Assembly (NCBI RefSeq): GCF_001425665.1
Contig: NZ_LMCX01000002.1
Location: forward strand, 806,001-870,000
Direction of reading: 5' to 3'
Length of the DNA: 64,000 nucleotides
Source of the DNA: Yonghaparkia sp. Root332
GTDB taxonomy: Bacteria; Actinomycetota; Actinomycetes; Actinomycetales; Microbacteriaceae
Shown: piece after piece, positions 1 through 64,000 of the stretch
Layout of the letters: each line of letters starts with the position of its first letter
Numbering within the stretch: position 1 is the stretch's first letter
Translations under genes and position numbers: made by a program
Notes under the pieces: generated by a model
Seen by the model: only the letters and a program-made list of their open reading frames with translations
Told to the model about the DNA's origin: nothing
Databases searched by the model: none

Positions 1-410
1 ACGTCGGGGCGATCTTCCGCTCGGTCGCGGGGCTCGGGGCGGACGCCGTGCTCGTGACGCCGCGCTGCGCCGACCCGCTGTACCGCCGCAGCGTGCGCGT
101 GTCGATGGGCACCGTGCTGCAGGTGCCGTGGACGCGCCTGCCGGAGTGGGAGGACGCGGCGCCGATCCTGCACGAGGCGGGCTTCACGATCGCCGCCCTC
201 GCCCTCGCCGACGACGCGGTCCCGCTGCGCGACTTCGCCGCGACCGCGCCCGAGCGCGTCGCCGTGCTCGTCGGCGCCGAGGGCGACGGGCTCTCGCGGC
301 AGGCGCTCGCGGCGGCCGACGTCGTCGTGACGATCCCCATGGCCCACGGCGTCGACTCGCTCAACGTCGCGGCCGCGAGCGCGGTCGCGCTCTACGCGCT
401 GCAGGGCTGA
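1..410 (+). CDS. SpoU/TrmH-family RNA 2'-O-methyltransferase, C-terminal part (5' end outside window)
   Basis: The reading frame is open from base 3, so the gene starts upstream of the window. The visible 135 residues are the SpoU (SPOUT) catalytic domain that transfers methyl from AdoMet to a ribose 2'-OH in rRNA or tRNA. All three SpoU motifs can be seen: motif 1 (VGAIFRSVAGLGADAVLV) at the very edge, motif 2 (VLVGAEGDGLS) and motif 3 (IPMAHGVDSLNVAAASAVAL) near the C terminus. The knotted SAM site is therefore complete, but any N-terminal substrate-binding domain is not visible, so the target RNA cannot be named. The stop is 7 bases from the stop of the convergent alpha-galactosidase gene. 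Confidence 0.88.
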   Translation, partial: VGAIFRSVAGLGADAVLVTPRCADPLYRRSVRVSMGTVLQVPWTRLPEWEDAAPILHEAGFTIAALALADDAVPLRDFAATAPERVAVLVGAEGDGLSRQALAAADVVVTIPMAHGVDSLNVAAASAVALYALQG

Positions 411-417
411 GCCGTGA

Positions 418-2535
418 TCACTCGATCGCGGTCGCGTGCAGCACGATCGCCTGCTCGGGCGCGAGCAGCGGCACCGGGATGCCCGCCTCGGCGAGCACTC
501 GGCCCGAGGCGGTGATCTCGCCGGCCGCGAACCACGCGGGGGGAGCATCCTGCACCGCACGCGGAGGCGTGCCGAGCGGGACGAGCGCGACGCGATAGCG
601 GCGATCGGGGTCGAGGCCCGGCAGCCGCAGCGGCGGCGGCACCGAGACGCGCGAGGCGGCGGTCGTCGCGAGGCTGAAGACCGCCTCACCGCGGTCGGGG
701 GCGACGACGCCGTGCACGAGACGGCTCGCGTCATCGTCGGCGTCGACCCGAACGGTGCGCCCCGAGTGCAGCAGGGGCCGGAAACGCTGCACCGTCGCGA
801 CCCAGTCGCGCAGCAGGGCGCGGTCGTCGTCGCTCGCGCGCGTGACATCCCACTCGATGCCCGCGTGGCCGAAGAGCGCCGTCGCGAGGCGCAGCGAGAG
901 GTCGTGCGTGCGGCCCGTGATGTGGGCGCGCGGGGCACCGACGTGGCCGCCGAGCAGCTCGAGCGGCACGAGGATGCTCGAGAAGCGCTGGATGCTCTGC
1001 CTCTCGAGGGCGTCGTTCGTGTCGCTCGTCCAGAAGCGGTGGGTGCGGCGGGCGATGCCGAGGTCGATGCGACCGCCGCCCGAGGCGCACGACTCGATCG
1101 CGACATCCGGGTGCTGGGCGCGCAGCTCGTCGAGCAGTGCGTAGAGCGCGCGCGTCTGCGCCGCCGAGCCTCCGGCCATGAGGGCGCGGTTGTGATCCCA
1201 CTTGAGGAACCGGATGGGGTACTCGGTCAACAGCGCGTCGAGCGCGGCGAGCAGGTGCTCGCGCACCGCCGGGTTCGCGAGATCGAGCGCGTGCTGCCAG
1301 CGCCACGTCGGCGGCACGGCTCCGTCGGAGGAGGCGAGCAGCCAGTCGGGATGCTCGCGCGCGAGCCGCGACTCGGGGCTCACCATCTCGGGCTCGACCC
1401 ACAGGCCGAACTCCATGCCGCGCTGCTCGACGAGACCGACGAGCGGGTGCAGGCCCGCGGGCCAGCGATCGGGGTCGACGATCCAGTCGCCGAGCGCCCG
1501 GCGGTCGTCGGTGCGGCCCGCGAACCAGCCGTCATCGAGCACGAAGCGCTCGACGCCGAGATCGGCGGCGGCGTCGACGAGCGGGGCGAGGGCGTCGAGA
1601 GACTGATCGAAGTACACGGCCTCCCACGTGTTGAGCACGACGGGGCGGTGCGTGGGCGGCGAGATGCGGCGCACGTAGGGGTGGAAGCGGTCGGAGAGAC
1701 CGTCGAGGCCGGCGCCCGAGAAGGCGAAGAGGGCGAGGGGTGCGTCGTAGCGCTCGCCCGGGGCGAGCGCGATCTCGCCAGGCTGCAGCAGCTCCTCGGC
1801 GCCGAGGTGGCGGTGGCCCGTCGCGAGCGACTCGAGGGCGATGCGGCTGTCGCCGCTCCACGCGTGGTGCAGGCTCCAGAGCTCGCCAGCGGCGAAGCCG
1901 AAGCCCGGTGTGCCGGCGACCGTGAGGAACGGCGCATCGTGACCGGGGCGGCCTTGGCGCTGCTCGCGCAGGTGCACGCCGTCGCGCACGGGGCCGCGCT
2001 GCGGGCGGCGCTCACCGGCCCAGAGCCCCGAGAAGTCGAGCAGATCGCTCGCGCGGGCGGGAACGGGCAGTCGCGCTGCGAGCCGACCGAGAGCGACGGG
2101 ATGCCCGCCCGCGGCGGTCGCGGAGACCGACACTTCGACGAGCCCCTCGACGGTGAGCTCTGCGCTCCAGTCGAGGTCGAGCAGGAGGCCGTGCTCGTCG
2201 TGCGCGCGCAGCGAGACGACGAGGCCGGCGGGGGCGGAGCGGTGAACGGCCGTGGGGGTGAGGCGCAGCGGGGAGCGCGAGGCGGGCATCCCCACTCGAT
2301 GCGCCTCGATGCCGGGAAGGCCCGTCCAGCCCTCGGCGGGCGTAGGAAGGATCGAGGGCACGAGCGGGATGTCGGGCGAGCTCGGCGCGATCGCAGGAGC
2401 CGCAGCGACGACGGCGAGGTCGGCGTCAGCCAGATCGCCGAGGTCGGGGCCCCAGTAGCGGACGGCGGGCACGGCCGCGCCGCGGGCGTCGAGCACGAAG
2501 CTGACACCCGCGGCGCGGAGGTGGTGCAGGGAGAT
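418..2535 (-). CDS. GH36 alpha-galactosidase
   Basis: About 705 residues, the usual size for intracellular GH36 alpha-galactosidases that release terminal alpha-galactose from raffinose-type sugars or galactosides. The catalytic barrel shows the nucleophile motif FLKWDHNR (Asp near residue 448) and the acid/base motif WTSDTNDALER (Asp near 505), and an upstream DDGWF motif. There is no signal peptide. It is the last gene of the galactoside operon and overlaps the end of the binding-protein gene. No ATG, GTG or TTG lies at a sensible place: the only start with a good ribosome site is an ATC, 5 bases after AAGGAG, which itself sits in the last codons of the upstream gene. The N terminus is needed for the family, so I take ATC as the likely start; the next GTG would remove about 12 residues. 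Confidence 0.9.
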   Translation of the reverse strand: MSLHHLRAAGVSFVLDARGAAVPAVRYWGPDLGDLADADLAVVAAAPAIAPSSPDIPLVPSILPTPAEGWTGLPGIEAHRVGMPASRSPLRLTPTAVHRSAPAGLVVSLRAHDEHGLLLDLDWSAELTVEGLVEVSVSATAAGGHPVALGRLAARLPVPARASDLLDFSGLWAGERRPQRGPVRDGVHLREQRQGRPGHDAPFLTVAGTPGFGFAAGELWSLHHAWSGDSRIALESLATGHRHLGAEELLQPGEIALAPGERYDAPLALFAFSGAGLDGLSDRFHPYVRRISPPTHRPVVLNTWEAVYFDQSLDALAPLVDAAADLGVERFVLDDGWFAGRTDDRRALGDWIVDPDRWPAGLHPLVGLVEQRGMEFGLWVEPEMVSPESRLAREHPDWLLASSDGAVPPTWRWQHALDLANPAVREHLLAALDALLTEYPIRFLKWDHNRALMAGGSAAQTRALYALLDELRAQHPDVAIESCASGGGRIDLGIARRTHRFWTSDTNDALERQSIQRFSSILVPLELLGGHVGAPRAHITGRTHDLSLRLATALFGHAGIEWDVTRASDDDRALLRDWVATVQRFRPLLHSGRTVRVDADDDASRLVHGVVAPDRGEAVFSLATTAASRVSVPPPLRLPGLDPDRRYRVALVPLGTPPRAVQDAPPAWFAAGEITASGRVLAEAGIPVPLLAPEQAIVLHATAIE

Positions 2536-2537
2536 GG

Positions 2538-3869
2538 TTACTCCTTGACCGGGATCGCTGCTGCCTTGAGAGCATCGATCGTGGACGACTGGCCCGACTG
2601 CAGGGCTTCGAGGAGCGTACCGCTGCCCGAGACCGCACCGGAGAAGCCGTCGGCGACGTCGTTGTAGACCTGCGTCATCGTCGGGCCCCACGTGAAGTCG
2701 GGGTCGACGTTGTTGCCGGCCTCGGCGAACACCTCGTAGATCTTCTGTCCGCCGTAGAACTCGACGCCCTCGCCGAAGACGGGCAGGTCGGCGCCCTCGA
2801 TCGTCGCGGGGTAGATGTTGGCGGTCTTGTTCATCGCGGTGAGCGCGTCAGCGTCGGTGTTGAGCCAGAGCGCGAACTGAGCGGCCTCGTACGGGTGGTC
2901 CGAGCCCTTCAGCACGGCCGTGGTCGAACCGCCCCAGTTGCCCGCGGCCGACTCGCCGGCCTCCCACTGCGGCATCGGCGCGACAGCCCAGTTGCCGGCG
3001 GTGTCAGGCGCGCCGCTCGCGATCGTGTTGGCGCCCCAGACGGCCGAGACCCAGGTCCAGATCTCGCTCGAGTTGTAGGCGGCGTTCCACTCATCGGTCC
3101 ACGGCGGGTAGACGGCGACGAGGTCCTCGTCGATCAGACCCTGCCAGTACTCGGCGACGCGAGTGGTCTCCTCACCGGTGAGGTTGACCTCCCACTGCTC
3201 GCCGTCGTTGGCGAACCACTCGCCACCGGCCTGCCAGACGAGACCGGCGAAGGCGTTGATGTCGCTCTGCGAGAAGTTGTTGATGTACCCGCCCTGCTCG
3301 CGGATCTGCGCGGCAGCGGCCTGGTACTCCTCCCACGTGGTCGGCACCGGGATGCCAGCGGCCTCGAAGAGGTCGGCGCGGTAGAACATGGCCATGGGGC
3401 CGGTGTCCTGCGGGATCGCGTAGACCGCGTCCTCCTCGCCGAAGGTGACCTGGCTCCAGGTCCACGGCACGAACTGGTCCTCGGCCTCGAGGATTCCCTC
3501 GCAGGCCGCGATGTTCTCGAGGCCGTCCTGCACGCGGAAGTTGGGCATCGCGTCGAACTCGATCTGGCCCAGGTCGGGGGCGTTGCCGGCCTCGAGCTGG
3601 TTGAAGAAGTTCTGGTACGTGCCGCCGTTGCCGTTCGGTCCGGTCTGGACCTCGACCTGGATGTCGGGGTTCTCCTCGTTCCAGATGGCCACGGCCTCCT
3701 CGACGCCGGGGAGCCAGCTCGTGAAGGTCAGGGTGACGGGGCCGTCGGAGGGAGCGCAGTCGCCTCCGGCGGCGCCGGGGGCTTCGCTGCCTCCGGTCGA
3801 GCAGGCAGTGAGTGCCAGCGCCGTGAGAGCCGCCATGGCTCCGACGCGGGCGACGGTGGAGATCGCCAT
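2538..3869 (-). CDS. CUT1-type ABC transporter sugar-binding lipoprotein
   Basis: 443 residues, typical for extracellular solute-binding proteins family 1. The N terminus is a lipoprotein signal with a lipobox ending LTAC, so the mature protein would be anchored to the outer face of the membrane and deliver sugar to the two permeases encoded just upstream. The start ATG has AAAGGA 5 bases in front. A 98-base gap separates it from the preceding permease gene, the largest gap in the operon, which may allow its own higher expression. The genes on either side encode alpha- and beta-galactosidases, so a galactoside (for example a galacto-oligosaccharide or raffinose-type sugar) is the inferred ligand. 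No ATPase is encoded in the operon; a shared MsiK-like ATPase elsewhere is likely. Confidence 0.93.
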   Translation of the reverse strand: MAISTVARVGAMAALTALALTACSTGGSEAPGAAGGDCAPSDGPVTLTFTSWLPGVEEAVAIWNEENPDIQVEVQTGPNGNGGTYQNFFNQLEAGNAPDLGQIEFDAMPNFRVQDGLENIAACEGILEAEDQFVPWTWSQVTFGEEDAVYAIPQDTGPMAMFYRADLFEAAGIPVPTTWEEYQAAAAQIREQGGYINNFSQSDINAFAGLVWQAGGEWFANDGEQWEVNLTGEETTRVAEYWQGLIDEDLVAVYPPWTDEWNAAYNSSEIWTWVSAVWGANTIASGAPDTAGNWAVAPMPQWEAGESAAGNWGGSTTAVLKGSDHPYEAAQFALWLNTDADALTAMNKTANIYPATIEGADLPVFGEGVEFYGGQKIYEVFAEAGNNVDPDFTWGPTMTQVYNDVADGFSGAVSGSGTLLEALQSGQSSTIDALKAAAIPVKE

Positions 3870-3967
3870 GCGATGTTCCTTTCTCTTGGTGGTTGTGGTG
3901 CGGGTCGTTCGGGTCGTGCGGTTTCGTGCGCCCGGCCTCAGGGGGGACGGGAGTTCGGGGGAGGGCC

Positions 3968-4894
3968 CTACTTGAGGCCGCCGTTCGCGAGCCCCGACTG
4001 CCAGAAGCGCTGCAGGCCGAGGAACGTGAGGATGAGCGGGATGATCGACAGGAGCGAGCCGATGATGACGAGCGCGCGGATGTCGGGGATCTGGCTCACC
4101 TGCGTGTTCCAGACGTACAGGCCGAGCGTGACGGGGAAGAGGCTCTCGTCGCGCAGCATGATGAGCGGCAGGAAGAAGTTGTTCCAGATCGCGACGAACT
4201 GGAACAGGAAGATCGTCACGAGCGCCGGCGCCATGAGGCGCGTGGCGACCGTGAAGAACGTGCGCACCTCGCCCGCGCCGTCGATGCGCGCCGCCTCGAT
4301 GATCTCGTCGGGCACGCTCGCCGCGGCGTAGATGCGCGAGAGGTAGACGCCGAAGGGGCTCACGAGGCTCGGCAGGAAGACCGCCCAGATCGTGTTCGTC
4401 GCGCCGACCTGGCTGAAGAGCAGGAAGAGCGGGAGCGCGAGCGCCGTGGCGGGCACGAGCACGCCGCCGAGGATGACGTTGAAGAGCGTCTCGCGACCGC
4501 GGAAGGTGTACTTCGCGATCGCGTAGCCGGCCATCGCCGCGATGATCGTCGCGATGAGGGCGCCGATGCCCGCGTAGAGCGCGCTGTTGGCGAGCCAGCG
4601 CAGGAACACCGCGTTGCGGTAGTCGAAGAGCGCCGCGATGTTCTCGAAGAGCGCGAAGTCGGCGAACCACAGCGGCGCGGTCGTCGTGAAGTCGGCGCGC
4701 GTCTTGCTCGACGCGACGAAGAGCCACCAGATCGGCGTGAGGAAGTACAGCGTCGCGACGACCATGACGGCCATGGCGATCGTGCGCGAAACGGCGCTCT
4801 CGCGGATGCCGCTGTGCTGGCTCGAGCCCGACCCGCGCGCGCGGCGCGGCGTCACGGCGTTCGCCGATCGAGGGGATGCTGTGGTCGCGGTCAT
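3968..4894 (-). CDS. CUT1-type sugar ABC transporter permease (MalG-like)
   Basis: 308 residues with six predicted membrane helices and the conserved permease loop, visible as EAARIDGAGEVRTFFTV, which docks on the ATPase. It is the MalG-type partner of the adjoining permease. The N-terminal 25-30 residues are polar and cytoplasmic. The ATG start overlaps the stop of the upstream permease as ATGA, so the two are translationally coupled and probably made in equal amounts. Function as half of the channel of a galactoside importer is inferred from the flanking glycosidases. Confidence 0.93.
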   Translation of the reverse strand: MTATTASPRSANAVTPRRARGSGSSQHSGIRESAVSRTIAMAVMVVATLYFLTPIWWLFVASSKTRADFTTTAPLWFADFALFENIAALFDYRNAVFLRWLANSALYAGIGALIATIIAAMAGYAIAKYTFRGRETLFNVILGGVLVPATALALPLFLLFSQVGATNTIWAVFLPSLVSPFGVYLSRIYAAASVPDEIIEAARIDGAGEVRTFFTVATRLMAPALVTIFLFQFVAIWNNFFLPLIMLRDESLFPVTLGLYVWNTQVSQIPDIRALVIIGSLLSIIPLILTFLGLQRFWQSGLANGGLK

Positions 4895-5784
4895 GCTGCC
4901 GTCCTCCGCTGCGTGAGCTTGAGCACCGTGAACGAGAGCACGAACGTCGCGAGTGCGAGCACGACGCTCATCGCGGCGGCGAGGCTGATGTTCGGGATCG
5001 ATGCCGTGGAGTAGATGGTGAGGTTCGGGGTGAACGTGCTCGTCACGGCCGAGCTGAACGACTGGAACACCTGCGGCTCGGCGAGCAGCTGCAGCGTTCC
5101 GATGATCGAGAAGATGCCCGTGAGCACGAGGGCCGGCACGACGAGCGGGATCTTGATCGACCACGCGATGCGGAACTGGCTCGCGCCGTCGAGGCGCGCG
5201 GCCTCGTAGATCTCGCTCGGGATCGCCAGGAGCGCCGAGTAGATGATGAGCATGTTGTAGCCCACGTAGACCCACGTGACGACGTTCGCGATCGACCAGA
5301 GCACCGACTCGGCCGAGAGGAAGTCGACGGTCTGCGTCACTCCCGTGAAGGGCGAGAGGTTGGGCGAGTACAGGAAGCCCCACATGATCGCGGCGATGAC
5401 GCTCGGCACGGCGTACGGCGCGAAGAAGGCGAGTCGGAAGAACTTCGACCCGCGCACGAGCGGTGAGTCGAGCAGCAGCGCGAGGATCAGCGCCACGCCG
5501 AGCATGATCGGCACCTGCACGACGCCGAAGAGCAGCACGCGGCCGATCGACGACCAGAACGCCTCGTTCTCGAAGACGGCGATGTACTGCGTGAGCCCGC
5601 CGAAGACCTGCACGGCGGGGCCGAAGGTGCCGTCGCGCTCGACGACGAGCAGCGACTGGTAGACGGCGTACCCGATGGGGATGACGTAGAACAGGGCGAA
5701 GAGCGCCCCGAACGGGACGAGGAAGACCGCGAGGGCTCCGCGGTGGCGGATTCCGCGCGACTTGCGCACGGCTGTGTCGGTCAC
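4891..5784 (-). CDS. CUT1-type sugar ABC transporter permease (MalF-like)
   Basis: 297 residues with about six membrane helices and the EAA loop (EAARLDGASQFRIAWSI). It forms the membrane channel together with the next permease. The GTG start overlaps the TGA stop of the beta-galactosidase gene (GTGA), so translation is coupled. A short basic N terminus precedes the first helix. Earlier in-frame starts would run deep into the beta-galactosidase gene and encode low-complexity Arg-rich sequence, so they are rejected. Confidence 0.92.
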   Translation of the reverse strand: MTDTAVRKSRGIRHRGALAVFLVPFGALFALFYVIPIGYAVYQSLLVVERDGTFGPAVQVFGGLTQYIAVFENEAFWSSIGRVLLFGVVQVPIMLGVALILALLLDSPLVRGSKFFRLAFFAPYAVPSVIAAIMWGFLYSPNLSPFTGVTQTVDFLSAESVLWSIANVVTWVYVGYNMLIIYSALLAIPSEIYEAARLDGASQFRIAWSIKIPLVVPALVLTGIFSIIGTLQLLAEPQVFQSFSSAVTSTFTPNLTIYSTASIPNISLAAAMSVVLALATFVLSFTVLKLTQRRTAA

Positions 5785-7832
5785 GATTCGCTCCTCTCGG
5801 TGAGCACGGCGATGACCCCGCCGGCGGGGACGACGGTCGACCCGGAGGCGACCTCGCTGCCCGAGACGAGGTCGACACCCGCGAGCGCGAGGCCCGTGAG
5901 TGCGAGCGGCTCGTCGCGGTGGTTGATGACGATCATGATGCTTCGGTCGGCGGCAGAGCGCACGACGATGTCGACATCGTCTCCGACCTCGATGGTGGGG
6001 ATGCCCGCCTCGGCGCACAGCCGCCGCATGAGGTCGCGCAGCGGGTCGGCCTCGAGTGCCGTCGCGACGTACCACGCGGCGCCCGCGCCGTGCACGGCGC
6101 GCGTGAGCGCGGCAGACCCGGCCGCGGGGCCGGTCGCGAACCGATCGAGCACCTCGGCGCGCTCGGCGCGCAGCGCCTCGCTCCAGATGGTGCCCGTCGC
6201 GCCGCTCTCGAGCGTGACGGTCTCATCGGCGGCGAGAGGGCGCAGCTCGTCGATGACGAGGCCGAGCAGCTCGCGGAAGGCTCCCGGGTAGCCGCCGAGG
6301 CGGATCGCGGCCTCGTCATCGGCGATGCCGGTGAAGGGAGTGACGAGAACCGTCGCGCCGCTCGACGCGGCCCGATCGATCGCGTCGGCAGCAGCATCCG
6401 ATGCCGCATAGAGAGTGGGCACGACGACGAGGTCGTAGCCCTCGAGCGCGTCGCCGGGGCGCACCATGTCGACCGTCACGCCGAGCGAGCGCAGGGCCGC
6501 GTGGTAGCGGCGCGCCTCGGGCAGGTAGCGCAGCAGCTGGCTGGGGTGCGTGTCGACCTCGGCGGCCCAGCGGGCGTCGAACCCGACGACCATGGCCGCG
6601 CGCGCCTCGACGCGCGTGCCGACGACGGGCTCGAGTCGGTCGAGCAGCGCCGAGAGCTCGACGCTCTGCTGCCAGGCCGGGCCGGTCGCGCCGGCGTGGG
6701 GGAGGAGCGCGGAGTGGAACTTCTCGGCGCCGCGCTGCGAAGCGCGCCATTGGAAGAAGCACACCGAGTCGGCGCCTCGCGCGACGTGGCCGACGGCGGT
6801 GCGCGCGAGCTCGCCCTCGCGCTTGGCGTGGTTGACCGGCTGCCAGCTGACGGCGCTCGTCGAGGTCTCCATGAGCATCCACGGCGCACCGCCGGCGAGG
6901 CCGCGCGTCAGATCGGCGCTGAAGGCGAGCTCGGCGAGCGGGTCGGCGAGGCGGTGGTCGAGGTAGTGGTCGTTGGCGACGAGGTCGAGGTCGGCGGTCC
7001 AGCTCCAGTAGTCGAGCGCCGAGATGTGGTCGGTCACCATGAGGTTCGTCGTGACGGGCGCCGACGACGCGCGGCGGATGACGGCGGCCTCGGCACGGTA
7101 CTGCGCGAGCTGCTCGTCGGAGGAGAAGCGCTGGAAGTCGAGCAGCTGCGCCGGGTTGCCGGCCGAGAGCGTCGTGCGCGGCGGCAGGATGTCGGCCCAC
7201 TCGCTGTAGCGCTGGCTCCAGAAGGCGGTGCCCCACGCAGTGTTGAGCGCCTCGATCGTGCCGTACCGGGCCTCGAGCCAGCGACGGAACGCGGCCGCCG
7301 AGACGTCGCAGTAGCAGTGCGCGTTGTGGCAGCCGAGCTCGTTGCTCACGTGCCACAGGGCGATCGCGGGGTGCTGCCCGTAGCGGGTGGCGACGCGCTC
7401 GACGAGAGCGAGCGACCGCTCGCGGTACACGGGCGAGCTCGGGCACCAGGCCTGGCGACCACCGGGGTAGGCGATCACGCCGCTCCTGTCGCGCGGCAGG
7501 ATCTCAGGGTGCAGGCGCGTCAGCCACGGCGGCGGCGAGGCGGTGCCCGTGCCCAGATTGATGCGGATGCCCGCCTCGTGCAGGAGGCCGATGATCTCGT
7601 CGAGCCCGCCGAAGTCGAACTCGCCGTCGCGAGGCTCGAGGTGCGCCCACCCGAAGATGTTGATCGCGACGAGGTCGATGCCGAGCTCGGTCATGAGCCG
7701 AACATCCTCGCGCCAGACCTCGCGACCCCACTGCTCGGGGTTGTAGTCGCACCCCAGCACGATCGACCGCGTCGGCCAGCCGGGCACGAGAGCGGCCGGG
7801 GCCGTGCGGGGGAGTACGGGGGTGAGGCTCAC
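5781..7832 (-). CDS. GH42 beta-galactosidase
   Basis: 683 residues, the normal size for family 42 beta-galactosidases, which act inside the cell on terminal beta-galactosides. The TIM barrel carries the acid/base Glu165 in HVSNELG and the nucleophile Glu321 in WMLMETSTS. The zinc-cluster cysteines expected in this family are visible in GCHNAHCYCD (168-176) together with Cys130. No secretion signal. It is the first gene of the operon and lies downstream of a sigma-70-like promoter overlapped by an operator. The GTG start has only a weak ribosome site (AGGAC). Confidence 0.95.
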   Translation of the reverse strand: MSLTPVLPRTAPAALVPGWPTRSIVLGCDYNPEQWGREVWREDVRLMTELGIDLVAINIFGWAHLEPRDGEFDFGGLDEIIGLLHEAGIRINLGTGTASPPPWLTRLHPEILPRDRSGVIAYPGGRQAWCPSSPVYRERSLALVERVATRYGQHPAIALWHVSNELGCHNAHCYCDVSAAAFRRWLEARYGTIEALNTAWGTAFWSQRYSEWADILPPRTTLSAGNPAQLLDFQRFSSDEQLAQYRAEAAVIRRASSAPVTTNLMVTDHISALDYWSWTADLDLVANDHYLDHRLADPLAELAFSADLTRGLAGGAPWMLMETSTSAVSWQPVNHAKREGELARTAVGHVARGADSVCFFQWRASQRGAEKFHSALLPHAGATGPAWQQSVELSALLDRLEPVVGTRVEARAAMVVGFDARWAAEVDTHPSQLLRYLPEARRYHAALRSLGVTVDMVRPGDALEGYDLVVVPTLYAASDAAADAIDRAASSGATVLVTPFTGIADDEAAIRLGGYPGAFRELLGLVIDELRPLAADETVTLESGATGTIWSEALRAERAEVLDRFATGPAAGSAALTRAVHGAGAAWYVATALEADPLRDLMRRLCAEAGIPTIEVGDDVDIVVRSAADRSIMIVINHRDEPLALTGLALAGVDLVSGSEVASGSTVVPAGGVIAVLTERSES

Positions 7833-7875
7833 GGACCGTCCTGTTCCATCGTCAACATCGTTGTCGCTCGAGGAA

Positions 7876-7893
7876 TCTGGGAGCGTGCACAGA
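7876..7893. promoter_or_regulatory. Operator-like repeat O2 for the LacI-type regulator
   Basis: TCTGGGAGCGTGCACAGA, repeated identically 46 bases away. The core TGGGAGCGTGCACA matches 11 of 14 positions of the CebR-type actinobacterial LacI operator TGGGAGCGCTCCCA. It lies within the transcribed leader of the beta-galactosidase operon. Confidence 0.6.
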
Positions 7894-7921
7894 GTGGCCT
7901 GTGACGATCGCTCGGAGGATT

Positions 7922-7939
7922 TCTGGGAGCGTGCACAGA
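7922..7939. promoter_or_regulatory. Operator-like repeat O1 overlapping the galactoside-operon promoter
   Basis: Second copy of the same 18-mer; the flanks are also similar (TCGCTCG upstream of both). It begins inside the predicted -10 of the leftward promoter, so binding here would block RNA polymerase. Confidence 0.6.
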
Positions 7940-7966
7940 ATAGGCACCCCGGCGTCGGAGTGTCAA
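7937..7966 (-). promoter_or_regulatory. Promoter of the galactoside operon
   Basis: On the minus strand a perfect TTGACA (7966-7961) is followed after 18 bases by TATTCT (7942-7937). The predicted transcription start is near 7930, about 100 bases before the beta-galactosidase GTG. Confidence 0.6.
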
Positions 7967-8001
7967 CGATGCACCGCGCGTTCCGGCGTGTCGCGCGTGG
8001 T

Positions 8002-8007
8002 TACACT
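8002..8007 (+). promoter_or_regulatory. -10 element for a leaderless lacI-type transcript
   Basis: TACACT is followed by six bases and then the ATG at 8014, the spacing expected if transcription starts at the A of the start codon. There is no ribosome site. Confidence 0.5.
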
Positions 8008-8013
8008 GGCGAA

Positions 8014-9039
8014 ATGACCCCGCCGCCGTCGCGCCCCAAACGCGCCACGATCTTCGACGTCGCGGCCGAAGCGGGTGTCTCGCGCGGCACCGTCTCGCGC
8101 GTTCTCAACGGCGAGCCGTACGTCTCGGAGGCCGCGCGCCAGGCGATCGAGGCGGCCATCGCGAAGGTCGGCTACGTGCGGAACACCGCCGCGCGGAACC
8201 TCGCCAGGCAGTCCTCCGGAGCCATCGCGCTCATCGTGCACGAGCCGCACTCGGTCTTCGTCGACGACCCCAACATCGGCAACATCCTCCTCGGCACCAA
8301 CAGCGCCCTCTCGGCCGCCGACTACCAGCTCGTCACGCTCGTGATCGAGACCGACCGCGACTCCGAGCGCGTGAGCGGCTACCTCGGCGGCGGCTTCGTC
8401 GACGGCGCCATCATCGTCTCCGCGCGCGAGGGCGACCCGATCTCGCGCGCGATCGCCGAGCTGCGCCTTCCGGCCGTCATGATCGGCCGACCCGACAACC
8501 AGCCTCGGCTCGCCTGGGTCGGCATCGACAACCGCGGCGCCGCGCAGCAGATCTCCGAGCGGCTCGCCGCGACCGGCCGCCGACGCGTCGGCATGATCGC
8601 CGCCGGCCTCGACCGCGACTCCGGCCGCGATCGCCTCGCCGGCTTCCGGGATGCCCTGGGCGAGCACTACGACGCCGATCTCGTCTCGCGACAGCCCTTC
8701 TACACCTTCGACGCCGGCGTCGCGGGCATGACCGAGCTCCTCGAGCGCGACCCGGCCGTCGACGGCGTCTTCGCGGCGTCGGACGCGGTCGCCGCAGGGG
8801 CGATCGACGTCCTGCGCGCCCGCGGGCGCCGAGTGCCGGAGGACGTCGGCGTCGTCGGCTTCGACGACTCGGCCTGGGCGCTGCGCAGCCAGCCGCTGCT
8901 GTCGACCGTCCGGCAGCCCGCCGCATCGCTCGGAGCCCGCGCGGCCGAGCTCGTGCTCGAGCAGATCCGCTCGGGAGGCACGAGCGGCGATGGGGGAGTC
9001 GTTCTCGACACCGAGGTCATCTGGCGGGCCTCGGCCTGA
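8014..9039 (+). CDS. LacI-family transcriptional regulator of the galactoside operon
   Basis: 341 residues: an N-terminal LacI helix-turn-helix (ATIFDVAAEAGVSRGTVSRV, residues 11-30), a hinge helix around 58-66, and a periplasmic-binding-protein-like effector domain ending near residue 335. It is divergent from the alpha/beta-galactosidase operon, and two identical operator-like repeats lie between them, so local repression relieved by a galactoside or galactose is inferred. The ATG is chosen because it sits 6 bases after a -10 hexamer and begins just before the helix-turn-helix; longer in-frame versions run across the operators. Confidence 0.93.
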   Translation: MTPPPSRPKRATIFDVAAEAGVSRGTVSRVLNGEPYVSEAARQAIEAAIAKVGYVRNTAARNLARQSSGAIALIVHEPHSVFVDDPNIGNILLGTNSALSAADYQLVTLVIETDRDSERVSGYLGGGFVDGAIIVSAREGDPISRAIAELRLPAVMIGRPDNQPRLAWVGIDNRGAAQQISERLAATGRRRVGMIAAGLDRDSGRDRLAGFRDALGEHYDADLVSRQPFYTFDAGVAGMTELLERDPAVDGVFAASDAVAAGAIDVLRARGRRVPEDVGVVGFDDSAWALRSQPLLSTVRQPAASLGARAAELVLEQIRSGGTSGDGGVVLDTEVIWRASA

Positions 9040-9059
9040 GCCGAGCATCCGTCGCCGCT
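9038..9059. repeat. 22-mer repeated at 31689-31710
   Basis: GAGCCGAGCATCCGTCGCCGCT begins in the lacI stop codon and is found again (21 of 22 identical) just after uppP. A 14-base part recurs after the Ski2-like helicase gene (41433). Confidence 0.4.
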
Positions 9060-9062
9060 TCG

Positions 9063-9068
9063 TAGACT
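9063..9068 (+). promoter_or_regulatory. -10 element, leaderless D,D-carboxypeptidase-like gene
   Basis: TAGACT, six bases, then ATG at 9075. Confidence 0.45.
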
Positions 9069-9074
9069 GGGCGG

Positions 9075-10304
9075 ATGCGCCGCCGTCCCCTCGCCCTCGT
9101 CGCCGGGATCACCGCCGGCGCTCTCGCGACGGGCGCCGGGCTGTACTCGACCGTCGCGCTCATGACGCCCGTGCCCGCCGTGACGGGCGAGGCCATCGCG
9201 CGGGCGAGCGTCGCGACCCCGGTCGAGACCGTCGCCCTGCCCGGATACGGGGCGAGCGCCGTCGGACCGCTCGAGGAGCGCGGGGCCGTCTACGCCGGGA
9301 CCGACCTCGACACGCCGCGGCCGATCGCCTCGATCACGAAGGTCGTCACGGCGCTCGTCGTGCTCGACGCGAAGCCCCTCGCCGCGGGGGAGAAGGGACC
9401 GACGATCACCCTCGACGCCGCCGCGGGCGCGCTCGACGAGGAGTACATCGCGCGCAACGGCTCGGTCGCGCCGGCGCGCGAGGGACTGCAGCTGACGCAG
9501 CGCCAGCTCATCGACCTCATGCTCGTCTGGTCGGCCAACAACTACGCGGACACCCTCGCGATCTGGGCGTTCGGCTCGGTCGACGCCTACGTCGAGGCGG
9601 CTCGCGCGTGGATCGACCGCGCGGGTCTCGACGGCCTCCAGGTCGCCGACGCCACCGGCTTCTCGCCGCAGAGCGCCGCGACCCCCCGCGCGCTGCTCGA
9701 CCTCGCCCGGCTCGCCGTCGCGAATCCCGTCATCGCCGACTCGGCCGGGCTCCAGCGGATCGACGTGCCCGGCGTCGGCGCCTTCGAGAACCGCAACACC
9801 GCGCTCGGGCTCGACGGCGTGACCGGCCTCAAGACCGGGACGACGGAGGAGGCCGGCGCGTGCCTGCTGTTCTCGGGGCGCGCCGAGGTCGACGGCGGGA
9901 CCGTGGAGGTGGTGGGCGTCGTGCTCGACGCCGAGGTGCACGCCCGGGCCGCCGCCGACTCGCGCGCCCTGCTGACGAGCGTCGTCGACGACTACCGCAC
10001 GGTCTCGCTCGGCACCGCAGGCGAGGTCGTCGCGCGCTGGCGCGCGCCGTGGGGCGACGAGGCCGAGCTGCGCATCGCCGAAGACGCGCGCGAGCTCGTC
10101 TGGGGCGGGGCGTCGAGCCAGTCGTTCGTGCCGATCCCGTCGCTGCCGCCGGGCGGCGCGGCGCCGTCCGGTCCGCTCATGATCGTGCAGCTCGGCGACG
10201 AGCAGGTGGATGTCCCGCTCGAGTGGAGCGGACGGATCGCGGGCCCCGACCCCTGGTGGCGGCTGATGCGGCCGCTGCGCGAGTGGGGCATCCTCGCGGA
10301 GTGA
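9075..10304 (+). CDS. D-alanyl-D-alanine carboxypeptidase-like protein (peptidase S11)
   Basis: 409 residues. An N-terminal signal/anchor helix (residues 8-28) is followed by a penicillin-binding fold with the three active-site motifs: SITK (86-89, nucleophile Ser86), SAN (153-155) and KTG (253-255). The protein would act outside the membrane, trimming D-Ala from peptidoglycan stem peptides. The C-terminal 120 residues resemble the beta-rich extension of PBP5-type enzymes but without a clear membrane anchor. The stop codon directly abuts the stop of the convergent SGNH hydrolase gene (TGATCA). Confidence 0.85.
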   Translation: MRRRPLALVAGITAGALATGAGLYSTVALMTPVPAVTGEAIARASVATPVETVALPGYGASAVGPLEERGAVYAGTDLDTPRPIASITKVVTALVVLDAKPLAAGEKGPTITLDAAAGALDEEYIARNGSVAPAREGLQLTQRQLIDLMLVWSANNYADTLAIWAFGSVDAYVEAARAWIDRAGLDGLQVADATGFSPQSAATPRALLDLARLAVANPVIADSAGLQRIDVPGVGAFENRNTALGLDGVTGLKTGTTEEAGACLLFSGRAEVDGGTVEVVGVVLDAEVHARAAADSRALLTSVVDDYRTVSLGTAGEVVARWRAPWGDEAELRIAEDARELVWGGASSQSFVPIPSLPPGGAAPSGPLMIVQLGDEQVDVPLEWSGRIAGPDPWWRLMRPLREWGILAE

Positions 10305-11081
10305 TCAGCGGCGCGGCGGCAGCGCGTCGGGCCGCTTGGCGGTGATGCGGTCGCCGGAGGACTGGTGGCGGATGCGCCGCACGACCCACGGCACGAGGTA
10401 CTCGCGCGCCCAGCCCATGTCCTCCGTGCGGGCCTGCCGCCACGTGCGCACCGGGAGCGGCTCGGGCCTCATCGGCTCGAGGTCGTGGGCGACGCCGAGC
10501 GCGTCGAGCGTGGCCCGGGCGATCGTGTGGTGGCCGAGGCCGGAGAAGTGCAGCCGGTCGGGGTGCCACATCCGCGAGTCCTGCAGCTCGCGCAGCGCCC
10601 ACATGTCGACCACGATCGCGTCGTGCGTCGCCGCGACGTACCGCAGGTTCTCGTTGTAGATCGCGACCTTGCCGCGCACGCGCCGCAGAACGGGCGTCAT
10701 GCCGATGTCGGGTCCGTTGAACATGACCACCGTGGCGCCGTCCGAGCGCAGGCGCACGATCGCCCGCTCGAAGCGCGCGGCGACCTCGTCCGGATCGGTG
10801 CCGGGCCGGATGATGTCGTTGCCGCCCGCGGAGATCGAGATGAGGTCGGGCCGCAGCGCGAGGGCCGGCTCGATCTGCTCGTCGGCGATCTGCTGGAGCA
10901 GACGGCCGCGGACGGCGAGGTTGGCGTAGGCGAAGTCGTCGGTGCGCTCGGCGAGCTTCTCGGCCACGCGGTCGGCCCACCCGCGGTGACCGCCGGGGGA
11001 GTCGGGCTCGGGGTCTCCGATGCCCTCGGTGAACGAGTCGCCGATCGCGACGTACCGCGACCAGGGGTGCAGCTGAGACAT
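10305..11081 (-). CDS. SGNH/GDSL-type esterase or hydrolase
   Basis: 258 residues with all SGNH blocks: GDSF with nucleophile Ser16, Gly in the VRGRLLQQ stretch, GGND near residue 90, and the catalytic DRLHFSGLGHH (Asp/His) near 175. No signal peptide is evident, which suggests a cytoplasmic lipase/esterase-like enzyme; the substrate cannot be inferred. The ATG lies six bases after CACGAT on the minus strand, a leaderless arrangement. Confidence 0.88.
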   Translation of the reverse strand: MSQLHPWSRYVAIGDSFTEGIGDPEPDSPGGHRGWADRVAEKLAERTDDFAYANLAVRGRLLQQIADEQIEPALALRPDLISISAGGNDIIRPGTDPDEVAARFERAIVRLRSDGATVVMFNGPDIGMTPVLRRVRGKVAIYNENLRYVAATHDAIVVDMWALRELQDSRMWHPDRLHFSGLGHHTIARATLDALGVAHDLEPMRPEPLPVRTWRQARTEDMGWAREYLVPWVVRRIRHQSSGDRITAKRPDALPPRR

Positions 11082-11087
11082 GCTCCC

Positions 11088-11093
11088 ATCGTG
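11088..11093 (-). promoter_or_regulatory. -10 element, leaderless SGNH hydrolase gene
   Basis: CACGAT on the minus strand, six bases before the ATG at 11081. Confidence 0.4.
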
Positions 11094-11186
11094 ACAGACG
11101 GTGCCGCTCCCGCGCAGTTCCGGCTTCCGAACCGGGTGCGTCCGGCCTCCCCAGGGCTAGCTGGGAGGAATCTGTAAGCTTCGTGG

Positions 11187-11274
11187 CCCCCGCACGGGGG
11201 GTGTGCTTGACTGTTCGCCGAGCGATTCCACCGAGTCGTTCGAACGAAGGCTGAGAGGCACCTGGCTCTCAGCC
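11187..11274 (+). promoter_or_regulatory. Structured leader upstream of the GlsB-type gene
   Basis: Three perfect inverted repeats occur here: CCCCC-gcac-GGGGG (11187-11200), the palindrome TCGTTCGAACGA (11236-11247), and GGCTGAGAG/CTCTCAGCC (11249-11274, loop of 8). The last ends 19 bases before the ATG. Role unknown; an operator or leader structure is possible. Confidence 0.35.
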
Positions 11275-11293
11275 ACAACGAAAGGGCAATCCC

Positions 11294-11563
11294 ATGGGTT
11301 TCCTCGCTTTCCTCCTCCTCGGGCTCATCGCCGGCGCCATCGCGAAGCTGATCCTCCCGGGCAAGCAGAACGTCGGCTGGTTGATGACCCTCGTCCTCGG
11401 CGTCCTCGGCGCACTCCTCGGCGGATGGCTCGGCAGCGTGCTCTTCGGCACCGGCCTCGAGGAGTTCTTCGACCTCAGCACGTGGCTGCTCGCCATCGCC
11501 GGCGCCATCATCGTGCTCCTGATCTACGGCGCGATCGTCGGCCGCAAGGGCCGTCGCGCGTAA
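11294..11563 (+). CDS. GlsB/YeaQ/YmgE-family small membrane protein
   Basis: 89 residues forming three hydrophobic helices with glycine-rich packing (LIAGAIAKLILPGK, LGVLGALLGGWLGS), the signature of the transglycosylase-associated/YeaQ family, usually stress-linked in bacteria; biochemical role unknown. The ATG has a GGGC/AAAGG purine-rich ribosome site. It stands alone between two unrelated genes, has a long structured leader, and is followed by a strong hairpin terminator. Confidence 0.88.
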   Translation: MGFLAFLLLGLIAGAIAKLILPGKQNVGWLMTLVLGVLGALLGGWLGSVLFGTGLEEFFDLSTWLLAIAGAIIVLLIYGAIVGRKGRRA

Positions 11564-11582
11564 TCGCGACCAGTACCGCCCA

Positions 11583-11614
11583 CGGGGGCGGATCGCTTCG
11601 GCGGTCCGCCCCCG
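11583..11614 (+). terminator. Hairpin terminator after the GlsB-type gene
   Basis: A perfect 10-bp stem CGGGGGCGGA/TCCGCCCCCG with a 12-base loop starts 20 bases after the stop codon. No T run follows, as is common in actinobacteria. Confidence 0.6.
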
Positions 11615-11637
11615 TTCGCGTGTCCGGCGGTCATCGG

Positions 11638-11660
11638 TCGTCGGCGGTCGATGCCAGGAT
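11638..11660 (+). promoter_or_regulatory. dinB promoter with PafBC-like element and leaderless -10
   Basis: CAGGAT (11655-11660) stands six bases before the GTG. TCGTCGGCG lies exactly 8 bases upstream of it and matches 7 of 9 positions of the RecA-NDp/PafBC motif TTGTCRGTG, both mismatches being T to C. In GC-rich DNA this match is only suggestive. Confidence 0.35.
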
Positions 11661-11666
11661 GTCCGC

Positions 11667-12971
11667 GTGAGCAAGCAGGACGGCAGCGGGCGGCAGGTCA
11701 CGGCCGCGCCGACCGCCGACACGAGCGCGAGCATCCTGCATCTGGACATGGACGCGTTCTTCGCCTCGGTCGAGCTGCTCGAGCGGCCCGAGCTGCGAGG
11801 GAGGCCCGTCATCGTCGGCCATCGCGGGGCGCGATCGGTCGTCACGGCCGCGACCTACGAGGCCCGGCGCTACGGCGTGAACTCGGCGATGCCCATGGCC
11901 CTCGCGCTGCGCCGCTGCCCGAACGCGATCGTGCTCGAGCCCCACTACGACCGCTACCAGCACTTCTCTCGCGAGGTCATGCGGATCCTCGGCGACGCCA
12001 CCCCCCTCGTCGAGCCGCTCTCGATCGACGAGGCGTTCCTCGACGTGCGCGGGGCCGTTCCGCTGTTCGGGCCGCCGTTCGCGATCGCGACCGCGCTGCG
12101 CGAGCGCATCCGGAGCGAGACGGGCCTCACCGCCTCGGTCGGGGCCGCTGCCACCAAGTTCGTCGCCAAGCTCGCCTCCAGCCGGGCCAAGCCCGACGGC
12201 CTGCTCGTCGTCCCCGAGGCCGACACGATCGCCTTCCTCCACCCCCAGCCGATCACCGCGCTGTGGGGCGTCGGCGCCTCGACGGAGGAGCGGCTCGCCC
12301 GACTCGGGCTGCGCACGATCGGCGACCTCGCCGCGACGCCGCTCGACTCCCTGCGCGCCGTCATCGGCGAGGCGGGCGCCGCGCGGCTGCACGAGCTCGC
12401 CTGGGGTCGAGACCCGCGCGCCGTGACGCCCGGGCGCGACGAGAAGTCGATCGGGCACGAGGTCACCTTCGAGCGCGACGTGAGCGACGCGGACGCGCTC
12501 GATCGCGAGCTGCTGCGCCTGTCGACGCGCGTCGCCGAGCGGCTGCGGCGCGGCGGCTGGGTCGCGCGCACGGTCGCGGTGAAGATCCGCTTCGGCGACT
12601 TCCGCACGATCACGCGCTCGCGCACGCTCGCCGAGCCGAGCGACGTGGCCGAGCGGCTCTCGCGCGAGGCGCGGGCGCTGCTGGGGGAGGCGCGGCCGGC
12701 GGGCACGGGCATCCGCCTCATCGGGGTCAGGGCCGAGAACCTGCTCCCCGCGGGGTCGGTGGCGCGCGGCCTCTGGGACGACGACGAGCCGTGGCGCGAG
12801 ACGGAGACGACGCTCGACGCGGTCGCCGAGCGGTTCGGCCGCGGGGCGATCCAGCGCGCATCCCTGCTCGCGCCGGGGGAGCGGCGGCGGTCGGCGCTCT
12901 CGACCCACGGGACGGACTCCTCGACCGACGGCGCGGCCCCGTCGACCGACGATGTCGGCGGCCTCGACTAG
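11667..12971 (+). CDS. dinB: DNA polymerase IV (Y-family translesion polymerase)
   Basis: 434 residues. Catalytic carboxylates are in LDMDAFF (Asp27) and SIDEAFLD (Asp121, Glu122); the palm/fingers region YEARRYGVNSAMP and the helix-hairpin-helix and little-finger domains follow to about residue 385. It bypasses damaged template bases. The last 50 residues are a low-complexity Ser/Thr/Asp tail; a QRASLL sequence just before it may be the clamp-binding site, but this is uncertain. The GTG start lies 6 bases after CAGGAT. The stop overlaps the -10 of the following helicase gene. Confidence 0.94.
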   Translation: MSKQDGSGRQVTAAPTADTSASILHLDMDAFFASVELLERPELRGRPVIVGHRGARSVVTAATYEARRYGVNSAMPMALALRRCPNAIVLEPHYDRYQHFSREVMRILGDATPLVEPLSIDEAFLDVRGAVPLFGPPFAIATALRERIRSETGLTASVGAAATKFVAKLASSRAKPDGLLVVPEADTIAFLHPQPITALWGVGASTEERLARLGLRTIGDLAATPLDSLRAVIGEAGAARLHELAWGRDPRAVTPGRDEKSIGHEVTFERDVSDADALDRELLRLSTRVAERLRRGGWVARTVAVKIRFGDFRTITRSRTLAEPSDVAERLSREARALLGEARPAGTGIRLIGVRAENLLPAGSVARGLWDDDEPWRETETTLDAVAERFGRGAIQRASLLAPGERRRSALSTHGTDSSTDGAAPSTDDVGGLD

Positions 12972-12974
12972 CAT
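12952..12974 (+). promoter_or_regulatory. Helicase promoter with PafBC-like element
   Basis: TAGCAT (12969-12974) overlaps the dinB stop codon and is 8 bases before the GTG. ATGTCGGCG (12952-12960) is exactly 8 bases upstream of it and matches 7 of 9 positions of TTGTCRGTG. Confidence 0.4.
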
Positions 12975-12982
12975 CGGGTCGA

Positions 12983-14764
12983 GTGAGCACCCCCGACCGC
13001 ACCGCCCCCCACGTGGGCACGTTCGCGGCCGAGCATCTCTCCCCGTCCTTCCCCGAGCGGGCCGCTCGCGGCACCGCGAGCCGCCTGCGCGCCTGGCAGG
13101 CCGAGGCCCTCGACCGCTACTTCGAGCGCGAGCCCCGCGACTTCCTCGCCGCCGCGACGCCCGGCGCCGGGAAGACCACCTTCGCCCTGCGCCTCGCGAC
13201 CGAGCTGCTCGCGCGCCGCAGCGTCGATCGCGTCATCGTCGTCGCACCGACCGAGCACCTCAAGCGGCAGTGGGCCGACGCGGCGCACCGCGTGGGCATC
13301 CGGCTCGACCCGGCGTTCCGGAACAGTCAGCGGGTCATCCCGCGCTCGTTCCACGGCATCGCCGTGACGTACGCGCAGGTCGCCGCGAAGCCCTACCTGC
13401 ACCGCACGCTCACCGAGACCGCCTCGACCCTAGTGATCCTCGACGAGGTGCACCACGGCGGTGACGCGCTCAGCTGGGGCGACGCCATCCGCGAGGCCTA
13501 CGAGGGCGCGGCGCGGCGGCTGTCGCTCACCGGCACGCCGTTCCGCTCCGATACCGCGCCGATCCCGTTCGTGTCGTACGTGCCCGACGAGCAGGGCATC
13601 CGCGTCTCGCAGACCGACTACTCCTACGGCTACGGGCGGGCTCTCGCCGACGGCGTCGTGCGCCCCGTGCTCTTCATGGCCTACGCGGGGAAGGTGCGCT
13701 GGCGCACCACCACGGGCGACGAGATGGAGGCCCACCTCGGGCAGGGCGACACGCAGGACGTCACCGCGCAGGCGTGGCGCACCGCCCTCGACCCCGAGGG
13801 GCAGTGGATGCCCGGGGTGCTGTCGGCGGCGGACCGCCGGCTCACCGAGGTGCGCCACGCCGTCCCCGACGCCGGGGGCCTCGTCATCGCGACCGACCAG
13901 ACGGCCGCGCGCGCCTACGCCGCGCTGCTGCACCGGATCACCGGGGAGGCCCCGACGGTCGTCCTCTCCGACGACAAGGGCGCGAGCGAGCGGATCCAGC
14001 AGTACGCCGACGGCGACGGCCGCTGGCTCGTCGCGGTGCGCATGGTCTCGGAGGGCGTCGACGTGCCGCGCCTCGCGGTCGGCGTCTACGCGACCAGCTC
14101 GTCGACGCCGCTGTTCTTCGCGCAGGCGATCGGCCGCTTCGTGCGCGCCCGGCGACGCGGCGAGACGGCGTCGATCTTCATCCCGAGCGTGCCGCCCATC
14201 ATGGGCCTCGCGAACGAGCTCGAGCGCGAGCGCGACCACGCCCTCGACCGCGAGGGCACCGACGACGAGCTGCTCGCCGACGACCTCATGCGCGAGGCCG
14301 AGACGGGCGAGAGCGCGAGCGACGCGCTCACCGAGACGTACGCCTTCGCGGCGCTCGAGTCGCACGCGCAGTTCGACAAGGTGCTCTACGAGGGCGTCGA
14401 GTTCGGCCAGCAGGCCGAGGTCGGCAGCCTCGAGGAGCTCGACTTCCTCGGCCTGCCTGGCATCCTCGAGCCCGATCAGGTGCACGAGCTGCTGCGCTCG
14501 CGCTACCAGCGGCAGATGCGCCGCGTCGCCGAGCGCCCGCCGTCGGAGCGCCAGCCCGCCCCGCTCTACCGCACGCTCAAGGAGCAGCGCACCCTGCTCA
14601 ACAGCCTCGTCGGGCTCCGCGCGAAGCTCACCGGCCAGCCGCACGGGCACGTGCACGCCGAGCTGCGCCGCGTGTGCGGCGGGCCCGCGGTCGGCCAGGC
14701 GAGCGTCGCGCAGCTGCAGTCGCGGATCGACTTCCTCCGCCGTCAGATGGCCGCAGGGGGCTGA
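12983..14764 (+). CDS. DEAH-type superfamily 2 helicase
   Basis: 593 residues. RecA-like domain 1 has Walker A TPGAGKT (59-65), motif Ia region APTEHLKRQW, the DEVH box (154-157) and motif III LTGTPFR. Domain 2 carries VSEGVDVPRLAVGVY and the arginine-finger motif QAIGRFVRARR. The architecture is that of ResIII/RadD-like helicases, with a C-terminal 150-residue region I do not recognise. It follows dinB by 11 bases yet has its own -10 and PafBC-like element, so a DNA-repair role is inferred, not shown. The GTG start follows the -10 at 8 bases. Confidence 0.87.
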   Translation: MSTPDRTAPHVGTFAAEHLSPSFPERAARGTASRLRAWQAEALDRYFEREPRDFLAAATPGAGKTTFALRLATELLARRSVDRVIVVAPTEHLKRQWADAAHRVGIRLDPAFRNSQRVIPRSFHGIAVTYAQVAAKPYLHRTLTETASTLVILDEVHHGGDALSWGDAIREAYEGAARRLSLTGTPFRSDTAPIPFVSYVPDEQGIRVSQTDYSYGYGRALADGVVRPVLFMAYAGKVRWRTTTGDEMEAHLGQGDTQDVTAQAWRTALDPEGQWMPGVLSAADRRLTEVRHAVPDAGGLVIATDQTAARAYAALLHRITGEAPTVVLSDDKGASERIQQYADGDGRWLVAVRMVSEGVDVPRLAVGVYATSSSTPLFFAQAIGRFVRARRRGETASIFIPSVPPIMGLANELERERDHALDREGTDDELLADDLMREAETGESASDALTETYAFAALESHAQFDKVLYEGVEFGQQAEVGSLEELDFLGLPGILEPDQVHELLRSRYQRQMRRVAERPPSERQPAPLYRTLKEQRTLLNSLVGLRAKLTGQPHGHVHAELRRVCGGPAVGQASVAQLQSRIDFLRRQMAAGG

Positions 14765-14802
14765 CGGCGGGCCCCGCGCCGTCGCGTCGGCGCCTCGCGC
14801 GG

Positions 14803-14808
14803 CAGGAT
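14803..14808 (+). promoter_or_regulatory. -10 element, leaderless D-threonine-aldolase-like gene
   Basis: CAGGAT, six bases, then ATG at 14815. Confidence 0.45.
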
Positions 14809-14814
14809 GGTGCC

Positions 14815-15888
14815 ATGCGCGACACCCCCTACCTCGTGATCGACGCCGACGTGCTCGAGGCGAACCTCGCTGAGATGGCCGCGCACGCCCGCGCCGTCGG
14901 CGTCGCGCTGCGCCCGCACGCGAAGACGCACAAGACGCTCGAGATCGCGCGCCGCCAGCTCGCGCACGGCGCCGTCGGGCTCACCGTGGCGACGGTCGCC
15001 GAAGCCGAGATCTTCGCCGCGGCCGGGTTCGCCGACCTGTTCATCGCGTATCCCGTCTGGGCCGAGGGGCCCCGCGCCCACCGCCTCCGCGCGCTCGCAG
15101 CAGCGTCGCGCGTACGCGTCGGCGCCGACTCCGTCGAGGGCGTGCGGATGCTCGCCGACGCCGTGCGCGCCGGCCGCCCCGACGCGTCCCCGCTCGCGAT
15201 CGCGGTCGAGGTGGACAGCGGTCACCACCGCTCTGGTCTCGCGCCCGAGCGCGCCGCGGAGGTCGCCGCCGCGGCGCTCGACGCCGGACTCGCGGTCGAC
15301 GGGGTGTTCACCTTCCCCGGGCACGCCTACGGGGTCGGCGCGGGCGGCCTCGCGGCGCGCGACGAGGCCGGGGCGCTCGCGAGGGCGCGCGACGCGCTCG
15401 CGGCCGCGGGCATCCCGTGCCCCGTCGTGAGCGGGGGATCGACGCCGAGCGCCCGCGCGGCCGATCGCGGCGTGCTGACCGAGCTGCGACCGGGCGTCTA
15501 CGCGCTCGGCGACGCCCAGCAGTGGGAGCTCGGGTCGTGCGAACCGGGGGCCATCGCGCTGCAGGCCCGGGCCACCGTCGTGAGCCGTCGGCCGGGCGTC
15601 GTCGTCGTCGATGCCGGCAGCAAGACGCTCGGAGCCGACCGCCCGGGGTGGACGACGGGCTTCGGGCGCGTGCCCGCCCTGCCGGAGGCGCGCATCGTCG
15701 CCCTCTCGGAGCATCACGCGACGATCGCGCTGCCGGACGGCGTCGAGGCTCCTGACCTCGGCTCCCGGCTGAGCATCGCCCCGAACCACGTGTGCATGGC
15801 CGTCGCCCTCGCCGACGAGCTCGTCGTGGAGACCGCGGAAGCGGAGGCCGGGGTCTGGGCCGTCGCGGCGCGCGGGGCGAACGCGTAG
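14815..15888 (+). CDS. D-threonine aldolase / D-serine dehydratase-like PLP enzyme
   Basis: 357 residues of the fold-III (alanine-racemase-like) PLP family. The PLP lysine is expected at Lys37 in LRPHAKTHK, which is the family hallmark. The C terminus has SEHHATI and PNHVC, the metal-binding His and Cys pattern of D-threonine aldolases and eukaryotic-type D-serine dehydratases. Substrate (D-threonine, D-serine or another 3-hydroxy-D-amino acid) cannot be decided from sequence. The ATG follows a CAGGAT -10 by six bases. It stands alone between the helicase and the DUF1206 cluster. Confidence 0.87.
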   Translation: MRDTPYLVIDADVLEANLAEMAAHARAVGVALRPHAKTHKTLEIARRQLAHGAVGLTVATVAEAEIFAAAGFADLFIAYPVWAEGPRAHRLRALAAASRVRVGADSVEGVRMLADAVRAGRPDASPLAIAVEVDSGHHRSGLAPERAAEVAAAALDAGLAVDGVFTFPGHAYGVGAGGLAARDEAGALARARDALAAAGIPCPVVSGGSTPSARAADRGVLTELRPGVYALGDAQQWELGSCEPGAIALQARATVVSRRPGVVVVDAGSKTLGADRPGWTTGFGRVPALPEARIVALSEHHATIALPDGVEAPDLGSRLSIAPNHVCMAVALADELVVETAEAEAGVWAVAARGANA

Positions 15889-15897
15889 GCCGGCGGC

Positions 15898-16692
15898 TCA
15901 GATCGTCGCGAGTCGGGCGCGCGCGATGCTGTAGACGCCGTAGATGATGAGTCCGGCGCCGATGGACGCGAGCCAGAACGGGCCGAGGAATCCGCGCCGG
16001 AGGGCTCCCAGAGCGCCGGCGAGCCCCGTGACGTCCGTCGGATCGACCTCGATCGCCTCGACGATGATGAGCCCGGCGAGCAGGAGGAAGGCGATGCCGC
16101 GGGCCACGTAGCCGACCGCGCCGAGCGCGCGCACGGCGCGGCCGCGTCGCCGCGACATCGGCCGGAGCTCCCACGAGAACCGGCGCCGCACGCCCTTCAC
16201 CACGAAGTAGCCGCCGCCGATGGCGATGCCGGCACCGATCAGGATGAGCACCACGGCGCCCGTGGTCGAGTCGAGGAGGGCGGCGCTGAGCGCGCGTGCG
16301 CTGCGGCCCGACATGAGGTCGCCGCCGAACAGGAGGACGCCGGGCGGGATCGCGAGGGCGAGATACACCAGCCCCTGCGCGGCGCTCGCGAGCCCCGAGG
16401 TCCAGCGGTGCATGGGGCCGCGATTGAGGAACGCGTCGGCGATCATCCAGACCCCCAGACCGACGAGGCTCACGATGACCGCGACCAGCAGGACGTCGCC
16501 GAGCGGTGCCGCGGCGATCGTCTCGAAGGCGCCGACCTCATCCGGCAGGACGCGTCGATCGCCGAAGGCCACCGCGATCGCGAGCGCGCCGATGATGACG
16601 TGGAGCAGCCCCGTCACGACCCAGCCCGAGCGGGCGAGGAGGGTGAAGATCCGACTCCCGTGCACGTTCTGCACGGTCGCGGATCCGTTCAT
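15898..16692 (-). CDS. DUF1206 membrane protein, copy 3 of a tandem trio
   Basis: 264 residues built from three repeats of a two-helix unit (six helices): each unit starts with a basic-aromatic stretch and an R/K-G-hhh-hhh-G helix, as in LARSGWVVTGLLHVIIG, ASAAQGLVYLALA and GYVARGIAFLLLAG. This is the DUF1206 pattern; function unknown. The ATG overlaps the stop of the second copy (ATGA). The three copies differ clearly in sequence, so the duplication is old. Confidence 0.88.
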   Translation of the reverse strand: MNGSATVQNVHGSRIFTLLARSGWVVTGLLHVIIGALAIAVAFGDRRVLPDEVGAFETIAAAPLGDVLLVAVIVSLVGLGVWMIADAFLNRGPMHRWTSGLASAAQGLVYLALAIPPGVLLFGGDLMSGRSARALSAALLDSTTGAVVLILIGAGIAIGGGYFVVKGVRRRFSWELRPMSRRRGRAVRALGAVGYVARGIAFLLLAGLIIVEAIEVDPTDVTGLAGALGALRRGFLGPFWLASIGAGLIIYGVYSIARARLATI

Positions 16693-17486
16693 AGGCGCGC
16701 CCAGCGTGCGCGCGCCGCGCAGTAGACGCCGTAGGCGACGAGGCCGAGCCCCACGAGGCTCAGGAGGATGACGCCGAAGGGGAGCTCGGTGAGCGCGCGC
16801 AGGGCGCCGTCGAGTCCGGTGACCTCGCTCGGGTCGGTCGTGACCGCGGCGACGACGGCGAGGATGCCGAGGGAGACGAGAGCCACGCCCTTGGCGACGT
16901 ACCCGATGACGCCGAGGGCGACGACCGTGCGACCGGTCGTGCCCGACGGCACGCGCAGATCGCGACGGAAGCGGCGGCGCAGACCCTTCACGACGAAGTA
17001 CACGCCGATGCCGACGATGACGAGGCCCAGCAGCGCGAGGACGAAGACGCCGCCGGGGGTCGCGATGAGGACGGCGCTCAGCTCGCGCGCGTCCTCCGTG
17101 GAGTCGGAGCGGCCGCCCATCGCGATCGTGACGGCCGATGCGGCGAGGGCGGCGTACACGACGCCCTTCAGTGCGGTGATGAGGCCGTCGCCGATCTCGC
17201 CCGTGGGGATCAGCAGCAGGAGGCCCTCGACGAGCAGCCACAGGGCGAGCGCGACGAGGCCGGCCGCGAGCACCCAGATGAGGATGATCCCCCCGGGTGT
17301 CGCCGCGATCGCGGTGAGCGCACCGGAGGGGTCGGCGTCGCGACCTCCCGTGCCGGCGCCCGTGGCGACCCCGAGGGCGAGGAAGCCCATGAGCACGTGC
17401 AGGAGCCCGTTCGTGGCGAATCCCGCGCGAGCGGCCAGCTGGAACGGCCGGCTGCCGCGCACCTCGCGGACGGCGCGGGCCCTCAC
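16689..17486 (-). CDS. DUF1206 membrane protein, copy 2 of a tandem trio
   Basis: 265 residues with the same three-unit, six-helix layout (ARAGFATNGLLHVLMG; ALKGVVYAALA; GYVAKGVALVSLG) and the shared C-terminal pattern GLVAYGVYCAARARWARL. The GTG start overlaps the stop of copy 1 (GTGA). Charged cytoplasmic linkers (KGLRRRFRRDL) match the same position in copies 1 and 3. Function unknown; the coupling suggests a hetero-oligomer. Confidence 0.88.
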   Translation of the reverse strand: MRARAVREVRGSRPFQLAARAGFATNGLLHVLMGFLALGVATGAGTGGRDADPSGALTAIAATPGGIILIWVLAAGLVALALWLLVEGLLLLIPTGEIGDGLITALKGVVYAALAASAVTIAMGGRSDSTEDARELSAVLIATPGGVFVLALLGLVIVGIGVYFVVKGLRRRFRRDLRVPSGTTGRTVVALGVIGYVAKGVALVSLGILAVVAAVTTDPSEVTGLDGALRALTELPFGVILLSLVGLGLVAYGVYCAARARWARL

Positions 17487-18295
17487 AGCCGGGCCAGTCG
17501 TGCGCGCGCCGCGGTGTAGAAGCCGTGGGCGATGAGTCCGAGCCCCACGACGGCGAGGAGGAGGGGGCCCGCGGGGGAGAGCGCGAGGGCGGCGAGAAGC
17601 CCGTCGACCCCGGCCGGGCCGGCCGGGACGAACGCGGCACCGAGGGTCAGGACGCCCAGGACGCCCAGCGCGACGGCCTTGCCGAGGTAGGCGACGCGCC
17701 CCGCGAGGAGCATCGGGCGGCGGCCGGAGGACTTCGCGGGGAGGCGGATGTCGTCGAGGAAGCCGCGCCGCCATCCCTTGAGGCCGAAGTACGTGGCGAC
17801 GGTCAGGGTCAGCAGGGCGATGATGATCAGCACGACGGGGCCGAGCGGAAGCTGCACGACCGAGGCCGCCAGCGCACCGGGTTCCTCCTGCGGGTTGCTG
17901 CGTCCGGTGGCGGCGATGCTCCCGCTGCTGACGCCGAGGAGGAGGTACGCGACGCCGCGGCCGATCCTGACGGCGCGGTCGCGGGGCGGCAGGTCGCGGT
18001 GGCGCTCGAGGAACGGAGCGGCGAGCATCCACGCGCCCAGGATCACGTAGCCGATCGCGATGACCCAGAACAGCACGGCTCCTCCCGGGTTGGCGGCGAC
18101 GGCGCGCAGGGCCCCCACCCGCTCGGAGTCGGGCGTGATGAGCACGGCGATGGGGATCGACAGCGCGATGACGCCGAGCAGGACGTGCAGGACGCCGTTC
18201 ACGGCGAGACCGGTCCGGGTGACGACGCGGTACGTCCGGGTGGGGATGGCGACGCCGTGCGGGCGCACGACTCCGCCCTCGGTGCGAGAGGTCAT
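17483..18295 (-). CDS. DUF1206 membrane protein, copy 1 of a tandem trio
   Basis: 270 residues, first gene of the trio, with a polar 20-residue N terminus and three helical pairs (TRTGLAVNGVLHVLLG; RIGRGVAYLLLG; AYLGKAVALGVLG). The ATG sits six bases after TAGCCT on the minus strand. The ending HGFYTAARARLARL is shared with copies 2 and 3 and is the best conserved piece of the trio. Function unknown. Confidence 0.88.
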   Translation of the reverse strand: MTSRTEGGVVRPHGVAIPTRTYRVVTRTGLAVNGVLHVLLGVIALSIPIAVLITPDSERVGALRAVAANPGGAVLFWVIAIGYVILGAWMLAAPFLERHRDLPPRDRAVRIGRGVAYLLLGVSSGSIAATGRSNPQEEPGALAASVVQLPLGPVVLIIIALLTLTVATYFGLKGWRRGFLDDIRLPAKSSGRRPMLLAGRVAYLGKAVALGVLGVLTLGAAFVPAGPAGVDGLLAALALSPAGPLLLAVVGLGLIAHGFYTAARARLARL

Positions 18296-18301
18296 GGGCC
18301 C

Positions 18302-18307
18302 AGGCTA
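18302..18307 (-). promoter_or_regulatory. -10 element, leaderless DUF1206 operon
   Basis: TAGCCT on the minus strand, six bases before the ATG at 18295. Confidence 0.45.
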
Positions 18308-18357
18308 GAGGGCGAAAGGGATTCGCGGAGCGGGGTTGCCGTGATCCGGCTCAGGAG

Positions 18358-19065
18358 CTAGGCCGACCCGCCGGCCGCAGCGCCCGTGCGCTCGGCCTCG
18401 ACGAGGGCGAAGTAGCGATCGAAGACCCCGCGCCCGACCCGTTCGACGGCCCGCGCCCGCTCGGGGTCGCGGTCGGCGTGCGCGGGCAGCTCGTCGGCGA
18501 TGCCCGCGAGCTGATCCGGGCCCATCTCGAGGTGGAACTGGAACCCGTAGACGGTGCGTCCGAGCCGGAAGGCCTGGTGGGGGTAGTTCTCGTTGCTCGC
18601 GAGGAGCACGGCCCCTTCGGGCAGGGTGATGGTGTCCTCGTGCCAGTGGAAGACCGGCACGGTCGGCCCGGCGGGGCCGATCACGGGGTCGTCGAGCCCG
18701 GCGTCGGTGAGCTCGACCGTTCCCAGACCGTCCTCGCTCTCGTCGCCGCGGCTCAGCTGGGCGCCCGCGGCGACGGCGATGATCTGCGCGCCGAGGCACA
18801 TGCCGAGCACGGGCACGCCCCGCTCGATGGCGGCGGCGACGAGCGCGCGCTCGGCGATCAGGGCGGGATGCGCGTCGTCGTCGAGCGCGCCCATCGCGCC
18901 CCCGAGGACGATGACGCCCTCGTACGCCTCGACGGCGTCAGGGCTCGGGACGGGCTCGCCGGAGTCGGTGCGGACGACGCGGAGCTCGAGTCCGCGGGCC
19001 GCCGCGACCACGCCGATGAGCGCCGGACCCTCGAAGGACATCTGCTGCAGCACGAGCCAGGTCAT
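18358..19065 (-). CDS. Class I glutamine amidotransferase-like protein
   Basis: 235 residues of the GATase1 fold: nucleophile Cys90 in LGMCLGAQ and the catalytic pair His178/Glu180 in YGFQFHLE are all present, so glutaminase or gamma-glutamyl hydrolase activity is plausible. It is a stand-alone protein related to GMP-synthase-like amidotransferases; no acceptor enzyme lies beside it. The ATG lies six bases after TACGGT. Confidence 0.88.
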   Translation of the reverse strand: MTWLVLQQMSFEGPALIGVVAAARGLELRVVRTDSGEPVPSPDAVEAYEGVIVLGGAMGALDDDAHPALIAERALVAAAIERGVPVLGMCLGAQIIAVAAGAQLSRGDESEDGLGTVELTDAGLDDPVIGPAGPTVPVFHWHEDTITLPEGAVLLASNENYPHQAFRLGRTVYGFQFHLEMGPDQLAGIADELPAHADRDPERARAVERVGRGVFDRYFALVEAERTGAAAGGSA

Positions 19066-19071
19066 CCCCCC

Positions 19072-19077
19072 ACCGTA
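19072..19077 (-). promoter_or_regulatory. -10 element, leaderless amidotransferase gene
   Basis: TACGGT on the minus strand, six bases before the ATG at 19065. Confidence 0.4.
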
Positions 19078-19086
19078 GAGGCCCGA

Positions 19087-22000
19087 TCATCGGAAGTCGC
19101 GGCTCGCGAGGCTGGCTCTCAGCGGAAGGGTCTCGACCCGGTCGGCGACGATCGCGATGACGCCCTCGCGCGAGCGCTCGAGCGTGCCGCGGACGATGAG
19201 GGCGCGGCTCTCCCGCACCACGCGGCGGTAGCGGCTCCAGAGCCCGACCGAGCAGACGACGTTGACGAGCCCCGTCTCGTCCTCGATGTTGAGGAAGGTG
19301 ATGCCGCTCGCGGTCGCGGGGCGCTGGCGGTGGGTGACGACCCCGGCGATCTCGACGCGGCGCCCCGGCTCGGTGGTCCGGAGGTCGATCGCGGCGAGCA
19401 CGCCGCGGCGCGCGAGGGCCGGGCGCGCGTACCGCACGGGGTGGTCGCCGGGGGCGATGCCCGTCGAGACGAGGTTCGCCACCATCGTCTCGGCGTCGTC
19501 GAGGTCGCTGAACAGCGGCGGCTGCACGGCGACGACCGTGCCGGGCAGGTACTCGGGCCTGGCCTGCGCGGCTGCTCCCGCCGCCCACAGCGCGGCCCGG
19601 CGTGAGAGGCCGAGCACGTCGAAGGCGCCGGCCGTCGCGAGCGCCTCGAGCTGCGCCCCCGTCAGGCCCGTGCGGTACGCGAGCTCGGTGAGATCGCGGT
19701 ACGGGCCGCCTCGCTCGCGCTCGGCGATGATGCGCTCGGCGGTGGGGCGGCCGATGCCCGACACGGCCGCGAGCCCCTGCCGCACGGCGAGGTCGGCGTC
19801 GCGGCGGTGCCGGGCGCAGTCGGCGAGGTCGCCGTCGGTGGAGTCGGGGCGGAACTCGGGCACGGGGGGCTGGATGCGGCAGGTGCAGGAGGCGAGCCCC
19901 GTCGGGGTCGCGCGGCGGGCATCCGCCCCGATCGCGGCGACGGCGTCGTCGACCACGAGGTCGACGCGCTCGAGCCCCGCCTCGACGCCCGAGCGCAGGA
20001 TGCAGGGCGTGCGCACCTCGACGCCGTGCCGCTCGGCGTCGGCGGCGAGCGAGGCGGGGGAGTAGAAGCCCATCGGCTGCGCGCGCAGGAGCGCGGCGAG
20101 GAAGACGCCGGGGTAGTGCAGCTTGAGCCACGAGCTCGCGTAGACGAGCAGGCCGAAGCTGATGGAGTGGCTCTCGGCGAAGCCGAAGTTCGCGAAGGCC
20201 TGGATGCGGCCGTAGATCTCGTCGGCGAGGCGCCCGCTGATGCCGTTGCCCGCCATGCCCGCGTAGAGGGTCTCGCGCAGCGACTCGATGCGCTCGAGGC
20301 CGCGCTTGCTGCCCATCGCGCGGCGCAGCAGGTCGGCGTCGTCGCCCGTGCAGCCGCCGACCGCCATGGCGATCTGCATGAGCTGCTCCTGGAAGACGGG
20401 CACGCCGAGGGTGCGCTCGAGCGGCTCGACGAGCTTCGGATGGTCGTAGGTGATCGGCTCCTCCCCGAGCTTGCGGCGCACGAAGGGGTGCACGGCGCCG
20501 CCCTGGATGGGCCCGGGGCGCACGAGCGCGATCTGCACGACGAGGTCGTAGAAGCGGCGCGGCTGCAGGCGCGGCAGGAGGCTCATCTGCGCCCGGCTCT
20601 CGACCTGGAAGACGCCGATCGAGTCGGCGCGGCACAGCATGTCGTAGGTCGCCTGCTCCTCCTTCGGCAGGGTCGCGAGCTCCCACCGCTCGCCGAGGTG
20701 CGCATCGACGAGGTCGAAGGCGTGCTGCAGAGCGGCGAGCATGCCGAGGCCGAGGAGGTCGAACTTGACGAGGCCCATCCAGGCGCAGTCGTCCTTGTCC
20801 CACTGCAGCACCGTGCGGCCCTCCATGCGCGCGTGCTCGATCGGCACGATCTCGCCGACGGGGCGATCGGTGAGCACCATGCCGCCGGAGTGGATGCCGA
20901 GGTGCCGCGGGTAGGTGAGCACCTGCTGGGCGAGCGCGACGACGGGCTCGGGGATGTCGTGGTCGTCGCTCGAGAGCACGGCGCCCCAGCGCTCCACCTG
21001 CTTGCTCCACGCGTCCTGCTGCCCCACGGAGTGCCCGAGCGCGCGCGCCATGTCGCGCACGGCGTTCTTCGGCCGGTACGAGATGACGTTCGCGACCTGG
21101 GCGGCGTTGCGCCGGCCGTAGCGCTCGTAGACGTACTGGATGACCTCCTCGCGCCGGTCGGAGTCGAAGTCGACGTCGATGTCGGGCTCCTCGTCGCGCA
21201 GCGCCGAGAGGAACCGCTCGAACGGCAGCTTGTAGCCGATCGAGTCGACCGCGGTGATGTCGAGCAGGTAGCAGACGGCCGAGTTCGCCGCCGAGCCGCG
21301 CCCCTGGCAGAGGATGCCGCGGCCTCGGGCGAACTGGACGATGTCGTGGACGATGAGGAAGTAGCCGGGGAACCCCTTCTGCTCGATGACGTCGAGCTCG
21401 CGGCCGATGCGCGCCCGGTCGGCGTCGCTGACGTCGGGGTACTTGCGCGGCACGGCCGCCCAGACGAGCTCGCGCAGCCAGCTCATGGGCGTGTGGCCGG
21501 GCGGCACCTCCTGCTTCGGCAGCTGCGGCTTCGCCTGCCGCAGCGGGAACCCGAGCGCGTCGGCGAGCTCGACGCTGCGCGCCACGGCGCCCGGGTGGCG
21601 GGCGAAGCGCTCGGCCATCTCGGCGCCGCTGCGCAGGTGCGCGGTGCCGGCGTGCGGCAGCCACCCCTCCATGTCGTCGAGGCTGCGCCGCGCCCGCAGC
21701 GCGGCGAACGCGGTGGCGAGGGGATGCCGGGCGGGCGTCGCGTAGTGCACGCCGCCGGTCGCCACGACGGGCAGGCCTCGATCGCGGGCGAGGGCCGCGA
21801 GGGCGTCGTTGTGCACGGAGTCGAGCGGGCGCCCGTGGTCCATGAGCTCGACGACGACGCCCTCGCGGCCGAAGCGGGCGAGGAGCCCATCGAGCGCGGA
21901 GCCCGCCGCCTCGACCTGCGCGCGCGTCGGCACCGCGCGGTCGCCGAGCGCGGCGCGCACGGCGCCCTTGCGGCAGCCGGTGAGCACGACCCACTCGCCG

Positions 22001-22572
22001 GCGGCCTGCTCGGCGAGCGCGTCGAGGTCGTACACGGGGCGGCCCTTCTCGCCGCCGGAGAGCTGACCCTCGGTGAGGGCGGCGGCGAGCCGGTGGTAGC
22101 CGGACTGTCCGCGCGCGAGGACGAGCAGGTGGGTGCCCTCGGGGTCGGCGACGCCCTGCTGCGGCCCCGTGAGGCCGAGGCTGAGCTCGGCGCCGAACAC
22201 GGTCGTGAGGCCGTAGGGCTCGGCGGCCTCGGCCATGCGCACGACGCCGTAGAGGCCGTCGTGGTCGGTGAGCGCGAGGCCGTGCAGACCGAGGCGCGCG
22301 GCCTCCTCCAGCAGCTCTTCCGGGCTCGAGGCGCCGTCGAGGAAGGAGAACGAGGAGTGCGCGTGCAGCTCGGCGTAGGGGACGACCGCCTCGGGGTCGG
22401 GGCGGTCGAGCTCGGCCGCGCGGTAGGGCGCGCGCTTGTGCGACCAGGCGGGGGAGTCGCCGCCGTCAGCGCCGGGCGGGGGAGCCGTGCCGGGGCGCGT
22501 GCCGTCGCGGAGGGCGCGCTCGAACTCGCTCCACGGGATGGGCGGGTTGTACCAGCCTGCCATCAGCGGCAC
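19087..22572 (-). CDS. dnaE2: Error-prone DNA polymerase III alpha subunit DnaE2
   Basis: 1161 residues. A PHP domain (ELHAHSSFSFLDGA, LTDHDGLYG) is followed by the C-family polymerase core with catalytic aspartates in PDIDVDFDSDRR, then helix-hairpin-helix and an OB domain near the C terminus (EIAGVVTHRQRP). The N terminus GWYNPPIPWSE is typical of DnaE2. It is the catalytic polymerase of the SOS mutasome and works with ImuB and ImuA'. It lies 39 bases behind imuB and is likely co-transcribed. The start may be GTG 22572 or, three codons in, ATG 22563; GAGGG lies just upstream of both. Confidence 0.94.
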   Translation of the reverse strand: MPLMAGWYNPPIPWSEFERALRDGTRPGTAPPPGADGGDSPAWSHKRAPYRAAELDRPDPEAVVPYAELHAHSSFSFLDGASSPEELLEEAARLGLHGLALTDHDGLYGVVRMAEAAEPYGLTTVFGAELSLGLTGPQQGVADPEGTHLLVLARGQSGYHRLAAALTEGQLSGGEKGRPVYDLDALAEQAAGEWVVLTGCRKGAVRAALGDRAVPTRAQVEAAGSALDGLLARFGREGVVVELMDHGRPLDSVHNDALAALARDRGLPVVATGGVHYATPARHPLATAFAALRARRSLDDMEGWLPHAGTAHLRSGAEMAERFARHPGAVARSVELADALGFPLRQAKPQLPKQEVPPGHTPMSWLRELVWAAVPRKYPDVSDADRARIGRELDVIEQKGFPGYFLIVHDIVQFARGRGILCQGRGSAANSAVCYLLDITAVDSIGYKLPFERFLSALRDEEPDIDVDFDSDRREEVIQYVYERYGRRNAAQVANVISYRPKNAVRDMARALGHSVGQQDAWSKQVERWGAVLSSDDHDIPEPVVALAQQVLTYPRHLGIHSGGMVLTDRPVGEIVPIEHARMEGRTVLQWDKDDCAWMGLVKFDLLGLGMLAALQHAFDLVDAHLGERWELATLPKEEQATYDMLCRADSIGVFQVESRAQMSLLPRLQPRRFYDLVVQIALVRPGPIQGGAVHPFVRRKLGEEPITYDHPKLVEPLERTLGVPVFQEQLMQIAMAVGGCTGDDADLLRRAMGSKRGLERIESLRETLYAGMAGNGISGRLADEIYGRIQAFANFGFAESHSISFGLLVYASSWLKLHYPGVFLAALLRAQPMGFYSPASLAADAERHGVEVRTPCILRSGVEAGLERVDLVVDDAVAAIGADARRATPTGLASCTCRIQPPVPEFRPDSTDGDLADCARHRRDADLAVRQGLAAVSGIGRPTAERIIAERERGGPYRDLTELAYRTGLTGAQLEALATAGAFDVLGLSRRAALWAAGAAAQARPEYLPGTVVAVQPPLFSDLDDAETMVANLVSTGIAPGDHPVRYARPALARRGVLAAIDLRTTEPGRRVEIAGVVTHRQRPATASGITFLNIEDETGLVNVVCSVGLWSRYRRVVRESRALIVRGTLERSREGVIAIVADRVETLPLRASLASRDFR

Positions 22573-22611
22573 CGACCCTCGTGCGCCGCGTGATGCCCAG
22601 CTCCCGCGCGC

Positions 22612-24180
22612 TCAGTCATACTTCGCCTCGGCCCACCAGCTCGCGCCCTCGAGCACGAGCAGCCACGCGACCCCTCCGGCGTCGACGACCTGCAGCCGGT
22701 GCGCCCGCCGCGCGCGCGCCGGATCCCACCAGCGCTCCTCGAGCGGCCACGGGCCCGCCCACGAGGCGATGGGCCTCACGGCGCCGCCCGCGCTCGGCGC
22801 GAACCCCGCGGGCGCGGCGCTGAGCCGCAGGCGCTCGTCGACCGAGACGGTCTCGCCCCGGGCATCCACGACCACCACGGGGTGGCGCGAGGCGTAGACG
22901 GTCGCGGGCGCGGGCTGCGGCAGCGCCCCGGGCCACGGCCGGTCGAGCGGCCGGGGGAGCACCGCGCGGTCGCCCCAGGGAACGAGCACGCGGCGCTCGG
23001 CGAGCGTTCGGCCGCCCGAGCGCTGCGCGGTGAGCACGGCCTCGTGGCCGAGCAGGCTCTGCACGCGCGCGAGGGCGTGGTGCACGCGCTCGTCAGGCCC
23101 CGAGCCCCACAGCCCCGGCTCGTGGTGCGCGAGGGCGTCGAGGCTCTCGGGCACGATGCGCACGCGCGCGATCGCGGCGCGCAGATCGGGACCGGTGGGA
23201 GCGCCGGGCGCCGAGCCCGCCGTGCGGGTCGCCCCGCTGAGCTGCCAGCGCACGCGGTCGACGATCTCGCTCGGCCGGAACGATCGCGGGTGCAGCCACG
23301 CGCGCTCGCTCTCGCCGCCGAGCTCGTCGCGGAACCCGATGCGCACCGCCGTGGCGACGAGCCGATGCTCCGCGAGCGTCTCGACGACCTCGTCGGCGAG
23401 GCGCCGCACGGCGAAGGCGACCTGGTCGACGCGATCGAGGGGAGGCTCGAGCTCGAGCACGCGCTCGAGGTCGAGGGGCGGGATGCGCGGCACGAGCCCG
23501 CGCGCATCGAGAGCGCTCGCGAGCGCGTGCCGGTGGGCCCCCCGCTCGCCGAAGCGATCGCGCACGGCCTCGGCGGGCAGCTGCGCGAACTCGCCGAGCG
23601 TGCGCACCCCGAGCCGCCCGAGCAGGGCCGCGAGCTCGGGGTCGTCGAGCGCGGCGACCGGCTGCGGAGCGAGGAAGGCCGCGGCCGCGCCGGGCGGCAC
23701 GATGCGGACGGGGGCGTCGGCGAGGGCATCCCTCGCCGCGAGATCGGCTGTGAACGCGCCGTCGGCGATGCCGATGCGCGCGTCGGGCACCCCCTCCTCG
23801 GCGAGGGCGGCACGCAGCGCGAGGGCCGCCGCCCGCTCGCCTCCGTAGTAGCGCGCGGGACCACGGGCGCCGAGCATCACGAGGCCGGGGCGCACGACCT
23901 GCACGCCCGCGACGAGCGACTCGAGCGCGTCGACGAGCGGGGAGAACAGCCGGTGGTCGCGGTCGTCGTCGTGAGGCAGCACGACGAGCACGGGGCACAG
24001 CGACTGCGCCTCGCGCCGCCGCTGCCCGCGCCTCACCCCCTGGGCGCGCGCGGCGGACGAGCACGCGACGACGCGATTGGCCGCGACGACCGCGAGCGGG
24101 ACCCCGGCGCGCGCGGCGCCGTCGCGCACCGCCGCGAGCACCGGCCAGTCGGGCACCCACAGGCACAGCGCCCGCAGCAT
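22612..24180 (-). CDS. imuB: Y-family polymerase-like mutasome protein ImuB
   Basis: 522 residues resembling Y-family polymerases but with the N-terminal catalytic site replaced (ALCLWVPDWPVLAA in place of a D-x-D motif), as in ImuB, an inactive scaffold that links DnaE2 to the sliding clamp. The palm/thumb region with LGVRTLGEFAQLPAEAV (helix-hairpin-helix) and a C-terminal region ending WWAEAKYD, next to dnaE2, agree. The ATG overlaps the stop of imuA' (TGATG), so the two are coupled. Confidence 0.9.
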   Translation of the reverse strand: MLRALCLWVPDWPVLAAVRDGAARAGVPLAVVAANRVVACSSAARAQGVRRGQRRREAQSLCPVLVVLPHDDDRDHRLFSPLVDALESLVAGVQVVRPGLVMLGARGPARYYGGERAAALALRAALAEEGVPDARIGIADGAFTADLAARDALADAPVRIVPPGAAAAFLAPQPVAALDDPELAALLGRLGVRTLGEFAQLPAEAVRDRFGERGAHRHALASALDARGLVPRIPPLDLERVLELEPPLDRVDQVAFAVRRLADEVVETLAEHRLVATAVRIGFRDELGGESERAWLHPRSFRPSEIVDRVRWQLSGATRTAGSAPGAPTGPDLRAAIARVRIVPESLDALAHHEPGLWGSGPDERVHHALARVQSLLGHEAVLTAQRSGGRTLAERRVLVPWGDRAVLPRPLDRPWPGALPQPAPATVYASRHPVVVVDARGETVSVDERLRLSAAPAGFAPSAGGAVRPIASWAGPWPLEERWWDPARARRAHRLQVVDAGGVAWLLVLEGASWWAEAKYD

Positions 24181-24977
24181 CAGCCGACCTCGCGCCAGGC
24201 CTCGCGCGCCCGCTCGGCGGCCGTGCGCGACGCGGCGCCCGGCACCGCGCGCGGGTCGAGACGACGGATGCCCTGCTCGGGGTCGGGCATGAGCAGCCGC
24301 CCGCTCACGGGCCGAGGCGAGCGCCTGCTCGTCACCGTGACGGTGACCTCCCGGCTCGTGAGACAGCCGGAGCCGTGCCCGAGTCCCGACCACCGGCTCT
24401 CGGTGAGGCTGATCATGGCCTCGGTCTGCGGCCACGCGCCCACGACGAGCAGCGTCGACCCGCGCTCGCGCAGGCGGCTCGCGAGCCGCGCGACGGCCGC
24501 ATCGCCCGCGGCGCGGCCGGGCTTCACGACGACGACGCCGAGAGCGTCGGCGATGGAGGCCGTGACGGTGAGCCACTGATCGCCGGGATGCGGGACGAGC
24601 ACGAGGCGGTCGAGGTCGACTCCCATGGCCTCCGCGGCCTCGACCCCGAACTCGGGCATGCCGACGACCCCGCACCACGACCCGGCGGCAGACGGCCCGG
24701 CGAGGAGCGCCATGACGAGCGCGCTGGACGGGCTCACCGAGTACGCCGCCCCCTCCTTCAGCCCGCCGTCGGGCAGGAGGTCGGCGAGGGCCTCGTGGGT
24801 CGGCGTGAGCCTCGAATCGAGCGTCGTGCGCTGCAGCGCGTCGATGCGCGCCTGCAGCGCCTGCACCGTGTCGACCGTCTGCAGTCGCGCGCCGCCGCCC
24901 GAGCCCGCACCCGCGACCGCGTCGGCCGACGCGGCGGGGGAGAGGGCGAGAGCGGGCATGCCTCCATGGTCGAACAT
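24180..24977 (-). CDS. ImuA'-like mutasome accessory protein
   Basis: 265 residues with weak resemblance to the RecA fold (LVMALLAGPSAAGSWCGVVG as a degenerate P-loop strand, VLVPHPGDQW), as expected of the ImuA'/ImuA-type protein found in front of imuB. Membership rests largely on position and the SOS promoter. Two starts are possible: ATG 24977, which is 7 bases after the -10 GATATT and would be leaderless, and ATG 24959, whose GGAGG is only one base away. I prefer 24977. It heads the three-gene mutasome operon. Confidence 0.8.
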   Translation of the reverse strand: MFDHGGMPALALSPAASADAVAGAGSGGGARLQTVDTVQALQARIDALQRTTLDSRLTPTHEALADLLPDGGLKEGAAYSVSPSSALVMALLAGPSAAGSWCGVVGMPEFGVEAAEAMGVDLDRLVLVPHPGDQWLTVTASIADALGVVVVKPGRAAGDAAVARLASRLRERGSTLLVVGAWPQTEAMISLTESRWSGLGHGSGCLTSREVTVTVTSRRSPRPVSGRLLMPDPEQGIRRLDPRAVPGAASRTAAERAREAWREVG

Positions 24978-24985
24978 ACGTTCGA
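24970..24985. promoter_or_regulatory. LexA (SOS) box of the mutasome operon
   Basis: TCGAACATACGTTCGA: a perfect 16-bp palindrome matching the actinobacterial/Gram-positive LexA site GAAC-N4-GTTC with extended TCGAAC arms. It covers the predicted transcription start and the first codon of imuA'. Confidence 0.9.
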
Positions 24986-25007
24986 ATATCGCAACCGCCA
25001 CCGACAT
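24985..25007 (-). promoter_or_regulatory. PafBC-type (RecA-NDp-like) promoter of the mutasome operon
   Basis: On the minus strand ATGTCGGTG (25007-24999) is followed by exactly 8 bases and GATATT (24990-24985). The LexA-independent damage promoter of actinobacteria is TTGTCRGTG-N8-TANNNT, so the upstream element matches 8 of 9. The -10 touches the LexA box. Confidence 0.65.
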
Positions 25008-25049
25008 TCGACGGCGTGTCGCCAGCGGTGCCACCTCAGCGGCCCCGCC

Positions 25050-25325
25050 CTACTCCACCCAGTAGTCGCCGTCGAAGTGGAGGCGGCCGTTCTCCGAGGC
25101 CTCGTCGTCGAGGAACTCCTCCTCGCCGACCTCGCGGATCTCGAACGAGATCGAGGTCGACGTGGTGATGAGCACGCTCATGACGCGGTCGCCCGAGAGC
25201 CGGACATCCACGAAGGCACCGCCGGCGACGCACGCCGCCACGATCTCCTCCTTGAGCGCGTCGAGATCCTGGTTGTCGGCGAGATAGTTGCGGCTCTCGC
25301 CGATGCTGGCCTGCACGACTCTCAT
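25050..25325 (-). CDS. Small conserved-looking hypothetical protein
   Basis: 91 residues, acidic, no signal or membrane helix. N-terminal half is helical (DLDALKEEIVAACVAGGAFV), the rest beta-rich with a Thr/Ser strand (SVLITTSTSISFEIREV). I do not recognise a function. The ATG overlaps the stop of the upstream DUF7882-type gene (ATGA), so the two proteins are made together and probably act together. It ends 72 bases before the imuA' start. Confidence 0.75.
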   Translation of the reverse strand: MRVVQASIGESRNYLADNQDLDALKEEIVAACVAGGAFVDVRLSGDRVMSVLITTSTSISFEIREVGEEEFLDDEASENGRLHFDGDYWVE

Positions 25326-25756
25326 GAGCGACCTCCGTCGGTGATGGCGCTGTCGGTGATGGCGCTGTCGGCGATCGCGCCGTCGCCGCTGTCGGCGATG
25401 AGGCGGTCGTCCGGCGCGATGAGGAGCGACGAGTGGACCCGCGTGACGGGCGGCACGACGCCGCTCGGCTCGGGGACGATGCGGAGCCCCGCCGAGCTGT
25501 TGGCCGAGCTCATGAGGGCCTCGATCCAGGCGCGGCTGATGGTCGGCGCGCGGCCGCCGTGGAAGGTGAACACGAGCGGGATCGCGGGGTGCAGCCACAG
25601 GCTCGCCCGCCCGCTGCCCTCCTCGCGGGGCTTCGACCACGAGAACGCGAACGACTCCTGGCGCCGGAGCTTGGCGACGATCACGATCTGCAGGTGCGCG
25701 AGCACCCGGTCGTCGAATCTCGCCTCGAACGTCGACGCGTAGATCAGCTGGCCCAT
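25322..25756 (-). CDS. DUF7882-like small protein
   Basis: 144 residues. The start MGQLIYASTFEARFDDRVLA and the following LRRQESFAFSW match my recollection of a small family common in Microbacteriaceae (DUF7882) with no known role; older annotations sometimes call it ligase-like, which I do not support. A WLHPAIPLVF strand region follows. The C-terminal 25 residues are a tail of IADS/ITDS repeats encoded by a 15-base tandem repeat (around 25339-25390). GAGGAA precedes the ATG by three bases. Confidence 0.75.
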   Translation of the reverse strand: MGQLIYASTFEARFDDRVLAHLQIVIVAKLRRQESFAFSWSKPREEGSGRASLWLHPAIPLVFTFHGGRAPTISRAWIEALMSSANSSAGLRIVPEPSGVVPPVTRVHSSLLIAPDDRLIADSGDGAIADSAITDSAITDGGRS

Positions 25757-25776
25757 CGGTTCCTCACGATCGGGTG

Positions 25777-25840
25777 CTGCTCGCGGGGGGCGAGCAGGCG
25801 CTGCACCGGCTGAGTCGTGCGTGTCGGCCCTCTGACCGTA
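25777..25840 (-). promoter_or_regulatory. Leader hairpin and candidate -10 of the DUF7882 pair
   Basis: TACGGT (25840-25835) could be a -10, giving a leader of about 70 bases. The leader contains a perfect 7-bp hairpin CTGCTCG/CGAGCAG (25777-25797) with a 7-base loop. The hairpin could equally terminate the upstream HAD gene. Confidence 0.35.
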
Positions 25841-25845
25841 CCCCC

Positions 25846-26724
25846 CTATTCCAGAGCCGCGACCCGCTCGCTCAGGAAGTCGGCACCCGCGTGATCGTGC
25901 ACGAGCTCTCCGCGCACGTCGATCGGGTACGGGCGCTCCAGCACCCCGTCCGCGGGGCGCACGTCCACGTGCACGGCCTCGAGCCCGATCGCGTGCACGT
26001 GATCGGCCATGAGGTAGTCCGAGCGCGAATCGCCCACCGAGTACCAGCGCGGCGCCGTCGTGCCGCGCGCAGCGAACCAGTCGATCACGCGCCGCGCACC
26101 GTGATCCTTGTCGAGCCGCACCGACTCGATGTCGGTCGAGATGATCGTCGGGTCGATGCGGAACGGCACAGCGCCATCGGCGTCGGGGGAGACCCGGTCG
26201 CGGTGGCGGACGCCGAGCCCGCGGGCGGCGAGCGCCGCGAACGCCGCGTCCTCGAACTCCTCCTGCGCCTCGCGATAGACCTCCGACGAGACGTCGACGC
26301 GCTGCTCGAGCGACACCATGACGCGCTTGCCCTCGTCGACGAACATCGCGTCGGCGAAGCGCTCGCGCGCGATCGACTCGACCTCCGTGCGGGCAGCGTC
26401 GGGCAGGGCGACCGTCGGGTCGACCTGCACCTCGCCGAGGCCCGCGGCCGTGATCGGGGCCCACGCCCCGCCCTTCTCGAAGACGCCGAAGAGGGCGACG
26501 TCCTCGCGCATCCCGTGCTCGAGAAGGCGCGAGACGACCTGCTCGCGCATGAAGGCGTCGCTGCGGCCGGTGACGAACGCGACCGGGATCCCCGCATGGG
26601 CGAGGGTCAGCAGGTCCTCCACGATCGAGGCGTGCACGATCGTGCGGGTCTCGGGGCTCGCGATCGGCCCGTCGACGTCGAGCAGCAGGCCGAACGGGGC
26701 GATGATGTCGGCATGACCCGTCAC
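25846..26724 (-). CDS. HAD-superfamily hydrolase
   Basis: 292 residues with HAD motif I LLLDVDGPIA close to the N terminus, motif II FVTGRSD and motif IV GDSRSDY, plus a large cap of about 110 residues between them; a sugar- or glycerate-phosphate phosphatase is possible but the substrate is unknown. The GTG start has GAGGAG 5 bases upstream. Its first 12 bases overlap head-to-head with the start of the divergent DUF2834 gene. Confidence 0.83.
   Translation of the reverse strand: MTGHADIIAPFGLLLDVDGPIASPETRTIVHASIVEDLLTLAHAGIPVAFVTGRSDAFMREQVVSRLLEHGMREDVALFGVFEKGGAWAPITAAGLGEVQVDPTVALPDAARTEVESIARERFADAMFVDEGKRVMVSLEQRVDVSSEVYREAQEEFEDAAFAALAARGLGVRHRDRVSPDADGAVPFRIDPTIISTDIESVRLDKDHGARRVIDWFAARGTTAPRWYSVGDSRSDYLMADHVHAIGLEAVHVDVRPADGVLERPYPIDVRGELVHDHAGADFLSERVAALE
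26701..26706 (+). promoter_or_regulatory. -10 element, leaderless DUF2834 gene
   Basis: GATGAT, six bases, then ATG at 26713. It lies inside the coding region of the divergent HAD gene. Confidence 0.4.
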
Positions 26725-27075
26725 TGGACTCCTCGCGCCATCGTGTTCCTCGTTCTCGCGATCATCGGCCTCGTCGGCACGTGGACGTACAACGTCATCG
26801 CGATTCTTCAGCGCAACGACTTCGTGGGGGACTGGTTCAATAATGGCCCGGCCGTCGGCTCGCTCACGACCGACCTGCTGATCATGGCGGTCGCGGGGTG
26901 CGCCTTCATCGTCATCGAGGGGCGGCGCCTGGGCATGAGGCACCTGTGGGCGTACATCGCCTTCTCGGGGCTCACGGCGATCGCGTTCACCTTCCCGCTC
27001 TTCCTCGCGAACCGCGAGCGCCGCCTCACCGAGCTCGGCGCCACCGAGCCCGCGGAGGGCATGGCACCCTCGTAA
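26713..27075 (+). CDS. DUF2834 membrane protein
   Basis: 120 residues with three membrane helices (IVFLVLAIIGLVGTWTYN; LLIMAVAGCAFIVIEG; YIAFSGLTAIAFTFPLFLA). The motif GTWTYN and the spacing are typical of DUF2834; function unknown. The Pr6Pr gene starts two bases after its stop, so the two form a small operon. Confidence 0.85.
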   Translation: MTRHWTPRAIVFLVLAIIGLVGTWTYNVIAILQRNDFVGDWFNNGPAVGSLTTDLLIMAVAGCAFIVIEGRRLGMRHLWAYIAFSGLTAIAFTFPLFLANRERRLTELGATEPAEGMAPS

Positions 27076-27077
27076 CG

Positions 27078-27785
27078 GTGAGCGAGCGCGCGACGGCACG
27101 GCGGGTGGTCGGCGGCCTGCGCCTGCTCGCGGCGCTCATCGGGGTCATCGCGCTCGTGGCTCGCTTCCAGTACGGGCTCGGCTTCAGCGTCTTCATCGCC
27201 TCCAACTTCTTCGGCTACCTCACCGTGCAGTCGAACATCGCGGCGATCGCGCTCGGCATCGTCTCGGGCGCGCTCGCGCTGCGCCGCTCCCGCGATCCGG
27301 CGTGGATGCCCGTGGCGCGCGTCGCCGTCCTCAGCTGGATGCTCGTGGCCGGCATCGTCTTCGCGCTCCTGGCCTCGCAGGCGGCGACCCGCGGCTACCG
27401 GCTCGACGTGCCGCTGAGCGATCAGCTGCTCCACTTCGTGCTGCCCGCATGGCTGCTGCTCGACTGGCTGCTCTCGCCGGGGGAGCGCCGCACGGATCCG
27501 CGCGTGATGCTCATCGTCGTCGGCTACCCGCTCGGCTGGGGCCTCGCGACGCTCATCCGCGGCGCGATCGTCGGCTGGTACCCGTACTTCTTCCTCGACC
27601 CCGACCAGGTGAGCGGCGTGGTTGAGCTGCTCGCCTACGGAGCGGCCGCGCTGGGACTGTTCGCGCTCGTCGGAGCGGTCGTGCGCGTGCTGCCGCGCAT
27701 CCCCCTCGAACGGATGCCCGCCCTCAGCCGGTCGTGGGCTCGCGCCCGACCACGAGAGGAGCGAGGCCCGCGAGCGCCGCGGTGA
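27078..27785 (+). CDS. Pr6Pr-family membrane protein
   Basis: 235 residues with six predicted helices and the family pattern FGYLTVQSN after the second helix, then HFVLPAWLLLDWLL and WYPYFFLDP. This is the FAR-17a/AIG1-like (Pr6Pr) group of actinobacterial membrane proteins of unknown function. The GTG follows the DUF2834 stop by two bases. The 3' end overlaps the convergent amine-oxidase gene by 62 bases. Confidence 0.85.
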   Translation: MSERATARRVVGGLRLLAALIGVIALVARFQYGLGFSVFIASNFFGYLTVQSNIAAIALGIVSGALALRRSRDPAWMPVARVAVLSWMLVAGIVFALLASQAATRGYRLDVPLSDQLLHFVLPAWLLLDWLLSPGERRTDPRVMLIVVGYPLGWGLATLIRGAIVGWYPYFFLDPDQVSGVVELLAYGAAALGLFALVGAVVRVLPRIPLERMPALSRSWARARPREERGPRAPR

Positions 27786-29166
27786 CCGCGTCGCCCTCGC
27801 CGAGCGCGCCGAAGCCGATCGCCCGCGCGCCCGCGACGACGCCGACGAGCACGGGCTCGCCCGTCACGGCCCCCAGGTTGACCCACAGCGGCACGGCCGC
27901 CTCCGGGTCGGCGAGCACCCAGATCGCGGCCTCCTCCTCCCAGAAGGGCGCGTCGAAGCGCAGCCAGATCGTCTCGACCGCTCCGACCCCGAGGCGGGCG
28001 ATCGCGGAGTCCTTGACGGCCGGCAGCTCGAGGTCGATGCCGCGCGCCTGCAGCACGCCGAGCGGAGCCGTGAGCAGGACGCGGTCGGCCGAGAACGAGT
28101 CGCCCACCCCGAGCCGGACGCTCACGTCGTCGTCGCCGACCGCGATGCCCGTGACGGGGCTCGAGAGCTGCACGTCGACGTCCTCGAGCAGAGCGTCGAC
28201 GAGCCGGGCCCACCCGCCCGTGACGAGGTTCTCGGCGCCGAGCGGCAGCTCGGCGAGCCCCTCGCGCGTCGAGAGCTCGCCCGTCGCAGCCCCCAGCCGG
28301 GGCTCGACGAGCCCGGAGAGCGCGAGCGCGATCGACTGCGCTTCGCTCGGCGCCCCCTCCATGCCGGGCGTGCCGTCCCACGGCCTCAGGAGGGCGAGCG
28401 CGGTCGCGAGCGCCACGTCGGGCTCGACGGCGGCGGCGGCCTGGCGCGCGGCCTCCAGTACGGGCAGCAGGACGGATTCGAGCGTCGCCGAGGTCGAGGG
28501 CCGCGTGATCGCGATCGGTTCGCCTGCCTCGTCGAACCCGCGCGCCGCATCGGCGATCGCGACGTCGACGCCCGCGCGCACGAGCCGCTCGAGCAGGTCG
28601 TGCCGACCGATCTCGCGCACCCACTGCGCGCCGAGCTCGACCGGCACGGGCCACGCGTCGCTGTCGATCGTATGGATCCGGCCGCCCGTGCGGCCCCGCG
28701 CCTCGAGCACGATGACCTCGAGGCCCTCCGGGCCGTCGTCGACGAGCAGGCGAGCGGCGGCCGCGCCGGCGATGCCCGCCCCGACGATCACGACGCGCTC
28801 TCCGGGCGCGGCGACCGCGAGGAGCTCGGCGGCGGCGCGCTCGCCCGACGCGAGGGCTCCGTGCACCGTGGATGGCGCATCCGCCGAGGTGGCCTCGCCC
28901 GCGAAGAACAGCCGATCGCGCCAGGGGGAGGCGAGCTCGTCGCGCAGCCGCGGCGACTCGCCGACGGGCAGGAAGCTCGTGGATCCGCGCGAGAACGAGT
29001 CGCCGAGCCAGTCGCTGCGGGCGACGCCGGCCGGGCGGGGCGGGCCGACCGCGGGCGCGGGCGTCGGCTCGGGCGAGGGCTGCGGCGGCTCATCGGTGCA
29101 CGCCGCGAGCACCGCGACGGAGAGGCCCGTGGCCCCGACCAGGAAGGTGCGCCGTGTGATGCCCAT
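27724..29166 (-). CDS. Flavin amine oxidase-like lipoprotein with permuted domain order
   Basis: 480 residues. A twin-arginine-type signal (TRRTFLV) ends in a lipobox with Cys23, followed by a Pro-rich linker, so the protein is probably exported folded with FAD and lipid-anchored. Residues 53-115 (DWLGDSFSRGSTSF, LFFAGEATS, TVHGALASGERAA) are the stretch that normally closes the C terminus of flavin amine oxidases. Only then comes the N-terminal-type FAD motif VVIVGAGIAGAAAA (G129-G134), the acidic LEAR (155) and GGRIHT. The protein ends where the first block would normally begin. This looks like a circular permutation. Substrate unknown. The -10 TAGGCT is 8 bases before the ATG. Confidence 0.85.
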   Translation of the reverse strand: MGITRRTFLVGATGLSVAVLAACTDEPPQPSPEPTPAPAVGPPRPAGVARSDWLGDSFSRGSTSFLPVGESPRLRDELASPWRDRLFFAGEATSADAPSTVHGALASGERAAAELLAVAAPGERVVIVGAGIAGAAAARLLVDDGPEGLEVIVLEARGRTGGRIHTIDSDAWPVPVELGAQWVREIGRHDLLERLVRAGVDVAIADAARGFDEAGEPIAITRPSTSATLESVLLPVLEAARQAAAAVEPDVALATALALLRPWDGTPGMEGAPSEAQSIALALSGLVEPRLGAATGELSTREGLAELPLGAENLVTGGWARLVDALLEDVDVQLSSPVTGIAVGDDDVSVRLGVGDSFSADRVLLTAPLGVLQARGIDLELPAVKDSAIARLGVGAVETIWLRFDAPFWEEEAAIWVLADPEAAVPLWVNLGAVTGEPVLVGVVAGARAIGFGALGEGDAVTAALAGLAPLVVGREPTTG

Positions 29167-29174
29167 CGCGGGCG

Positions 29175-29180
29175 AGCCTA
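29175..29180 (-). promoter_or_regulatory. -10 element of the amine oxidase gene
   Basis: TAGGCT on the minus strand, 8 bases before the ATG at 29166. Confidence 0.35.
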
Positions 29181-29222
29181 CCCGCGCGCGTCGGCCTCGC
29201 GGTCGGGGCTCCGCAGACAGCA

Positions 29223-29272
29223 GAACGGCCCCGGGCCGGAGCCTCGGGGCCGTTCACCGCTCTTCGGAGCGG
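29223..29272 (-). terminator. Double hairpin downstream of tRNA-Leu
   Basis: Two hairpins in a row: CCGCTC/GAGCGG with a TTCG-type loop (29257-29272) and a perfect 10-bp GAACGGCCCC/GGGGCCGTTC (29223-29255). They lie just after the tRNA in its direction of transcription, hence a likely terminator. Confidence 0.6.
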
Positions 29273-29320
29273 ACTGTCTCAACCAGTAATGGTTGGCTGG
29301 TGATCACTCACCGACCAGCG

Positions 29321-29404
29321 TGCGCGAGGGGGGACTTGAACCCCCACGCCCTTTCGGGCACTAGCACCTCAAGCTAGCGCGTCTGCCATTTCCGCCACCC
29401 GCGC
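29321..29404 (-). tRNA. tRNA-Leu (anticodon GAG)
   Basis: 84 bases on the minus strand. The acceptor stem GCGCGGG pairs with CTCGCGC (one G-T), discriminator A, no encoded CCA. The anticodon arm CTAGC-TTGAGGT-GCTAG gives GAG, which reads CUC/CUU; CTC is the leading leucine codon in these genes. A long variable arm (TGCCCGAAAGGGCG) and the T arm GGGGG-TTCAAGT-CCCCC are typical of class II tRNA-Leu. Confidence 0.95.
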
Positions 29405-29481
29405 TGGTCCGGTTCCTCCGCCGTGGCGGGGCAACCGAGAGACGACGATAGCACGTTCCGAGGTGCCGCCAGCACGCGGGG

Positions 29482-29487
29482 TAGCGT
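29482..29487 (+). promoter_or_regulatory. -10 element of the M20 peptidase gene
   Basis: TAGCGT, seven bases, then ATG at 29495. Confidence 0.35.
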
Positions 29488-29494
29488 GGTCGGC

Positions 29495-30838
29495 ATGGCA
29501 GGCCAGGAGCAGCTCAGCGAGACCGCCCGCATCGCCCGAGACCTCATCCGATTCGACACGACGAACCACGGCGAGGGGCGCAGCAACGGCGAGACGGAGG
29601 CGGCCGAGTACGTCGCCGCGATCCTCTCCGAGATGGGGCTCGAGCCCGAGCTCATCGACGCCGCGCCCGGCCGCACGAGCGTCGTCGCGCGCGTCGAGGG
29701 CTCGTACGCGAACCCCGTCGACACCGCCCGCGGCGAGCGCCCGGCCCTCGTCGTCCACGGCCACCTCGACGTCGTCCCGGCCGACCCCGCGAACTGGTCG
29801 GTCGACCCGTTCGGCGGCGAGATCCGTGACGGGATGCTCTGGGGGCGCGGCGCCGTCGACATGAAGAACATGGACGCGATGATCCTCACCTCCCTGCGCG
29901 AGATCCTCGCCGGGGGAGGGCGGCCCAACCGCGATCTCGTGGTCGCGTTCTTCTCCGACGAGGAGAACGGCGGCGCCTTCGGCGCGCACCACCTCGTCAC
30001 CCACCGTCGGGAGCTCTTCGCGGGCGCGACCGAGGCCATCAGCGAGGTCGGCGGCTACTCGGTCGACATCGAGGGCCAGCGCGCGTACCTGCTGCAGACG
30101 GGCGAGAAGGCCCTCGTCTGGATCCGCCTGCGCACGCGCGGCACGGCGGCGCACGGCTCACGGGTCATCCGCGACAACGCCGTGACGAAGCTCGCCGAGG
30201 CCGTCGCCCTGCTCGGGCGCCGTGAGTGGCCGGTGCGGCTCACCGGCACGACGACCCAGCTGCTCGCCGAGCTCTCGCGCATCCTGGGCACCGACCCGGA
30301 GGCCGTGGGCGCCGACGGCTCCGGCGCCGACGAGCTGCTGCTGCGCACGGGCACCGCGGCGGGGTTCCTCACGGCGACCCTGCGCACGACGAGCAACCCG
30401 ACGCTCCTGAAGGCCGGCTACAAGCACAACGTCATTCCCGACACGGCCGAGGCGCTCATCGACATCCGCACCCTGCCGGGCGAGGAGGACGCCGTGCTCG
30501 CCGAGGTGCGCGCGATGCTCCCGGACGAGGTCGAGATCGAGGTCGTGACGCGAGACGTGGGGCTCGAGAACCCCTTCTCGGGCGCCCTCGTCGAGGCCAT
30601 GGTCGCGACACTGATGCGGCACGATCCGGAGGCGCAGGTCATCCCGTACCTGCTGAGCGGCGGCACCGACAACAAGGCGCTCAGCGAGCTCGGCATCACC
30701 GGCTACGGCTTCGCGCCCCTGAAGCTCACGCCCGACCTCGACTTCCCGGCGATGTTCCACGGCGTCGACGAGCGCGTGCCGCTCAGCGCCCTCGACTTCG
30801 GGCACCGCGCCCTCACCGACCTGCTGTCGACCTACTAG
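29495..30838 (+). CDS. M20-family metallopeptidase (ArgE/DapE/CPG2-like)
   Basis: 447 residues, cytoplasmic. The di-zinc site is visible as HGHLDVVP (His90, Asp92), GRGAVDMK (bridging Asp122), SDEENGG (catalytic Glu156, metal Glu157), and a C-terminal His in GVDERVP/FHG context. The inserted dimerisation (lid) domain spans roughly 200-320. Members are dipeptidases, carboxypeptidases or deacylases; the substrate is open. uppP follows 7 bases after the stop. Confidence 0.9.
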
Positions 30839-30845
30839 GAGCCGC

Positions 30846-31685
30846 GTGTCCCTCCTCGAAGCGATCATCCTCGGCCTCATCCAGGGCCTGACGGAGTTCC
30901 TGCCGATCTCCTCCAGCGCGCACCTGCGCATCGCCGGCGAGTTCCTGCCGAGCACGACCGACCCGGGGGCGACGTTCACCGCGATCACGCAGATCGGCAC
31001 CGAGCTCGCGGTCCTCCTGTATTTCTGGACGGACATCACGCGCATCATCGGGCGCTGGTTCCGGCACTTCTCGCCCTCCTCGGGCGTGCCGCGCACCGAC
31101 CCCGACGTGCGCATGGGCTGGCTCATCATCATCGGCACCGTGCCGATCGTTCTCGTGGGCTTCTTCGCTCAGGAGTACATCCGCTCGACCTTCCGCTCGC
31201 TCTGGCTCGTCGCGGTCGTGCTCATCGTGTTCGGCCTCATCCTCGGCGTCGCCGACCGGCTCGGGCGCCGCACGCGCGAGCTCGACGAGCTCACCTATCC
31301 GCACGGCCTCCTCTACGGCGCCGCGCAGATGCTCGCGCTCATCCCCGGCGTCTCGCGCTCGGGCGCGACGACGACGATGGGCCTCGCGCTCGGCTACACG
31401 CGGCCGGCGGCTGCCCGCTACGCGTTCCTGCTCGCGATCCCCGCGGTGTTCGGCAGCGGTCTCTACGAGCTCGTGACGGCGATCCGCGAGCCGAGCGCGA
31501 GCCCGTTCGGCTGGTTCGACACGCTCGCGGCGACGGTCATCGCGTTCGGCGTCGGCTACCTCGTCATCGCCGGGCTCATGCGGTACATCTCGACCCGGTC
31601 GTTCCTGCCGTTCGTGATCTACCGCGTCGTGCTCGGCACCGTGCTGCTCATCCTCCTCGGCGCGGGAGTCATCGACCCTCTCTAG
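30846..31685 (+). CDS. uppP: Undecaprenyl-diphosphate phosphatase
   Basis: 279 residues, multi-spanning. It dephosphorylates undecaprenyl diphosphate to recycle the lipid carrier of wall synthesis. The BacA/UppP signatures are present: [15 protein letters not shown] (13-27) and [17 protein letters not shown] start with GGAGCC 4 bases upstream. It follows the M20 peptidase closely, so they may share a transcript. Confidence 0.95.
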
Positions 31686-31688
31686 CCC

Positions 31689-31710
31689 GAGCCGAGCATC
31701 CGCCGCCGCT
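31689..31710. repeat. Second copy of the 22-mer at 9038-9059
   Basis: GAGCCGAGCATCCGCCGCCGCT, 4 bases after the uppP stop; one mismatch to the copy after lacI. Confidence 0.4.
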
Positions 31711-31903
31711 CGCCCGACTGCCCGCCCGCCCGCCCGCAGAATTCAGGAACCCTGCGCCCCATGGCGCGCTGACGGGATACTCCACCGGCGTGTCGCACGC
31801 GGTGCCCGCCCAGGACTCCCGAGTCGTGGAGGTGTCAGCGAGCGCACGGGCAGCTCGCTCGACTCGCGGCAGACCTGAGCCGCGCGAACTCGCTCGCGGC
31901 GTC

Positions 31904-32000
31904 GCGCGTGCACGTTCTCCGGAGATCGGGCGCCGCGCGCGTCGCAGTTGCGCGACACCCCGCACCGGCAGCACCGGATCTCCGGAATTGTTGCACGCGC
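31904..32000. repeat. Long imperfect palindrome
   Basis: GCGCGTGCA (31904-31912) and CCGGAGATC (31919-31927) are mirrored without any indel by GATCTCCGG (31977-31985) and TGCACGCGC (31992-32000), centred on 31952. The interior pairs partly as well. It could be a transcript-end structure between convergent genes or the remnant of an inverted-repeat element. Confidence 0.65.
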
Positions 32001-32135
32001 CCGCGGGCTGCCCGAGGGCGGTGGAACACCGTCGCTCGTTCCGAACGTGTCGGAGGGCGCGCACCTGGCCGGACGTCAGCCGGAGGACGCGAGCCGCGAG
32101 CCGCGGTACTCGCGACGCGAGAAGTGCCTGCGCCC

Positions 32136-33074
32136 CTACGCGGGCGGCTCGCTCGCCGACTGCGGCGGCTCGTCGTCGCCGCGCTTGCGCAGGTAGCGCT
32201 CGAACTCCTGCGCGATCGCCTCGCCGCTCGCCTCGGGCGCCTCGACGGCGTCGCGCGCCCGCTCGAGCGAGACGATGTACGACTTCATGTCGTCGTCGTC
32301 CTCGGCGAGCGCGTCGATGCCGTCCTCCCAGGCGCGAGCCTCGTCGATGAGGTCGCCGCGGGGGATGGTGACGTCGACGAACTCCTCGAGCTTGTCGAGC
32401 AGGGCGAGCGTCGCCTTGGGGGAGGGGGCGTTGTGCACGTAGTGCGGCACGGAGGCCCATAGCGACACGACCGGGATCCCGACCTCCTCCGCCGCAGCGG
32501 CGATGATGCTGAGGATCCCCACGGGACCCTCGTAGGTCGAGCGCTCGACGCCCAGCTCCTCCCGCACCTGCGCGTTCTCGCTCGTGGAGTGCACGGTGAT
32601 GGGCCGGGAGTGCGGCACGTCGGCGAGCAGCGCGCCGAGAATGACGATGCCGGTGATGTCGGCCGTGAGCGCCTGGTCGATGGTCTCGGTCGCGAAGGTG
32701 CGCCAGCCGCGCGAGGGCTCGGTGCCCAGCAGCAGGTAGATGTTGTCGTGGTTGGTGCCGCTCACGTCGAGGATTCGCTCACCGGCCGAGCGCTCGGGCG
32801 CGATCTCGCGCGGCAGCCCATCGTCGTTCGCGGGGCCGTAGAAGGTGACCCCGGGCCACCGCACGCGACGCCGGCCCTCCTCGTCGAACTCCACGGTCGG
32901 GCGGTTGAGCTGGAAGTCGTAGTAGTCCTCGGGGTCGACGTCGGCGATGGGCACGACGTCGAGCACCTCCTTGAGCGCCTTGACCGCTCCGCTCGCCGCC
33001 TCGCCCGCGTCGTTCCAGCCCTCGAAGGCGACGACGAGCAGTCGCCCGCCTCGGAACAGGTCGCTCTGGGTCAC
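32136..33074 (-). CDS. PAC2-family protein
   Basis: 312 residues of the PAC2 (proteasome assembly chaperone-like) family: VVAFEGWNDAGEAAS at the N terminus, LNRPTVEF, and SLWASVPHYVHNAPSPKATLALL in the middle, all typical of actinobacterial members. The bacterial function is unknown. The last 60 residues are acidic and probably disordered. The GTG is the only start that fits the conserved N terminus (VTQSDLF). It is divergent from the HAD gene in front of trmI. Confidence 0.88.
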   Translation of the reverse strand: MTQSDLFRGGRLLVVAFEGWNDAGEAASGAVKALKEVLDVVPIADVDPEDYYDFQLNRPTVEFDEEGRRRVRWPGVTFYGPANDDGLPREIAPERSAGERILDVSGTNHDNIYLLLGTEPSRGWRTFATETIDQALTADITGIVILGALLADVPHSRPITVHSTSENAQVREELGVERSTYEGPVGILSIIAAAAEEVGIPVVSLWASVPHYVHNAPSPKATLALLDKLEEFVDVTIPRGDLIDEARAWEDGIDALAEDDDDMKSYIVSLERARDAVEAPEASGEAIAQEFERYLRKRGDDEPPQSASEPPA

Positions 33075-33142
33075 GTCGCTCGCTCTCGGTCGAGCGCCGC
33101 CGGCCCGTCGCCCGCAGCGCGGTCTCCACAATAGAACGCAAC

Positions 33143-33148
33143 TAGACT
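33143..33148 (+). promoter_or_regulatory. -10 element of the HAD-trmI operon
   Basis: TAGACT, 8 bases, then GTG at 33157. Confidence 0.35.
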
Positions 33149-33156
33149 GGCCCGTC

Positions 33157-33864
33157 GTGACCGCACCGAGTCGAACCCCCGCCGCGCCGGCCGCAGTCCT
33201 GTGGGACATGGACGGCACGATCGTCGACACCGAGCCCTACTGGCTCTCCGCCGAGACGGAGCTCGTGGCCTCGTTCGGCGGCGTCTGGACGCAGGAGGAC
33301 GGCCTCCGGCTCGTCGGCTCGGGCCTCCTCGACGCGGCAGGAGTGCTCCAGGACGCCGGGGTCGCGCTCGCGCGCGAGGAGATCATCGAGCGCCTCACCG
33401 ACCACGTCATGGAGCAGATCGAGATCGCCGTGCCGTGGCGCCCGGGGGCGCGCGAGCTGCTCGCCGCGCTCCGCGCCGAGGGCATCCCGAGCGCTCTGGT
33501 CACGATGTCGCTGCGGCGCATGGCGCTGCGCGTCGCCGCGGCGATCGGCGAGGACGCCTTCGCCGTCGTCATCGCGGGCGACGACGTGACGAACGCGAAG
33601 CCGCACCCCGAGCCCTACCTGACGGCCGCCGATCGGCTGGGCGTGAGCATCCGCGACTGCGTCGCCATCGAGGACAGCGAGTTCGGCCTCGTCTCCGCCG
33701 TCGCCTCGGGCGCGGCGACGATCGGCGTCCCGTGCCACGTGAGCCTGCACGAGGCCCCGACCCACGAGCTGTGGACCACGCTCGACGGCCGCGGCATCGC
33801 CGACCTCGGCGCCGCGCTCGAGCGCCACCGTCACCACCGCGCCACGACGGGAGCCCCCGCATGA
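33157..33864 (+). CDS. HAD-superfamily phosphatase
   Basis: 235 residues. Motif I LWDMDGTIVDTEP (Asp17 nucleophile, Asp19), motif II VTMS, lysine motif NAKPHPEPYLTAA and motif IV IEDSEFG are all present, with an alpha-helical cap between I and II, as in beta-phosphoglucomutase/phosphoglycolate phosphatase-like enzymes. Substrate unknown. Its stop overlaps the trmI start (ATGA). Confidence 0.9.
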   Translation: MTAPSRTPAAPAAVLWDMDGTIVDTEPYWLSAETELVASFGGVWTQEDGLRLVGSGLLDAAGVLQDAGVALAREEIIERLTDHVMEQIEIAVPWRPGARELLAALRAEGIPSALVTMSLRRMALRVAAAIGEDAFAVVIAGDDVTNAKPHPEPYLTAADRLGVSIRDCVAIEDSEFGLVSAVASGAATIGVPCHVSLHEAPTHELWTTLDGRGIADLGAALERHRHHRATTGAPA

Positions 33865-34862
33865 CCCTCCGCCGCCAGTCCGGCCCGTTCATCGAGGGCG
33901 ACCAGGTGCAGCTCACCGACCCGAAGGGCCGGCTCAACACCGTGACCCTCGAGCGCGGCAAGGCCTTCCACAGCCACCGCGGGGTGCTCCCGCACGAGTC
34001 GCTCATCGGCCTCCCCGACGGCAGCGTCGTCGAGAACTCCAGCGGGGTGCCCTACCTCGCGCTGCGCCCGCTCCTGAACGACTTCGTCATGTCGATGCCG
34101 CGCGGCGCCGCGATCGTCTACCCGAAGGACGCCGGCCAGATCGTCGCGATGGGCGACGTCTTCCCGGGCGCGACGGTCGTCGAGGCGGGCGTGGGCTCCG
34201 GCGCTCTGTCGCTCTCGCTCCTGCGCGCGATCGGACCGACCGGCCGCCTGCTGAGCTTCGAGCGCCGCGAGGAGTTCGCCGACATCGCCCGCGGCAACGC
34301 CTCCGCTTTCCTGGGCGAGGCGCCCGCGAACTGGACGATCACGATCGGCGACCTGCAGGCCTCCCTGCCCGAGACGTGCGAGGACGGCACGGTCGATCGC
34401 GTCGTGCTCGACATGCTCGCCCCGTGGGAGTGCCTGGAGGCCGTCGGCGACGCCCTCACGCCGGGCGGCGTCCTCGTCGTCTACGTCGCGACCGCCACGC
34501 AGCTGAGCCGCGTCGCCGAGGCGATCCGCGCCGCCGAGCGCTTCACCGAGCCGCTCTCGAGCGAGACGATGGTCCGCGGCTGGAACGTCGACGGCCTCTC
34601 CGTCCGCCCCGACCACCGCATGGTCGCCCACACGGGCTTCCTTCTCACCGCCCGCCGGCTCGCCGACGGCACCGCGCGCTTCGTCAAGGCCAAGCGCGGC
34701 AGCAAGACCGAGCACGGCGATGAGGATGTCGAGATCTGGACCCCGGGCGCCCTCGGCGACCGCATCGCGAGCCCCAAGCGCCTCCGCAAGGCCGTCCGCG
34801 AGGCTCAGTCGCTCGCCGAGCGCTCGGCGAAGCGCGCAGGCGACGCCCCGGTAGAGTTCTGA
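33861..34862 (+). CDS. trmI: tRNA (adenine-58-N1)-methyltransferase
   Basis: 333 residues. An N-terminal beta domain (residues 1-70, VQLTDPKGRLNTVTLERGKAFHS split by a GKxFHSHRG turn) precedes the Rossmann methyltransferase with SAM motif VVEAGVGSGALSLSLL, FERREEFADIA and VVLDMLAPWE. It makes m1A58 in tRNA. Translationally coupled to the HAD gene. In many actinobacteria the proteasome ATPase, dop, pup and prcBA genes follow; here they do not. Confidence 0.93.
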   Translation: MTLRRQSGPFIEGDQVQLTDPKGRLNTVTLERGKAFHSHRGVLPHESLIGLPDGSVVENSSGVPYLALRPLLNDFVMSMPRGAAIVYPKDAGQIVAMGDVFPGATVVEAGVGSGALSLSLLRAIGPTGRLLSFERREEFADIARGNASAFLGEAPANWTITIGDLQASLPETCEDGTVDRVVLDMLAPWECLEAVGDALTPGGVLVVYVATATQLSRVAEAIRAAERFTEPLSSETMVRGWNVDGLSVRPDHRMVAHTGFLLTARRLADGTARFVKAKRGSKTEHGDEDVEIWTPGALGDRIASPKRLRKAVREAQSLAERSAKRAGDAPVEF

Positions 34863-34891
34863 CGGCCGCACCCGATCCGAGAAGAGGTTCC

Positions 34892-35860
34892 GTGCGCACT
34901 TCCGCACCCGCCATCATCCTGACCGCCGCACTCCTGGGCACGCTCACCGCGTGCGCCCCGTCGGGTGCCGAGGCGTGCGCGCCCGCCGTCCCGACCGGTG
35001 ACCAGCCGAGCTACGTCGAGGCGACGGGCGAGCTCCTCTCGCCGCCCGAGGTCGAGTTCCCGACTCCGCTCCTCAGCGACGGGCCCGAGCAGGCCGTCCT
35101 CGTTCCGGGCGACGGCGAGACGGCTGACGCTGGCCAGATCGTCGACCTGCAGGTCAGCCTCTTCGACGGCGAGACCGGCGAGCTCATCACCGCCTCCGAG
35201 TACGACCCGGAGGCCGCGCCGCTGCGTCGCACCGCGGGCGCCGAGATCGACGTCATGGCCGAGGCCGTCCAGTGCGCCGAGGTCGGCTCGCGCATCGCCG
35301 TGACCGCCACCATCGCCGACGTGTTCGGCGCCGGCGCGCTCGACCCGCAGACCGGCCTGGAGGACGGCGACCCGGTCGTGCTCGTGATCGACGTCCAGGA
35401 CGCCTACCTCGCGAAGGCCGACGGGGCGCCGCAGCTCGGCGCATCGGGCGTCCCCGCGGTCGTGACGACGCCCGAGGGCGTACCCGGCATCACCATCCCC
35501 GACGAGGACCCGTCGGCCGAGCTCATCGACCACGTCCTCGTCCTCGGCGACGGTGCCGCGCTCGAGGCCGGCGACCGCGCCGTTCTCCACTACACGGGCG
35601 TGGTGTGGGAGACGGGCGAAGTGTTCGACTCCAGCTGGGAGCGCGGCTCCGCCTCGACCTTCCCCGTGGTGAGCTTCGAGGAGGACCCGCAGGGCATCGT
35701 CCCTGGCCTCGCTCAGGCGCTCGAGGGCAAGACGGTCGGCTCGCAGGTCGTCGTCGTCATCCCGCCCGAGCTCGGGTACCCCGAGGGCCAGGCGCCCGCG
35801 TCGATCCCCGCGGGCTCGACCATGGTCTTCGTCGTCGACGTCCTCGGCATCGAGGAGTAG
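34892..35860 (+). CDS. FKBP-type peptidyl-prolyl isomerase lipoprotein
   Basis: 322 residues. Signal peptide with lipobox LTAC (Cys21) indicates a membrane-anchored extracytoplasmic protein. The C-terminal FKBP domain (about 215-320) has VLHYTGVVWETGEVFDSSW, PGLAQALEGKTVGSQ and IPPELGYPEGQ, close to active FKBPs. The middle segment (about 60-170) looks like a second, degenerate FKBP unit without the aromatic pocket. GTG start with AGAGG 5 bases upstream. Confidence 0.9.
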   Translation: MRTSAPAIILTAALLGTLTACAPSGAEACAPAVPTGDQPSYVEATGELLSPPEVEFPTPLLSDGPEQAVLVPGDGETADAGQIVDLQVSLFDGETGELITASEYDPEAAPLRRTAGAEIDVMAEAVQCAEVGSRIAVTATIADVFGAGALDPQTGLEDGDPVVLVIDVQDAYLAKADGAPQLGASGVPAVVTTPEGVPGITIPDEDPSAELIDHVLVLGDGAALEAGDRAVLHYTGVVWETGEVFDSSWERGSASTFPVVSFEEDPQGIVPGLAQALEGKTVGSQVVVVIPPELGYPEGQAPASIPAGSTMVFVVDVLGIEE

Positions 35861-35867
35861 TCGGCGC

Positions 35868-36884
35868 ATGGCCGGGCGACGGACGACGGTCGACGCGGCC
35901 GGCGCCGCGCGCCGTCGCGTGCCGCCCGAGCAGCGGCAGTTCAACCTGATCCTCGCGCTCATGGCGACGGAGCAGGGGCTCACCAAGCAGGACATCCTCT
36001 CGACCGTCGCCGGCTACGCCGAGCGCTTCGACGACTCCTCCGACCGCGCGAGCCTCGAGCGGCAGTTCGAGCGCGACAAGGAGGACGTCCGCGAGCTCGG
36101 CGTCCCGCTCGAGACGGTCGATCAGCCGGGCGCCGAGGGCGACACGCGGCTGCAGCGGTACCGCATCCCCAAGTCGCTCTACCAGCTGCCCGACGACATC
36201 GAGTTCTCGGCGGAGGAGGTCGCACTGCTCGGCCTCGCCGCGCAGGTGTGGCGCGAGAGCTCGCTGTCGGAGCAGTCGCGCCGCGCCCTCACGAAGCTCA
36301 AGTCGTTCGGGCACGCCGTCGAGCAGAGCGTCATCGGCTTCGCGCCGTCGATCCGCGCCAGGGAGGCCGCGCACGACCCGCTCGCCGAGGCGATCGACCG
36401 CCGTCGCCGGGTCTCCTTCCCGTACCTCAAGCCCGGGGCGGCCGAGCCCGAGCTGCGCAGCGTCTCGCCGCTCGCGCTCGTCAACCACGAGGGGCGCTGG
36501 CACCTCCACGCCCACGACGAGGGCGTGGATGCCCCCCGCACCTTTCTCCTGCGCCGCATCGTCGGCGCGGTCCGCATCGACGACGTCGAGGCTCGGGCTC
36601 CTCGCCCCGACGAGGCCGCGCGCGTGCAGCGCGAGCTGCAGGAGGTGTTCGAGCGGACGACCGCCGCGGTCGTCCCGCGCCCCGGCAGCGAGGCGGATGT
36701 CGTCCTGCGCAATCGCGCCGGCACCGTCGTCGACGGCGAAACCCTCATCGTCCGCACGACCGACCTCGCCGTGCTCGCGGAGGAGCTCGCGGCCTTCGGC
36801 GCCGACATCCGCGTCCTCGGCCCCGAGCCGCTGCGCGAGGCCGTCGTGGAGCGCTGGCGCCGGGTGGTGAGCGCGCATGGCTGA
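35868..36884 (+). CDS. pafB: WYL-domain transcriptional activator PafB
   Basis: 338 residues: N-terminal winged helix-turn-helix (LILALMATEQGLTKQDILSTV), a central linker, WYL domain (around 160-240, with RVSFPYLKPG) and the C-terminal WCX extension. PafB with PafC activates the LexA-independent DNA-damage response of actinobacteria. The stop overlaps pafC by 8 bases. Candidate target promoters of PafBC are present in this window in front of imuA', dinB and the DEAH helicase. Confidence 0.9.
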   Translation: MAGRRTTVDAAGAARRRVPPEQRQFNLILALMATEQGLTKQDILSTVAGYAERFDDSSDRASLERQFERDKEDVRELGVPLETVDQPGAEGDTRLQRYRIPKSLYQLPDDIEFSAEEVALLGLAAQVWRESSLSEQSRRALTKLKSFGHAVEQSVIGFAPSIRAREAAHDPLAEAIDRRRRVSFPYLKPGAAEPELRSVSPLALVNHEGRWHLHAHDEGVDAPRTFLLRRIVGAVRIDDVEARAPRPDEAARVQRELQEVFERTTAAVVPRPGSEADVVLRNRAGTVVDGETLIVRTTDLAVLAEELAAFGADIRVLGPEPLREAVVERWRRVVSAHG

Positions 36885-37905
36885 GCGCAGGCCGCCGCAG
36901 CGCGCGGGCGACAAGCTCGCCCTGCTGCTCGGGCTCGTGCCGTACCTCATCGACGAGGTGCGCGTGAGCGTCGCGGAGGCCGCCGCGCAGTTCGACGTCA
37001 GCCCCGAGCAGATGCGCGCGCTCGTCGGCTACCTGACCGGCACGGGCGACCCGGGGCCCGAGGGGCTCTACCTCGCGCAGGGCCTGTTCGACATCGACTG
37101 GGACGACTTCGAGGAGCGCGACGTCATCCGCTTCCGCAACGCCCCGCTCGACCAGCGCCCGCGTCTGTCCTCGCGCGAGGCCGCGGCCCTGCTCGCCGGC
37201 CTGCAGGCGGTCTCGGCGATGCCCGGCTTCAGCGAGCGCGCCGATGTCGAGCGCCTCATGACGAAGCTCGCCCGCGGCGCGAGCGGCGAGGTCGCCCCCG
37301 TCTCGGTGCAGTCGCGCACCTCCGACGCGCTGCGCGAGACCGTCGCGGCGGCCGTCACGGCGGGGGAGCGCCTGCGCATCGACTACGTGACCACGCGCGG
37401 CGACCGGGAGGAGCGTGACGTCGACCCGATCCGGCTCGAGTCGGTCGACGACGTCTGGTATCTGCGCGGCTGGTGCCTCACGCGCGACGCCGAGCGCACC
37501 TTCCGGCTCGACCGCATGGCGAGCGCCGAGGCGATCGGCCCGGCCGAGGAGCACGCGCCGAGCACGACCGACGCGGGCGAGCTGTTCCGGGGCGACGCCG
37601 GCGACCTGCTCGTGACCGTCGAGCTGCCCGCGAGCGCGCTGCCGCTGCTGTCGGACTACCTCGGAGCAGACGACGCCGTCGAGTACGCGGGCGATCGCGC
37701 GATCGCGCGCATCCCTCTCGCCCATGAGGGCGTGATCGGCCGCCTCGCGGCCCGCATCGCGGGCGTCGGGGCGATCACCGATCCGCCGGATGCCCGACTC
37801 GCCGCCGCGCGATGGGCCGATGACGCTCTCGCCGCGGCGGAGCAGCGTCACGGCACGGGATCGTCTGAGCGAGTGCTCGGCCCGGGCACGGGGCCGACCG
37901 CTTAG
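36877..37905 (+). CDS. pafC: WYL-domain transcriptional activator PafC
   Basis: 342 residues with the same order as PafB: helix-turn-helix (VSVAEAAAQFDVSPEQMRALVG), WYL domain (RLRIDYVTTRGDREERDVDP, WYLRGWC near residue 193) and WCX tail. It pairs with PafB, whose gene it overlaps by 8 bases. The linked tatA follows 41 bases later, the order pafB-pafC-tatA-tatC-helicase being conserved in actinobacteria. Confidence 0.91.
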   Translation: MAERRPPQRAGDKLALLLGLVPYLIDEVRVSVAEAAAQFDVSPEQMRALVGYLTGTGDPGPEGLYLAQGLFDIDWDDFEERDVIRFRNAPLDQRPRLSSREAAALLAGLQAVSAMPGFSERADVERLMTKLARGASGEVAPVSVQSRTSDALRETVAAAVTAGERLRIDYVTTRGDREERDVDPIRLESVDDVWYLRGWCLTRDAERTFRLDRMASAEAIGPAEEHAPSTTDAGELFRGDAGDLLVTVELPASALPLLSDYLGADDAVEYAGDRAIARIPLAHEGVIGRLAARIAGVGAITDPPDARLAAARWADDALAAAEQRHGTGSSERVLGPGTGPTA

Positions 37906-37946
37906 ACTCGAGACTCTCCGACCCCTTCCCGTGAGGACGACCACCC

Positions 37947-38162
37947 ATGTTCGGCAATGCATTCACCGGCTGGCACGCGATCATCCTGCTCGTCGTCATC
38001 CTGCTCCTGTTCGGGGCGCCGAAGCTCCCGGCTCTCGCGCGCAGCCTCGGCCAGTCGATGAAGATCTTCAAGAACGAGGTGAAGAACCCCGACGCCCCCG
38101 CCGATCCGGCCCCGTCGACCGCCCCGAGCGCGGAGGGGACCGACACCGCCCCCAAGTCCTGA
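37947..38162 (+). CDS. tatA: Sec-independent protein translocase subunit TatA
   Basis: 71 residues: one N-terminal membrane helix ([20 protein letters not shown]), the conserved FGxxKLP hinge and an amphipathic helix ([17 protein letters not shown]), then a Pro/Ala/Ser tail. It forms the pore of the twin-arginine pathway with TatC, encoded three bases downstream. The permuted amine oxidase in this window is a likely client. Confidence 0.95.
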
Positions 38163-38165
38163 CCG

Positions 38166-38975
38166 GTGGCGGTCCGTCCCGCCCGGCCCCGTAACGCCGA
38201 GGGCCGGATGTCGCTCGGCGAGCACCTCGTCGAGCTGCGCAAGCGTCTGACCATCACGGCCGTGACGATCATCCTCGCGGCAGTGGGGGGGTGGTTCCTC
38301 GCCGATCCCGTGTGGGCGGCGCTCAGCGAGCCGCTGAGGGTCGTCGCCGAGGCTCAGGGCCGCGATGCCACGATCAATTACACCGCCGTCACCGAGGCGT
38401 TCGACACGAAGCTCGTCATCGCCCTGGTCCTCGGGGTCGTCATCGGCTCGCCGGTGTGGCTCTATCAGCTCTGGGCCTTCATCGTTCCCGCGCTGCACCG
38501 CCGCGAGAAGCAGTACGCCGTGGGCTTCCTCGGCGCCGCGCTCCCGCTGTTCCTCGCCGGCTGCGCCGCCGGCTGGTTCGTGCTCCCGCACATCGTCGAG
38601 CTGCTCACCGGCTTCGCCGCTGAGGGGACCGCGACGCTCCTGACCGCGAAGGTCTACCTCGACTTCTCTCTCAAGCTCATCCTCGCGATCGGTATCGGCT
38701 TCGTGCTGCCCGTCGTGCTCGTGGTGATGAACTTCGCCCGCGTGCTCATGGGCGCGAGCATCCTCAAGGGGTGGCGCTGGGCGATCCTGGCGATCACCCT
38801 CTTCACCGCGTTCGCGACGCCCGCCGCGGACATCATGTCGATGTTCATCCTCGCGATCCCGATGGTGGGGCTCTACTTCCTGGCGGCCGGGATCGCCGTC
38901 CTCAACGATCGACGGCACGCCAAGAAGGACGCCGCCCTCGCCGCGGAGTACGGCATCGACGCGGCCCCCGCATGA
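38166..38975 (+). CDS. tatC: Sec-independent protein translocase subunit TatC
   Basis: 269 residues with six membrane helices and the TatC signatures MSLGEHLVELRKRL at the N terminus (signal-peptide binding Glu) and ALHRREKQYA after the second helix. It recognises twin-arginine signals. GTG start three bases after tatA; the helicase gene overlaps its stop (ATGA). An internal ATG 14 codons later is possible but would cut before the conserved start. Confidence 0.95.
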   Translation: MAVRPARPRNAEGRMSLGEHLVELRKRLTITAVTIILAAVGGWFLADPVWAALSEPLRVVAEAQGRDATINYTAVTEAFDTKLVIALVLGVVIGSPVWLYQLWAFIVPALHRREKQYAVGFLGAALPLFLAGCAAGWFVLPHIVELLTGFAAEGTATLLTAKVYLDFSLKLILAIGIGFVLPVVLVVMNFARVLMGASILKGWRWAILAITLFTAFATPAADIMSMFILAIPMVGLYFLAAGIAVLNDRRHAKKDAALAAEYGIDAAPA

Positions 38976-41434
38976 GCCCGTCCTCAACGAGCGGCGCCGG
39001 CGGGGTCGCCCCCGAGCCCAGCCCGGCCGAGCGATTCGCCGCCGCGCGGGCGCTGCGCGAGCATCCCCGCCTGAAGGCCTTCCGCGACCAGCTCGCGTTC
39101 GATCTCGACCCCTTCCAGCAGGCCGCGTGCGCGGTGCTCGAGGAGGGGCGCAGCGTGCTCGTCGCCGCACCGACCGGCGCCGGCAAGACGATCGTGGCCG
39201 AGTTCGCGGTCTTCCTCGCGATGTTCGACCCGCGCGCGAAGATCTTCTACACCGCGCCGATGAAGGCGCTCAGCAATCAGAAGTACAACGAGCTCGTCGC
39301 CCAGTACGGCGCGAGCGAGGTGGGCCTGCTGACGGGCGACACGAACATCAACGCATCCGCGCGCATCGTCGTCATGACGACCGAGGTGCTGCGCAACATG
39401 CTCTACGCCGACTCGGCGCTGCTCACCGACCTGCGGTACGTCGTCATGGATGAGGTGCACTACCTCGCCGACCGGTTCCGCGGGGCGGTGTGGGAGGAGG
39501 TCATCATCCACCTCCCGCTCCCGGTGCGGCTCATCTCGCTCAGCGCGACCGTGTCGAACGCCGAGGAGTTCGGCGACTGGCTGCAGGCCGTGCGCGGCGA
39601 CACCGACGTGATCGTCTCCGAGACGAGGCCCGTGCCGCTCGAGCAGCACGTGCTCGTGCGCTCGAAGCTCGTCGACCTCTTCGACTCGAGCGGGCAGGCC
39701 GCGACGAACCGGGTGAACCCCGAGCTCGTGCAGCTCGCGAAGGCCGGAGGGCACGCGCCGCACCGCGGCCGGCAGCATCACCCCCGCCGGTGGGAGAAGC
39801 GGCCCGGCGCCGACGGCAAGGCCGACCGCGCCGAGATCGCCGCGATCCTCGCTCAGCGGAACCTCCTGCCGGCGATCTTCTTCATCTTCTCCCGCGCGGG
39901 CTGCGACGGCGCGGTTCGTCAGCTCCTGCGGGCCGGACTCAAGCTCACCGAGTCGTGGGAGCGCGAGGAGATCCGCCAGGTCGTCGAGGAGCGCTGCCGC
40001 ACGCTGCGCGACGACGACCTCGCCGTGCTCGGCTACTGGGAGTGGCTCGACGGCCTGCAGCGCGGCGTCGCCGCGCACCACGCGGGGTTGCTGCCCGCGT
40101 TCAAGGAGGTCGTCGAGGAGCTCTTCCAGAAGAAGCTCCTCAAGGTCGTCTTCGCGACCGAGACCCTCGCGCTCGGCATCAACATGCCGGCCCGCACGGT
40201 CGTGCTGGAGAAGCTCGAGAAGTTCAACGGCGAGGCGCGCGTGCCGATCACGCCGGGGGAGTACACGCAGCTCACCGGCCGCGCGGGCCGTCGCGGCATC
40301 GACACCGAGGGCCACTCGGTCATCCAGTGGACGGGCGGCCTGGACCCGCAGGCCGTCGCCTCCCTCGCCTCCCGCCGCACGTACCCGCTCAACTCCAGCT
40401 TCCGGCCGACGTACAACATGGCCGTCAACCTCATCGAGCAGTTCGGCCGGCAGCGCACGCGCGAGATCCTCGAGAGCTCGTTCGCGCAGTTCCAGGCGGA
40501 CCGGGCCGTCGTCGACCTCGCCCGCACTGTCCGCAAGCAGCAGGAGTCGCTCGCCGGATACGAGAAGAGCATGCAGTGCCACCTCGGCGACTTCGGCGAG
40601 TATGCCGCGCTGCGCCGCGAGCTCAGCGACCTCGAGCGCGAGCGCGCCCGCACGGGCGAGCAGGGCGGTCGGGGCGAGCGCGATCGCCGCCAGCGGCAGA
40701 TCGAGGGCGTCCGCTCGCGCATGCGCAAGCACCCCTGCCACGGCTGCGCGGACCGCGAGGCCCACTCCCGGTGGGCCGAGCGCTGGTGGCGGCTGAAGCG
40801 CGACAGCGACAAGGTGAGCCGGCAGATCCGGGGCCGCACGGGGGCCGTCGCGCAGGTGTTCGATCGCGTGACCGAGGTGCTCGGCGAGCTCGGCTACCTC
40901 GTGAAGGACGAGCACGGGCGTCTCGGGCTCAGCGCCGATGGCCGAGCCCTCCGCCGCATCTACGGCGAGCGCGACCTCCTCGTGGCCGAGAGCCTGCGCC
41001 GAGGGCTGTGGGACGATCTCGACGCTCCCGCCCTCGCCGCGATGGTGTGCGCGATCGTCTTCGAGGCCCGGCGCGACGACGGCCAGGCGCCCGAGTACGC
41101 GCTCCCGCGCGGGCCGTTCCGCGTCGCGCTCGAGCGCACGCAGCTGCTCTGGGCCGACCTCGACGACCTCGAGCACGCGCACCGGCTGCCCGGGTCGAAC
41201 CCGCTCGCGACGACGCTCGCCCTGCCGATGCACAAGTGGGCGAGCGGAGCCCAGCTCGAGGTCGTCCTGCGCGACGCCGACCTCGCCGCGGGCGACTTCG
41301 TGCGCTGGTGCAAGCAGACGATCGACCTCCTCGACCAGATCTCGCTCGTCGCCGACGGGCAGGTCGGGCGCACCGCGCGCGCGGCCCTCGACCGGGTGCG
41401 CCGCGGCATCGTCGCCTACAGCTCGGTGGCGTGA
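38972..41434 (+). CDS. Ski2/HelY-like DEVH RNA helicase
   Basis: 820 residues. Domain 1: Q-type motif FDLDPFQQAA, Walker A APTGAGKT (66-73), TAPMKALSNQKY, DEVH (160-163), LSATVSNAEEF. Domain 2: HHAGLLPAFKEVVEELF, FATETLALGINMPARTV and QLTGRAGRRGID. A coiled insert with CHGCADR-type cysteines and the C-terminal DSHCT domain follow. This is the actinobacterial HelY family, related to eukaryotic Ski2/Mtr4 exosome helicases; an RNA-processing role is inferred. The gene overlaps the tatC stop. Confidence 0.92.
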   Translation: MSPSSTSGAGGVAPEPSPAERFAAARALREHPRLKAFRDQLAFDLDPFQQAACAVLEEGRSVLVAAPTGAGKTIVAEFAVFLAMFDPRAKIFYTAPMKALSNQKYNELVAQYGASEVGLLTGDTNINASARIVVMTTEVLRNMLYADSALLTDLRYVVMDEVHYLADRFRGAVWEEVIIHLPLPVRLISLSATVSNAEEFGDWLQAVRGDTDVIVSETRPVPLEQHVLVRSKLVDLFDSSGQAATNRVNPELVQLAKAGGHAPHRGRQHHPRRWEKRPGADGKADRAEIAAILAQRNLLPAIFFIFSRAGCDGAVRQLLRAGLKLTESWEREEIRQVVEERCRTLRDDDLAVLGYWEWLDGLQRGVAAHHAGLLPAFKEVVEELFQKKLLKVVFATETLALGINMPARTVVLEKLEKFNGEARVPITPGEYTQLTGRAGRRGIDTEGHSVIQWTGGLDPQAVASLASRRTYPLNSSFRPTYNMAVNLIEQFGRQRTREILESSFAQFQADRAVVDLARTVRKQQESLAGYEKSMQCHLGDFGEYAALRRELSDLERERARTGEQGGRGERDRRQRQIEGVRSRMRKHPCHGCADREAHSRWAERWWRLKRDSDKVSRQIRGRTGAVAQVFDRVTEVLGELGYLVKDEHGRLGLSADGRALRRIYGERDLLVAESLRRGLWDDLDAPALAAMVCAIVFEARRDDGQAPEYALPRGPFRVALERTQLLWADLDDLEHAHRLPGSNPLATTLALPMHKWASGAQLEVVLRDADLAAGDFVRWCKQTIDLLDQISLVADGQVGRTARAALDRVRRGIVAYSSVA

Positions 41435-41457
41435 GCATCCGCCGCCTCGACGCTCTC

Positions 41458-41463
41458 TAGGAT
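41458..41463 (+). promoter_or_regulatory. -10 element, leaderless lnt
   Basis: TAGGAT, six bases, then GTG at 41470, which is followed at once by an ATG. Confidence 0.45.
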
Positions 41464-41469
41464 CGAATC

Positions 41470-43095
41470 GTGATGGATGCTCCCGACGGCCCGCGCGCCG
41501 CCGCGCCGTCGCCCAGCACCCCGCCGCTCGCGCTCGCCGCGCCCGCCCCTGCCGGGCCGCGACTCGGGGTCGCCGTGCTCGTCGCGGCCCTCGGCGGCTG
41601 GACGATGGACCTCGGCTTCCCCGACCTCGGCTGGTGGCCGTTCACGATCCTCGGAACCGCGCTCGTGCTCTGGAGCCTCCGCGGGCGCTCGGCCGGCGGC
41701 GCGCTCCTCGTCGGCGCCGTCGCGGGCTTCGTCTACTACGGCGCGCTCATCGAGTGGCTCACCGTCTACCTCGGCATCGTGCCGTGGCTCGCCCTCACGC
41801 TCGCGCAGGTCGTCTTCGTCGCGCTCGGCGCGATCCCGATCGCGCTCGCCTGGCGGTGGATGCCCGTGGCCTTCCCCGGCGTCGCCGGCCGTCTGCTGCT
41901 GCTCCCGATCGTCCTCGCGGGGCTGTGGACGGCGCGCGAGGGCGTCTCGAACGTGTGGCCCTGGGGCGGCTTCGCGTGGGGCAGGCTCGCGATCTCGCAG
42001 TCGGAGGGGCCGCTCGCGCACTGGGCGGCGTGGGCGGGTCTGTCCGGGCTCAGCTTCCTGGTCGCGCTGCTCGCGGCGGTGCTCGCGGCCGTCGCGGTCG
42101 AGCGACGCACCCCCGCCCTGTCGCGCGCCGTGCTCGTCGCCGGCCTCTCGGCGACGCTGCTGGTGTGGCCGGCGTTCCCGACGGCGACGAGCGGCAGCGT
42201 GCGCGTCGGCGCGGTGCAGGGCGACTCGCAGACGGGTCTGTTCGCGCAGTACGAGCCGGGAGACATCCTCCAGGACCACCTCGACGCGACTGTGCCGCTG
42301 TACGAGCTCGACGAGCCGCTCGACGTGGTCGTCTGGCCGGAGAACGGCTCCGACCTCGACCCGCTGCGCTCCGACTACGCCGCCGCCGCGCTCGACTCGG
42401 TCTCGAGTCGGCTCGACGCCCCCGTCGTGGTCGGGACGATCACGGCCGCAGGCGAGAAGACCTTCAACTCGGTCCTCCTGTGGCAGGCGGGCCGCGGCGC
42501 GATCGATCAGTACGACAAGATCCATCCCGTGCCGTTCGCCGAGTACCTGCCCGAGCGCGAGTTCTTCTACCCCCTCGCCCCGGACCTCTTCGACCTCGTG
42601 CCCCGCGACTACTCGTTCGGGCAGCGCGACACCGTGCTCGAGCTGCCCGACGGCGTCGTCGCGGGCGTCGCGATCTGCTACGACATCGTCGACGACGACC
42701 TCCTCGCCCGCATGATCGACGAGGATGCGACCGTGCTGCTCGCCCCCACGAACAACGCGGACTTCGGCCGCACCGACCAGAGCGTGCAGCAGCTCGCGAT
42801 CGCCCGCCTGCGCGCGATCGAGTCCGGGCGCAGCGTCGTGCAGGCCTCGACGGTCGGTGCGAGCGCGATCATCGCGCCCGACGGCTCCACGATCGACGAT
42901 CTGCCGCTCTTCACCGCGGGCGTCATGGTCCAGGAGGTCCCCCTGAGCGAGGTCGTGACTCCCGCCCACGCCCTGGGCCGCGCACTCGAGTGGTTCCTCT
43001 GCCTGCTGTCGGCGGGCGCGCTGCTGGTCGCGGGCGCCGCGTCCCGCGCCGGCCGCGCCGGCCGCGCATCCCAGCGTCGGGGAGAGGTCGCATGA
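41470..43095 (+). CDS. lnt: Apolipoprotein N-acyltransferase
   Basis: 541 residues: about six to seven membrane helices (residues 35-235), a nitrilase-fold domain (240-490) and a final helix. The catalytic Glu-Lys-Cys triad is in VVWPENGSD, YDKIHPVPFAEYLPE and VAICYDIV. It adds the third acyl chain to lipoproteins; three lipoproteins are encoded in this window. In mycobacteria lnt is fused to ppm1; here they are separate but overlapping (ATGA). Confidence 0.94.
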   Translation: MMDAPDGPRAAAPSPSTPPLALAAPAPAGPRLGVAVLVAALGGWTMDLGFPDLGWWPFTILGTALVLWSLRGRSAGGALLVGAVAGFVYYGALIEWLTVYLGIVPWLALTLAQVVFVALGAIPIALAWRWMPVAFPGVAGRLLLLPIVLAGLWTAREGVSNVWPWGGFAWGRLAISQSEGPLAHWAAWAGLSGLSFLVALLAAVLAAVAVERRTPALSRAVLVAGLSATLLVWPAFPTATSGSVRVGAVQGDSQTGLFAQYEPGDILQDHLDATVPLYELDEPLDVVVWPENGSDLDPLRSDYAAAALDSVSSRLDAPVVVGTITAAGEKTFNSVLLWQAGRGAIDQYDKIHPVPFAEYLPEREFFYPLAPDLFDLVPRDYSFGQRDTVLELPDGVVAGVAICYDIVDDDLLARMIDEDATVLLAPTNNADFGRTDQSVQQLAIARLRAIESGRSVVQASTVGASAIIAPDGSTIDDLPLFTAGVMVQEVPLSEVVTPAHALGRALEWFLCLLSAGALLVAGAASRAGRAGRASQRRGEVA

Positions 43096-43880
43096 CCGCC
43101 GACCGCGCAGCGCGCGATCGTCTCGGCGCGGGGGCGAGCCGCTCCGGCGCGAGCACGCTGATCGTTCTGCCCACCTACAACGAGGCCGAGAGCCTGCGGG
43201 GCGTCCTCGCGCGCATCCGCGTCGCGGTGCCCGATGCCGACGTCCTCGTGGTCGACGACGCCTCGCCCGACGGCACCGGCCGCATCGCCGACGAGCTCGC
43301 CGCGAGCGACCCCGGCGTGCGCGTCCTGCACCGCCCCGGCAAGGACGGCCTGGGCTCGGCCTACCTCGCCGGCTTCGCCCGGGCGGCCGTGGAGGGCTAT
43401 CGGTTCGTCGTGGAGATCGATGCCGACGGCTCGCACGATCCGGCCGAGCTGCCGGCGATGATCGCCCTCGCCGACGCCGAGTCCGCCGACCTCGTGATCG
43501 GCTCGCGCTGGGTGCCCGGCGGCGCGGTCGTCAACTGGCCCTGGGCCCGGCGGGCGATCTCGCGCGGCGGCAACCGCTACGCCCGGGGGATGCTTCGTTC
43601 GCGCATCCAGGACCTCACGGCCGGATTCCGGGTCTACCGCACCCTTGCCCTCACCGGTCTGGATGAATCGGTCGTGTCCTCGCACGGCTACTGCTTCCAG
43701 GTCGAGCTCGCCTGGCGCATCGAGCGCCGAGGAGGGCGCGTGCTCGAGCACCCGATCGCCTTCGTCGAGCGCGCGACGGGCCGCTCGAAGATGCACGCGG
43801 GCATCGTCGGGGAGGCCCTGTGGCGCGTCACCGCCTGGGGATTCGCCCTCCGCCTGGGACGGGGCCCGCTGCCCGGCTAG
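43092..43880 (+). CDS. Polyprenol-phosphate mannosyltransferase (Ppm1-like GT2)
   Basis: 262 residues of glycosyltransferase family 2, DPM1 type: LIVLPTYNEAESL, VVDDASPDGTG, and EIDADGSHDP (metal/GDP-mannose binding), then DLTAGFRVYR and GYCFQVELAWR. It transfers mannose from GDP-mannose to polyprenyl phosphate at the inner membrane face for lipoglycan and protein mannosylation. Coupled to lnt. Its stop codon interlocks with that of the convergent AlaX-like gene (CTAG). Confidence 0.93.
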   Translation: MTADRAARDRLGAGASRSGASTLIVLPTYNEAESLRGVLARIRVAVPDADVLVVDDASPDGTGRIADELAASDPGVRVLHRPGKDGLGSAYLAGFARAAVEGYRFVVEIDADGSHDPAELPAMIALADAESADLVIGSRWVPGGAVVNWPWARRAISRGGNRYARGMLRSRIQDLTAGFRVYRTLALTGLDESVVSSHGYCFQVELAWRIERRGGRVLEHPIAFVERATGRSKMHAGIVGEALWRVTAWGFALRLGRGPLPG

Positions 43881-44746
43881 GCCATGCGCGCGGTCGTCGT
43901 CATGACGAGCTCGATACCGCCCTCGACGTCGGTGCGCTCGAGCGCGACCTCGATGCTCGTGAACGCGGCGAGGTCGTCGACGTGCGTGCCTCCGCACGGG
44001 ATCCGCACCTCGCCCTCGGGCAGTGCGCACACCCACGTGCGCCGCGTCGTGATGGCGGCGTCGGCACGCTCGATGCGCACAGCGCCGCCCGCGGCGACCC
44101 ACCCGGCGAGCAGGGCGTTCGCCCGCGCCGCGACGGCGGCGACGTCGTCGAGACCGGCGGGAGCGAAGCCCTTGCGACGCAGCGACTTCCCGATGCGGTA
44201 GGTGTCGATCGACCCGTGCTCGTGGATGCGCGAGGTCACGATCGCGAGCTGGTCGAATGCGGGATTCCCGAGCGCGTCGCGCGGCGTCTCCTTCGTCCAC
44301 GAGTCCGAGAGCGCGCCATCGAGCGCGAGCGAGGCGAGGTGGCAGGCCGTGTGCCCCGCGCTGAGCGCCGCCCGCAGGTCGGCGTCGGCGACGACCTCGA
44401 CGCTCTCGCCCTCGGCGGGCGCTGCGCCGTCGACGAGGTGGGCGACGACGAAGGTCCAGCCCTCGGTGCCGGTGCGCACCGGCAGGTCGGTGCCGAGCAG
44501 CAGCGCGCCGTCGTGGATCCCGCCCATGACGGCGCGCTCGATGCGCGCCTCGCCGGCGGCGCCGCGCAGGACGCCGCGATCGGAGGGCTGGTCGGGCCAG
44601 GCCGTGTCGATGGGGTGGACGGCTGTCGCGTCGAGGATGACGGCGCTGAGGCCGTCATCGAGAGGCTCGACGTGGAGGACGGTGCCGGTGGACGCCGTCG
44701 CGCCGTCGGGGTAGCTGACGAGGGTGTCGTGCGAGGGGAGCGCCAT
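43877..44746 (-). CDS. AlaX-like alanyl-tRNA editing protein
   Basis: 289 residues. The zinc site of AlaRS-type editing domains is present: HTACH (His132, His136) and CGGTH (Cys251, His255). An N-terminal beta domain of about 110 residues precedes it, as in longer AlaX proteins. It should deacylate Ser- or Gly-tRNA-Ala in trans. The -10 TAGGCT is 8 bases before the ATG. Confidence 0.87.
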   Translation of the reverse strand: MALPSHDTLVSYPDGATASTGTVLHVEPLDDGLSAVILDATAVHPIDTAWPDQPSDRGVLRGAAGEARIERAVMGGIHDGALLLGTDLPVRTGTEGWTFVVAHLVDGAAPAEGESVEVVADADLRAALSAGHTACHLASLALDGALSDSWTKETPRDALGNPAFDQLAIVTSRIHEHGSIDTYRIGKSLRRKGFAPAGLDDVAAVAARANALLAGWVAAGGAVRIERADAAITTRRTWVCALPEGEVRIPCGGTHVDDLAAFTSIEVALERTDVEGGIELVMTTTARMA

Positions 44747-44754
44747 GATGATCG

Positions 44755-44760
44755 AGCCTA
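44755..44760 (-). promoter_or_regulatory. -10 element of the AlaX-like gene
   Basis: TAGGCT on the minus strand, 8 bases before the ATG at 44746. Confidence 0.35.
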
Positions 44761-44788
44761 GAGGCTCGATTCCGGACGGCGGTGCGGG

Positions 44789-45157
44789 CTACGCGCCGAG
44801 GCGCTCGTCGGTGCCGCGACGCTGGCGGAGGAGCTGCAGGCGCTCCTCGAGGAGCTCCTCGAGCTCGGCGATCGAGCGGCGCTCGAGCAGCATGTCCCAG
44901 TGCGTGCGGGCGGCCTTCACGTCGGCCTGGACGATGTCGATCGGGGTGCCATCGGGGGCGAGGAGGACGCCCTCGCGGCCGGACTTCGGCGACTCCCACG
45001 TGTCGGGGAGCTCGGCGTCGGCGGAGAATACGACCTCGAACAGCTCGCCATCGGTGGTCAGGTACTGCGCTCGCTGGCGGGAGGCGAACTCGACGCCCTC
45101 CTCGCTCTGCATGCTCTGAGATCCGAGGCGCATGCCTCGCAGAGTCCGATCGGCCAT
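44789..45157 (-). CDS. rbpA: RNA polymerase-binding protein RbpA
   Basis: 122 residues. MADRTLRGMRLGSQS is the typical RbpA N-terminal tail, followed by the core (FEVVFSADAELPDTWE; zinc cysteines absent as in many members) and the sigma-interacting helix THWDMLLERRSIAELEELLE. RbpA stabilises the open complex with the housekeeping sigma factor and is limited to Actinobacteria. AGGGGAG lies 7 bases before the ATG; the leader is about 40-50 bases if TATACC near 45205 is the -10. Gene order rbpA/ppm1 is conserved. Confidence 0.95.
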   Translation of the reverse strand: MADRTLRGMRLGSQSMQSEEGVEFASRQRAQYLTTDGELFEVVFSADAELPDTWESPKSGREGVLLAPDGTPIDIVQADVKAARTHWDMLLERRSIAELEELLEERLQLLRQRRGTDERLGA

Positions 45158-45297
45158 CGTGCTCTCCCCTCTCGTCGCGTACCCGAATCCATGTAAAGGT
45201 ATAGACCCGTCAGGGGTGCGCGGTCGAGTCGAGGAACGCCTTTCCCAGACCATTGCCAGTGTCACGCGCCCCTACGTCGACGATCGGGAAAGGGTGG

Positions 45298-46074
45298 TCA
45301 GCGGTCGGGGTCGCGCTCCCGGATGAGCGCCATCGCGAGGTCGGCACGGTCGGTGACGATGCCGTCGACGCCGCGATCGAGCAGGCTCGCCATGACGGCG
45401 GGGTCGTTGATCGTCCACACGTGGACCTCGACGCCCGCGGACTGGAAGGCGCGCAGCAGCGGGGGAGCGGTGGTCTCGAGCCCCGCGGCGCGGAGCGGGA
45501 TCTGCACCGCGTGGATGCCCTCGAGCGCCCGTCGCACGAGCGGGACGAGACCGAGGCGCGCGGCGAACAGGGCGGCGGCGAAGCGCGGGCCCGAGGCGCT
45601 CGTCGCGACGTCGGGCAGGAGCCGCAGGGCCGCCGCACGGCGACGCTCGCTGAACGAGGTGAGGAGGACGCGATCGTGGGCGCGCGTCTGCCGGACGGCG
45701 TCGACGGCGGGGGCGACGGCATCCATGCTCTTCAGATCGATGTTGAACCGCGCGTCGGGGAACGCCTCGAGGGCCTCGGCGAGCGTCGCGAAGCCCTGGC
45801 CCTCGCCGAGGTCGATGCCCTGCAGCTGGGCGGCCGTGAGCTCGGAGACCCGGCCGGCGAGACCCGCGACCCGATCGAGCTCGGGGTCGTGCGAGACGAT
45901 CGCGACCCCGTCGCTCGAGGCGTGGACGTCGGTCTCGACGTGATCGACGCCGAGCGCGAGGGCGTGCGCGAACGCGAGCAGCGTGTTCTCCGGCGCGTCG
46001 ACCGCGAGCCCCCGGTGCGCGAGCACTCGGGGGCGCGCGGGCGAGAAGTACGCCTCAGCCGACTCCGACCGCAC
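45298..46074 (-). CDS. Glycerophosphodiester phosphodiesterase
   Basis: 258 residues of the GDPD fold: catalytic His20 in LAHRG, PENT (28-31), metal ligands in HVETDVH (45-51) and SHDP (61-64). It would hydrolyse glycerophosphodiesters to glycerol-3-phosphate and an alcohol. No signal peptide. The GTG start directly follows the TAG of the SPFH gene, so it belongs to that operon. Confidence 0.93.
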   Translation of the reverse strand: MRSESAEAYFSPARPRVLAHRGLAVDAPENTLLAFAHALALGVDHVETDVHASSDGVAIVSHDPELDRVAGLAGRVSELTAAQLQGIDLGEGQGFATLAEALEAFPDARFNIDLKSMDAVAPAVDAVRQTRAHDRVLLTSFSERRRAAALRLLPDVATSASGPRFAAALFAARLGLVPLVRRALEGIHAVQIPLRAAGLETTAPPLLRAFQSAGVEVHVWTINDPAVMASLLDRGVDGIVTDRADLAMALIRERDPDR

Positions 46075-47031
46075 CTACGACGTCGCCCCCGGGGGAACCG
46101 GGTCCGTGTGCGGGGCGCTCGGGCGCGGTGCGCCGCCGCCCATGCCGAAGCCGTTCGTCACGCCCTTGAGCGCCTCGGTGAGCTCGCTCGGAATGATCCA
46201 CATCTTGTTCGATGCGCCCTCGGCGAGCTTCGGCAGCGTCTGCAGGTACTGGTAGGCGAGGAGCTTCGGGTCGGGGTCGCCGACGTGGATCGCCGCGAAG
46301 ACCGTCTTGATCGCCTCGGCCTCGGCCTCGGCCCGGAGGATCTGCGCCTTCGCGTCACCCTCGGCCTTGAGGATGGCCGACTGCCGCGCGCCCTCGGCCT
46401 CGAGGATCTGCGACTGCTTCGTGCCCTCGGCGGTGAGGATGACGGCGCGGCGGTCGCGCTCGGCGCGCATCTGCTTCTCCATCGAGTCCTGGATGCTCGC
46501 GGGCGGGTCGATCGCCTTGAGCTCGACGCGGTTGACCCGGAGCCCCCACTTGCCGGTCGCCTCGTCGAGGACGACGCGGAGCTGACCGTTGATGTTGTCG
46601 CGGCTCGTGAGCGCCTCCTCGAGGTTGAGGCCGCCGACGACGTTGCGAAGGGTCGTGACCGTGAGCTGCTCGACGCCGGCGAGGTAGTTCGCGATCTCGT
46701 AGGTCGCCGCACGCGCGTCGGTCACCTGGAAGTAGATGACGGTGTCGATCGAGACGACGAGGTTGTCCTCGGTGATGACGGGCTGCGGCGGGAAGGAGAC
46801 GACCTGCTCGCGCATGTCCACGAGCGGCCGGAGCCGGTCGATGAAGGGCACGAGCAGGTTGAGGCCCGGGTTGAGCGTCTTGTGGTACCGGCCGAGGCGC
46901 TCGACGACGCCCGCGTACGCCTGCGGCACGATGCGGATCGACCGCAGCAGCACCACGACGACGAAGATGCCGAGGACGACCAGGAGGGCGACCACGAAGA
47001 GCTGCCCGATGAACTCGGAGGGACTGATCAC
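46075..47031 (-). CDS. SPFH/band-7 (stomatin-like) membrane protein
   Basis: 318 residues: one N-terminal membrane helix (6-30), the band-7 domain (IRIVPQAYAGVVERLGRYH to about 190) and a long charged coiled coil (200-260) with repeating AEG/EAEG units. These proteins form cages that organise membrane microdomains. The partner NfeD gene lies directly upstream and overlaps (GTGA), the usual arrangement. Confidence 0.93.
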   Translation of the reverse strand: MISPSEFIGQLFVVALLVVLGIFVVVVLLRSIRIVPQAYAGVVERLGRYHKTLNPGLNLLVPFIDRLRPLVDMREQVVSFPPQPVITEDNLVVSIDTVIYFQVTDARAATYEIANYLAGVEQLTVTTLRNVVGGLNLEEALTSRDNINGQLRVVLDEATGKWGLRVNRVELKAIDPPASIQDSMEKQMRAERDRRAVILTAEGTKQSQILEAEGARQSAILKAEGDAKAQILRAEAEAEAIKTVFAAIHVGDPDPKLLAYQYLQTLPKLAEGASNKMWIIPSELTEALKGVTNGFGMGGGAPRPSAPHTDPVPPGATS

Positions 47032-47525
47032 GCGGTGGTGCTCCTTTCCTCGGGTGCGACCTCGGCGGTCGCCCCGTCGATCCGGGTGACGACCACGCGG
47101 TCGCCCTCGGTGAGGGTGATGGTCTCGTGCGCGGCGTCGAGCCGGGAGGTCCAGGTCTCGCCGTTGCTGAGGCGGACGTAGCCCGTGCCGTCGCGGAAGT
47201 CGGTCGTGACGCGCCCGCGCATCCCGCGCAGGGCATCCACGTTGGTGAGCGCCCCGCGCTCATCGCCGCCCCGCCGGAGGGTCTTCAGCAGCAGCGGTCG
47301 GATCGTGAACAGCAGCAGGGCCGAGATCACCGCGGCGAGGCCGATCTGCAGCCACCACTCGCCGCCGGCGAGATTCGTGCCCAGCCCGCCGATGAGACTG
47401 CCGGCGGCGATCATGAGGAAGGTGAACTCGAGCGTCAGCAGCTCGATGATCACGCAGACGAGCGCGAACACGATCCAGATGATCCAGAGGTACTGAACGA
47501 TGTCGGGCAACGGCGCCTCTTCCAC
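47028..47525 (-). CDS. NfeD-like membrane protein
   Basis: 165 residues: three to four hydrophobic helices (WIVFALVCVIIELLTL; GGWLQ region; AVISALLLFTIRPLLL) and a C-terminal OB-fold (GRVTTDFRDGTGYVRLSNG). It is the short NfeD type that partners an SPFH protein. First gene of a three-gene operon NfeD-SPFH-GDPD. GTG start. Confidence 0.92.
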   Translation of the reverse strand: MEEAPLPDIVQYLWIIWIVFALVCVIIELLTLEFTFLMIAAGSLIGGLGTNLAGGEWWLQIGLAAVISALLLFTIRPLLLKTLRRGGDERGALTNVDALRGMRGRVTTDFRDGTGYVRLSNGETWTSRLDAAHETITLTEGDRVVVTRIDGATAEVAPEERSTTA

Positions 47526-47596
47526 GGTCGATTGTTCCTCACGCTATCACCGCCCTCCGACGCTCCTCCGGGCCCGACACGGCGCCGGAAGACCGG

Positions 47597-47602
47597 TAGT
47601 GT
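47597..47602 (+). promoter_or_regulatory. -10 element of the SDR-Nudix operon
   Basis: TAGTGT, 8 bases, then GTG at 47611. Confidence 0.35.
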
Positions 47603-47610
47603 CGAGACTC

Positions 47611-48393
47611 GTGAACAGCCCCCTCGCCGCCGGCTCGCTCGCCGGCATGACCGCTCTCGTCACCGGCTCCTCCCGCGGCATCGGCGCCGACACCGTGCGC
47701 TTCTTCGCCGCCGCGGGCGCGAACGTCGTCATCAACTACCGCTCGAAGGCGCCGCGCGCCGAGAAGCTGCTCGCCGAGCTCGAGGCCGGCGGCACCGAGG
47801 GTCTCGCCGTCGGCGCCGACCTGACCGATCCGGCGTCGGTCGAGGCGATGATGCAGCAGGTGCAGGATCGCTTCGGGCGCATCGACATCCTCGTGCTCAA
47901 CGCCTCGGGCGGCATGGAGGCCGGCATGGGCGAGGACTACGCGCTGCGCCTCAACCGCGACGCGCAGGTCACCGTCCTCACGAAGGCCCTCCCGCTGCTC
48001 CACGAGGGCGCGCGCATCGTGTTCGTCACGAGCCACCAGGCGCACTTCATCCGCACCGTGCCGACGATGCCCGAGTACGAGCCGGTCGCGCTGTCGAAGC
48101 GAGCGGGTGAGGATGCCCTGCGCGAGTTCATCCCTCAGCTCGAGGCCGCCGGCATCGGCTTCACCGTCGTCTCCGGCGACATGATCGAGGGCACGGTCAC
48201 CGCGACGCTCCTCGATCGCGCGAACCCGGGAGCCATCGAGGCCCGCAAGGAGGCCGTGGGGAAGCTCTACAACGTGAGCGAGTTCGCCGCCGAGGTCGCC
48301 CGGGCCGCCGTCGACCCGGTCCCCGCGGACAGCACGCGTCTCGTGGGCGACGTGGCCTACTTCACCGAGTACGCGCCGACCGCGGGGGAGTAG
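47611..48393 (+). CDS. Short-chain dehydrogenase/reductase family protein
   Basis: 260 residues. The NAD(P) motif TGSSRGIG (18-25) and the strand motif LVLNASGG are normal. The active site is unusual: after Ser in FVTSHQAHF the Tyr and Lys occur as EYEPVALSKRAGE, seven apart instead of the standard YxxxK. I recall this pattern in one actinobacterial SDR subgroup, so it is probably a subgroup trait, and catalysis may differ. The Nudix gene follows by 4 bases. Confidence 0.88.
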   Translation: MNSPLAAGSLAGMTALVTGSSRGIGADTVRFFAAAGANVVINYRSKAPRAEKLLAELEAGGTEGLAVGADLTDPASVEAMMQQVQDRFGRIDILVLNASGGMEAGMGEDYALRLNRDAQVTVLTKALPLLHEGARIVFVTSHQAHFIRTVPTMPEYEPVALSKRAGEDALREFIPQLEAAGIGFTVVSGDMIEGTVTATLLDRANPGAIEARKEAVGKLYNVSEFAAEVARAAVDPVPADSTRLVGDVAYFTEYAPTAGE

Positions 48394-48397
48394 CGCC

Positions 48398-48853
48398 GTG
48401 GCCCCGACGCCGGGCCTGCGCCGGACATCCCGCATTCTGCTCGTGGACCCCTCGGGGGCCGCGCTGCTGTTCCTCACGGCCTCGCCCGACACGACGCGAT
48501 TCGCCCGCTGGATCACCCCCGGCGGGGGAGTGGACCCGGGGGAGTCGCACGAGCAGGCGGCGATCCGCGAGCTGTTCGAGGAGACGGGGCTCGTGGTCGA
48601 GAGCGTCGGCGAGCCGGTGTGGAGCCTCGACTTCGAGGTGACGTGGGATGCCGCGGATCACGACCGCGGTCACGCCGAGTACTTTCTTCTGCGCTGCGAG
48701 CGCTTCGAGCCGGTGTCGACGAACTGGACCGACGACGAGCACGTCGACGTGACCGCGCACGGGTGGTTCACCGCGGACGAGCTGCTCGCCACCGGCCAGC
48801 CCTTCGAGCCCTACGACCTGCCGCGGCTGCTGCGCTCGATCTCCGCGTCCTGA
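48398..48853 (+). CDS. Nudix hydrolase
   Basis: 151 residues with a complete Nudix box GGGVDPGESHEQAAIREL-FEETG (42-64), which binds Mg and cleaves a nucleoside diphosphate linked to another group. Substrate unknown. The 3' end overlaps the convergent TerC gene by 43 bases. Confidence 0.92.
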   Translation: MAPTPGLRRTSRILLVDPSGAALLFLTASPDTTRFARWITPGGGVDPGESHEQAAIRELFEETGLVVESVGEPVWSLDFEVTWDAADHDRGHAEYFLLRCERFEPVSTNWTDDEHVDVTAHGWFTADELLATGQPFEPYDLPRLLRSISAS

Positions 48854-49866
48854 TCGTCGCGCGACGGTCGGCGCCACACCGGCTCGGCCTCCGCCATCTC
48901 CTCCGCGGTCGCGACGCGGAACGGGGGAGCGTTCTCGACGACGATCTCGTGGCGACTCTGGCCGCGCGTCGCCCGGAGGCTCGCGACGATCGAGACGGTG
49001 ATGATGAGGGCGACGACCGCGAGTGAGACGCTCGTGGGGATCTTGTAGACGTCCAGCAGCAGCATCTTGATACCCACCCAGATCAGGACGAACGCCAGGC
49101 CCAGCTTGAGGTAGACGAAGCGGTGCATGAGGTCGGCGAGCAGGAAGTACATCGCCCGCAGCCCCAGGATCGCGAAGGCGTTCGCGGTGAAGACGATGAA
49201 CGGCTCGCTCGTGATCCCGAAGATGGCGGGGATGGAGTCGATCGCGAAGATGATGTCGGTCACCTCCACGAGCACGAGCACGGCGAGCAGGGGAGTGGCG
49301 ACGATCACGCCGGCCTTGCGGATGAGGAACCTCTGACCGTGGTACGCGTCGGTCATCGGGATCGCCCGGCGGAAGACCTTGAGGATCGTCGAGTTCGCGA
49401 CGTCCATGTGCTCGTTGCGCTTCCGGATCATCATCCAGCCGGTGTAGAGCAGGAACGCCGCGAACAGGTAGAGGATCCAGGAGAACTGGTCGATGAGCAC
49501 CGCGCCGAGGGCGATGAAGATGCCGCGGAAGACGAGCGCGCCGAGCACGCCGAGGAACAGCACGCGGTGCTGGTACTCGCGGGGCACGTGGAAGAAGGCG
49601 AAGATGATCGCCCACACGAACACGTTGTCGACGGCGAGCGACTTCTCGATGAGGTAGCCGGCGTAGTACTGCTGCCCGAGCTCGGCGCCGTACTCGGCCC
49701 AGATGTAGCCGCCGAAGGCGACGCCGAGCGTCACCCAGATGATGGACCACACGGCGGCCTCGCGCACGCCGATGACGTGGGCCTTGCGGTGGGCGAAGAG
49801 ATCGATCGCGAGCATGGCGATGATGACGCCGAGAACGGCGAACCACAGCCAGAGGGGTACGTCCAT
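48811..49866 (-). CDS. TerC-family integral membrane metal exporter
   Basis: 351 residues with eight or nine membrane helices and the acidic in-membrane motifs of TerC proteins: MLAIDLFAH, LAVDNVFVW and VEVTDIIFAIDSIPAIF. Members associated with yybP-ykoY riboswitches export Mn; that fits the leader found here. The C-terminal 55 residues are cytoplasmic. ATG with AGGAG 7 bases upstream, but that site is paired in a hairpin. Confidence 0.92.
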   Translation of the reverse strand: MDVPLWLWFAVLGVIIAMLAIDLFAHRKAHVIGVREAAVWSIIWVTLGVAFGGYIWAEYGAELGQQYYAGYLIEKSLAVDNVFVWAIIFAFFHVPREYQHRVLFLGVLGALVFRGIFIALGAVLIDQFSWILYLFAAFLLYTGWMMIRKRNEHMDVANSTILKVFRRAIPMTDAYHGQRFLIRKAGVIVATPLLAVLVLVEVTDIIFAIDSIPAIFGITSEPFIVFTANAFAILGLRAMYFLLADLMHRFVYLKLGLAFVLIWVGIKMLLLDVYKIPTSVSLAVVALIITVSIVASLRATRGQSRHEIVVENAPPFRVATAEEMAEAEPVWRRPSRDDQDAEIERSSRGRS

Positions 49867-49873
49867 GACGGAG

Positions 49874-49904
49874 CTCCTGAATGGTCGATGAGGCGATTCA
49901 GGAG
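49874..49904 (-). promoter_or_regulatory. Hairpin hiding the TerC ribosome-binding site
   Basis: CTCCTGAAT (49904-49896) pairs perfectly with ATTCAGGAG (49882-49874), loop 13. The second arm contains the AGGAG ribosome site of terC. The first arm shares CTCC with the 3' strand of riboswitch stem P1, so the two structures exclude each other. Confidence 0.7.
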
Positions 49905-50004
49905 GTCTTTCCCGGCCAGAACGGTCAGATTCGGCCCGTGGCGCCGGATCCGTGCGGACGGAACGTAATGACGACGCGACGCGGGTCGGGGATACTCCCC
50001 TCCG
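49899..50004 (-). ncRNA. yybP-ykoY-type Mn2+ riboswitch upstream of terC
   Basis: On the minus strand CGGAGGGGAGTA (50004-49993) opens the element and GAAAGACCTCC (49911-49901) closes it. GGAGG and CCTCC form stem P1, placing GGAGTA and GAAAGA opposite each other, the two metal-binding loops of this riboswitch class. A TerC gene is a standard target. A formal covariance search was not possible. Confidence 0.7.
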
Positions 50005-50103
50005 AGAACGAGTGAACCACACTTCAGGCTTTCCGAGCGCATCCGGAGCGATCCTCTCGGCGGATTCTCGCTCTCGGGTCACCTGGGCGGGCCGATCCGA
50101 TGG

Positions 50104-50109
50104 TGTGAT
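50104..50109 (+). promoter_or_regulatory. -10 element, leaderless PLDc_N gene
   Basis: TGTGAT, six bases, then ATG at 50116. Confidence 0.35.
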
Positions 50110-50115
50110 GAACGG

Positions 50116-50388
50116 ATGACCGTCCAGGCCACGCAGTACGACCTCGAGCCGACCGTGCCGGCGTTCTTCGACTCGCCGCTCTCGGTCATCCTGATCGCCT
50201 GGTTCGTCATGCTCGCGATCGCCATCCGCTCGATCCAGCGTCAGGTGGAACGGCTGGGCGTCCGGGGAGTCACCGCCTGGATCGTCGTCGTCATCATCGG
50301 TGGTCCGCTCGGCGTCCTGGCGTGGTTCTCGCTCGGACACCGCCCAGGATCACCGCCCACGGCGCAGGGGCCGTCGCCCCTTTCATGA
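50116..50388 (+). CDS. Small membrane protein with PLDc_N domain
   Basis: 90 residues with two helices (SVILIAWFVMLAIAI and GVTAWIVVVIIGGPLGVLAWF). The second with GGPLGVLAWFSLGH is the PLDc_N signature, a membrane module otherwise found at the N terminus of cardiolipin synthases. Here it stands alone; function unknown. Divergent from terC. Confidence 0.83.
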   Translation: MTVQATQYDLEPTVPAFFDSPLSVILIAWFVMLAIAIRSIQRQVERLGVRGVTAWIVVVIIGGPLGVLAWFSLGHRPGSPPTAQGPSPLS

Positions 50389-50511
50389 CCACACCGAAGA
50401 CTTGCTCGCTTTTCGCGGCTGAGCGGCGCTAGTCCCGGCCCATGCCCGATGGTGAGCTCGTGAATCCGACCCTCGTCGTTGCGCCGACCCAGTTTCCGAT
50501 AATCATCATTA

Positions 50512-50527
50512 TGTCAGCTAGCTGACA
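50512..50527. promoter_or_regulatory. 16-bp perfect palindrome, operator-like
   Basis: TGTCAGCTAGCTGACA in a locally AT-rich stretch (50495-50525) just outside the 3' end of the DHFR-like gene. It looks like a dyad site for a TetR-, PadR- or MarR-type repressor. No regulator gene lies next to it. Confidence 0.4.
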
Positions 50528-50540
50528 GCGGCGGCACGGC

Positions 50541-51179
50541 TCAGCGCGCGATCGTGACGTGGACGACTCCGCTCTCGGCGACCTCGCTCGTGACAGTGCG
50601 GCCCTCGTCGAGTCGCCGCAGATCGTCCCACAGCCGCCCGCCGCGCCCGAGCACGATCGGCGCGATGCCGACGTGCAGCCGGTCGACGAGATCCGCGGCG
50701 AGGAACGCGCGCGCGACGCCGAGCCCTCCGCCGATCCGGATGTCGGCGTCGCCCGCGAGCCGCCGGGCACGCGCGAGCGCATCCTCCGGGCTCGCCGCCA
50801 GGAACTCGAACCGCGTCCCGTTCTCGAACTCGATCGGCGCGCGCTCGCGATGGGTCAGCACGAGCACGGGCACGCGGAACGGCGGCTCGTCGCCCCACCA
50901 GCCGCGCCAGTCCGGGTCGTCCGGGAAGGCGTGGAGGCCGAACATCCCCGCCCCCATGATCTCGGCGCCCACCTCGTCGAAGTAGGCGGACGCGTAGCGG
51001 TCGTCGACGCCCGTCGTGCCCGCGCCCGTCGGGTCGTGCAGGACCCGCTCGCGGAAGGTCCGCGTGGCGATGTAGGCCGCGACGAGCCGACCCCAGTCCT
51101 CCCCCATCGGGTTCTCCGGGCTCGGGTCGGCGGGCTTCGCGACGCCGTCGAGCGAGATGTTCAGGTCAAGGCGGACCAC
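50541..51179 (-). CDS. Dihydrofolate-reductase-family (RibD C-domain-like) protein
   Basis: 212 residues. N-terminal strand LDLNISLDGVA and the C-terminal IRIGGGLGVARAFLAADLVDRLHVGIAPIVLGRG pattern place it in the DHFR-like/RibD C-terminal family of NADPH-dependent reductases; substrate unknown, often not folate. GTG start with AAGGAA about 11 bases upstream. Last gene of a four-gene cluster read from 52239. Confidence 0.85.
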   Translation of the reverse strand: MVRLDLNISLDGVAKPADPSPENPMGEDWGRLVAAYIATRTFRERVLHDPTGAGTTGVDDRYASAYFDEVGAEIMGAGMFGLHAFPDDPDWRGWWGDEPPFRVPVLVLTHRERAPIEFENGTRFEFLAASPEDALARARRLAGDADIRIGGGLGVARAFLAADLVDRLHVGIAPIVLGRGGRLWDDLRRLDEGRTVTSEVAESGVVHVTIAR

Positions 51180-51198
51180 TATGGCGCAATTCCTTCCC

Positions 51199-51534
51199 TC
51201 AGTCGGCGAGCCCGAGCAGCGGCCGCAGCTCCACGCGTCGGCTGCAGGCGCGGGATGCCCGCGTCGCGAGCGCGAGAGCGGCATCCCGATCGGGCGCCCC
51301 GATGACCCAGAATCCGGCGACGTACTCGCGCGTGTCGTGGAGCGGCCCGGGCCGGACCTCCGGGTCTCCCCCGCGCGCGTCGATCACGGCCGCCTCCGCG
51401 GGCGCGGCGATGCCGCCGGCGACGACCCAGTGACCGCCCGCCCTGAGCGCGTCATTGAAGGAGTCGATCGCCGCGGCCTCGCCGCCGGTGGCCGATCCGC
51501 TCGTGTCGTCGATGACCGAGATCAGGAAGTGCAC
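51199..51534 (-). CDS. YCII-family (DGPF-type) protein
   Basis: 111 residues, ferredoxin-like small domain: LISVIDDTS at the N terminus, AGGHWVVAGGIAAPAEA and EYVAGFWVIGAPDRDAALALA. YCII-related proteins are often found near regulators and extracytoplasmic sigma factors; catalytic role undefined. GTG with GGAG 6 bases upstream, one base after the stop of the XRE gene. Confidence 0.82.
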   Translation of the reverse strand: MHFLISVIDDTSGSATGGEAAAIDSFNDALRAGGHWVVAGGIAAPAEAAVIDARGGDPEVRPGPLHDTREYVAGFWVIGAPDRDAALALATRASRACSRRVELRPLLGLAD

Positions 51535-51535
51535 G

Positions 51536-51754
51536 TCAGACTCCTTCGTCGTCGGGCACCCAGCGAAGCACATCCCCCGGCTGGCAGTCGAGAGCCGCGC
51601 ACAGGGAATCCAGCGTGCTGAACCGCACGGCCTTCGCGCGACCGTTCTTGAGCACCGCGAGGTTGGCGGGCGTGATGCCGACGCGCTCCGCGAGCACTCC
51701 GACGGGCATCTTGCGGCGGGCGAGCATGACGTCGACGTCGACGACGATCGGCAT
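51536..51754 (-). CDS. XRE-family (YozG-like) small regulator
   Basis: 72 residues forming a single Cro/C1-type helix-turn-helix (VGVLAERVGITPANLAVLKN) and the typical ending LDCQPGDVLRW. This is the small partner that usually follows a DUF2975 membrane protein. ATG overlaps the stop of that gene (TGATG). It may bind the inverted repeat in the AT-rich promoter at 52270. Confidence 0.88.
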   Translation of the reverse strand: MPIVVDVDVMLARRKMPVGVLAERVGITPANLAVLKNGRAKAVRFSTLDSLCAALDCQPGDVLRWVPDDEGV

Positions 51755-52239
51755 CAGATCACCTCGTCGAGCTCGGAGCGCAGCTCGCGCGCCTCTTGCT
51801 CTCGCGCGATCGCCTGGGCGAGCAGGGCGCGCATCACGACGACGACGAGCGCGACGCCCGCGATGACGAGCGACGCCCCGCACAGCAGCCCGACGACGCC
51901 CGGCGCGACCTCCCCCGGAGCGAGCGCGATCGCGAGGACGAGCACGAGCGCCGACAGAACGACGATCGCGCCGATGATGACGTCGACCCAGCGGAACGCC
52001 GCGGCGCTGAAGACCGAGCCGTGACGCACGAGGCCGAGCAGCCGCCACACTCCGATCGCGCCGACCTGCAGGCACAGGATGCTCAGCGCGGCGATCGCGA
52101 CGAGCAGGATGCGCCCCCCGAACGCCTCCCCCGCGAGATCGGCCCAGACGAGCGGCAGGATGACCACCTGCACGAGGACCGACCCGAGAAGGGACAGCGC
52201 GAGGATCACGCGGGTGACGAGAATCAGTGCCGGGTTCAC
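51754..52239 (-). CDS. DUF2975 membrane protein
   Basis: 161 residues with four helices (LILVTRVILALSLLGSVLV; LLVAIAALSILCLQVGAIG; WVDVIIGAIVVLSALVLVLA; LVIAGVALVVVVMRALL) and a charged C-terminal coil. Always found with a YozG-like regulator; exact role unknown. GTG start, AGGAAG 7 bases upstream, first gene of the cluster. Confidence 0.87.
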   Translation of the reverse strand: MNPALILVTRVILALSLLGSVLVQVVILPLVWADLAGEAFGGRILLVAIAALSILCLQVGAIGVWRLLGLVRHGSVFSAAAFRWVDVIIGAIVVLSALVLVLAIALAPGEVAPGVVGLLCGASLVIAGVALVVVVMRALLAQAIAREQEARELRSELDEVI

Positions 52240-52254
52240 GAGACTTCCTATCGA

Positions 52255-52300
52255 TCGACAGTCATAACCTATTGTTCTTCAATATATATCGCAAGAGTCG
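52255..52300 (-). promoter_or_regulatory. AT-rich promoter region of the DUF2975 cluster with a short inverted repeat
   Basis: This is one of the few AT-rich stretches. TATTG-TTCTT-CAATA (52270-52284) is a perfect inverted repeat beside TATATAT, a possible -10 and operator for the XRE protein. Confidence 0.4.
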
Positions 52301-52337
52301 TCCCTGCCGCTCCCCTGCCCGGCCCCTCCCCGGCTCC

Positions 52338-52343
52338 TAGGCT
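52338..52343 (+). promoter_or_regulatory. -10 element, leaderless YchJ-family gene
   Basis: TAGGCT, six bases, then GTG at 52350. Confidence 0.45.
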
Positions 52344-52349
52344 CGACTC

Positions 52350-52745
52350 GTGCCCGCCGCCGACCCGACCGCCCCGCGCCGCTGCCCCTGCGGCTCCGGG
52401 CTCACGTACGACGAGTGCTGCGGTCCGCTCCACCGGCGCGAGCGCGCCGCGCCCACGGCCGAGCAGCTCATGCGCTCGCGGTTCTCGGCGTTCGCGGTCG
52501 GCGATGCCGCCTACCTGCTCGCGACGTGGCATCCCTCGACCCGGCCCGCGACGCTCGAGCTCGACGCCTCGATGCGGTGGTACCGGCTCGACGTCCTGCG
52601 CACCGAGCGCGGCGGCCCGCTCGATCGCGACGGCGTCGTCGCCTTCGACGCCCACTACCGCTCCCCCGACGGCGCCGGAGTGCAGAACGAGGTCAGCGCG
52701 TTCCGCCGCGACGACGGCCGCTGGTTCTACCTCGCCGAGAGCTGA
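52350..52745 (+). CDS. YchJ-family (UPF0225) SEC-C-motif protein
   Basis: 131 residues. The N-terminal zinc motif CPCGSGLTYDECCG (12-25) is followed by LMRSRFSAFAVGDAAYLLATWHP, the family signature, and an NTF2-like beta core. Function unknown. The secreted small protein gene follows after 74 bases. Confidence 0.9.
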   Translation: MPAADPTAPRRCPCGSGLTYDECCGPLHRRERAAPTAEQLMRSRFSAFAVGDAAYLLATWHPSTRPATLELDASMRWYRLDVLRTERGGPLDRDGVVAFDAHYRSPDGAGVQNEVSAFRRDDGRWFYLAES

Positions 52746-52819
52746 CCCCCATCCGGGGGTCCGGTCGCTCCGAAGAGAGGATGCCAGCACCATCCGCTCC
52801 CCCACTCTCGGAGGTTTCA

Positions 52820-53077
52820 ATGAAGAAGGTCCTCTCCACCGCGTTCGCGACGGCCCTCGTCGCGACCGGACTCGTCCTCGGCGGCGCGAGCGCCGCATCC
52901 GCCGCCCACTGCGTCGACTCGACGGGCACCTCGCCCGGCTTCTCGTGGTTCGGCGCTCACGTCCGCCTCGTCGACCACGCCGAGGGCGGCAACCCCGGCC
53001 CGCATATGGGCACCTCGGGCGCCTCGAACTGCCTCGAGACGAGCGGCAACCCTTCCGAGCGGTCCTCGAACCGCTAG
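52820..53077 (+). CDS. Small secreted protein of unknown function
   Basis: 85 residues with a clear signal peptide (MKKVLSTAFATALVATGLVL, cleavage after ASAASA) leaving a mature chain of about 57 residues with two cysteines that could form one disulfide, rich in His, Gly and Ser. I recognise no family. GGAGG lies 5 bases before the ATG, an unusually strong site for this window, suggesting high expression. A strong terminator follows. Confidence 0.75.
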   Translation: MKKVLSTAFATALVATGLVLGGASAASAAHCVDSTGTSPGFSWFGAHVRLVDHAEGGNPGPHMGTSGASNCLETSGNPSERSSNR

Positions 53078-53123
53078 CGGCACCGACTGCTCGCGCGGCC
53101 TCGACGACCGGCAGCGAGCCGAG

Positions 53124-53156
53124 CGACGCCCCGACCGCCCGACGGTCGGGGCGTCG
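53124..53156. terminator. Bidirectional hairpin terminator
   Basis: A perfect 14-bp stem CGACGCCCCGACCG/CGGTCGGGGCGTCG with a 5-base loop lies between the convergent ends of the secreted-protein gene and the PLP-enzyme gene. Confidence 0.75.
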
Positions 53157-53201
53157 TCGCGTCCGGGCGCGCAGTCGACGTCGGGCGCAGGGGCGCTCCG
53201 G

Positions 53202-54440
53202 TCAGCGGGCGCCGGCCGCGACCGACGCGCCGTCGACGCGGATGCCCGCGGCCGCCGAGCGCCCTCCCGTCGCCGTCGAGAGCGCGCGATCGAGGTCCAG
53301 CCAGAGATCCTCGACGCTCTCGAGCCCGATCGACAGGCGCAGGATCCCCGCGCCCGGGCGTGCCTCGGGTGCGACGGGTCGGTGGGTGAGCGAGGCGGGG
53401 TGCTGCACGAGCGAGTCGACGCCGCCGAGCGAGACCGCGTGGGTGAAGAGTCCGAGCTCCGCGATGGTCGACTCAGCCGCGGCGAGTCCGCCGGCGAGCT
53501 CGATCGCGAGCATCGCGCCGGGCCCGCGCATCTGCCGGCCGATGAGTCCGCTCGGGTCGCTGTCGCCGAGCCCCGGGTAGTGCACGTGCGCGATCGCGCC
53601 GTGGCTCGAGAGCCGGTCGGCGAGGGTGCGCGCCGAGTCCTGCTGCGCGCGGACGCGCAGGGCGAGGGTCGGCAGACCGCGGTGCAGCAGGTAGGCGCCG
53701 AGCGGGTGCAGCAGTCCGCCCGTGATCGCGCGCACGGGGCGGATCGCCGTCGCCCACTCCTCCGAGCACGCGATGACGCCGCCGATGACGTCCCCGTGCC
53801 CGCCGAGGTACTTCGTCGCGCTGTGCAGCACGAGCGCGGCGCCCTGATCGGCCGGGTTCTGCAGCACCGGGGTCGCGAAGGTGTTGTCGACGAGCACGGG
53901 AGCATCGCCAGCCGCGCCGACGACCGCGGCGATGTCGACGAGCTCGAGCGTGGGGTTCGCGGGGGTCTCGACGACGACGAGGCACGTGTCGGGGCGCATC
54001 GCCGCGGCGACGCCCTCGGCCGTCGTGAACGTCGTCTCGACGCTCAGCAGGCCCGAGGCGAGCAGGTGATCGGTGCCGCCGTAGAGGGGGCGGACGGCGA
54101 CGACGTGCCGACCGCGACCCCGGTTGGCGGCAGCCATGACGGCTGCGGTGAACGCCGCCATCCCCGAGGCGAAGGCGACGGAGGCGTCCGTGCGCTCGAG
54201 CTGCGCGAGCGCCTCCTCGAAGCGCGCGACCGTGGGGTTCCACAGACGGGCGTAGACGTTGCCGCCTTCGGTGGGGCGATGCCCCGTCGCCATCGACTCG
54301 TACGAGCCGCCGCCGAGCTCGACGTCAGGCAGCGGGTTCGTGGTCGAGAGATCGATCGGCAGGGCGTGGACGCCCATCGCGGCGAGGTCCTCCCGCCCGG
54401 CGTGCACGGCAAGAGTCTCGAAAGCGACAGCATCGTCCAT
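53202..54440 (-). CDS. Cys/Met-metabolism PLP-dependent enzyme (methionine gamma-lyase or cystathionine gamma-synthase type)
   Basis: 412 residues of the gamma-family PLP fold: YARLWNPTVARFEEALA, SGMAAFTAAV, PLYGGT, DNTFATP (Asp185) and the PLP lysine Lys210 in HSATKYLGGH. The reaction (gamma-lyase versus gamma-synthase) cannot be told with certainty; divergence from an Lrp-type regulator favours amino-acid degradation. The ATG is six bases after CACTGT. Confidence 0.9.
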   Translation of the reverse strand: MDDAVAFETLAVHAGREDLAAMGVHALPIDLSTTNPLPDVELGGGSYESMATGHRPTEGGNVYARLWNPTVARFEEALAQLERTDASVAFASGMAAFTAAVMAAANRGRGRHVVAVRPLYGGTDHLLASGLLSVETTFTTAEGVAAAMRPDTCLVVVETPANPTLELVDIAAVVGAAGDAPVLVDNTFATPVLQNPADQGAALVLHSATKYLGGHGDVIGGVIACSEEWATAIRPVRAITGGLLHPLGAYLLHRGLPTLALRVRAQQDSARTLADRLSSHGAIAHVHYPGLGDSDPSGLIGRQMRGPGAMLAIELAGGLAAAESTIAELGLFTHAVSLGGVDSLVQHPASLTHRPVAPEARPGAGILRLSIGLESVEDLWLDLDRALSTATGGRSAAAGIRVDGASVAAGAR

Positions 54441-54446
54441 GCGCCC

Positions 54447-54529
54447 ACAGTGGACTCTCCTGCGATTGAAGACAACGTCCCCCGAATCTTCCGCGGATCA
54501 TCCTCGATCAGTCGAATCTCCTGCATGAT
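54447..54529. promoter_or_regulatory. Divergent promoters and phased repeats between the PLP-enzyme and lrp-type genes
   Basis: Leftward -10 CACTGT (54452-54447) and rightward -10 CATGAT (54524-54529), each six bases from its start codon. Between them GACTCTCCTGC, GAATCTTCCGC and GAATCTCCTGC start at 54453, 54484 and 54514, spaced 31 and 30 bases, about three helical turns: candidate Lrp-type binding sites. Confidence 0.5.
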
Positions 54530-54535
54530 GGGGGC

Positions 54536-55033
54536 ATGGATGCTCGTCCCTCGTCGAAGATCCCGCGAGCCGCGCCGCTCGATGCCGTCGACCTCGCGAT
54601 GCTCGCCGAGCTCGATGCGAACGGGCGGCTCACGAACGCCGCGCTCGCCGAGCGCGTCGGGGTCGCCGAGTCGACCTGCAGCCAGCGCCTGCGCGTCCTC
54701 CGCGAGTCGGGCGTCATCCGCCGGTTCCGCGCCCAGATCGACCCGGCCGCTCTGGGGCTGGGGCTCGAGGCCGTGATCACCGTCCGTCTCGCGAGCCACT
54801 CGCGCGACCAGGTGCAGGCGTTCCAGTCGCGCCTGCGCGACATCCCGAACGTTGTGCGGATCTTCCACGTCGCGGGGGCCGACGACTACCTCCTGCACGT
54901 CGCCGTCGAGTCGGCCGCCGCCCTGCGCGACCTCGTGCTCGAGCACCTGCAGGTGCACCCGGGCGTGCGGCACACCGAGACGCAGCTGGTCTTCGAGGTC
55001 ATCGACGGTGCGGGCCTGCTCCCCCGGTCCTGA
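54536..55033 (+). CDS. Lrp/AsnC-family transcriptional regulator
   Basis: 165 residues: winged helix-turn-helix (LTNAALAERVGVAESTCSQR, 36-55) and the RAM ligand domain (VITVRLASHSRDQV to the end, with FHVAGADDYLLHV). It probably senses an amino acid and controls the divergent PLP enzyme and itself. ATG six bases after CATGAT. Confidence 0.92.
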   Translation: MDARPSSKIPRAAPLDAVDLAMLAELDANGRLTNAALAERVGVAESTCSQRLRVLRESGVIRRFRAQIDPAALGLGLEAVITVRLASHSRDQVQAFQSRLRDIPNVVRIFHVAGADDYLLHVAVESAAALRDLVLEHLQVHPGVRHTETQLVFEVIDGAGLLPRS

Positions 55034-55054
55034 CCCCTCGCTCGCGCGGGGCCG

Positions 55055-56125
55055 TCAGGAGCGATCGGCGACGGACCGCGTCGCGGCGGACCACTCCTGA
55101 AGCATGCGCGCAGCGCGCCCGGAGTCGACGACGTCGGCCGCGACCTGCAGCTGCTCGCGCAGACGCTCGACGATCGGCCGCGTGAGCTGCGAGGGATCCT
55201 GCGCGAGTCGGAACGACACGAGCCCGGCTGCGGCGTTGAGCAGCACGATGTCACGCACCGGGCCGGCCTCCCCGGCGAGGACGCCGCGAGCGAGTGCGGC
55301 GTTGTGCGCCGGGCCCGCGCCGAGGATCCCCTCGATCGGGCTGTGCGGGATGCCGAGCTCGCGCGGGTCGATGTCGTGCTCCGTCACCGAGCCGCGGGAG
55401 ACCTCCCACATGTGCGAGTGGCCCGTCGTCGTCAGCTTGTCGATCCCGTCGTCGCCGCGGTACACGAGGGCGGTCGCGCCCCGGGTGCGGAAGACGCCGA
55501 CCACGAGCGGCACGCGGTCCAGATTCGCGACCCCGACCGCCGAGGCCTCCGGCCGCGCGGGGTTCACCAGCGGGCCGAGGATGTTGAAGAGGGTCGACAC
55601 GCCCAGCTCGCGGCGCACCGGCCCCGCATGCCGGAAGCCGGGGTGGAAGGTCTGCGCGTGGAGGAAGGTCAGCCCCACCTCGCGGAAGACGCGTGCGACG
55701 TCGTCGGGCTCGAGCGCGAGGTCGATGCCGAGCTCGCTCAGCACGTCGGATGCGCCGGAGGCGCTGCTCGCGCCGCGGTTGCCGTGCTTGGCGACGGGGA
55801 CGCCCGCGCCGGCGACCACGATCGACGCGATCGAGGAGACGTTCACGACGGCGCCGAAGGGGTCTCCGCCGGTTCCCACGATGTCGAGCGCCATCGGATC
55901 GATGTCGATCGTGCGGGCGTGGGCGAGAGCCGCGTCGCGGAATCCCACGAACTCGTCGACCGTCTCGCCCTTCGCCCGCAGGGCGATCAGGAAGCCCGCC
56001 AGCTGGGCGGGGGTGGCCTCCCCCTGCATGACCTGCTCCATGGCCCAGGCCGCCTCGGCGATGCTCAGATCCTCCCCGTCGAGCAGTCGAGCGAGCAGAG
56101 CGGGCCAGGTCGGGGCGGCAGACAT
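55055..56125 (-). CDS. trpD: Anthranilate phosphoribosyltransferase
   Basis: 356 residues; second step of tryptophan synthesis, joining anthranilate to PRPP. GTGGD (84-88) and KHGNRGASS (113-121) are the PRPP/Mg and anthranilate sites. Cytoplasmic. No other trp gene is near; trpD next to ctaE and divergent from it is the same arrangement as in mycobacteria. ATG six bases after TAGCCT. Confidence 0.95.
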   Translation of the reverse strand: MSAAPTWPALLARLLDGEDLSIAEAAWAMEQVMQGEATPAQLAGFLIALRAKGETVDEFVGFRDAALAHARTIDIDPMALDIVGTGGDPFGAVVNVSSIASIVVAGAGVPVAKHGNRGASSASGASDVLSELGIDLALEPDDVARVFREVGLTFLHAQTFHPGFRHAGPVRRELGVSTLFNILGPLVNPARPEASAVGVANLDRVPLVVGVFRTRGATALVYRGDDGIDKLTTTGHSHMWEVSRGSVTEHDIDPRELGIPHSPIEGILGAGPAHNAALARGVLAGEAGPVRDIVLLNAAAGLVSFRLAQDPSQLTRPIVERLREQLQVAADVVDSGRAARMLQEWSAATRSVADRS

Positions 56126-56131
56126 GGGTAA

Positions 56132-56137
56132 AGGCTA
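56132..56137 (-). promoter_or_regulatory. -10 element, leaderless trpD
   Basis: TAGCCT on the minus strand, six bases before the ATG at 56125. Confidence 0.45.
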
Positions 56138-56191
56138 GTGAATCGCCGCGAGAAGGCATGTCGACGGGCAAGAAGTGCCCCGGGCATCCGT

Positions 56192-56197
56192 CATAAT
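56192..56197 (+). promoter_or_regulatory. -10 element, leaderless ctaE-qcrCAB operon
   Basis: CATAAT, six bases, then GTG at 56204. Confidence 0.5.
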
Positions 56198-56203
56198 GAA
56201 GAG

Positions 56204-56833
56204 GTGACCAGCACCTCTCTGTCGAGATCTCTCACCGCTCCCACGATCAACCGACCCAACATCGTTGCCGTCGGCACGATCGTCTGGCTCGGCAGCGAGG
56301 TCATGTTCTTCGCCGGCCTCTTCGCGATCTACTTCACGCTGCGGTCGACGTCGCCCGAGCTGTGGGAGGCGGGCACCGAGGTCTTCAACGTCCCCTTCGC
56401 GGCCGTCAATACGACCATCCTCGTGCTCTCGAGCGTGACGGCCCAGTTCGGCGTCTTCGCGGCCGAGCGGCTGCAGGCCCGCCGCACCGGCTGGAAGCCC
56501 ACGCAGTGGGGGATGATCGAGTGGTTCTTCCTCACCTACGCCATGGGTGCGGTCTTCGTCATCGGCCAGGTCTACGAGTACGCGATCCTCGTCAGCGAGC
56601 ACGTCTCGCTCACCTCCGACGCGTTCGGCTCGGCGTTCTACCTGACGACCGGCTTCCACGGCCTCCACGTCACAGGCGGTCTGATCGCCTTCCTCCTCGT
56701 CATCGGCCGGGCCTACTCGGTCAAGGTCTTCACCCACCGCGACGCCACCAGCGCGATCGTCGTGTCGTACTACTGGCACTTCGTCGACGTCGTCTGGATC
56801 GGCCTCTTCCTCGTCATCTACGTCCTCCAATGA
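56204..56833 (+). CDS. ctaE: Cytochrome c oxidase subunit III
   Basis: 209 residues, five membrane helices as in actinobacterial aa3 oxidases. Conserved [11 protein letters not shown] and [11 protein letters not shown] near the C terminus. It is part of the bcc-aa3 supercomplex. GTG chosen because it is exactly six bases after CATAAT and begins at the family N terminus. The stop overlaps the qcrC start (ATGA). Confidence 0.95.
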
Positions 56834-57654
56834 GCAATCGAATCGAGACGCAGCACACCATGGCATCCACCTCCCCCGCACGTCGCTCCGGCCGCCGGCA
56901 CCCGCTGGCGACGGCCGCCCTGCTGGTCGTCGGCCTCCTCGCGACCGGCGGCGCCTACGCGCTCGCCACGACCTCGGCAACGGCCGAGACCACCGCGGCG
57001 AGCGAGCAGCTCGTCGAGGACGGCGGCAAGCTCTTCGCCGCGAACTGCGCGAGCTGCCACGGTCTCCAGGGCGCGGGCACCGAGGCCGGCCCGTCGATCA
57101 TCGGCGTGGGTGCCCTCGCCGTCGACTTCCAGGTCGGCACCGGCCGCATGCCCATGGCCGCCTCCGGCCCGCAGGCCGAGGTCAAGCCCGTGCAGTTCAC
57201 GCAGGAGCAGATCGACGCGATGGGCGCCTGGGTCGCGTCGCTCGCTCCCGGCCCGGCGGTCCCGCCGGAGCGCTACCTCGCCGGCGATGGCGACGCGGCG
57301 GTCGGCGCCGAGCTCTTCCGAATCAACTGCGCCATGTGCCACAACGTCGCCGGCGCGGGCGGTGCGCTCACCGAGGGCAAGTACGCTCCGAACCTCGCGG
57401 GCGTGGACCCGGTGCACATCTACGGCGCGATGGCGACCGGTCCGCAGAACATGCCCGTGTTCAGCGACCTGAACCTCACTCCCGAAGAGAAGAACGACAT
57501 CATCACCTACCTGCAGTACATCGAGGAGACCCCGTCCGTCGGCGGCTTCGACCTCGGCGCGCTCGGCCCGGTGTCGGAGGGGCTCTTCATCTGGATCTTC
57601 GGCCTCGGCGGACTCGTCGCAGTGACCATCTGGCTCACCGCGAAGTCCAACTGA
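56830..57654 (+). CDS. qcrC: Cytochrome bc1 complex diheme cytochrome c subunit
   Basis: 274 residues: N-terminal membrane anchor (26-48), two class I cytochrome c domains with heme sites CASCH (73-77) and CAMCH (167-171), and a C-terminal helix (about 250-270). The diheme QcrC passes electrons directly to oxidase subunit II, so no soluble cytochrome c is needed. Start overlaps the ctaE stop. Confidence 0.95.
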
Positions 57655-57683
57655 CGGCCCGTGCAGCAGGTTAGGAAAGGACG

Positions 57684-58763
57684 ATGATGGCGGACGTTCA
57701 CGGCGGCGCGACCGGCGGCGAGGCCGCGGAGACGGCTGTCGAGAAGCACGCGAGCAGCGCATCCCCCGGGGTCGCCGTGGAGCGCGCCGATCGGATCTCC
57801 AACCCCGGCTTCCCGCCGGAGCGCCAGCGCGTCACGGATCTCGACCCCGCGAAGGAGCGCTCCGCGGAGCGCACGGTGTCCGGGCTCTTCCTGCTCTCGG
57901 TCGTCGGGAGCGTGCTCGCGGTCGTCGCCTACGTCGCCTTCCCGATCGTCGAGGGCGACCCGAGCACCATCCGCCTCAACAACCTCTTCCTCGGCCTCGG
58001 CATCACGCTCGGCCTCCTCGGCATCGGCATCGGCGCGGTCCACTGGTCCAAGGCCCTCATGCACGGGCACGAGCTCGTGGAGGAGCGCCACGGCACGCGC
58101 GGCTCCGACGAGACCCGGGCCAAGGCCGTCGAGATCTTCCAGGCCGGCAACGCCGAGTCGGGCTTCACCCGTCGCAGCCTCGTCCGCAACACCCTCATCG
58201 GCGCGCTCGTGGCGACCCCCATCCCGGCGATCGCGATCTTCCGCGACCTGGCGCCGGCGGAGGATCCGATCGCGCTGCTGAAGCACACGATGTGGGAGGA
58301 GGGCGTGCGACTCACCCGCGACCCCTCCGGCACGCCGATCAAGGCCTCCGACGTCACGATCGGCGCCGCGTTCCACGTCATCCCCGAGGGTCTCGCCGAG
58401 CTCGAGTCGCACAAGCTGGAGGAGAAGGCCAAGGCCGCCGTCCTCCTCATGCGCCTCCCCCTCGACCGGCTCAACGAGCGCGAGGACCGCAAGGACTGGT
58501 CCTACGACGGCATCGTCGCCTACTCCAAGATCTGTACGCACGTCGGCTGCCCCGTCGCGCTGTACGAGCAGCAGACCCACCACCTGCTGTGCCCCTGCCA
58601 CCAGTCCGAGTTCGACGTGGCCAACCACGCCGAAGTCATCTTCGGACCGGCGGCGCGCCCCCTTCCCCAGCTCCCGATCACTGTGGATGAAGAGGGTTAC
58701 CTCGTCGCCAAGAGCGACTTCACCGAACCTGTGGGTCCGAGCTTCTGGGAGCGTGCACTGTGA
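57684..58763 (+). CDS. qcrA: Cytochrome bc1 complex Rieske iron-sulfur subunit
   Basis: 359 residues with three helices (about 65-90, 100-120, 165-187), the actinobacterial three-helix form, and a C-terminal Rieske domain: CTHVGC (284-289) and CPCH (303-306) hold the 2Fe-2S cluster. GGAAAGG precedes the ATG pair (57684/57687). Stop overlaps the qcrB start (GTGA). Confidence 0.95.
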   Translation: MMADVHGGATGGEAAETAVEKHASSASPGVAVERADRISNPGFPPERQRVTDLDPAKERSAERTVSGLFLLSVVGSVLAVVAYVAFPIVEGDPSTIRLNNLFLGLGITLGLLGIGIGAVHWSKALMHGHELVEERHGTRGSDETRAKAVEIFQAGNAESGFTRRSLVRNTLIGALVATPIPAIAIFRDLAPAEDPIALLKHTMWEEGVRLTRDPSGTPIKASDVTIGAAFHVIPEGLAELESHKLEEKAKAAVLLMRLPLDRLNEREDRKDWSYDGIVAYSKICTHVGCPVALYEQQTHHLLCPCHQSEFDVANHAEVIFGPAARPLPQLPITVDEEGYLVAKSDFTEPVGPSFWERAL

Positions 58764-60376
58764 GTACCGCAACTGAGCCCGTCGCACCGGCCGCTGTCGC
58801 GCCGTCGCGCGGCATGCGTTTCACCGGGTGGGCGGCGAACTACATCGATGAGCGCACGAGCGCCTCGACGGCCGTCAAGGCGCTGGGTCGCAAGATCTTC
58901 CCCGATCACTGGTCGTTCATGCTCGGCGAGGTGGCGCTGTACAGCTTCGTCGTCATCCTGCTCAGCGGCACGTTCCTGACCTTCTTCTTCGACCCCTCCA
59001 TGACCGAGGTCGAGTACGAGGGCTCCTACGTCCCGCTCCAGGGCATCCCGATGTCGGTCGCGTACCACTCCTCGCTCGACATCTCGTTCGAGATCCGCGG
59101 CGGCCTGCTCATGCGCCAGGTGCATCACTGGGCGGCGCTCCTGTTCGTCGCCTCCATCGGGCTGCACATGCTGCGCGTGTTCTTCACCGGCGCCTTCCGC
59201 AAGCCGCGCGAGCTCAACTGGGTCATCGGGTTCCTCCTCTTCGTGCTCGCGATGGCTCTCGGCTTCACGGGCTACTCGCTCCCCGACGACCTGCTCTCCG
59301 GAAACGGTCTGCGCATCATCGACGGCATGATCAAGGCCGTACCCCTCGCCGGCGGCTGGATCTCCTACCTGCTGTTCGGCGACGAGTTCCCGGGCACCGA
59401 CATCATCCCCCGCCTCTACGTGCTGCACATCCTGCTGCTGCCGGCGATCCTGGTCGCCCTCATCGGCGCGCACATGGTCCTCCTGATCGTGAACAAGCAC
59501 ACCCAGTTCGCCGGCCCCGGCCGCACGAACGACAACGTCGTCGGCGCCCCGGTCATGCCGGTGTTCGCCGCGAAGGCCGGTGGCTTCTTCTTCATCGTCT
59601 TCGGCGTCATCGTGCTCATCGCGTCGCTGTTCACGATCAACCCGATCTGGAACTACGGCCCCTACGACCCCTCCCCGGTGTCCGCGGGAACGCAGCCCGA
59701 CTGGTACATCGGCTTCGCCGACGGCGCCCTGCGCCTGATCCCGCCGGGCCTGGAGATCGTGGTGTTCGGCTACACGGTGTCGTTCAACGTCCTCATCCCG
59801 CTCGTCGGCCTGCTGGTCTTCCTCGCCGCCGCTGCCCTGTACCCGTTCCTCGAGGCGTGGGTCACGGGCGACAAGCGCGAGCACCACATCGCCGAGCGCC
59901 CGCGCAACAACCCGACCCGCACCGCGATCGGCGCGGCCGGCGTCACGTTCTACGCGGGCCTCTGGGCCGCGGCGAGCTCCGACCTCATCGCGACGCACTT
60001 CCGCCTCTCGATCGAGGGTGTCATCCACACCCTGCAGTTCGTGACGGTCGTCGGCCCGTTCATCGCCTACTTCGTCACGAAGCGCGTCTGCCTCGCGCTC
60101 ATGAGGAAGGACCGCGAGATCGCGCTCCACGGCTACGAGTCGGGCCGCATCGTCCGCCTCCCGGGCGGCGAGTACATCGAGGTCCACGAGCAGCTCGACG
60201 ACTACGAGCGCTGGAAGCTCGTGAGCTACGAGGAGTACCAGCCGCTCATGGTGCGCCCCGACGCCCGCGGTCGCATCACCGCCCGGCAGCGCGTCCGCGC
60301 GAGCATGTCGCGCTGGTTCTTCGAGGACCGCATCTCGCCCGTCACGCAGCGAGAGCTCGAATCGCAGCGCCACTAG
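58760..60376 (+). CDS. qcrB: Cytochrome bc1 complex cytochrome b subunit
   Basis: 538 residues, the long actinobacterial form with a 120-residue cytoplasmic C-terminal extension. Helices carry the b-heme histidines (RQVHHWAALLF; GLHMLRVFFTG; HILLLPAILVALIGAHM) and the Qo-site PDW motif in TQPDWYIGF in place of PEW. It oxidises menaquinol. Coupled to qcrA; last gene of the operon. Confidence 0.95.
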   Translation: MSTATEPVAPAAVAPSRGMRFTGWAANYIDERTSASTAVKALGRKIFPDHWSFMLGEVALYSFVVILLSGTFLTFFFDPSMTEVEYEGSYVPLQGIPMSVAYHSSLDISFEIRGGLLMRQVHHWAALLFVASIGLHMLRVFFTGAFRKPRELNWVIGFLLFVLAMALGFTGYSLPDDLLSGNGLRIIDGMIKAVPLAGGWISYLLFGDEFPGTDIIPRLYVLHILLLPAILVALIGAHMVLLIVNKHTQFAGPGRTNDNVVGAPVMPVFAAKAGGFFFIVFGVIVLIASLFTINPIWNYGPYDPSPVSAGTQPDWYIGFADGALRLIPPGLEIVVFGYTVSFNVLIPLVGLLVFLAAAALYPFLEAWVTGDKREHHIAERPRNNPTRTAIGAAGVTFYAGLWAAASSDLIATHFRLSIEGVIHTLQFVTVVGPFIAYFVTKRVCLALMRKDREIALHGYESGRIVRLPGGEYIEVHEQLDDYERWKLVSYEEYQPLMVRPDARGRITARQRVRASMSRWFFEDRISPVTQRELESQRH

Positions 60377-60395
60377 CACCACTCGCACGACGGCG

Positions 60396-60401
60396 TAGCG
60401 T
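60396..60401 (+). promoter_or_regulatory. -10 element, leaderless HAD gene
   Basis: TAGCGT, six bases, then ATG at 60408. This favours the ATG over the GTG two codons earlier. Confidence 0.45.
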
Positions 60402-60407
60402 GTGAGC

Positions 60408-61091
60408 ATGACCGGCGCGCCCATCACCACCGTCCTGCTCGACGTCAACGAGACGCTCACCGACCTCGGCCCCCTCGAGGGGTGGATGCGCGAGCGCAGT
60501 CTCCCCGCCGGCTCCGCGAGCGCGTGGCTCGCCGCGGTCCTCCGCGACGGCTTCGCGGCCTCTCTGGTCGGGCTGCCCATCGGCTTCGGCCCTCTCGGGG
60601 AGACCGCGCTGCGGGATCTCGCGGCGGGAGTCGATGACTCCGCGCCGCTCGACGCGGCCGCCGTCGACGCGATGCTCGAGGAGCTCCCGTCGGCGGTGGG
60701 GGCGCTGCCCGCCCACGACGACGTCGCCCCGGGCATCCGTCGCATGATCGCGGAGGGCCTCGGCGTCTCGACGCTCACGAACGGCTCGACGCGCGTCGCG
60801 CAGGGGCTCCTGGAGCGGCTGGGGCTCAGTCGCGAGGGGGTCGCGACGCTCAGCGTCGACGGCACCCGCACGTGGAAGCCGCATCCCGAGGCGTACCTGG
60901 GCGCCTGCGACCGGCTCGGCAGCATGCCCGAGCAGACCGCGCTCGTCGCGTGCCACCCGTGGGACGTGCTCGGCGCGCAGCGTGCGGGCCTTGTCGGCGT
61001 GTGGCTGCCCCGCGGCCGCACCTGGCCGACGGGCTACCCCGAGCCCGACCGGACGATCGCGGCGCTCACGGACCTCGTCGACGCGCTCTGA
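60408..61091 (+). CDS. HAD-superfamily hydrolase (haloacid dehalogenase-like)
   Basis: 227 residues. Motif I is VLLDVNETLTDLG: the usual DxDxT has Asn in place of the second Asp, as in L-2-haloacid dehalogenase-type members. Motif II STLTNGS, lysine motif TWKPHPEAYLGA, and CHPWDVLGAQRAG at motif IV agree with that type. Dehalogenase or related activity is possible; not certain. It follows qcrB by 31 bases but has its own -10. Confidence 0.88.
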   Translation: MTGAPITTVLLDVNETLTDLGPLEGWMRERSLPAGSASAWLAAVLRDGFAASLVGLPIGFGPLGETALRDLAAGVDDSAPLDAAAVDAMLEELPSAVGALPAHDDVAPGIRRMIAEGLGVSTLTNGSTRVAQGLLERLGLSREGVATLSVDGTRTWKPHPEAYLGACDRLGSMPEQTALVACHPWDVLGAQRAGLVGVWLPRGRTWPTGYPEPDRTIAALTDLVDAL

Positions 61092-61106
61092 TCGATCGGG
61101 CGACCG

Positions 61107-61676
61107 TCAGCGCTCGCGACTCTCGCGCCACTCGCGGTCAAGCAGCGCGAAACGCTCGAGCGTCGACCAGGCGCCCTTGAACCAGTCACCCTCGACGATC
61201 GCGCCCTCGTGCCGAAGACCCACCCGGCGCATGAGGGCGAGCACGGGCGCGTTGCGGGCGTCCCCCTGCATGACGATGCGGTGGGCGCCCTGACGCTCCA
61301 TCAGCCAGTCGATGACTGCATCCAGCGCCTCCCGCGCGTAGCCCTGGCCGTGGTGAGCGGGCGCGAGCGTGACACCGAGCTCGTACGTGTCGGGCTGGTG
61401 GGGGTCGGCGCCGACCGCGACGTCGCCCATCAGCGCGCTCGAACCGACCGCCGCATCCCGCGCGTGGAGGCCGAGCTGCACCCACTCCCCCGCCGACGGC
61501 ACCGACTTACGCGGCTGCCCGTCGACGAGAGCCTGCGCGTCGGTCGCCGAGTACTCCGTGCTCCACGACTGGTGGCGCGCGATCTCGGGATCGCGACGAT
61601 AGGCGACGAAGGCGGGGATGTCCGCGGTCACGATCGGCCGGATCACGAGCCGCGCGCTGCGCAGCTCCACACTCAC
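61107..61676 (-). CDS. GNAT-family N-acetyltransferase (RimJ/RimL-like)
   Basis: 189 residues: LRSARLVIRPIVTADIPAFVAY at the N terminus is typical of the RimJ/RimL subgroup, and the acetyl-CoA site is in LGVTLAPAHHGQGYAREAL (Q/R-x-x-G-x-G/A pattern HGQGYA). Substrate unknown. Start GTG 61676, or GTG 61670 two codons in. Second GNAT in a row, 19 bases after the other. Confidence 0.87.
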   Translation of the reverse strand: MSVELRSARLVIRPIVTADIPAFVAYRRDPEIARHQSWSTEYSATDAQALVDGQPRKSVPSAGEWVQLGLHARDAAVGSSALMGDVAVGADPHQPDTYELGVTLAPAHHGQGYAREALDAVIDWLMERQGAHRIVMQGDARNAPVLALMRRVGLRHEGAIVEGDWFKGAWSTLERFALLDREWRESRER

Positions 61677-61695
61677 GGCCGGTGCGCTCGTCGGA

Positions 61696-62124
61696 TCAGA
61701 AGACCCGGCGCATGTACTCGGCGTTCTGGCTGTAGCCGAGTCGGTCGTAGAAGCCGCCCGCGCGCCGACTGGCGACCGTGATCTGCCGGACGCCGCGGCG
61801 GATGCACTCGCGCTCGACGGCGTGGACGAGCTCCGTGCCGAGGTCCTGGCCGCGCGCGGCCTCGTCGACCGCGATCTCCTGGAGCTGCGCCGAGGCGCCG
61901 TTGGTGGAGAGCAGCCGGGCGATCGTCGTGACGGCATAGCCGCGCACCACGCCCTGATCGTCCTCGGCGACGAGCAGCAGGAGGTCGGAGTCCTCCTCCG
62001 CGGCGATCGCCTCGGAGAAGCTCACGTCGAAGGCCGCGCGCACGGGGATGAAGGCCGCGCCGAGCTGCTGGACGAGCTCGAAGACCGCGTCCGCGTCCTC
62101 CGCGCGCGCGCGACGAACCGTCAC
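61696..62124 (-). CDS. GNAT-family N-acetyltransferase
   Basis: 142 residues. Acetyl-CoA motif VDEAARGQDLGTELV (the usual R-G-x-G-x-G has Asp at the second variable site) and the C-terminal FYDRLGYSQNAEYMRRVF ending. Substrate unknown. The GTG start is one base after the ctaF stop, so it may be carried on the ctaD-ctaF transcript. Confidence 0.87.
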   Translation of the reverse strand: MTVRRARAEDADAVFELVQQLGAAFIPVRAAFDVSFSEAIAAEEDSDLLLLVAEDDQGVVRGYAVTTIARLLSTNGASAQLQEIAVDEAARGQDLGTELVHAVERECIRRGVRQITVASRRAGGFYDRLGYSQNAEYMRRVF

Positions 62125-62125
62125 C

Positions 62126-62542
62126 TCAGCGCCCGAAGTTGCCGCGGTAGTACTCGTACACCCAGCCGACGAGACCGAGCATCGCGAGCGGAACCGCGTA
62201 GAACATGATCCAGATGCCCGCGGCCAGGCCGAGGAACGCCAGGCTCACCGCGCCGGCGAGGAACACCGGCCACCAGCTCCACGGCGAGAAGTGCCCGAGC
62301 TCGGGGTCGCCGTCATCGATGTCGGCGTCGAGGCGGTCCTCCGGAAGAAGCCCGCCCGTGGAGCGGTTGACGAGCTGCAGGTAGAACGCGATGAACGCGG
62401 ACAGAACGGCGCAGAGGCCGATGGCCACCGTCCCGACCCACTCGACCCGGTCCGTCGAGATGAGCGCCCAGGTCGTGTAGACCGCCGTCAGGAGGGCGAA
62501 GAACGCGACGAGGATCCAGAAGATGTTGATGTTGGTCTTCAT
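62126..62542 (-). CDS. ctaF: Cytochrome c oxidase subunit IV (actinobacterial type)
   Basis: 138 residues with four helices and the family start MKTNINIFWILVAFF, the acidic loop LDADIDDGDPELGHFSPWSWWP, and a C-terminal WVYEYYRGNFGR. It is a structural subunit of the aa3 oxidase found only in actinobacteria. It lies 7 bases behind ctaD. Confidence 0.95.
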   Translation of the reverse strand: MKTNINIFWILVAFFALLTAVYTTWALISTDRVEWVGTVAIGLCAVLSAFIAFYLQLVNRSTGGLLPEDRLDADIDDGDPELGHFSPWSWWPVFLAGAVSLAFLGLAAGIWIMFYAVPLAMLGLVGWVYEYYRGNFGR

Positions 62543-62549
62543 GCGCGGA

Positions 62550-64000
62550 CTACTTCACCTTCTCGTCGCCGAGGTCGTACGTGGGAGCGTCGGGGGCGTC
62601 CTTCGCGGGGCCGATCCCGACCGGGATGCCCGCCTCCGGGTGGTTGAGGTCGAACGCCGGCGACTCCGAGCGGATGCGCGGGATCGAGCTGAAGTTGTGA
62701 CGCGGGGGCGGGCACGAGGTCGCCCACTCGAGCGACCGGCCGTAGCCCCACGGGTCGTTGACCGTCACCTTGGGGGCGCGACGCGCGGTGATGTACACGT
62801 TCAGCAGGAACGGGATCATCGACGCGGCGAGCAGGAACGAGCCGAAGGTCGACAGCTGGTTCATCCAGGTGAAGCCGTCCTCGACGAGGTACGTGGCGTA
62901 GCGGCGGGGCATGCCCACGACGCCGAGCCAGTGCTGCACGAGGAAGGTCGTGTGGAAGCCGACGAAGAGCAGCCAGAAGTGGATCTGACCGAGGCTCTCG
63001 TTGAGCATCTTGCCCGTCCACTTCGGCCACCAGAAGTAGAAGCCGGCGAACATCGCGAACACGACCGTGCCGAAGACGACGTAGTGGAAGTGGGCGACGA
63101 CGAAGTAGGAGTCGGAGACGTGGAAGTCCAGCGGCGGCGAGGCGAGGATGACGCCCGTGAGACCGCCGAAGACGAACGTGATCAGGAAGCCGATCGTCCA
63201 GATCATCGGCGTCTCGAAGGTCACCGAGCCTCGCCACATCGTGCCGACCCAGTTGAAGATCTTCACGCCCGTGGGCACGGCGATGAGCATCGTCATGAGC
63301 GCGAAGAACGGCAGGAGCACCGAGCCCGTCACGTACATATGGTGCGCCCACACCGTCATCGACAGCGCCGCGATCGCGATCGTCGCGTAGACGAGCGTCT
63401 TGTAGCCGAAGATCGGCTTGCGGCTGAACACCGGCAGGATCTCCGACACGATCCCGAAGAACGGCAGGGCGAGGATGTACACCTCCGGATGCCCGAAGAA
63501 CCAGAAGAGGTGCTGCCAGAGGATCGCGCCGCCGTTCGCGGCGTCGAAGAAGTGCGAGCCGAACACGCGGTCGGCACCGAGAGCGAAGAGCGCACCGGCC
63601 AGGACGGGGAACGCCATGAGCACGAGCAGCGAGGTCACGAGTGTGTTCCACGTGAAGATCGGCATGCGCCACATCGTCATGCCGGGGGCGCGCATCGTGA
63701 TGATCGTCGTGATGAAGTTCACGGCGCCGAGGATCGTGCCGAAGCCGCTCATCGCGAGGCCGAAGACCCAGAGGTTGCCGCCGACGCCGGGCGAGAAGGT
63801 CTGGCTCGACAGCGGCGCGTAGGCGAACCAGCCGAACGAGGCGGCGCCCTGGGGCGTGAAGAAGCCGGCGACCGCCATGAGCGAGCCGAAGGAGTAGAGC
63901 CAGTAGGCGAAGGCGTTCAGTCGCGGGAAGGCGACGTCGGGCGCACCGATCTGCAGGGGCATGATGACGTTGGCGAAGCCCGCGAAGAGCGGCGTCGCGA
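62550..64000 (-). CDS. ctaD: Cytochrome c oxidase subunit I, 3' part (5' end outside window)
   Basis: About 483 codons are visible; the frame is open to the window edge ([18 protein letters not shown]), so roughly the first 90-100 residues are missing. Catalytic features: CuB and cross-linked Tyr motif [14 protein letters not shown], CuB His pair AHHMYV, K-channel residues, and heme histidines in [11 protein letters not shown]. It is the oxygen-reducing subunit of the aa3 oxidase. The C terminus is a charged tail ending DLGDEKVK. Confidence 0.95.

Follow-up and report, generated by a model that had tools for sequence, protein, structure and literature searches.

The minus-strand gene at positions 27724-29166 (-) of the 64,000-nucleotide stretch of Yonghaparkia sp. 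Root332 DNA analyzed here (the window) encodes a protein of 480 residues, with an ATG start and the N-terminus MGITRRTFLVGATGLSVAVLAACTDEP. The order of its segments is, as judged from profile matches, a circular permutation of that of the flavin amine oxidases. The best explanation overall, to which we give a probability of roughly 0.8, is that this is a circularly permuted FAD-binding protein of the MAO/LSD1 type that is predicted to be exported by Tat and lipidated, and that would be dehydrogenase-like in the Microbacteriaceae branch. The permuted order is conserved over two phyla, Actinomycetota and Pseudomonadota. An earlier reading of this DNA from the letters alone (the sequence-only reading) had already proposed the permutation as well as a Tat-like signal with a lipobox Cys23, and its residue numbers proved correct within a few residues. 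The features are listed in Table 1.

Table 1. Features of the permuted flavin amine oxidase-type gene and its convergent neighbor (positions in the window).
Feature	Position	Strand	Basis
Tat-type signal peptide, residues 1-22	29101..29166	-	TRRTFL motif, hydrophobic stretch; R5 and R6 invariant in 32/32 aligned sequences
Lipobox Cys23 (LAAC)	29098..29100	-	Invariant in 32/32 aligned sequences
Pro-rich linker, residues 24-44	29035..29097	-	Sequence and alignment
Displaced C-terminal FAD block, residues 45-118	28813..29034	-	W..D.F.RGS ... FFAGEATS ... TVHGALASGERAA; PF01593 369-443
Short joint of the old C- and N-termini, residues 119-123	28798..28812	-	Spacing of the two profile matches
FAD dinucleotide-binding region, residues 124-184	28615..28797	-	VVIVGAGIAG, E155, RTGGR; PF01593 1-63 and PF13450
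Remaining canonical chain up to the cut (new C-terminus), residues 185-471	27754..28614	-	PF01593 199-364
Thr399 at the conserved active-site Lys position	27970..27972	-	Alignment to spermine oxidase and KDM1B chains; canonical-profile position 272
Pr6Pr family membrane protein gene	27066..27785	+	NF038065, 96 bits, cut-off 30; start codon guessed

Against Pfam PF01593, the window protein scored 169.9 bits (cut-off 19.8) in three stretches, which the genome scan placed along the gene as profile positions 369-443, then 1-63, then 199-364. This makes it a member of the family by score, in a permuted rather than the canonical linear order. A phmmer search of the PDB aligned query residues 42-117 with residues 405-481 of a spermine oxidase chain, 120-184 with 2-62, and 305-413 with 206-325. 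The segments are those of the family, each present once, in rotated order and with the old termini fused, as in a natural circular permutant.

A canonical profile of 430 positions was made from 26 canonical relatives, the long-branch rows L115, L135, L138, and L139 being left out. Rejoining the chain, a check proposed in the sequence-only reading, bore out the permutation: with the signal and the Pro-rich linker removed and the part from the Rossmann region to the end set before the front block, the window protein (scored under the identical locus L002) matched this profile without a break over positions 2-426 of its 430, at 295.7 bits, as compared with a best single stretch of 2-345 at 206 bits for the native protein. 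When the linker was retained, rotation brought no gain for the window protein (206.0 vs 205.9, single-stretch score) and raised the score for L103, L064, and L181; two canonical controls scored best unrotated. The same rejoining, with linker and signal out, was applied to a set of 77 permuted sequences, from which one unrelated ORF of locus L181, let in by a loose filter, was excluded. The median single-stretch score rose from 207 to 297 bits; 68/77 gained more than 5 bits and 9/77 showed no such gain, and the rejoined stretch covered at least 400 positions in 61/77, a length not reached in 16/77. In 73/77 permuted proteins, the tail match stops at canonical position 338-353; the front block begins at position 341-352 in 68/77, and the joint between both profile matches measures 4-10 residues in all 77 (5-7 in 73).

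Profile classification of the ORFs of at least 250 codons in the sampled loci covered 161 copies, 131 of them permuted (many redundant) and 30 canonical. A second complete end block, which the sequence-only reading had named as one sign that would speak against a permutation, was found in none of these 161 copies, permuted or canonical. In one permuted ORF (L063, 574-2001 (-)), the first part of the displaced block, the W..D..RGS strand, is missing, and this member is perhaps degenerating. Among the best 60 of 782 PDB matches to the junction profile, no solved permuted structure was found, all 60 matching in two stretches. Since the only model, an AlphaFold prediction from three sequences (the window protein, L039, and L040), has a pLDDT of 35.5, the fold assignment rests on the profiles and on what is known of the family fold.

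The distribution of the permuted order was followed by searching 299 sampled Microbacteriaceae genomes with residues 1-133, which hold the signal, the block, and the dinucleotide motif. This query was matched in 144/299 genomes, and a junction-spanning match (starting by residue 24 and ending at 132 or 133) was found in at least 100/299, several of which are single contigs; the rest of the matches listed lie mostly within the block. A contig scan with the single sequence gave two close, named relatives, Microcella sp. (L039, 90% identity) and Microcella alkalica (L040, 82%), both Microbacteriaceae, besides one weak match. R5, R6, and C23 are common to all 32 aligned sequences, in each of which the block precedes the dinucleotide motif and is missing from the C-terminal end. 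Outside the family, contiguous junction matches occurred in at least 4 genomes beyond the Microbacteriaceae in the order sample (396 genomes), at least 14 beyond the order in the class sample (394 genomes; L100 is cut by a contig end), and at least 4 beyond the class in the phylum sample (296 genomes), these three samples being overlapping ones rather than a census and the counts minimum numbers. Pseudomonadota, the phylum of a Burkholderiales genome, gave junction matches in at least 3/200 genomes. The ORFs of the junction matches beyond the family that were read showed the permuted order. In viral contigs, a single match was found, short and partial (L042, residues 124-170). Two plasmid searches returned 8 and 3 partially matching records; two from Haloarcula and one from Nostoc look canonical by coordinates, and Synechocystis records are also among these partial matches.

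By its motifs, the window protein is a predicted Tat-exported lipoprotein, with a twin-arginine motif and a lipobox Cys, and the Tat plus lipobox pattern is present in 53/53 permuted sequences of the Microbacteriaceae. The 24 permuted sequences from outside this family comprise 7 with Tat signal and lipobox, 10 with a Tat-like signal without lipobox, and 7 with no convincing signal, the last two groups being sorted by eye and the pattern being loose. The sequence-only reading had also placed tatAC in the window. This was right for TatC, encoded at 38163-38972 (+) (PF00902, 190.8 bits); for TatA, a crude pattern, the sole approach used, found no match in the window.

A further suggestion, that the permutation serves to set the lipid anchor next to the FAD domain, perhaps for Tat export, was rejected. 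Four relatives in canonical order (L111, L113, L187, and L188) carry Tat/lipobox-like signals, and lipid anchoring as the purpose is also opposed by the permuted sequences that have no convincing signal (7/24) or a Tat-like signal with no lipobox (10/24). Because canonical Tat lipoproteins and signal-less permuted members both exist, the permutation is neither needed for export nor confined to it. Placing the anchor beside the FAD domain does not supply a reason either, as the N-terminus of the canonical order already enters the FAD-binding strand.

Two of these canonical relatives, L187:6245-7705 (-) and L188:4928-6598 (+), belong to the genus of the window sequence. When six congeneric genomes were searched with L187, a canonical-order gene was found in two (G137 and G275), where the permuted gene is absent, whereas three (G000, G074, and G189) have the permuted gene alone; in G235, neither form was found in this search, and the residues 1-133 query gave no match either. 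BLASTP of the window protein against L187 gave two main pieces in swapped order, with 32% and 54% identity. The four relatives have the type of export signal, the family, and the segments in common with the window protein, but they keep the canonical order and the active-site lysine, whereas the window protein is permuted and has Thr399.

Whether the permutation arose once was addressed with two maximum-likelihood trees. The first, with 44 permuted (rotated) and 28 canonical sequences (L116 and L134 dropped as duplicates), placed the permuted sequences in several groups, with 4 changes, and none of 200 bootstrap trees united them; a single permuted clade was not rejected by the AU test (p 0.28, or p 0.25 without L064-L067). 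The second, which included Pseudomonadota (33 permuted and 30 canonical sequences, permuted rows from a 15-locus list being left out for speed), gave 5 changes, again with 0/200 bootstrap trees uniting the permuted sequences, and an AU test that did not reject a single permuted clade (p 0.15). In this second tree, the permuted L181 from Pseudomonadota adjoins a canonical row (88/85), and the signal-less L064, L066, L067, L182, and L183, which come from two phyla and are the five of the set L064-L067, L182, and L183 that this tree contains, are grouped in a single clade with support (100/99), the signal-less L086 being placed away from it. The signal-less L064-L067, L182, and L183 have the same permuted order and cut as the window protein; they differ from it in having no convincing signal and in retaining the lysine, and they are shared by Actinomycetota and Pseudomonadota.

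Several independent permutations at one place, rather than one ancestral event, would explain why canonical groups part the permuted ones in both trees, why no bootstrap tree unites them, and why L181 stands beside a canonical row. We regard this as a serious contender whose chances fall somewhat short of even, as the AU tests leave one clade unrejected and as most members share the position of the cut and the length of the joint, although structure could constrain both. The common cut itself favors a single origin, with the proviso that the fold could dictate where the cut falls. A fuller history, in which a single ancient permutation gave rise to a cross-phylum clade of the MAO fold and the Microbacteriaceae branch, on losing the lysine later, turned into a flavin redox lipoprotein anchored at the surface and serving a new function other than amine oxidation, is offered tentatively and strikes us as rather doubtful.

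Profile positions 7, 30, 38, and 399, which hold residues of the FAD motifs (GxGxxG, Glu, RxGGR, and GE(A)T), are invariant in 77/77 permuted sequences. The active-site position gave a different picture. Profile position 272, i.e., Thr399 of the window protein, which we equate with LSD1 Lys661 through alignment and background knowledge of the family, holds Lys in 26/26 canonical relatives and in 21/24 permuted sequences outside the Microbacteriaceae (2 have Arg and 1 is truncated). Among the Microbacteriaceae permuted sequences, Lys is found in 12/53 only and Thr is the commonest residue (23/53), and the window protein is one of those without the active-site lysine of PF01593 (LSD1 Lys661 type). 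At profile position 371, an aromatic residue is present as 1 Tyr and 13 Phe of 53 in the Microbacteriaceae and as 20 Tyr and 4 Trp of 24 in the other permuted members; the Trp at position 302 is found in 50/53 Microbacteriaceae sequences, the other 3 being unaligned there. Twelve named NCBIfam subfamilies (HpnE, protoporphyrinogen oxidase, CrtI, and others) were matched, none above its cut-off, and the best of them, HpnE, scored 55.4 bits against a cut-off of 283.05.

Loss of the active-site lysine lowers oxygen reactivity in the amine oxidase family. The Microbacteriaceae branch may have ceased to be an ordinary oxidase, and the loss points to flavin oxidoreductases of a dehydrogenase-like kind, in which reactivity toward oxygen is weak or altered, more than to classical amine oxidases. 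The dehydrogenase-like role is proposed because the lysine of the lysine-water-flavin motif is lost; the 12/53 Microbacteriaceae members that still have Lys weaken it. The same loss, with the variable aromatic at position 371, would also fit a pseudo-enzyme, that is, an FAD-binding surface protein without redox turnover in this branch. This we consider unlikely, as the FAD motif residues and the Trp at position 302 stay conserved and as the gene is kept in about one third of the sampled family genomes (at least 100/299), which suggests that it is used.

The permuted MAO/LSD1-type protein, which we prefer, would have arisen through circular permutation of its gene, with the old N- and C-termini fused via a short linker, probably when tandem copies fused and the product was then trimmed at either end; no intermediate of this tandem-fusion route was seen. 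Both old termini of an MAO-type chain lie in the FAD domain, close together in the fold, and the new termini presumably stand where the last substrate-domain helix returns to the FAD domain. The protein would fold around non-covalent FAD in the cytoplasm, be exported by Tat, be lipidated at Cys23, and work on the outer face of the membrane, the permutation as such not being tied to export. As the motifs of both old chain ends fall within the first 185 residues, cofactor binding could start before the chain is complete. It should be noted that intra- and intermolecular packing are indistinguishable from the order of segments alone, so that the front block might instead complete the FAD site of a neighboring chain in a domain-swapped, obligate dimer. 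Such an assembly is improbable: the joint of 4-10 residues in 77/77 sequences is consistent with old termini lying near each other in the fold, and no sign of swapping was seen.

The Pr6Pr gene of the window is convergent with the oxidase gene, and their 3' ends overlap at 27724-27785. Profiles identified the Pr6Pr family, both for the window copy and in a family-wide search, and homologs in the neighborhoods were recognized by BLAST clustering. By this clustering, a Pr6Pr homolog lies tail-to-tail with the permuted gene in 22/22 Microbacteriaceae neighborhoods read, with a 3' overlap in 15/22 (stop codons not counted), and is present in 0/16 neighborhoods outside the family. Since 128/150 family genomes carry Pr6Pr, often in several copies, its co-occurrence is uninformative and only the adjacency is informative; as the genes are convergent, this adjacency is a weak sign of shared function. 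In two genomes, Pr6Pr matches are present on both sides of the permuted oxidase gene (G076 C1:1544567-1547080 and G139 C3:273298-275812). A search of largely open-access literature for Pr6Pr gave no paper. On the other side, just upstream of the oxidase gene and on the same strand, is a tRNA-Leu (GAG) at 29320-29404 (-).

An assembly chimera, a gene-calling error, or a remnant of tandem duplication, plausible for one odd gene, can be dismissed, as the permuted gene is conserved in at least 100/299 family genomes, several of them single-contig, and beyond the family, as it has the same tail-to-tail neighbor in every Microbacteriaceae neighborhood read, and as two blocks occur in 0/161 classified ORF copies.

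Few flavoprotein folds have been studied as much as the MAO/LSD1 fold, and the permuted genes look like a real natural rewiring of this well-known enzyme family. A natural permutation of the fold present in many genomes of two phyla is a ready test of how the folding, FAD loading, and Tat export of a protein depend on its chain connectivity, and a genus with canonical-only and permuted-only species allows a close comparison. The loss of the lysine in one branch is a route to study how oxidase chemistry is lost or changed. Annotation that is blind to segment order would probably not flag such genes as unusual.

A search of the largely open-access literature on permutation and flavin or amine oxidases gave no recognizable description of a permuted flavin amine oxidase, and none is described in the portions consulted of PMC11334425, PMC3637537, and PMC1683948. 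In the portion consulted, PMC11334425 reports a circularly permuted FMN-bind1 domain in multi-flavinylated proteins. That domain resembles our case as a permutation in an extracytosolic bacterial flavoprotein; as described there, it differs in not belonging to the amine oxidase family and in having its flavin covalently attached. With the PF01593 family (MAO, polyamine/spermine oxidase, and LSD1/LSD2), the window protein shares the end and middle profile segments and the GxGxxG, RxGGR, GEAT, and TVHGA motifs, and it differs from that family in its permuted block order, in Thr399 in place of the active-site lysine, and in its signal of the Tat lipoprotein type.
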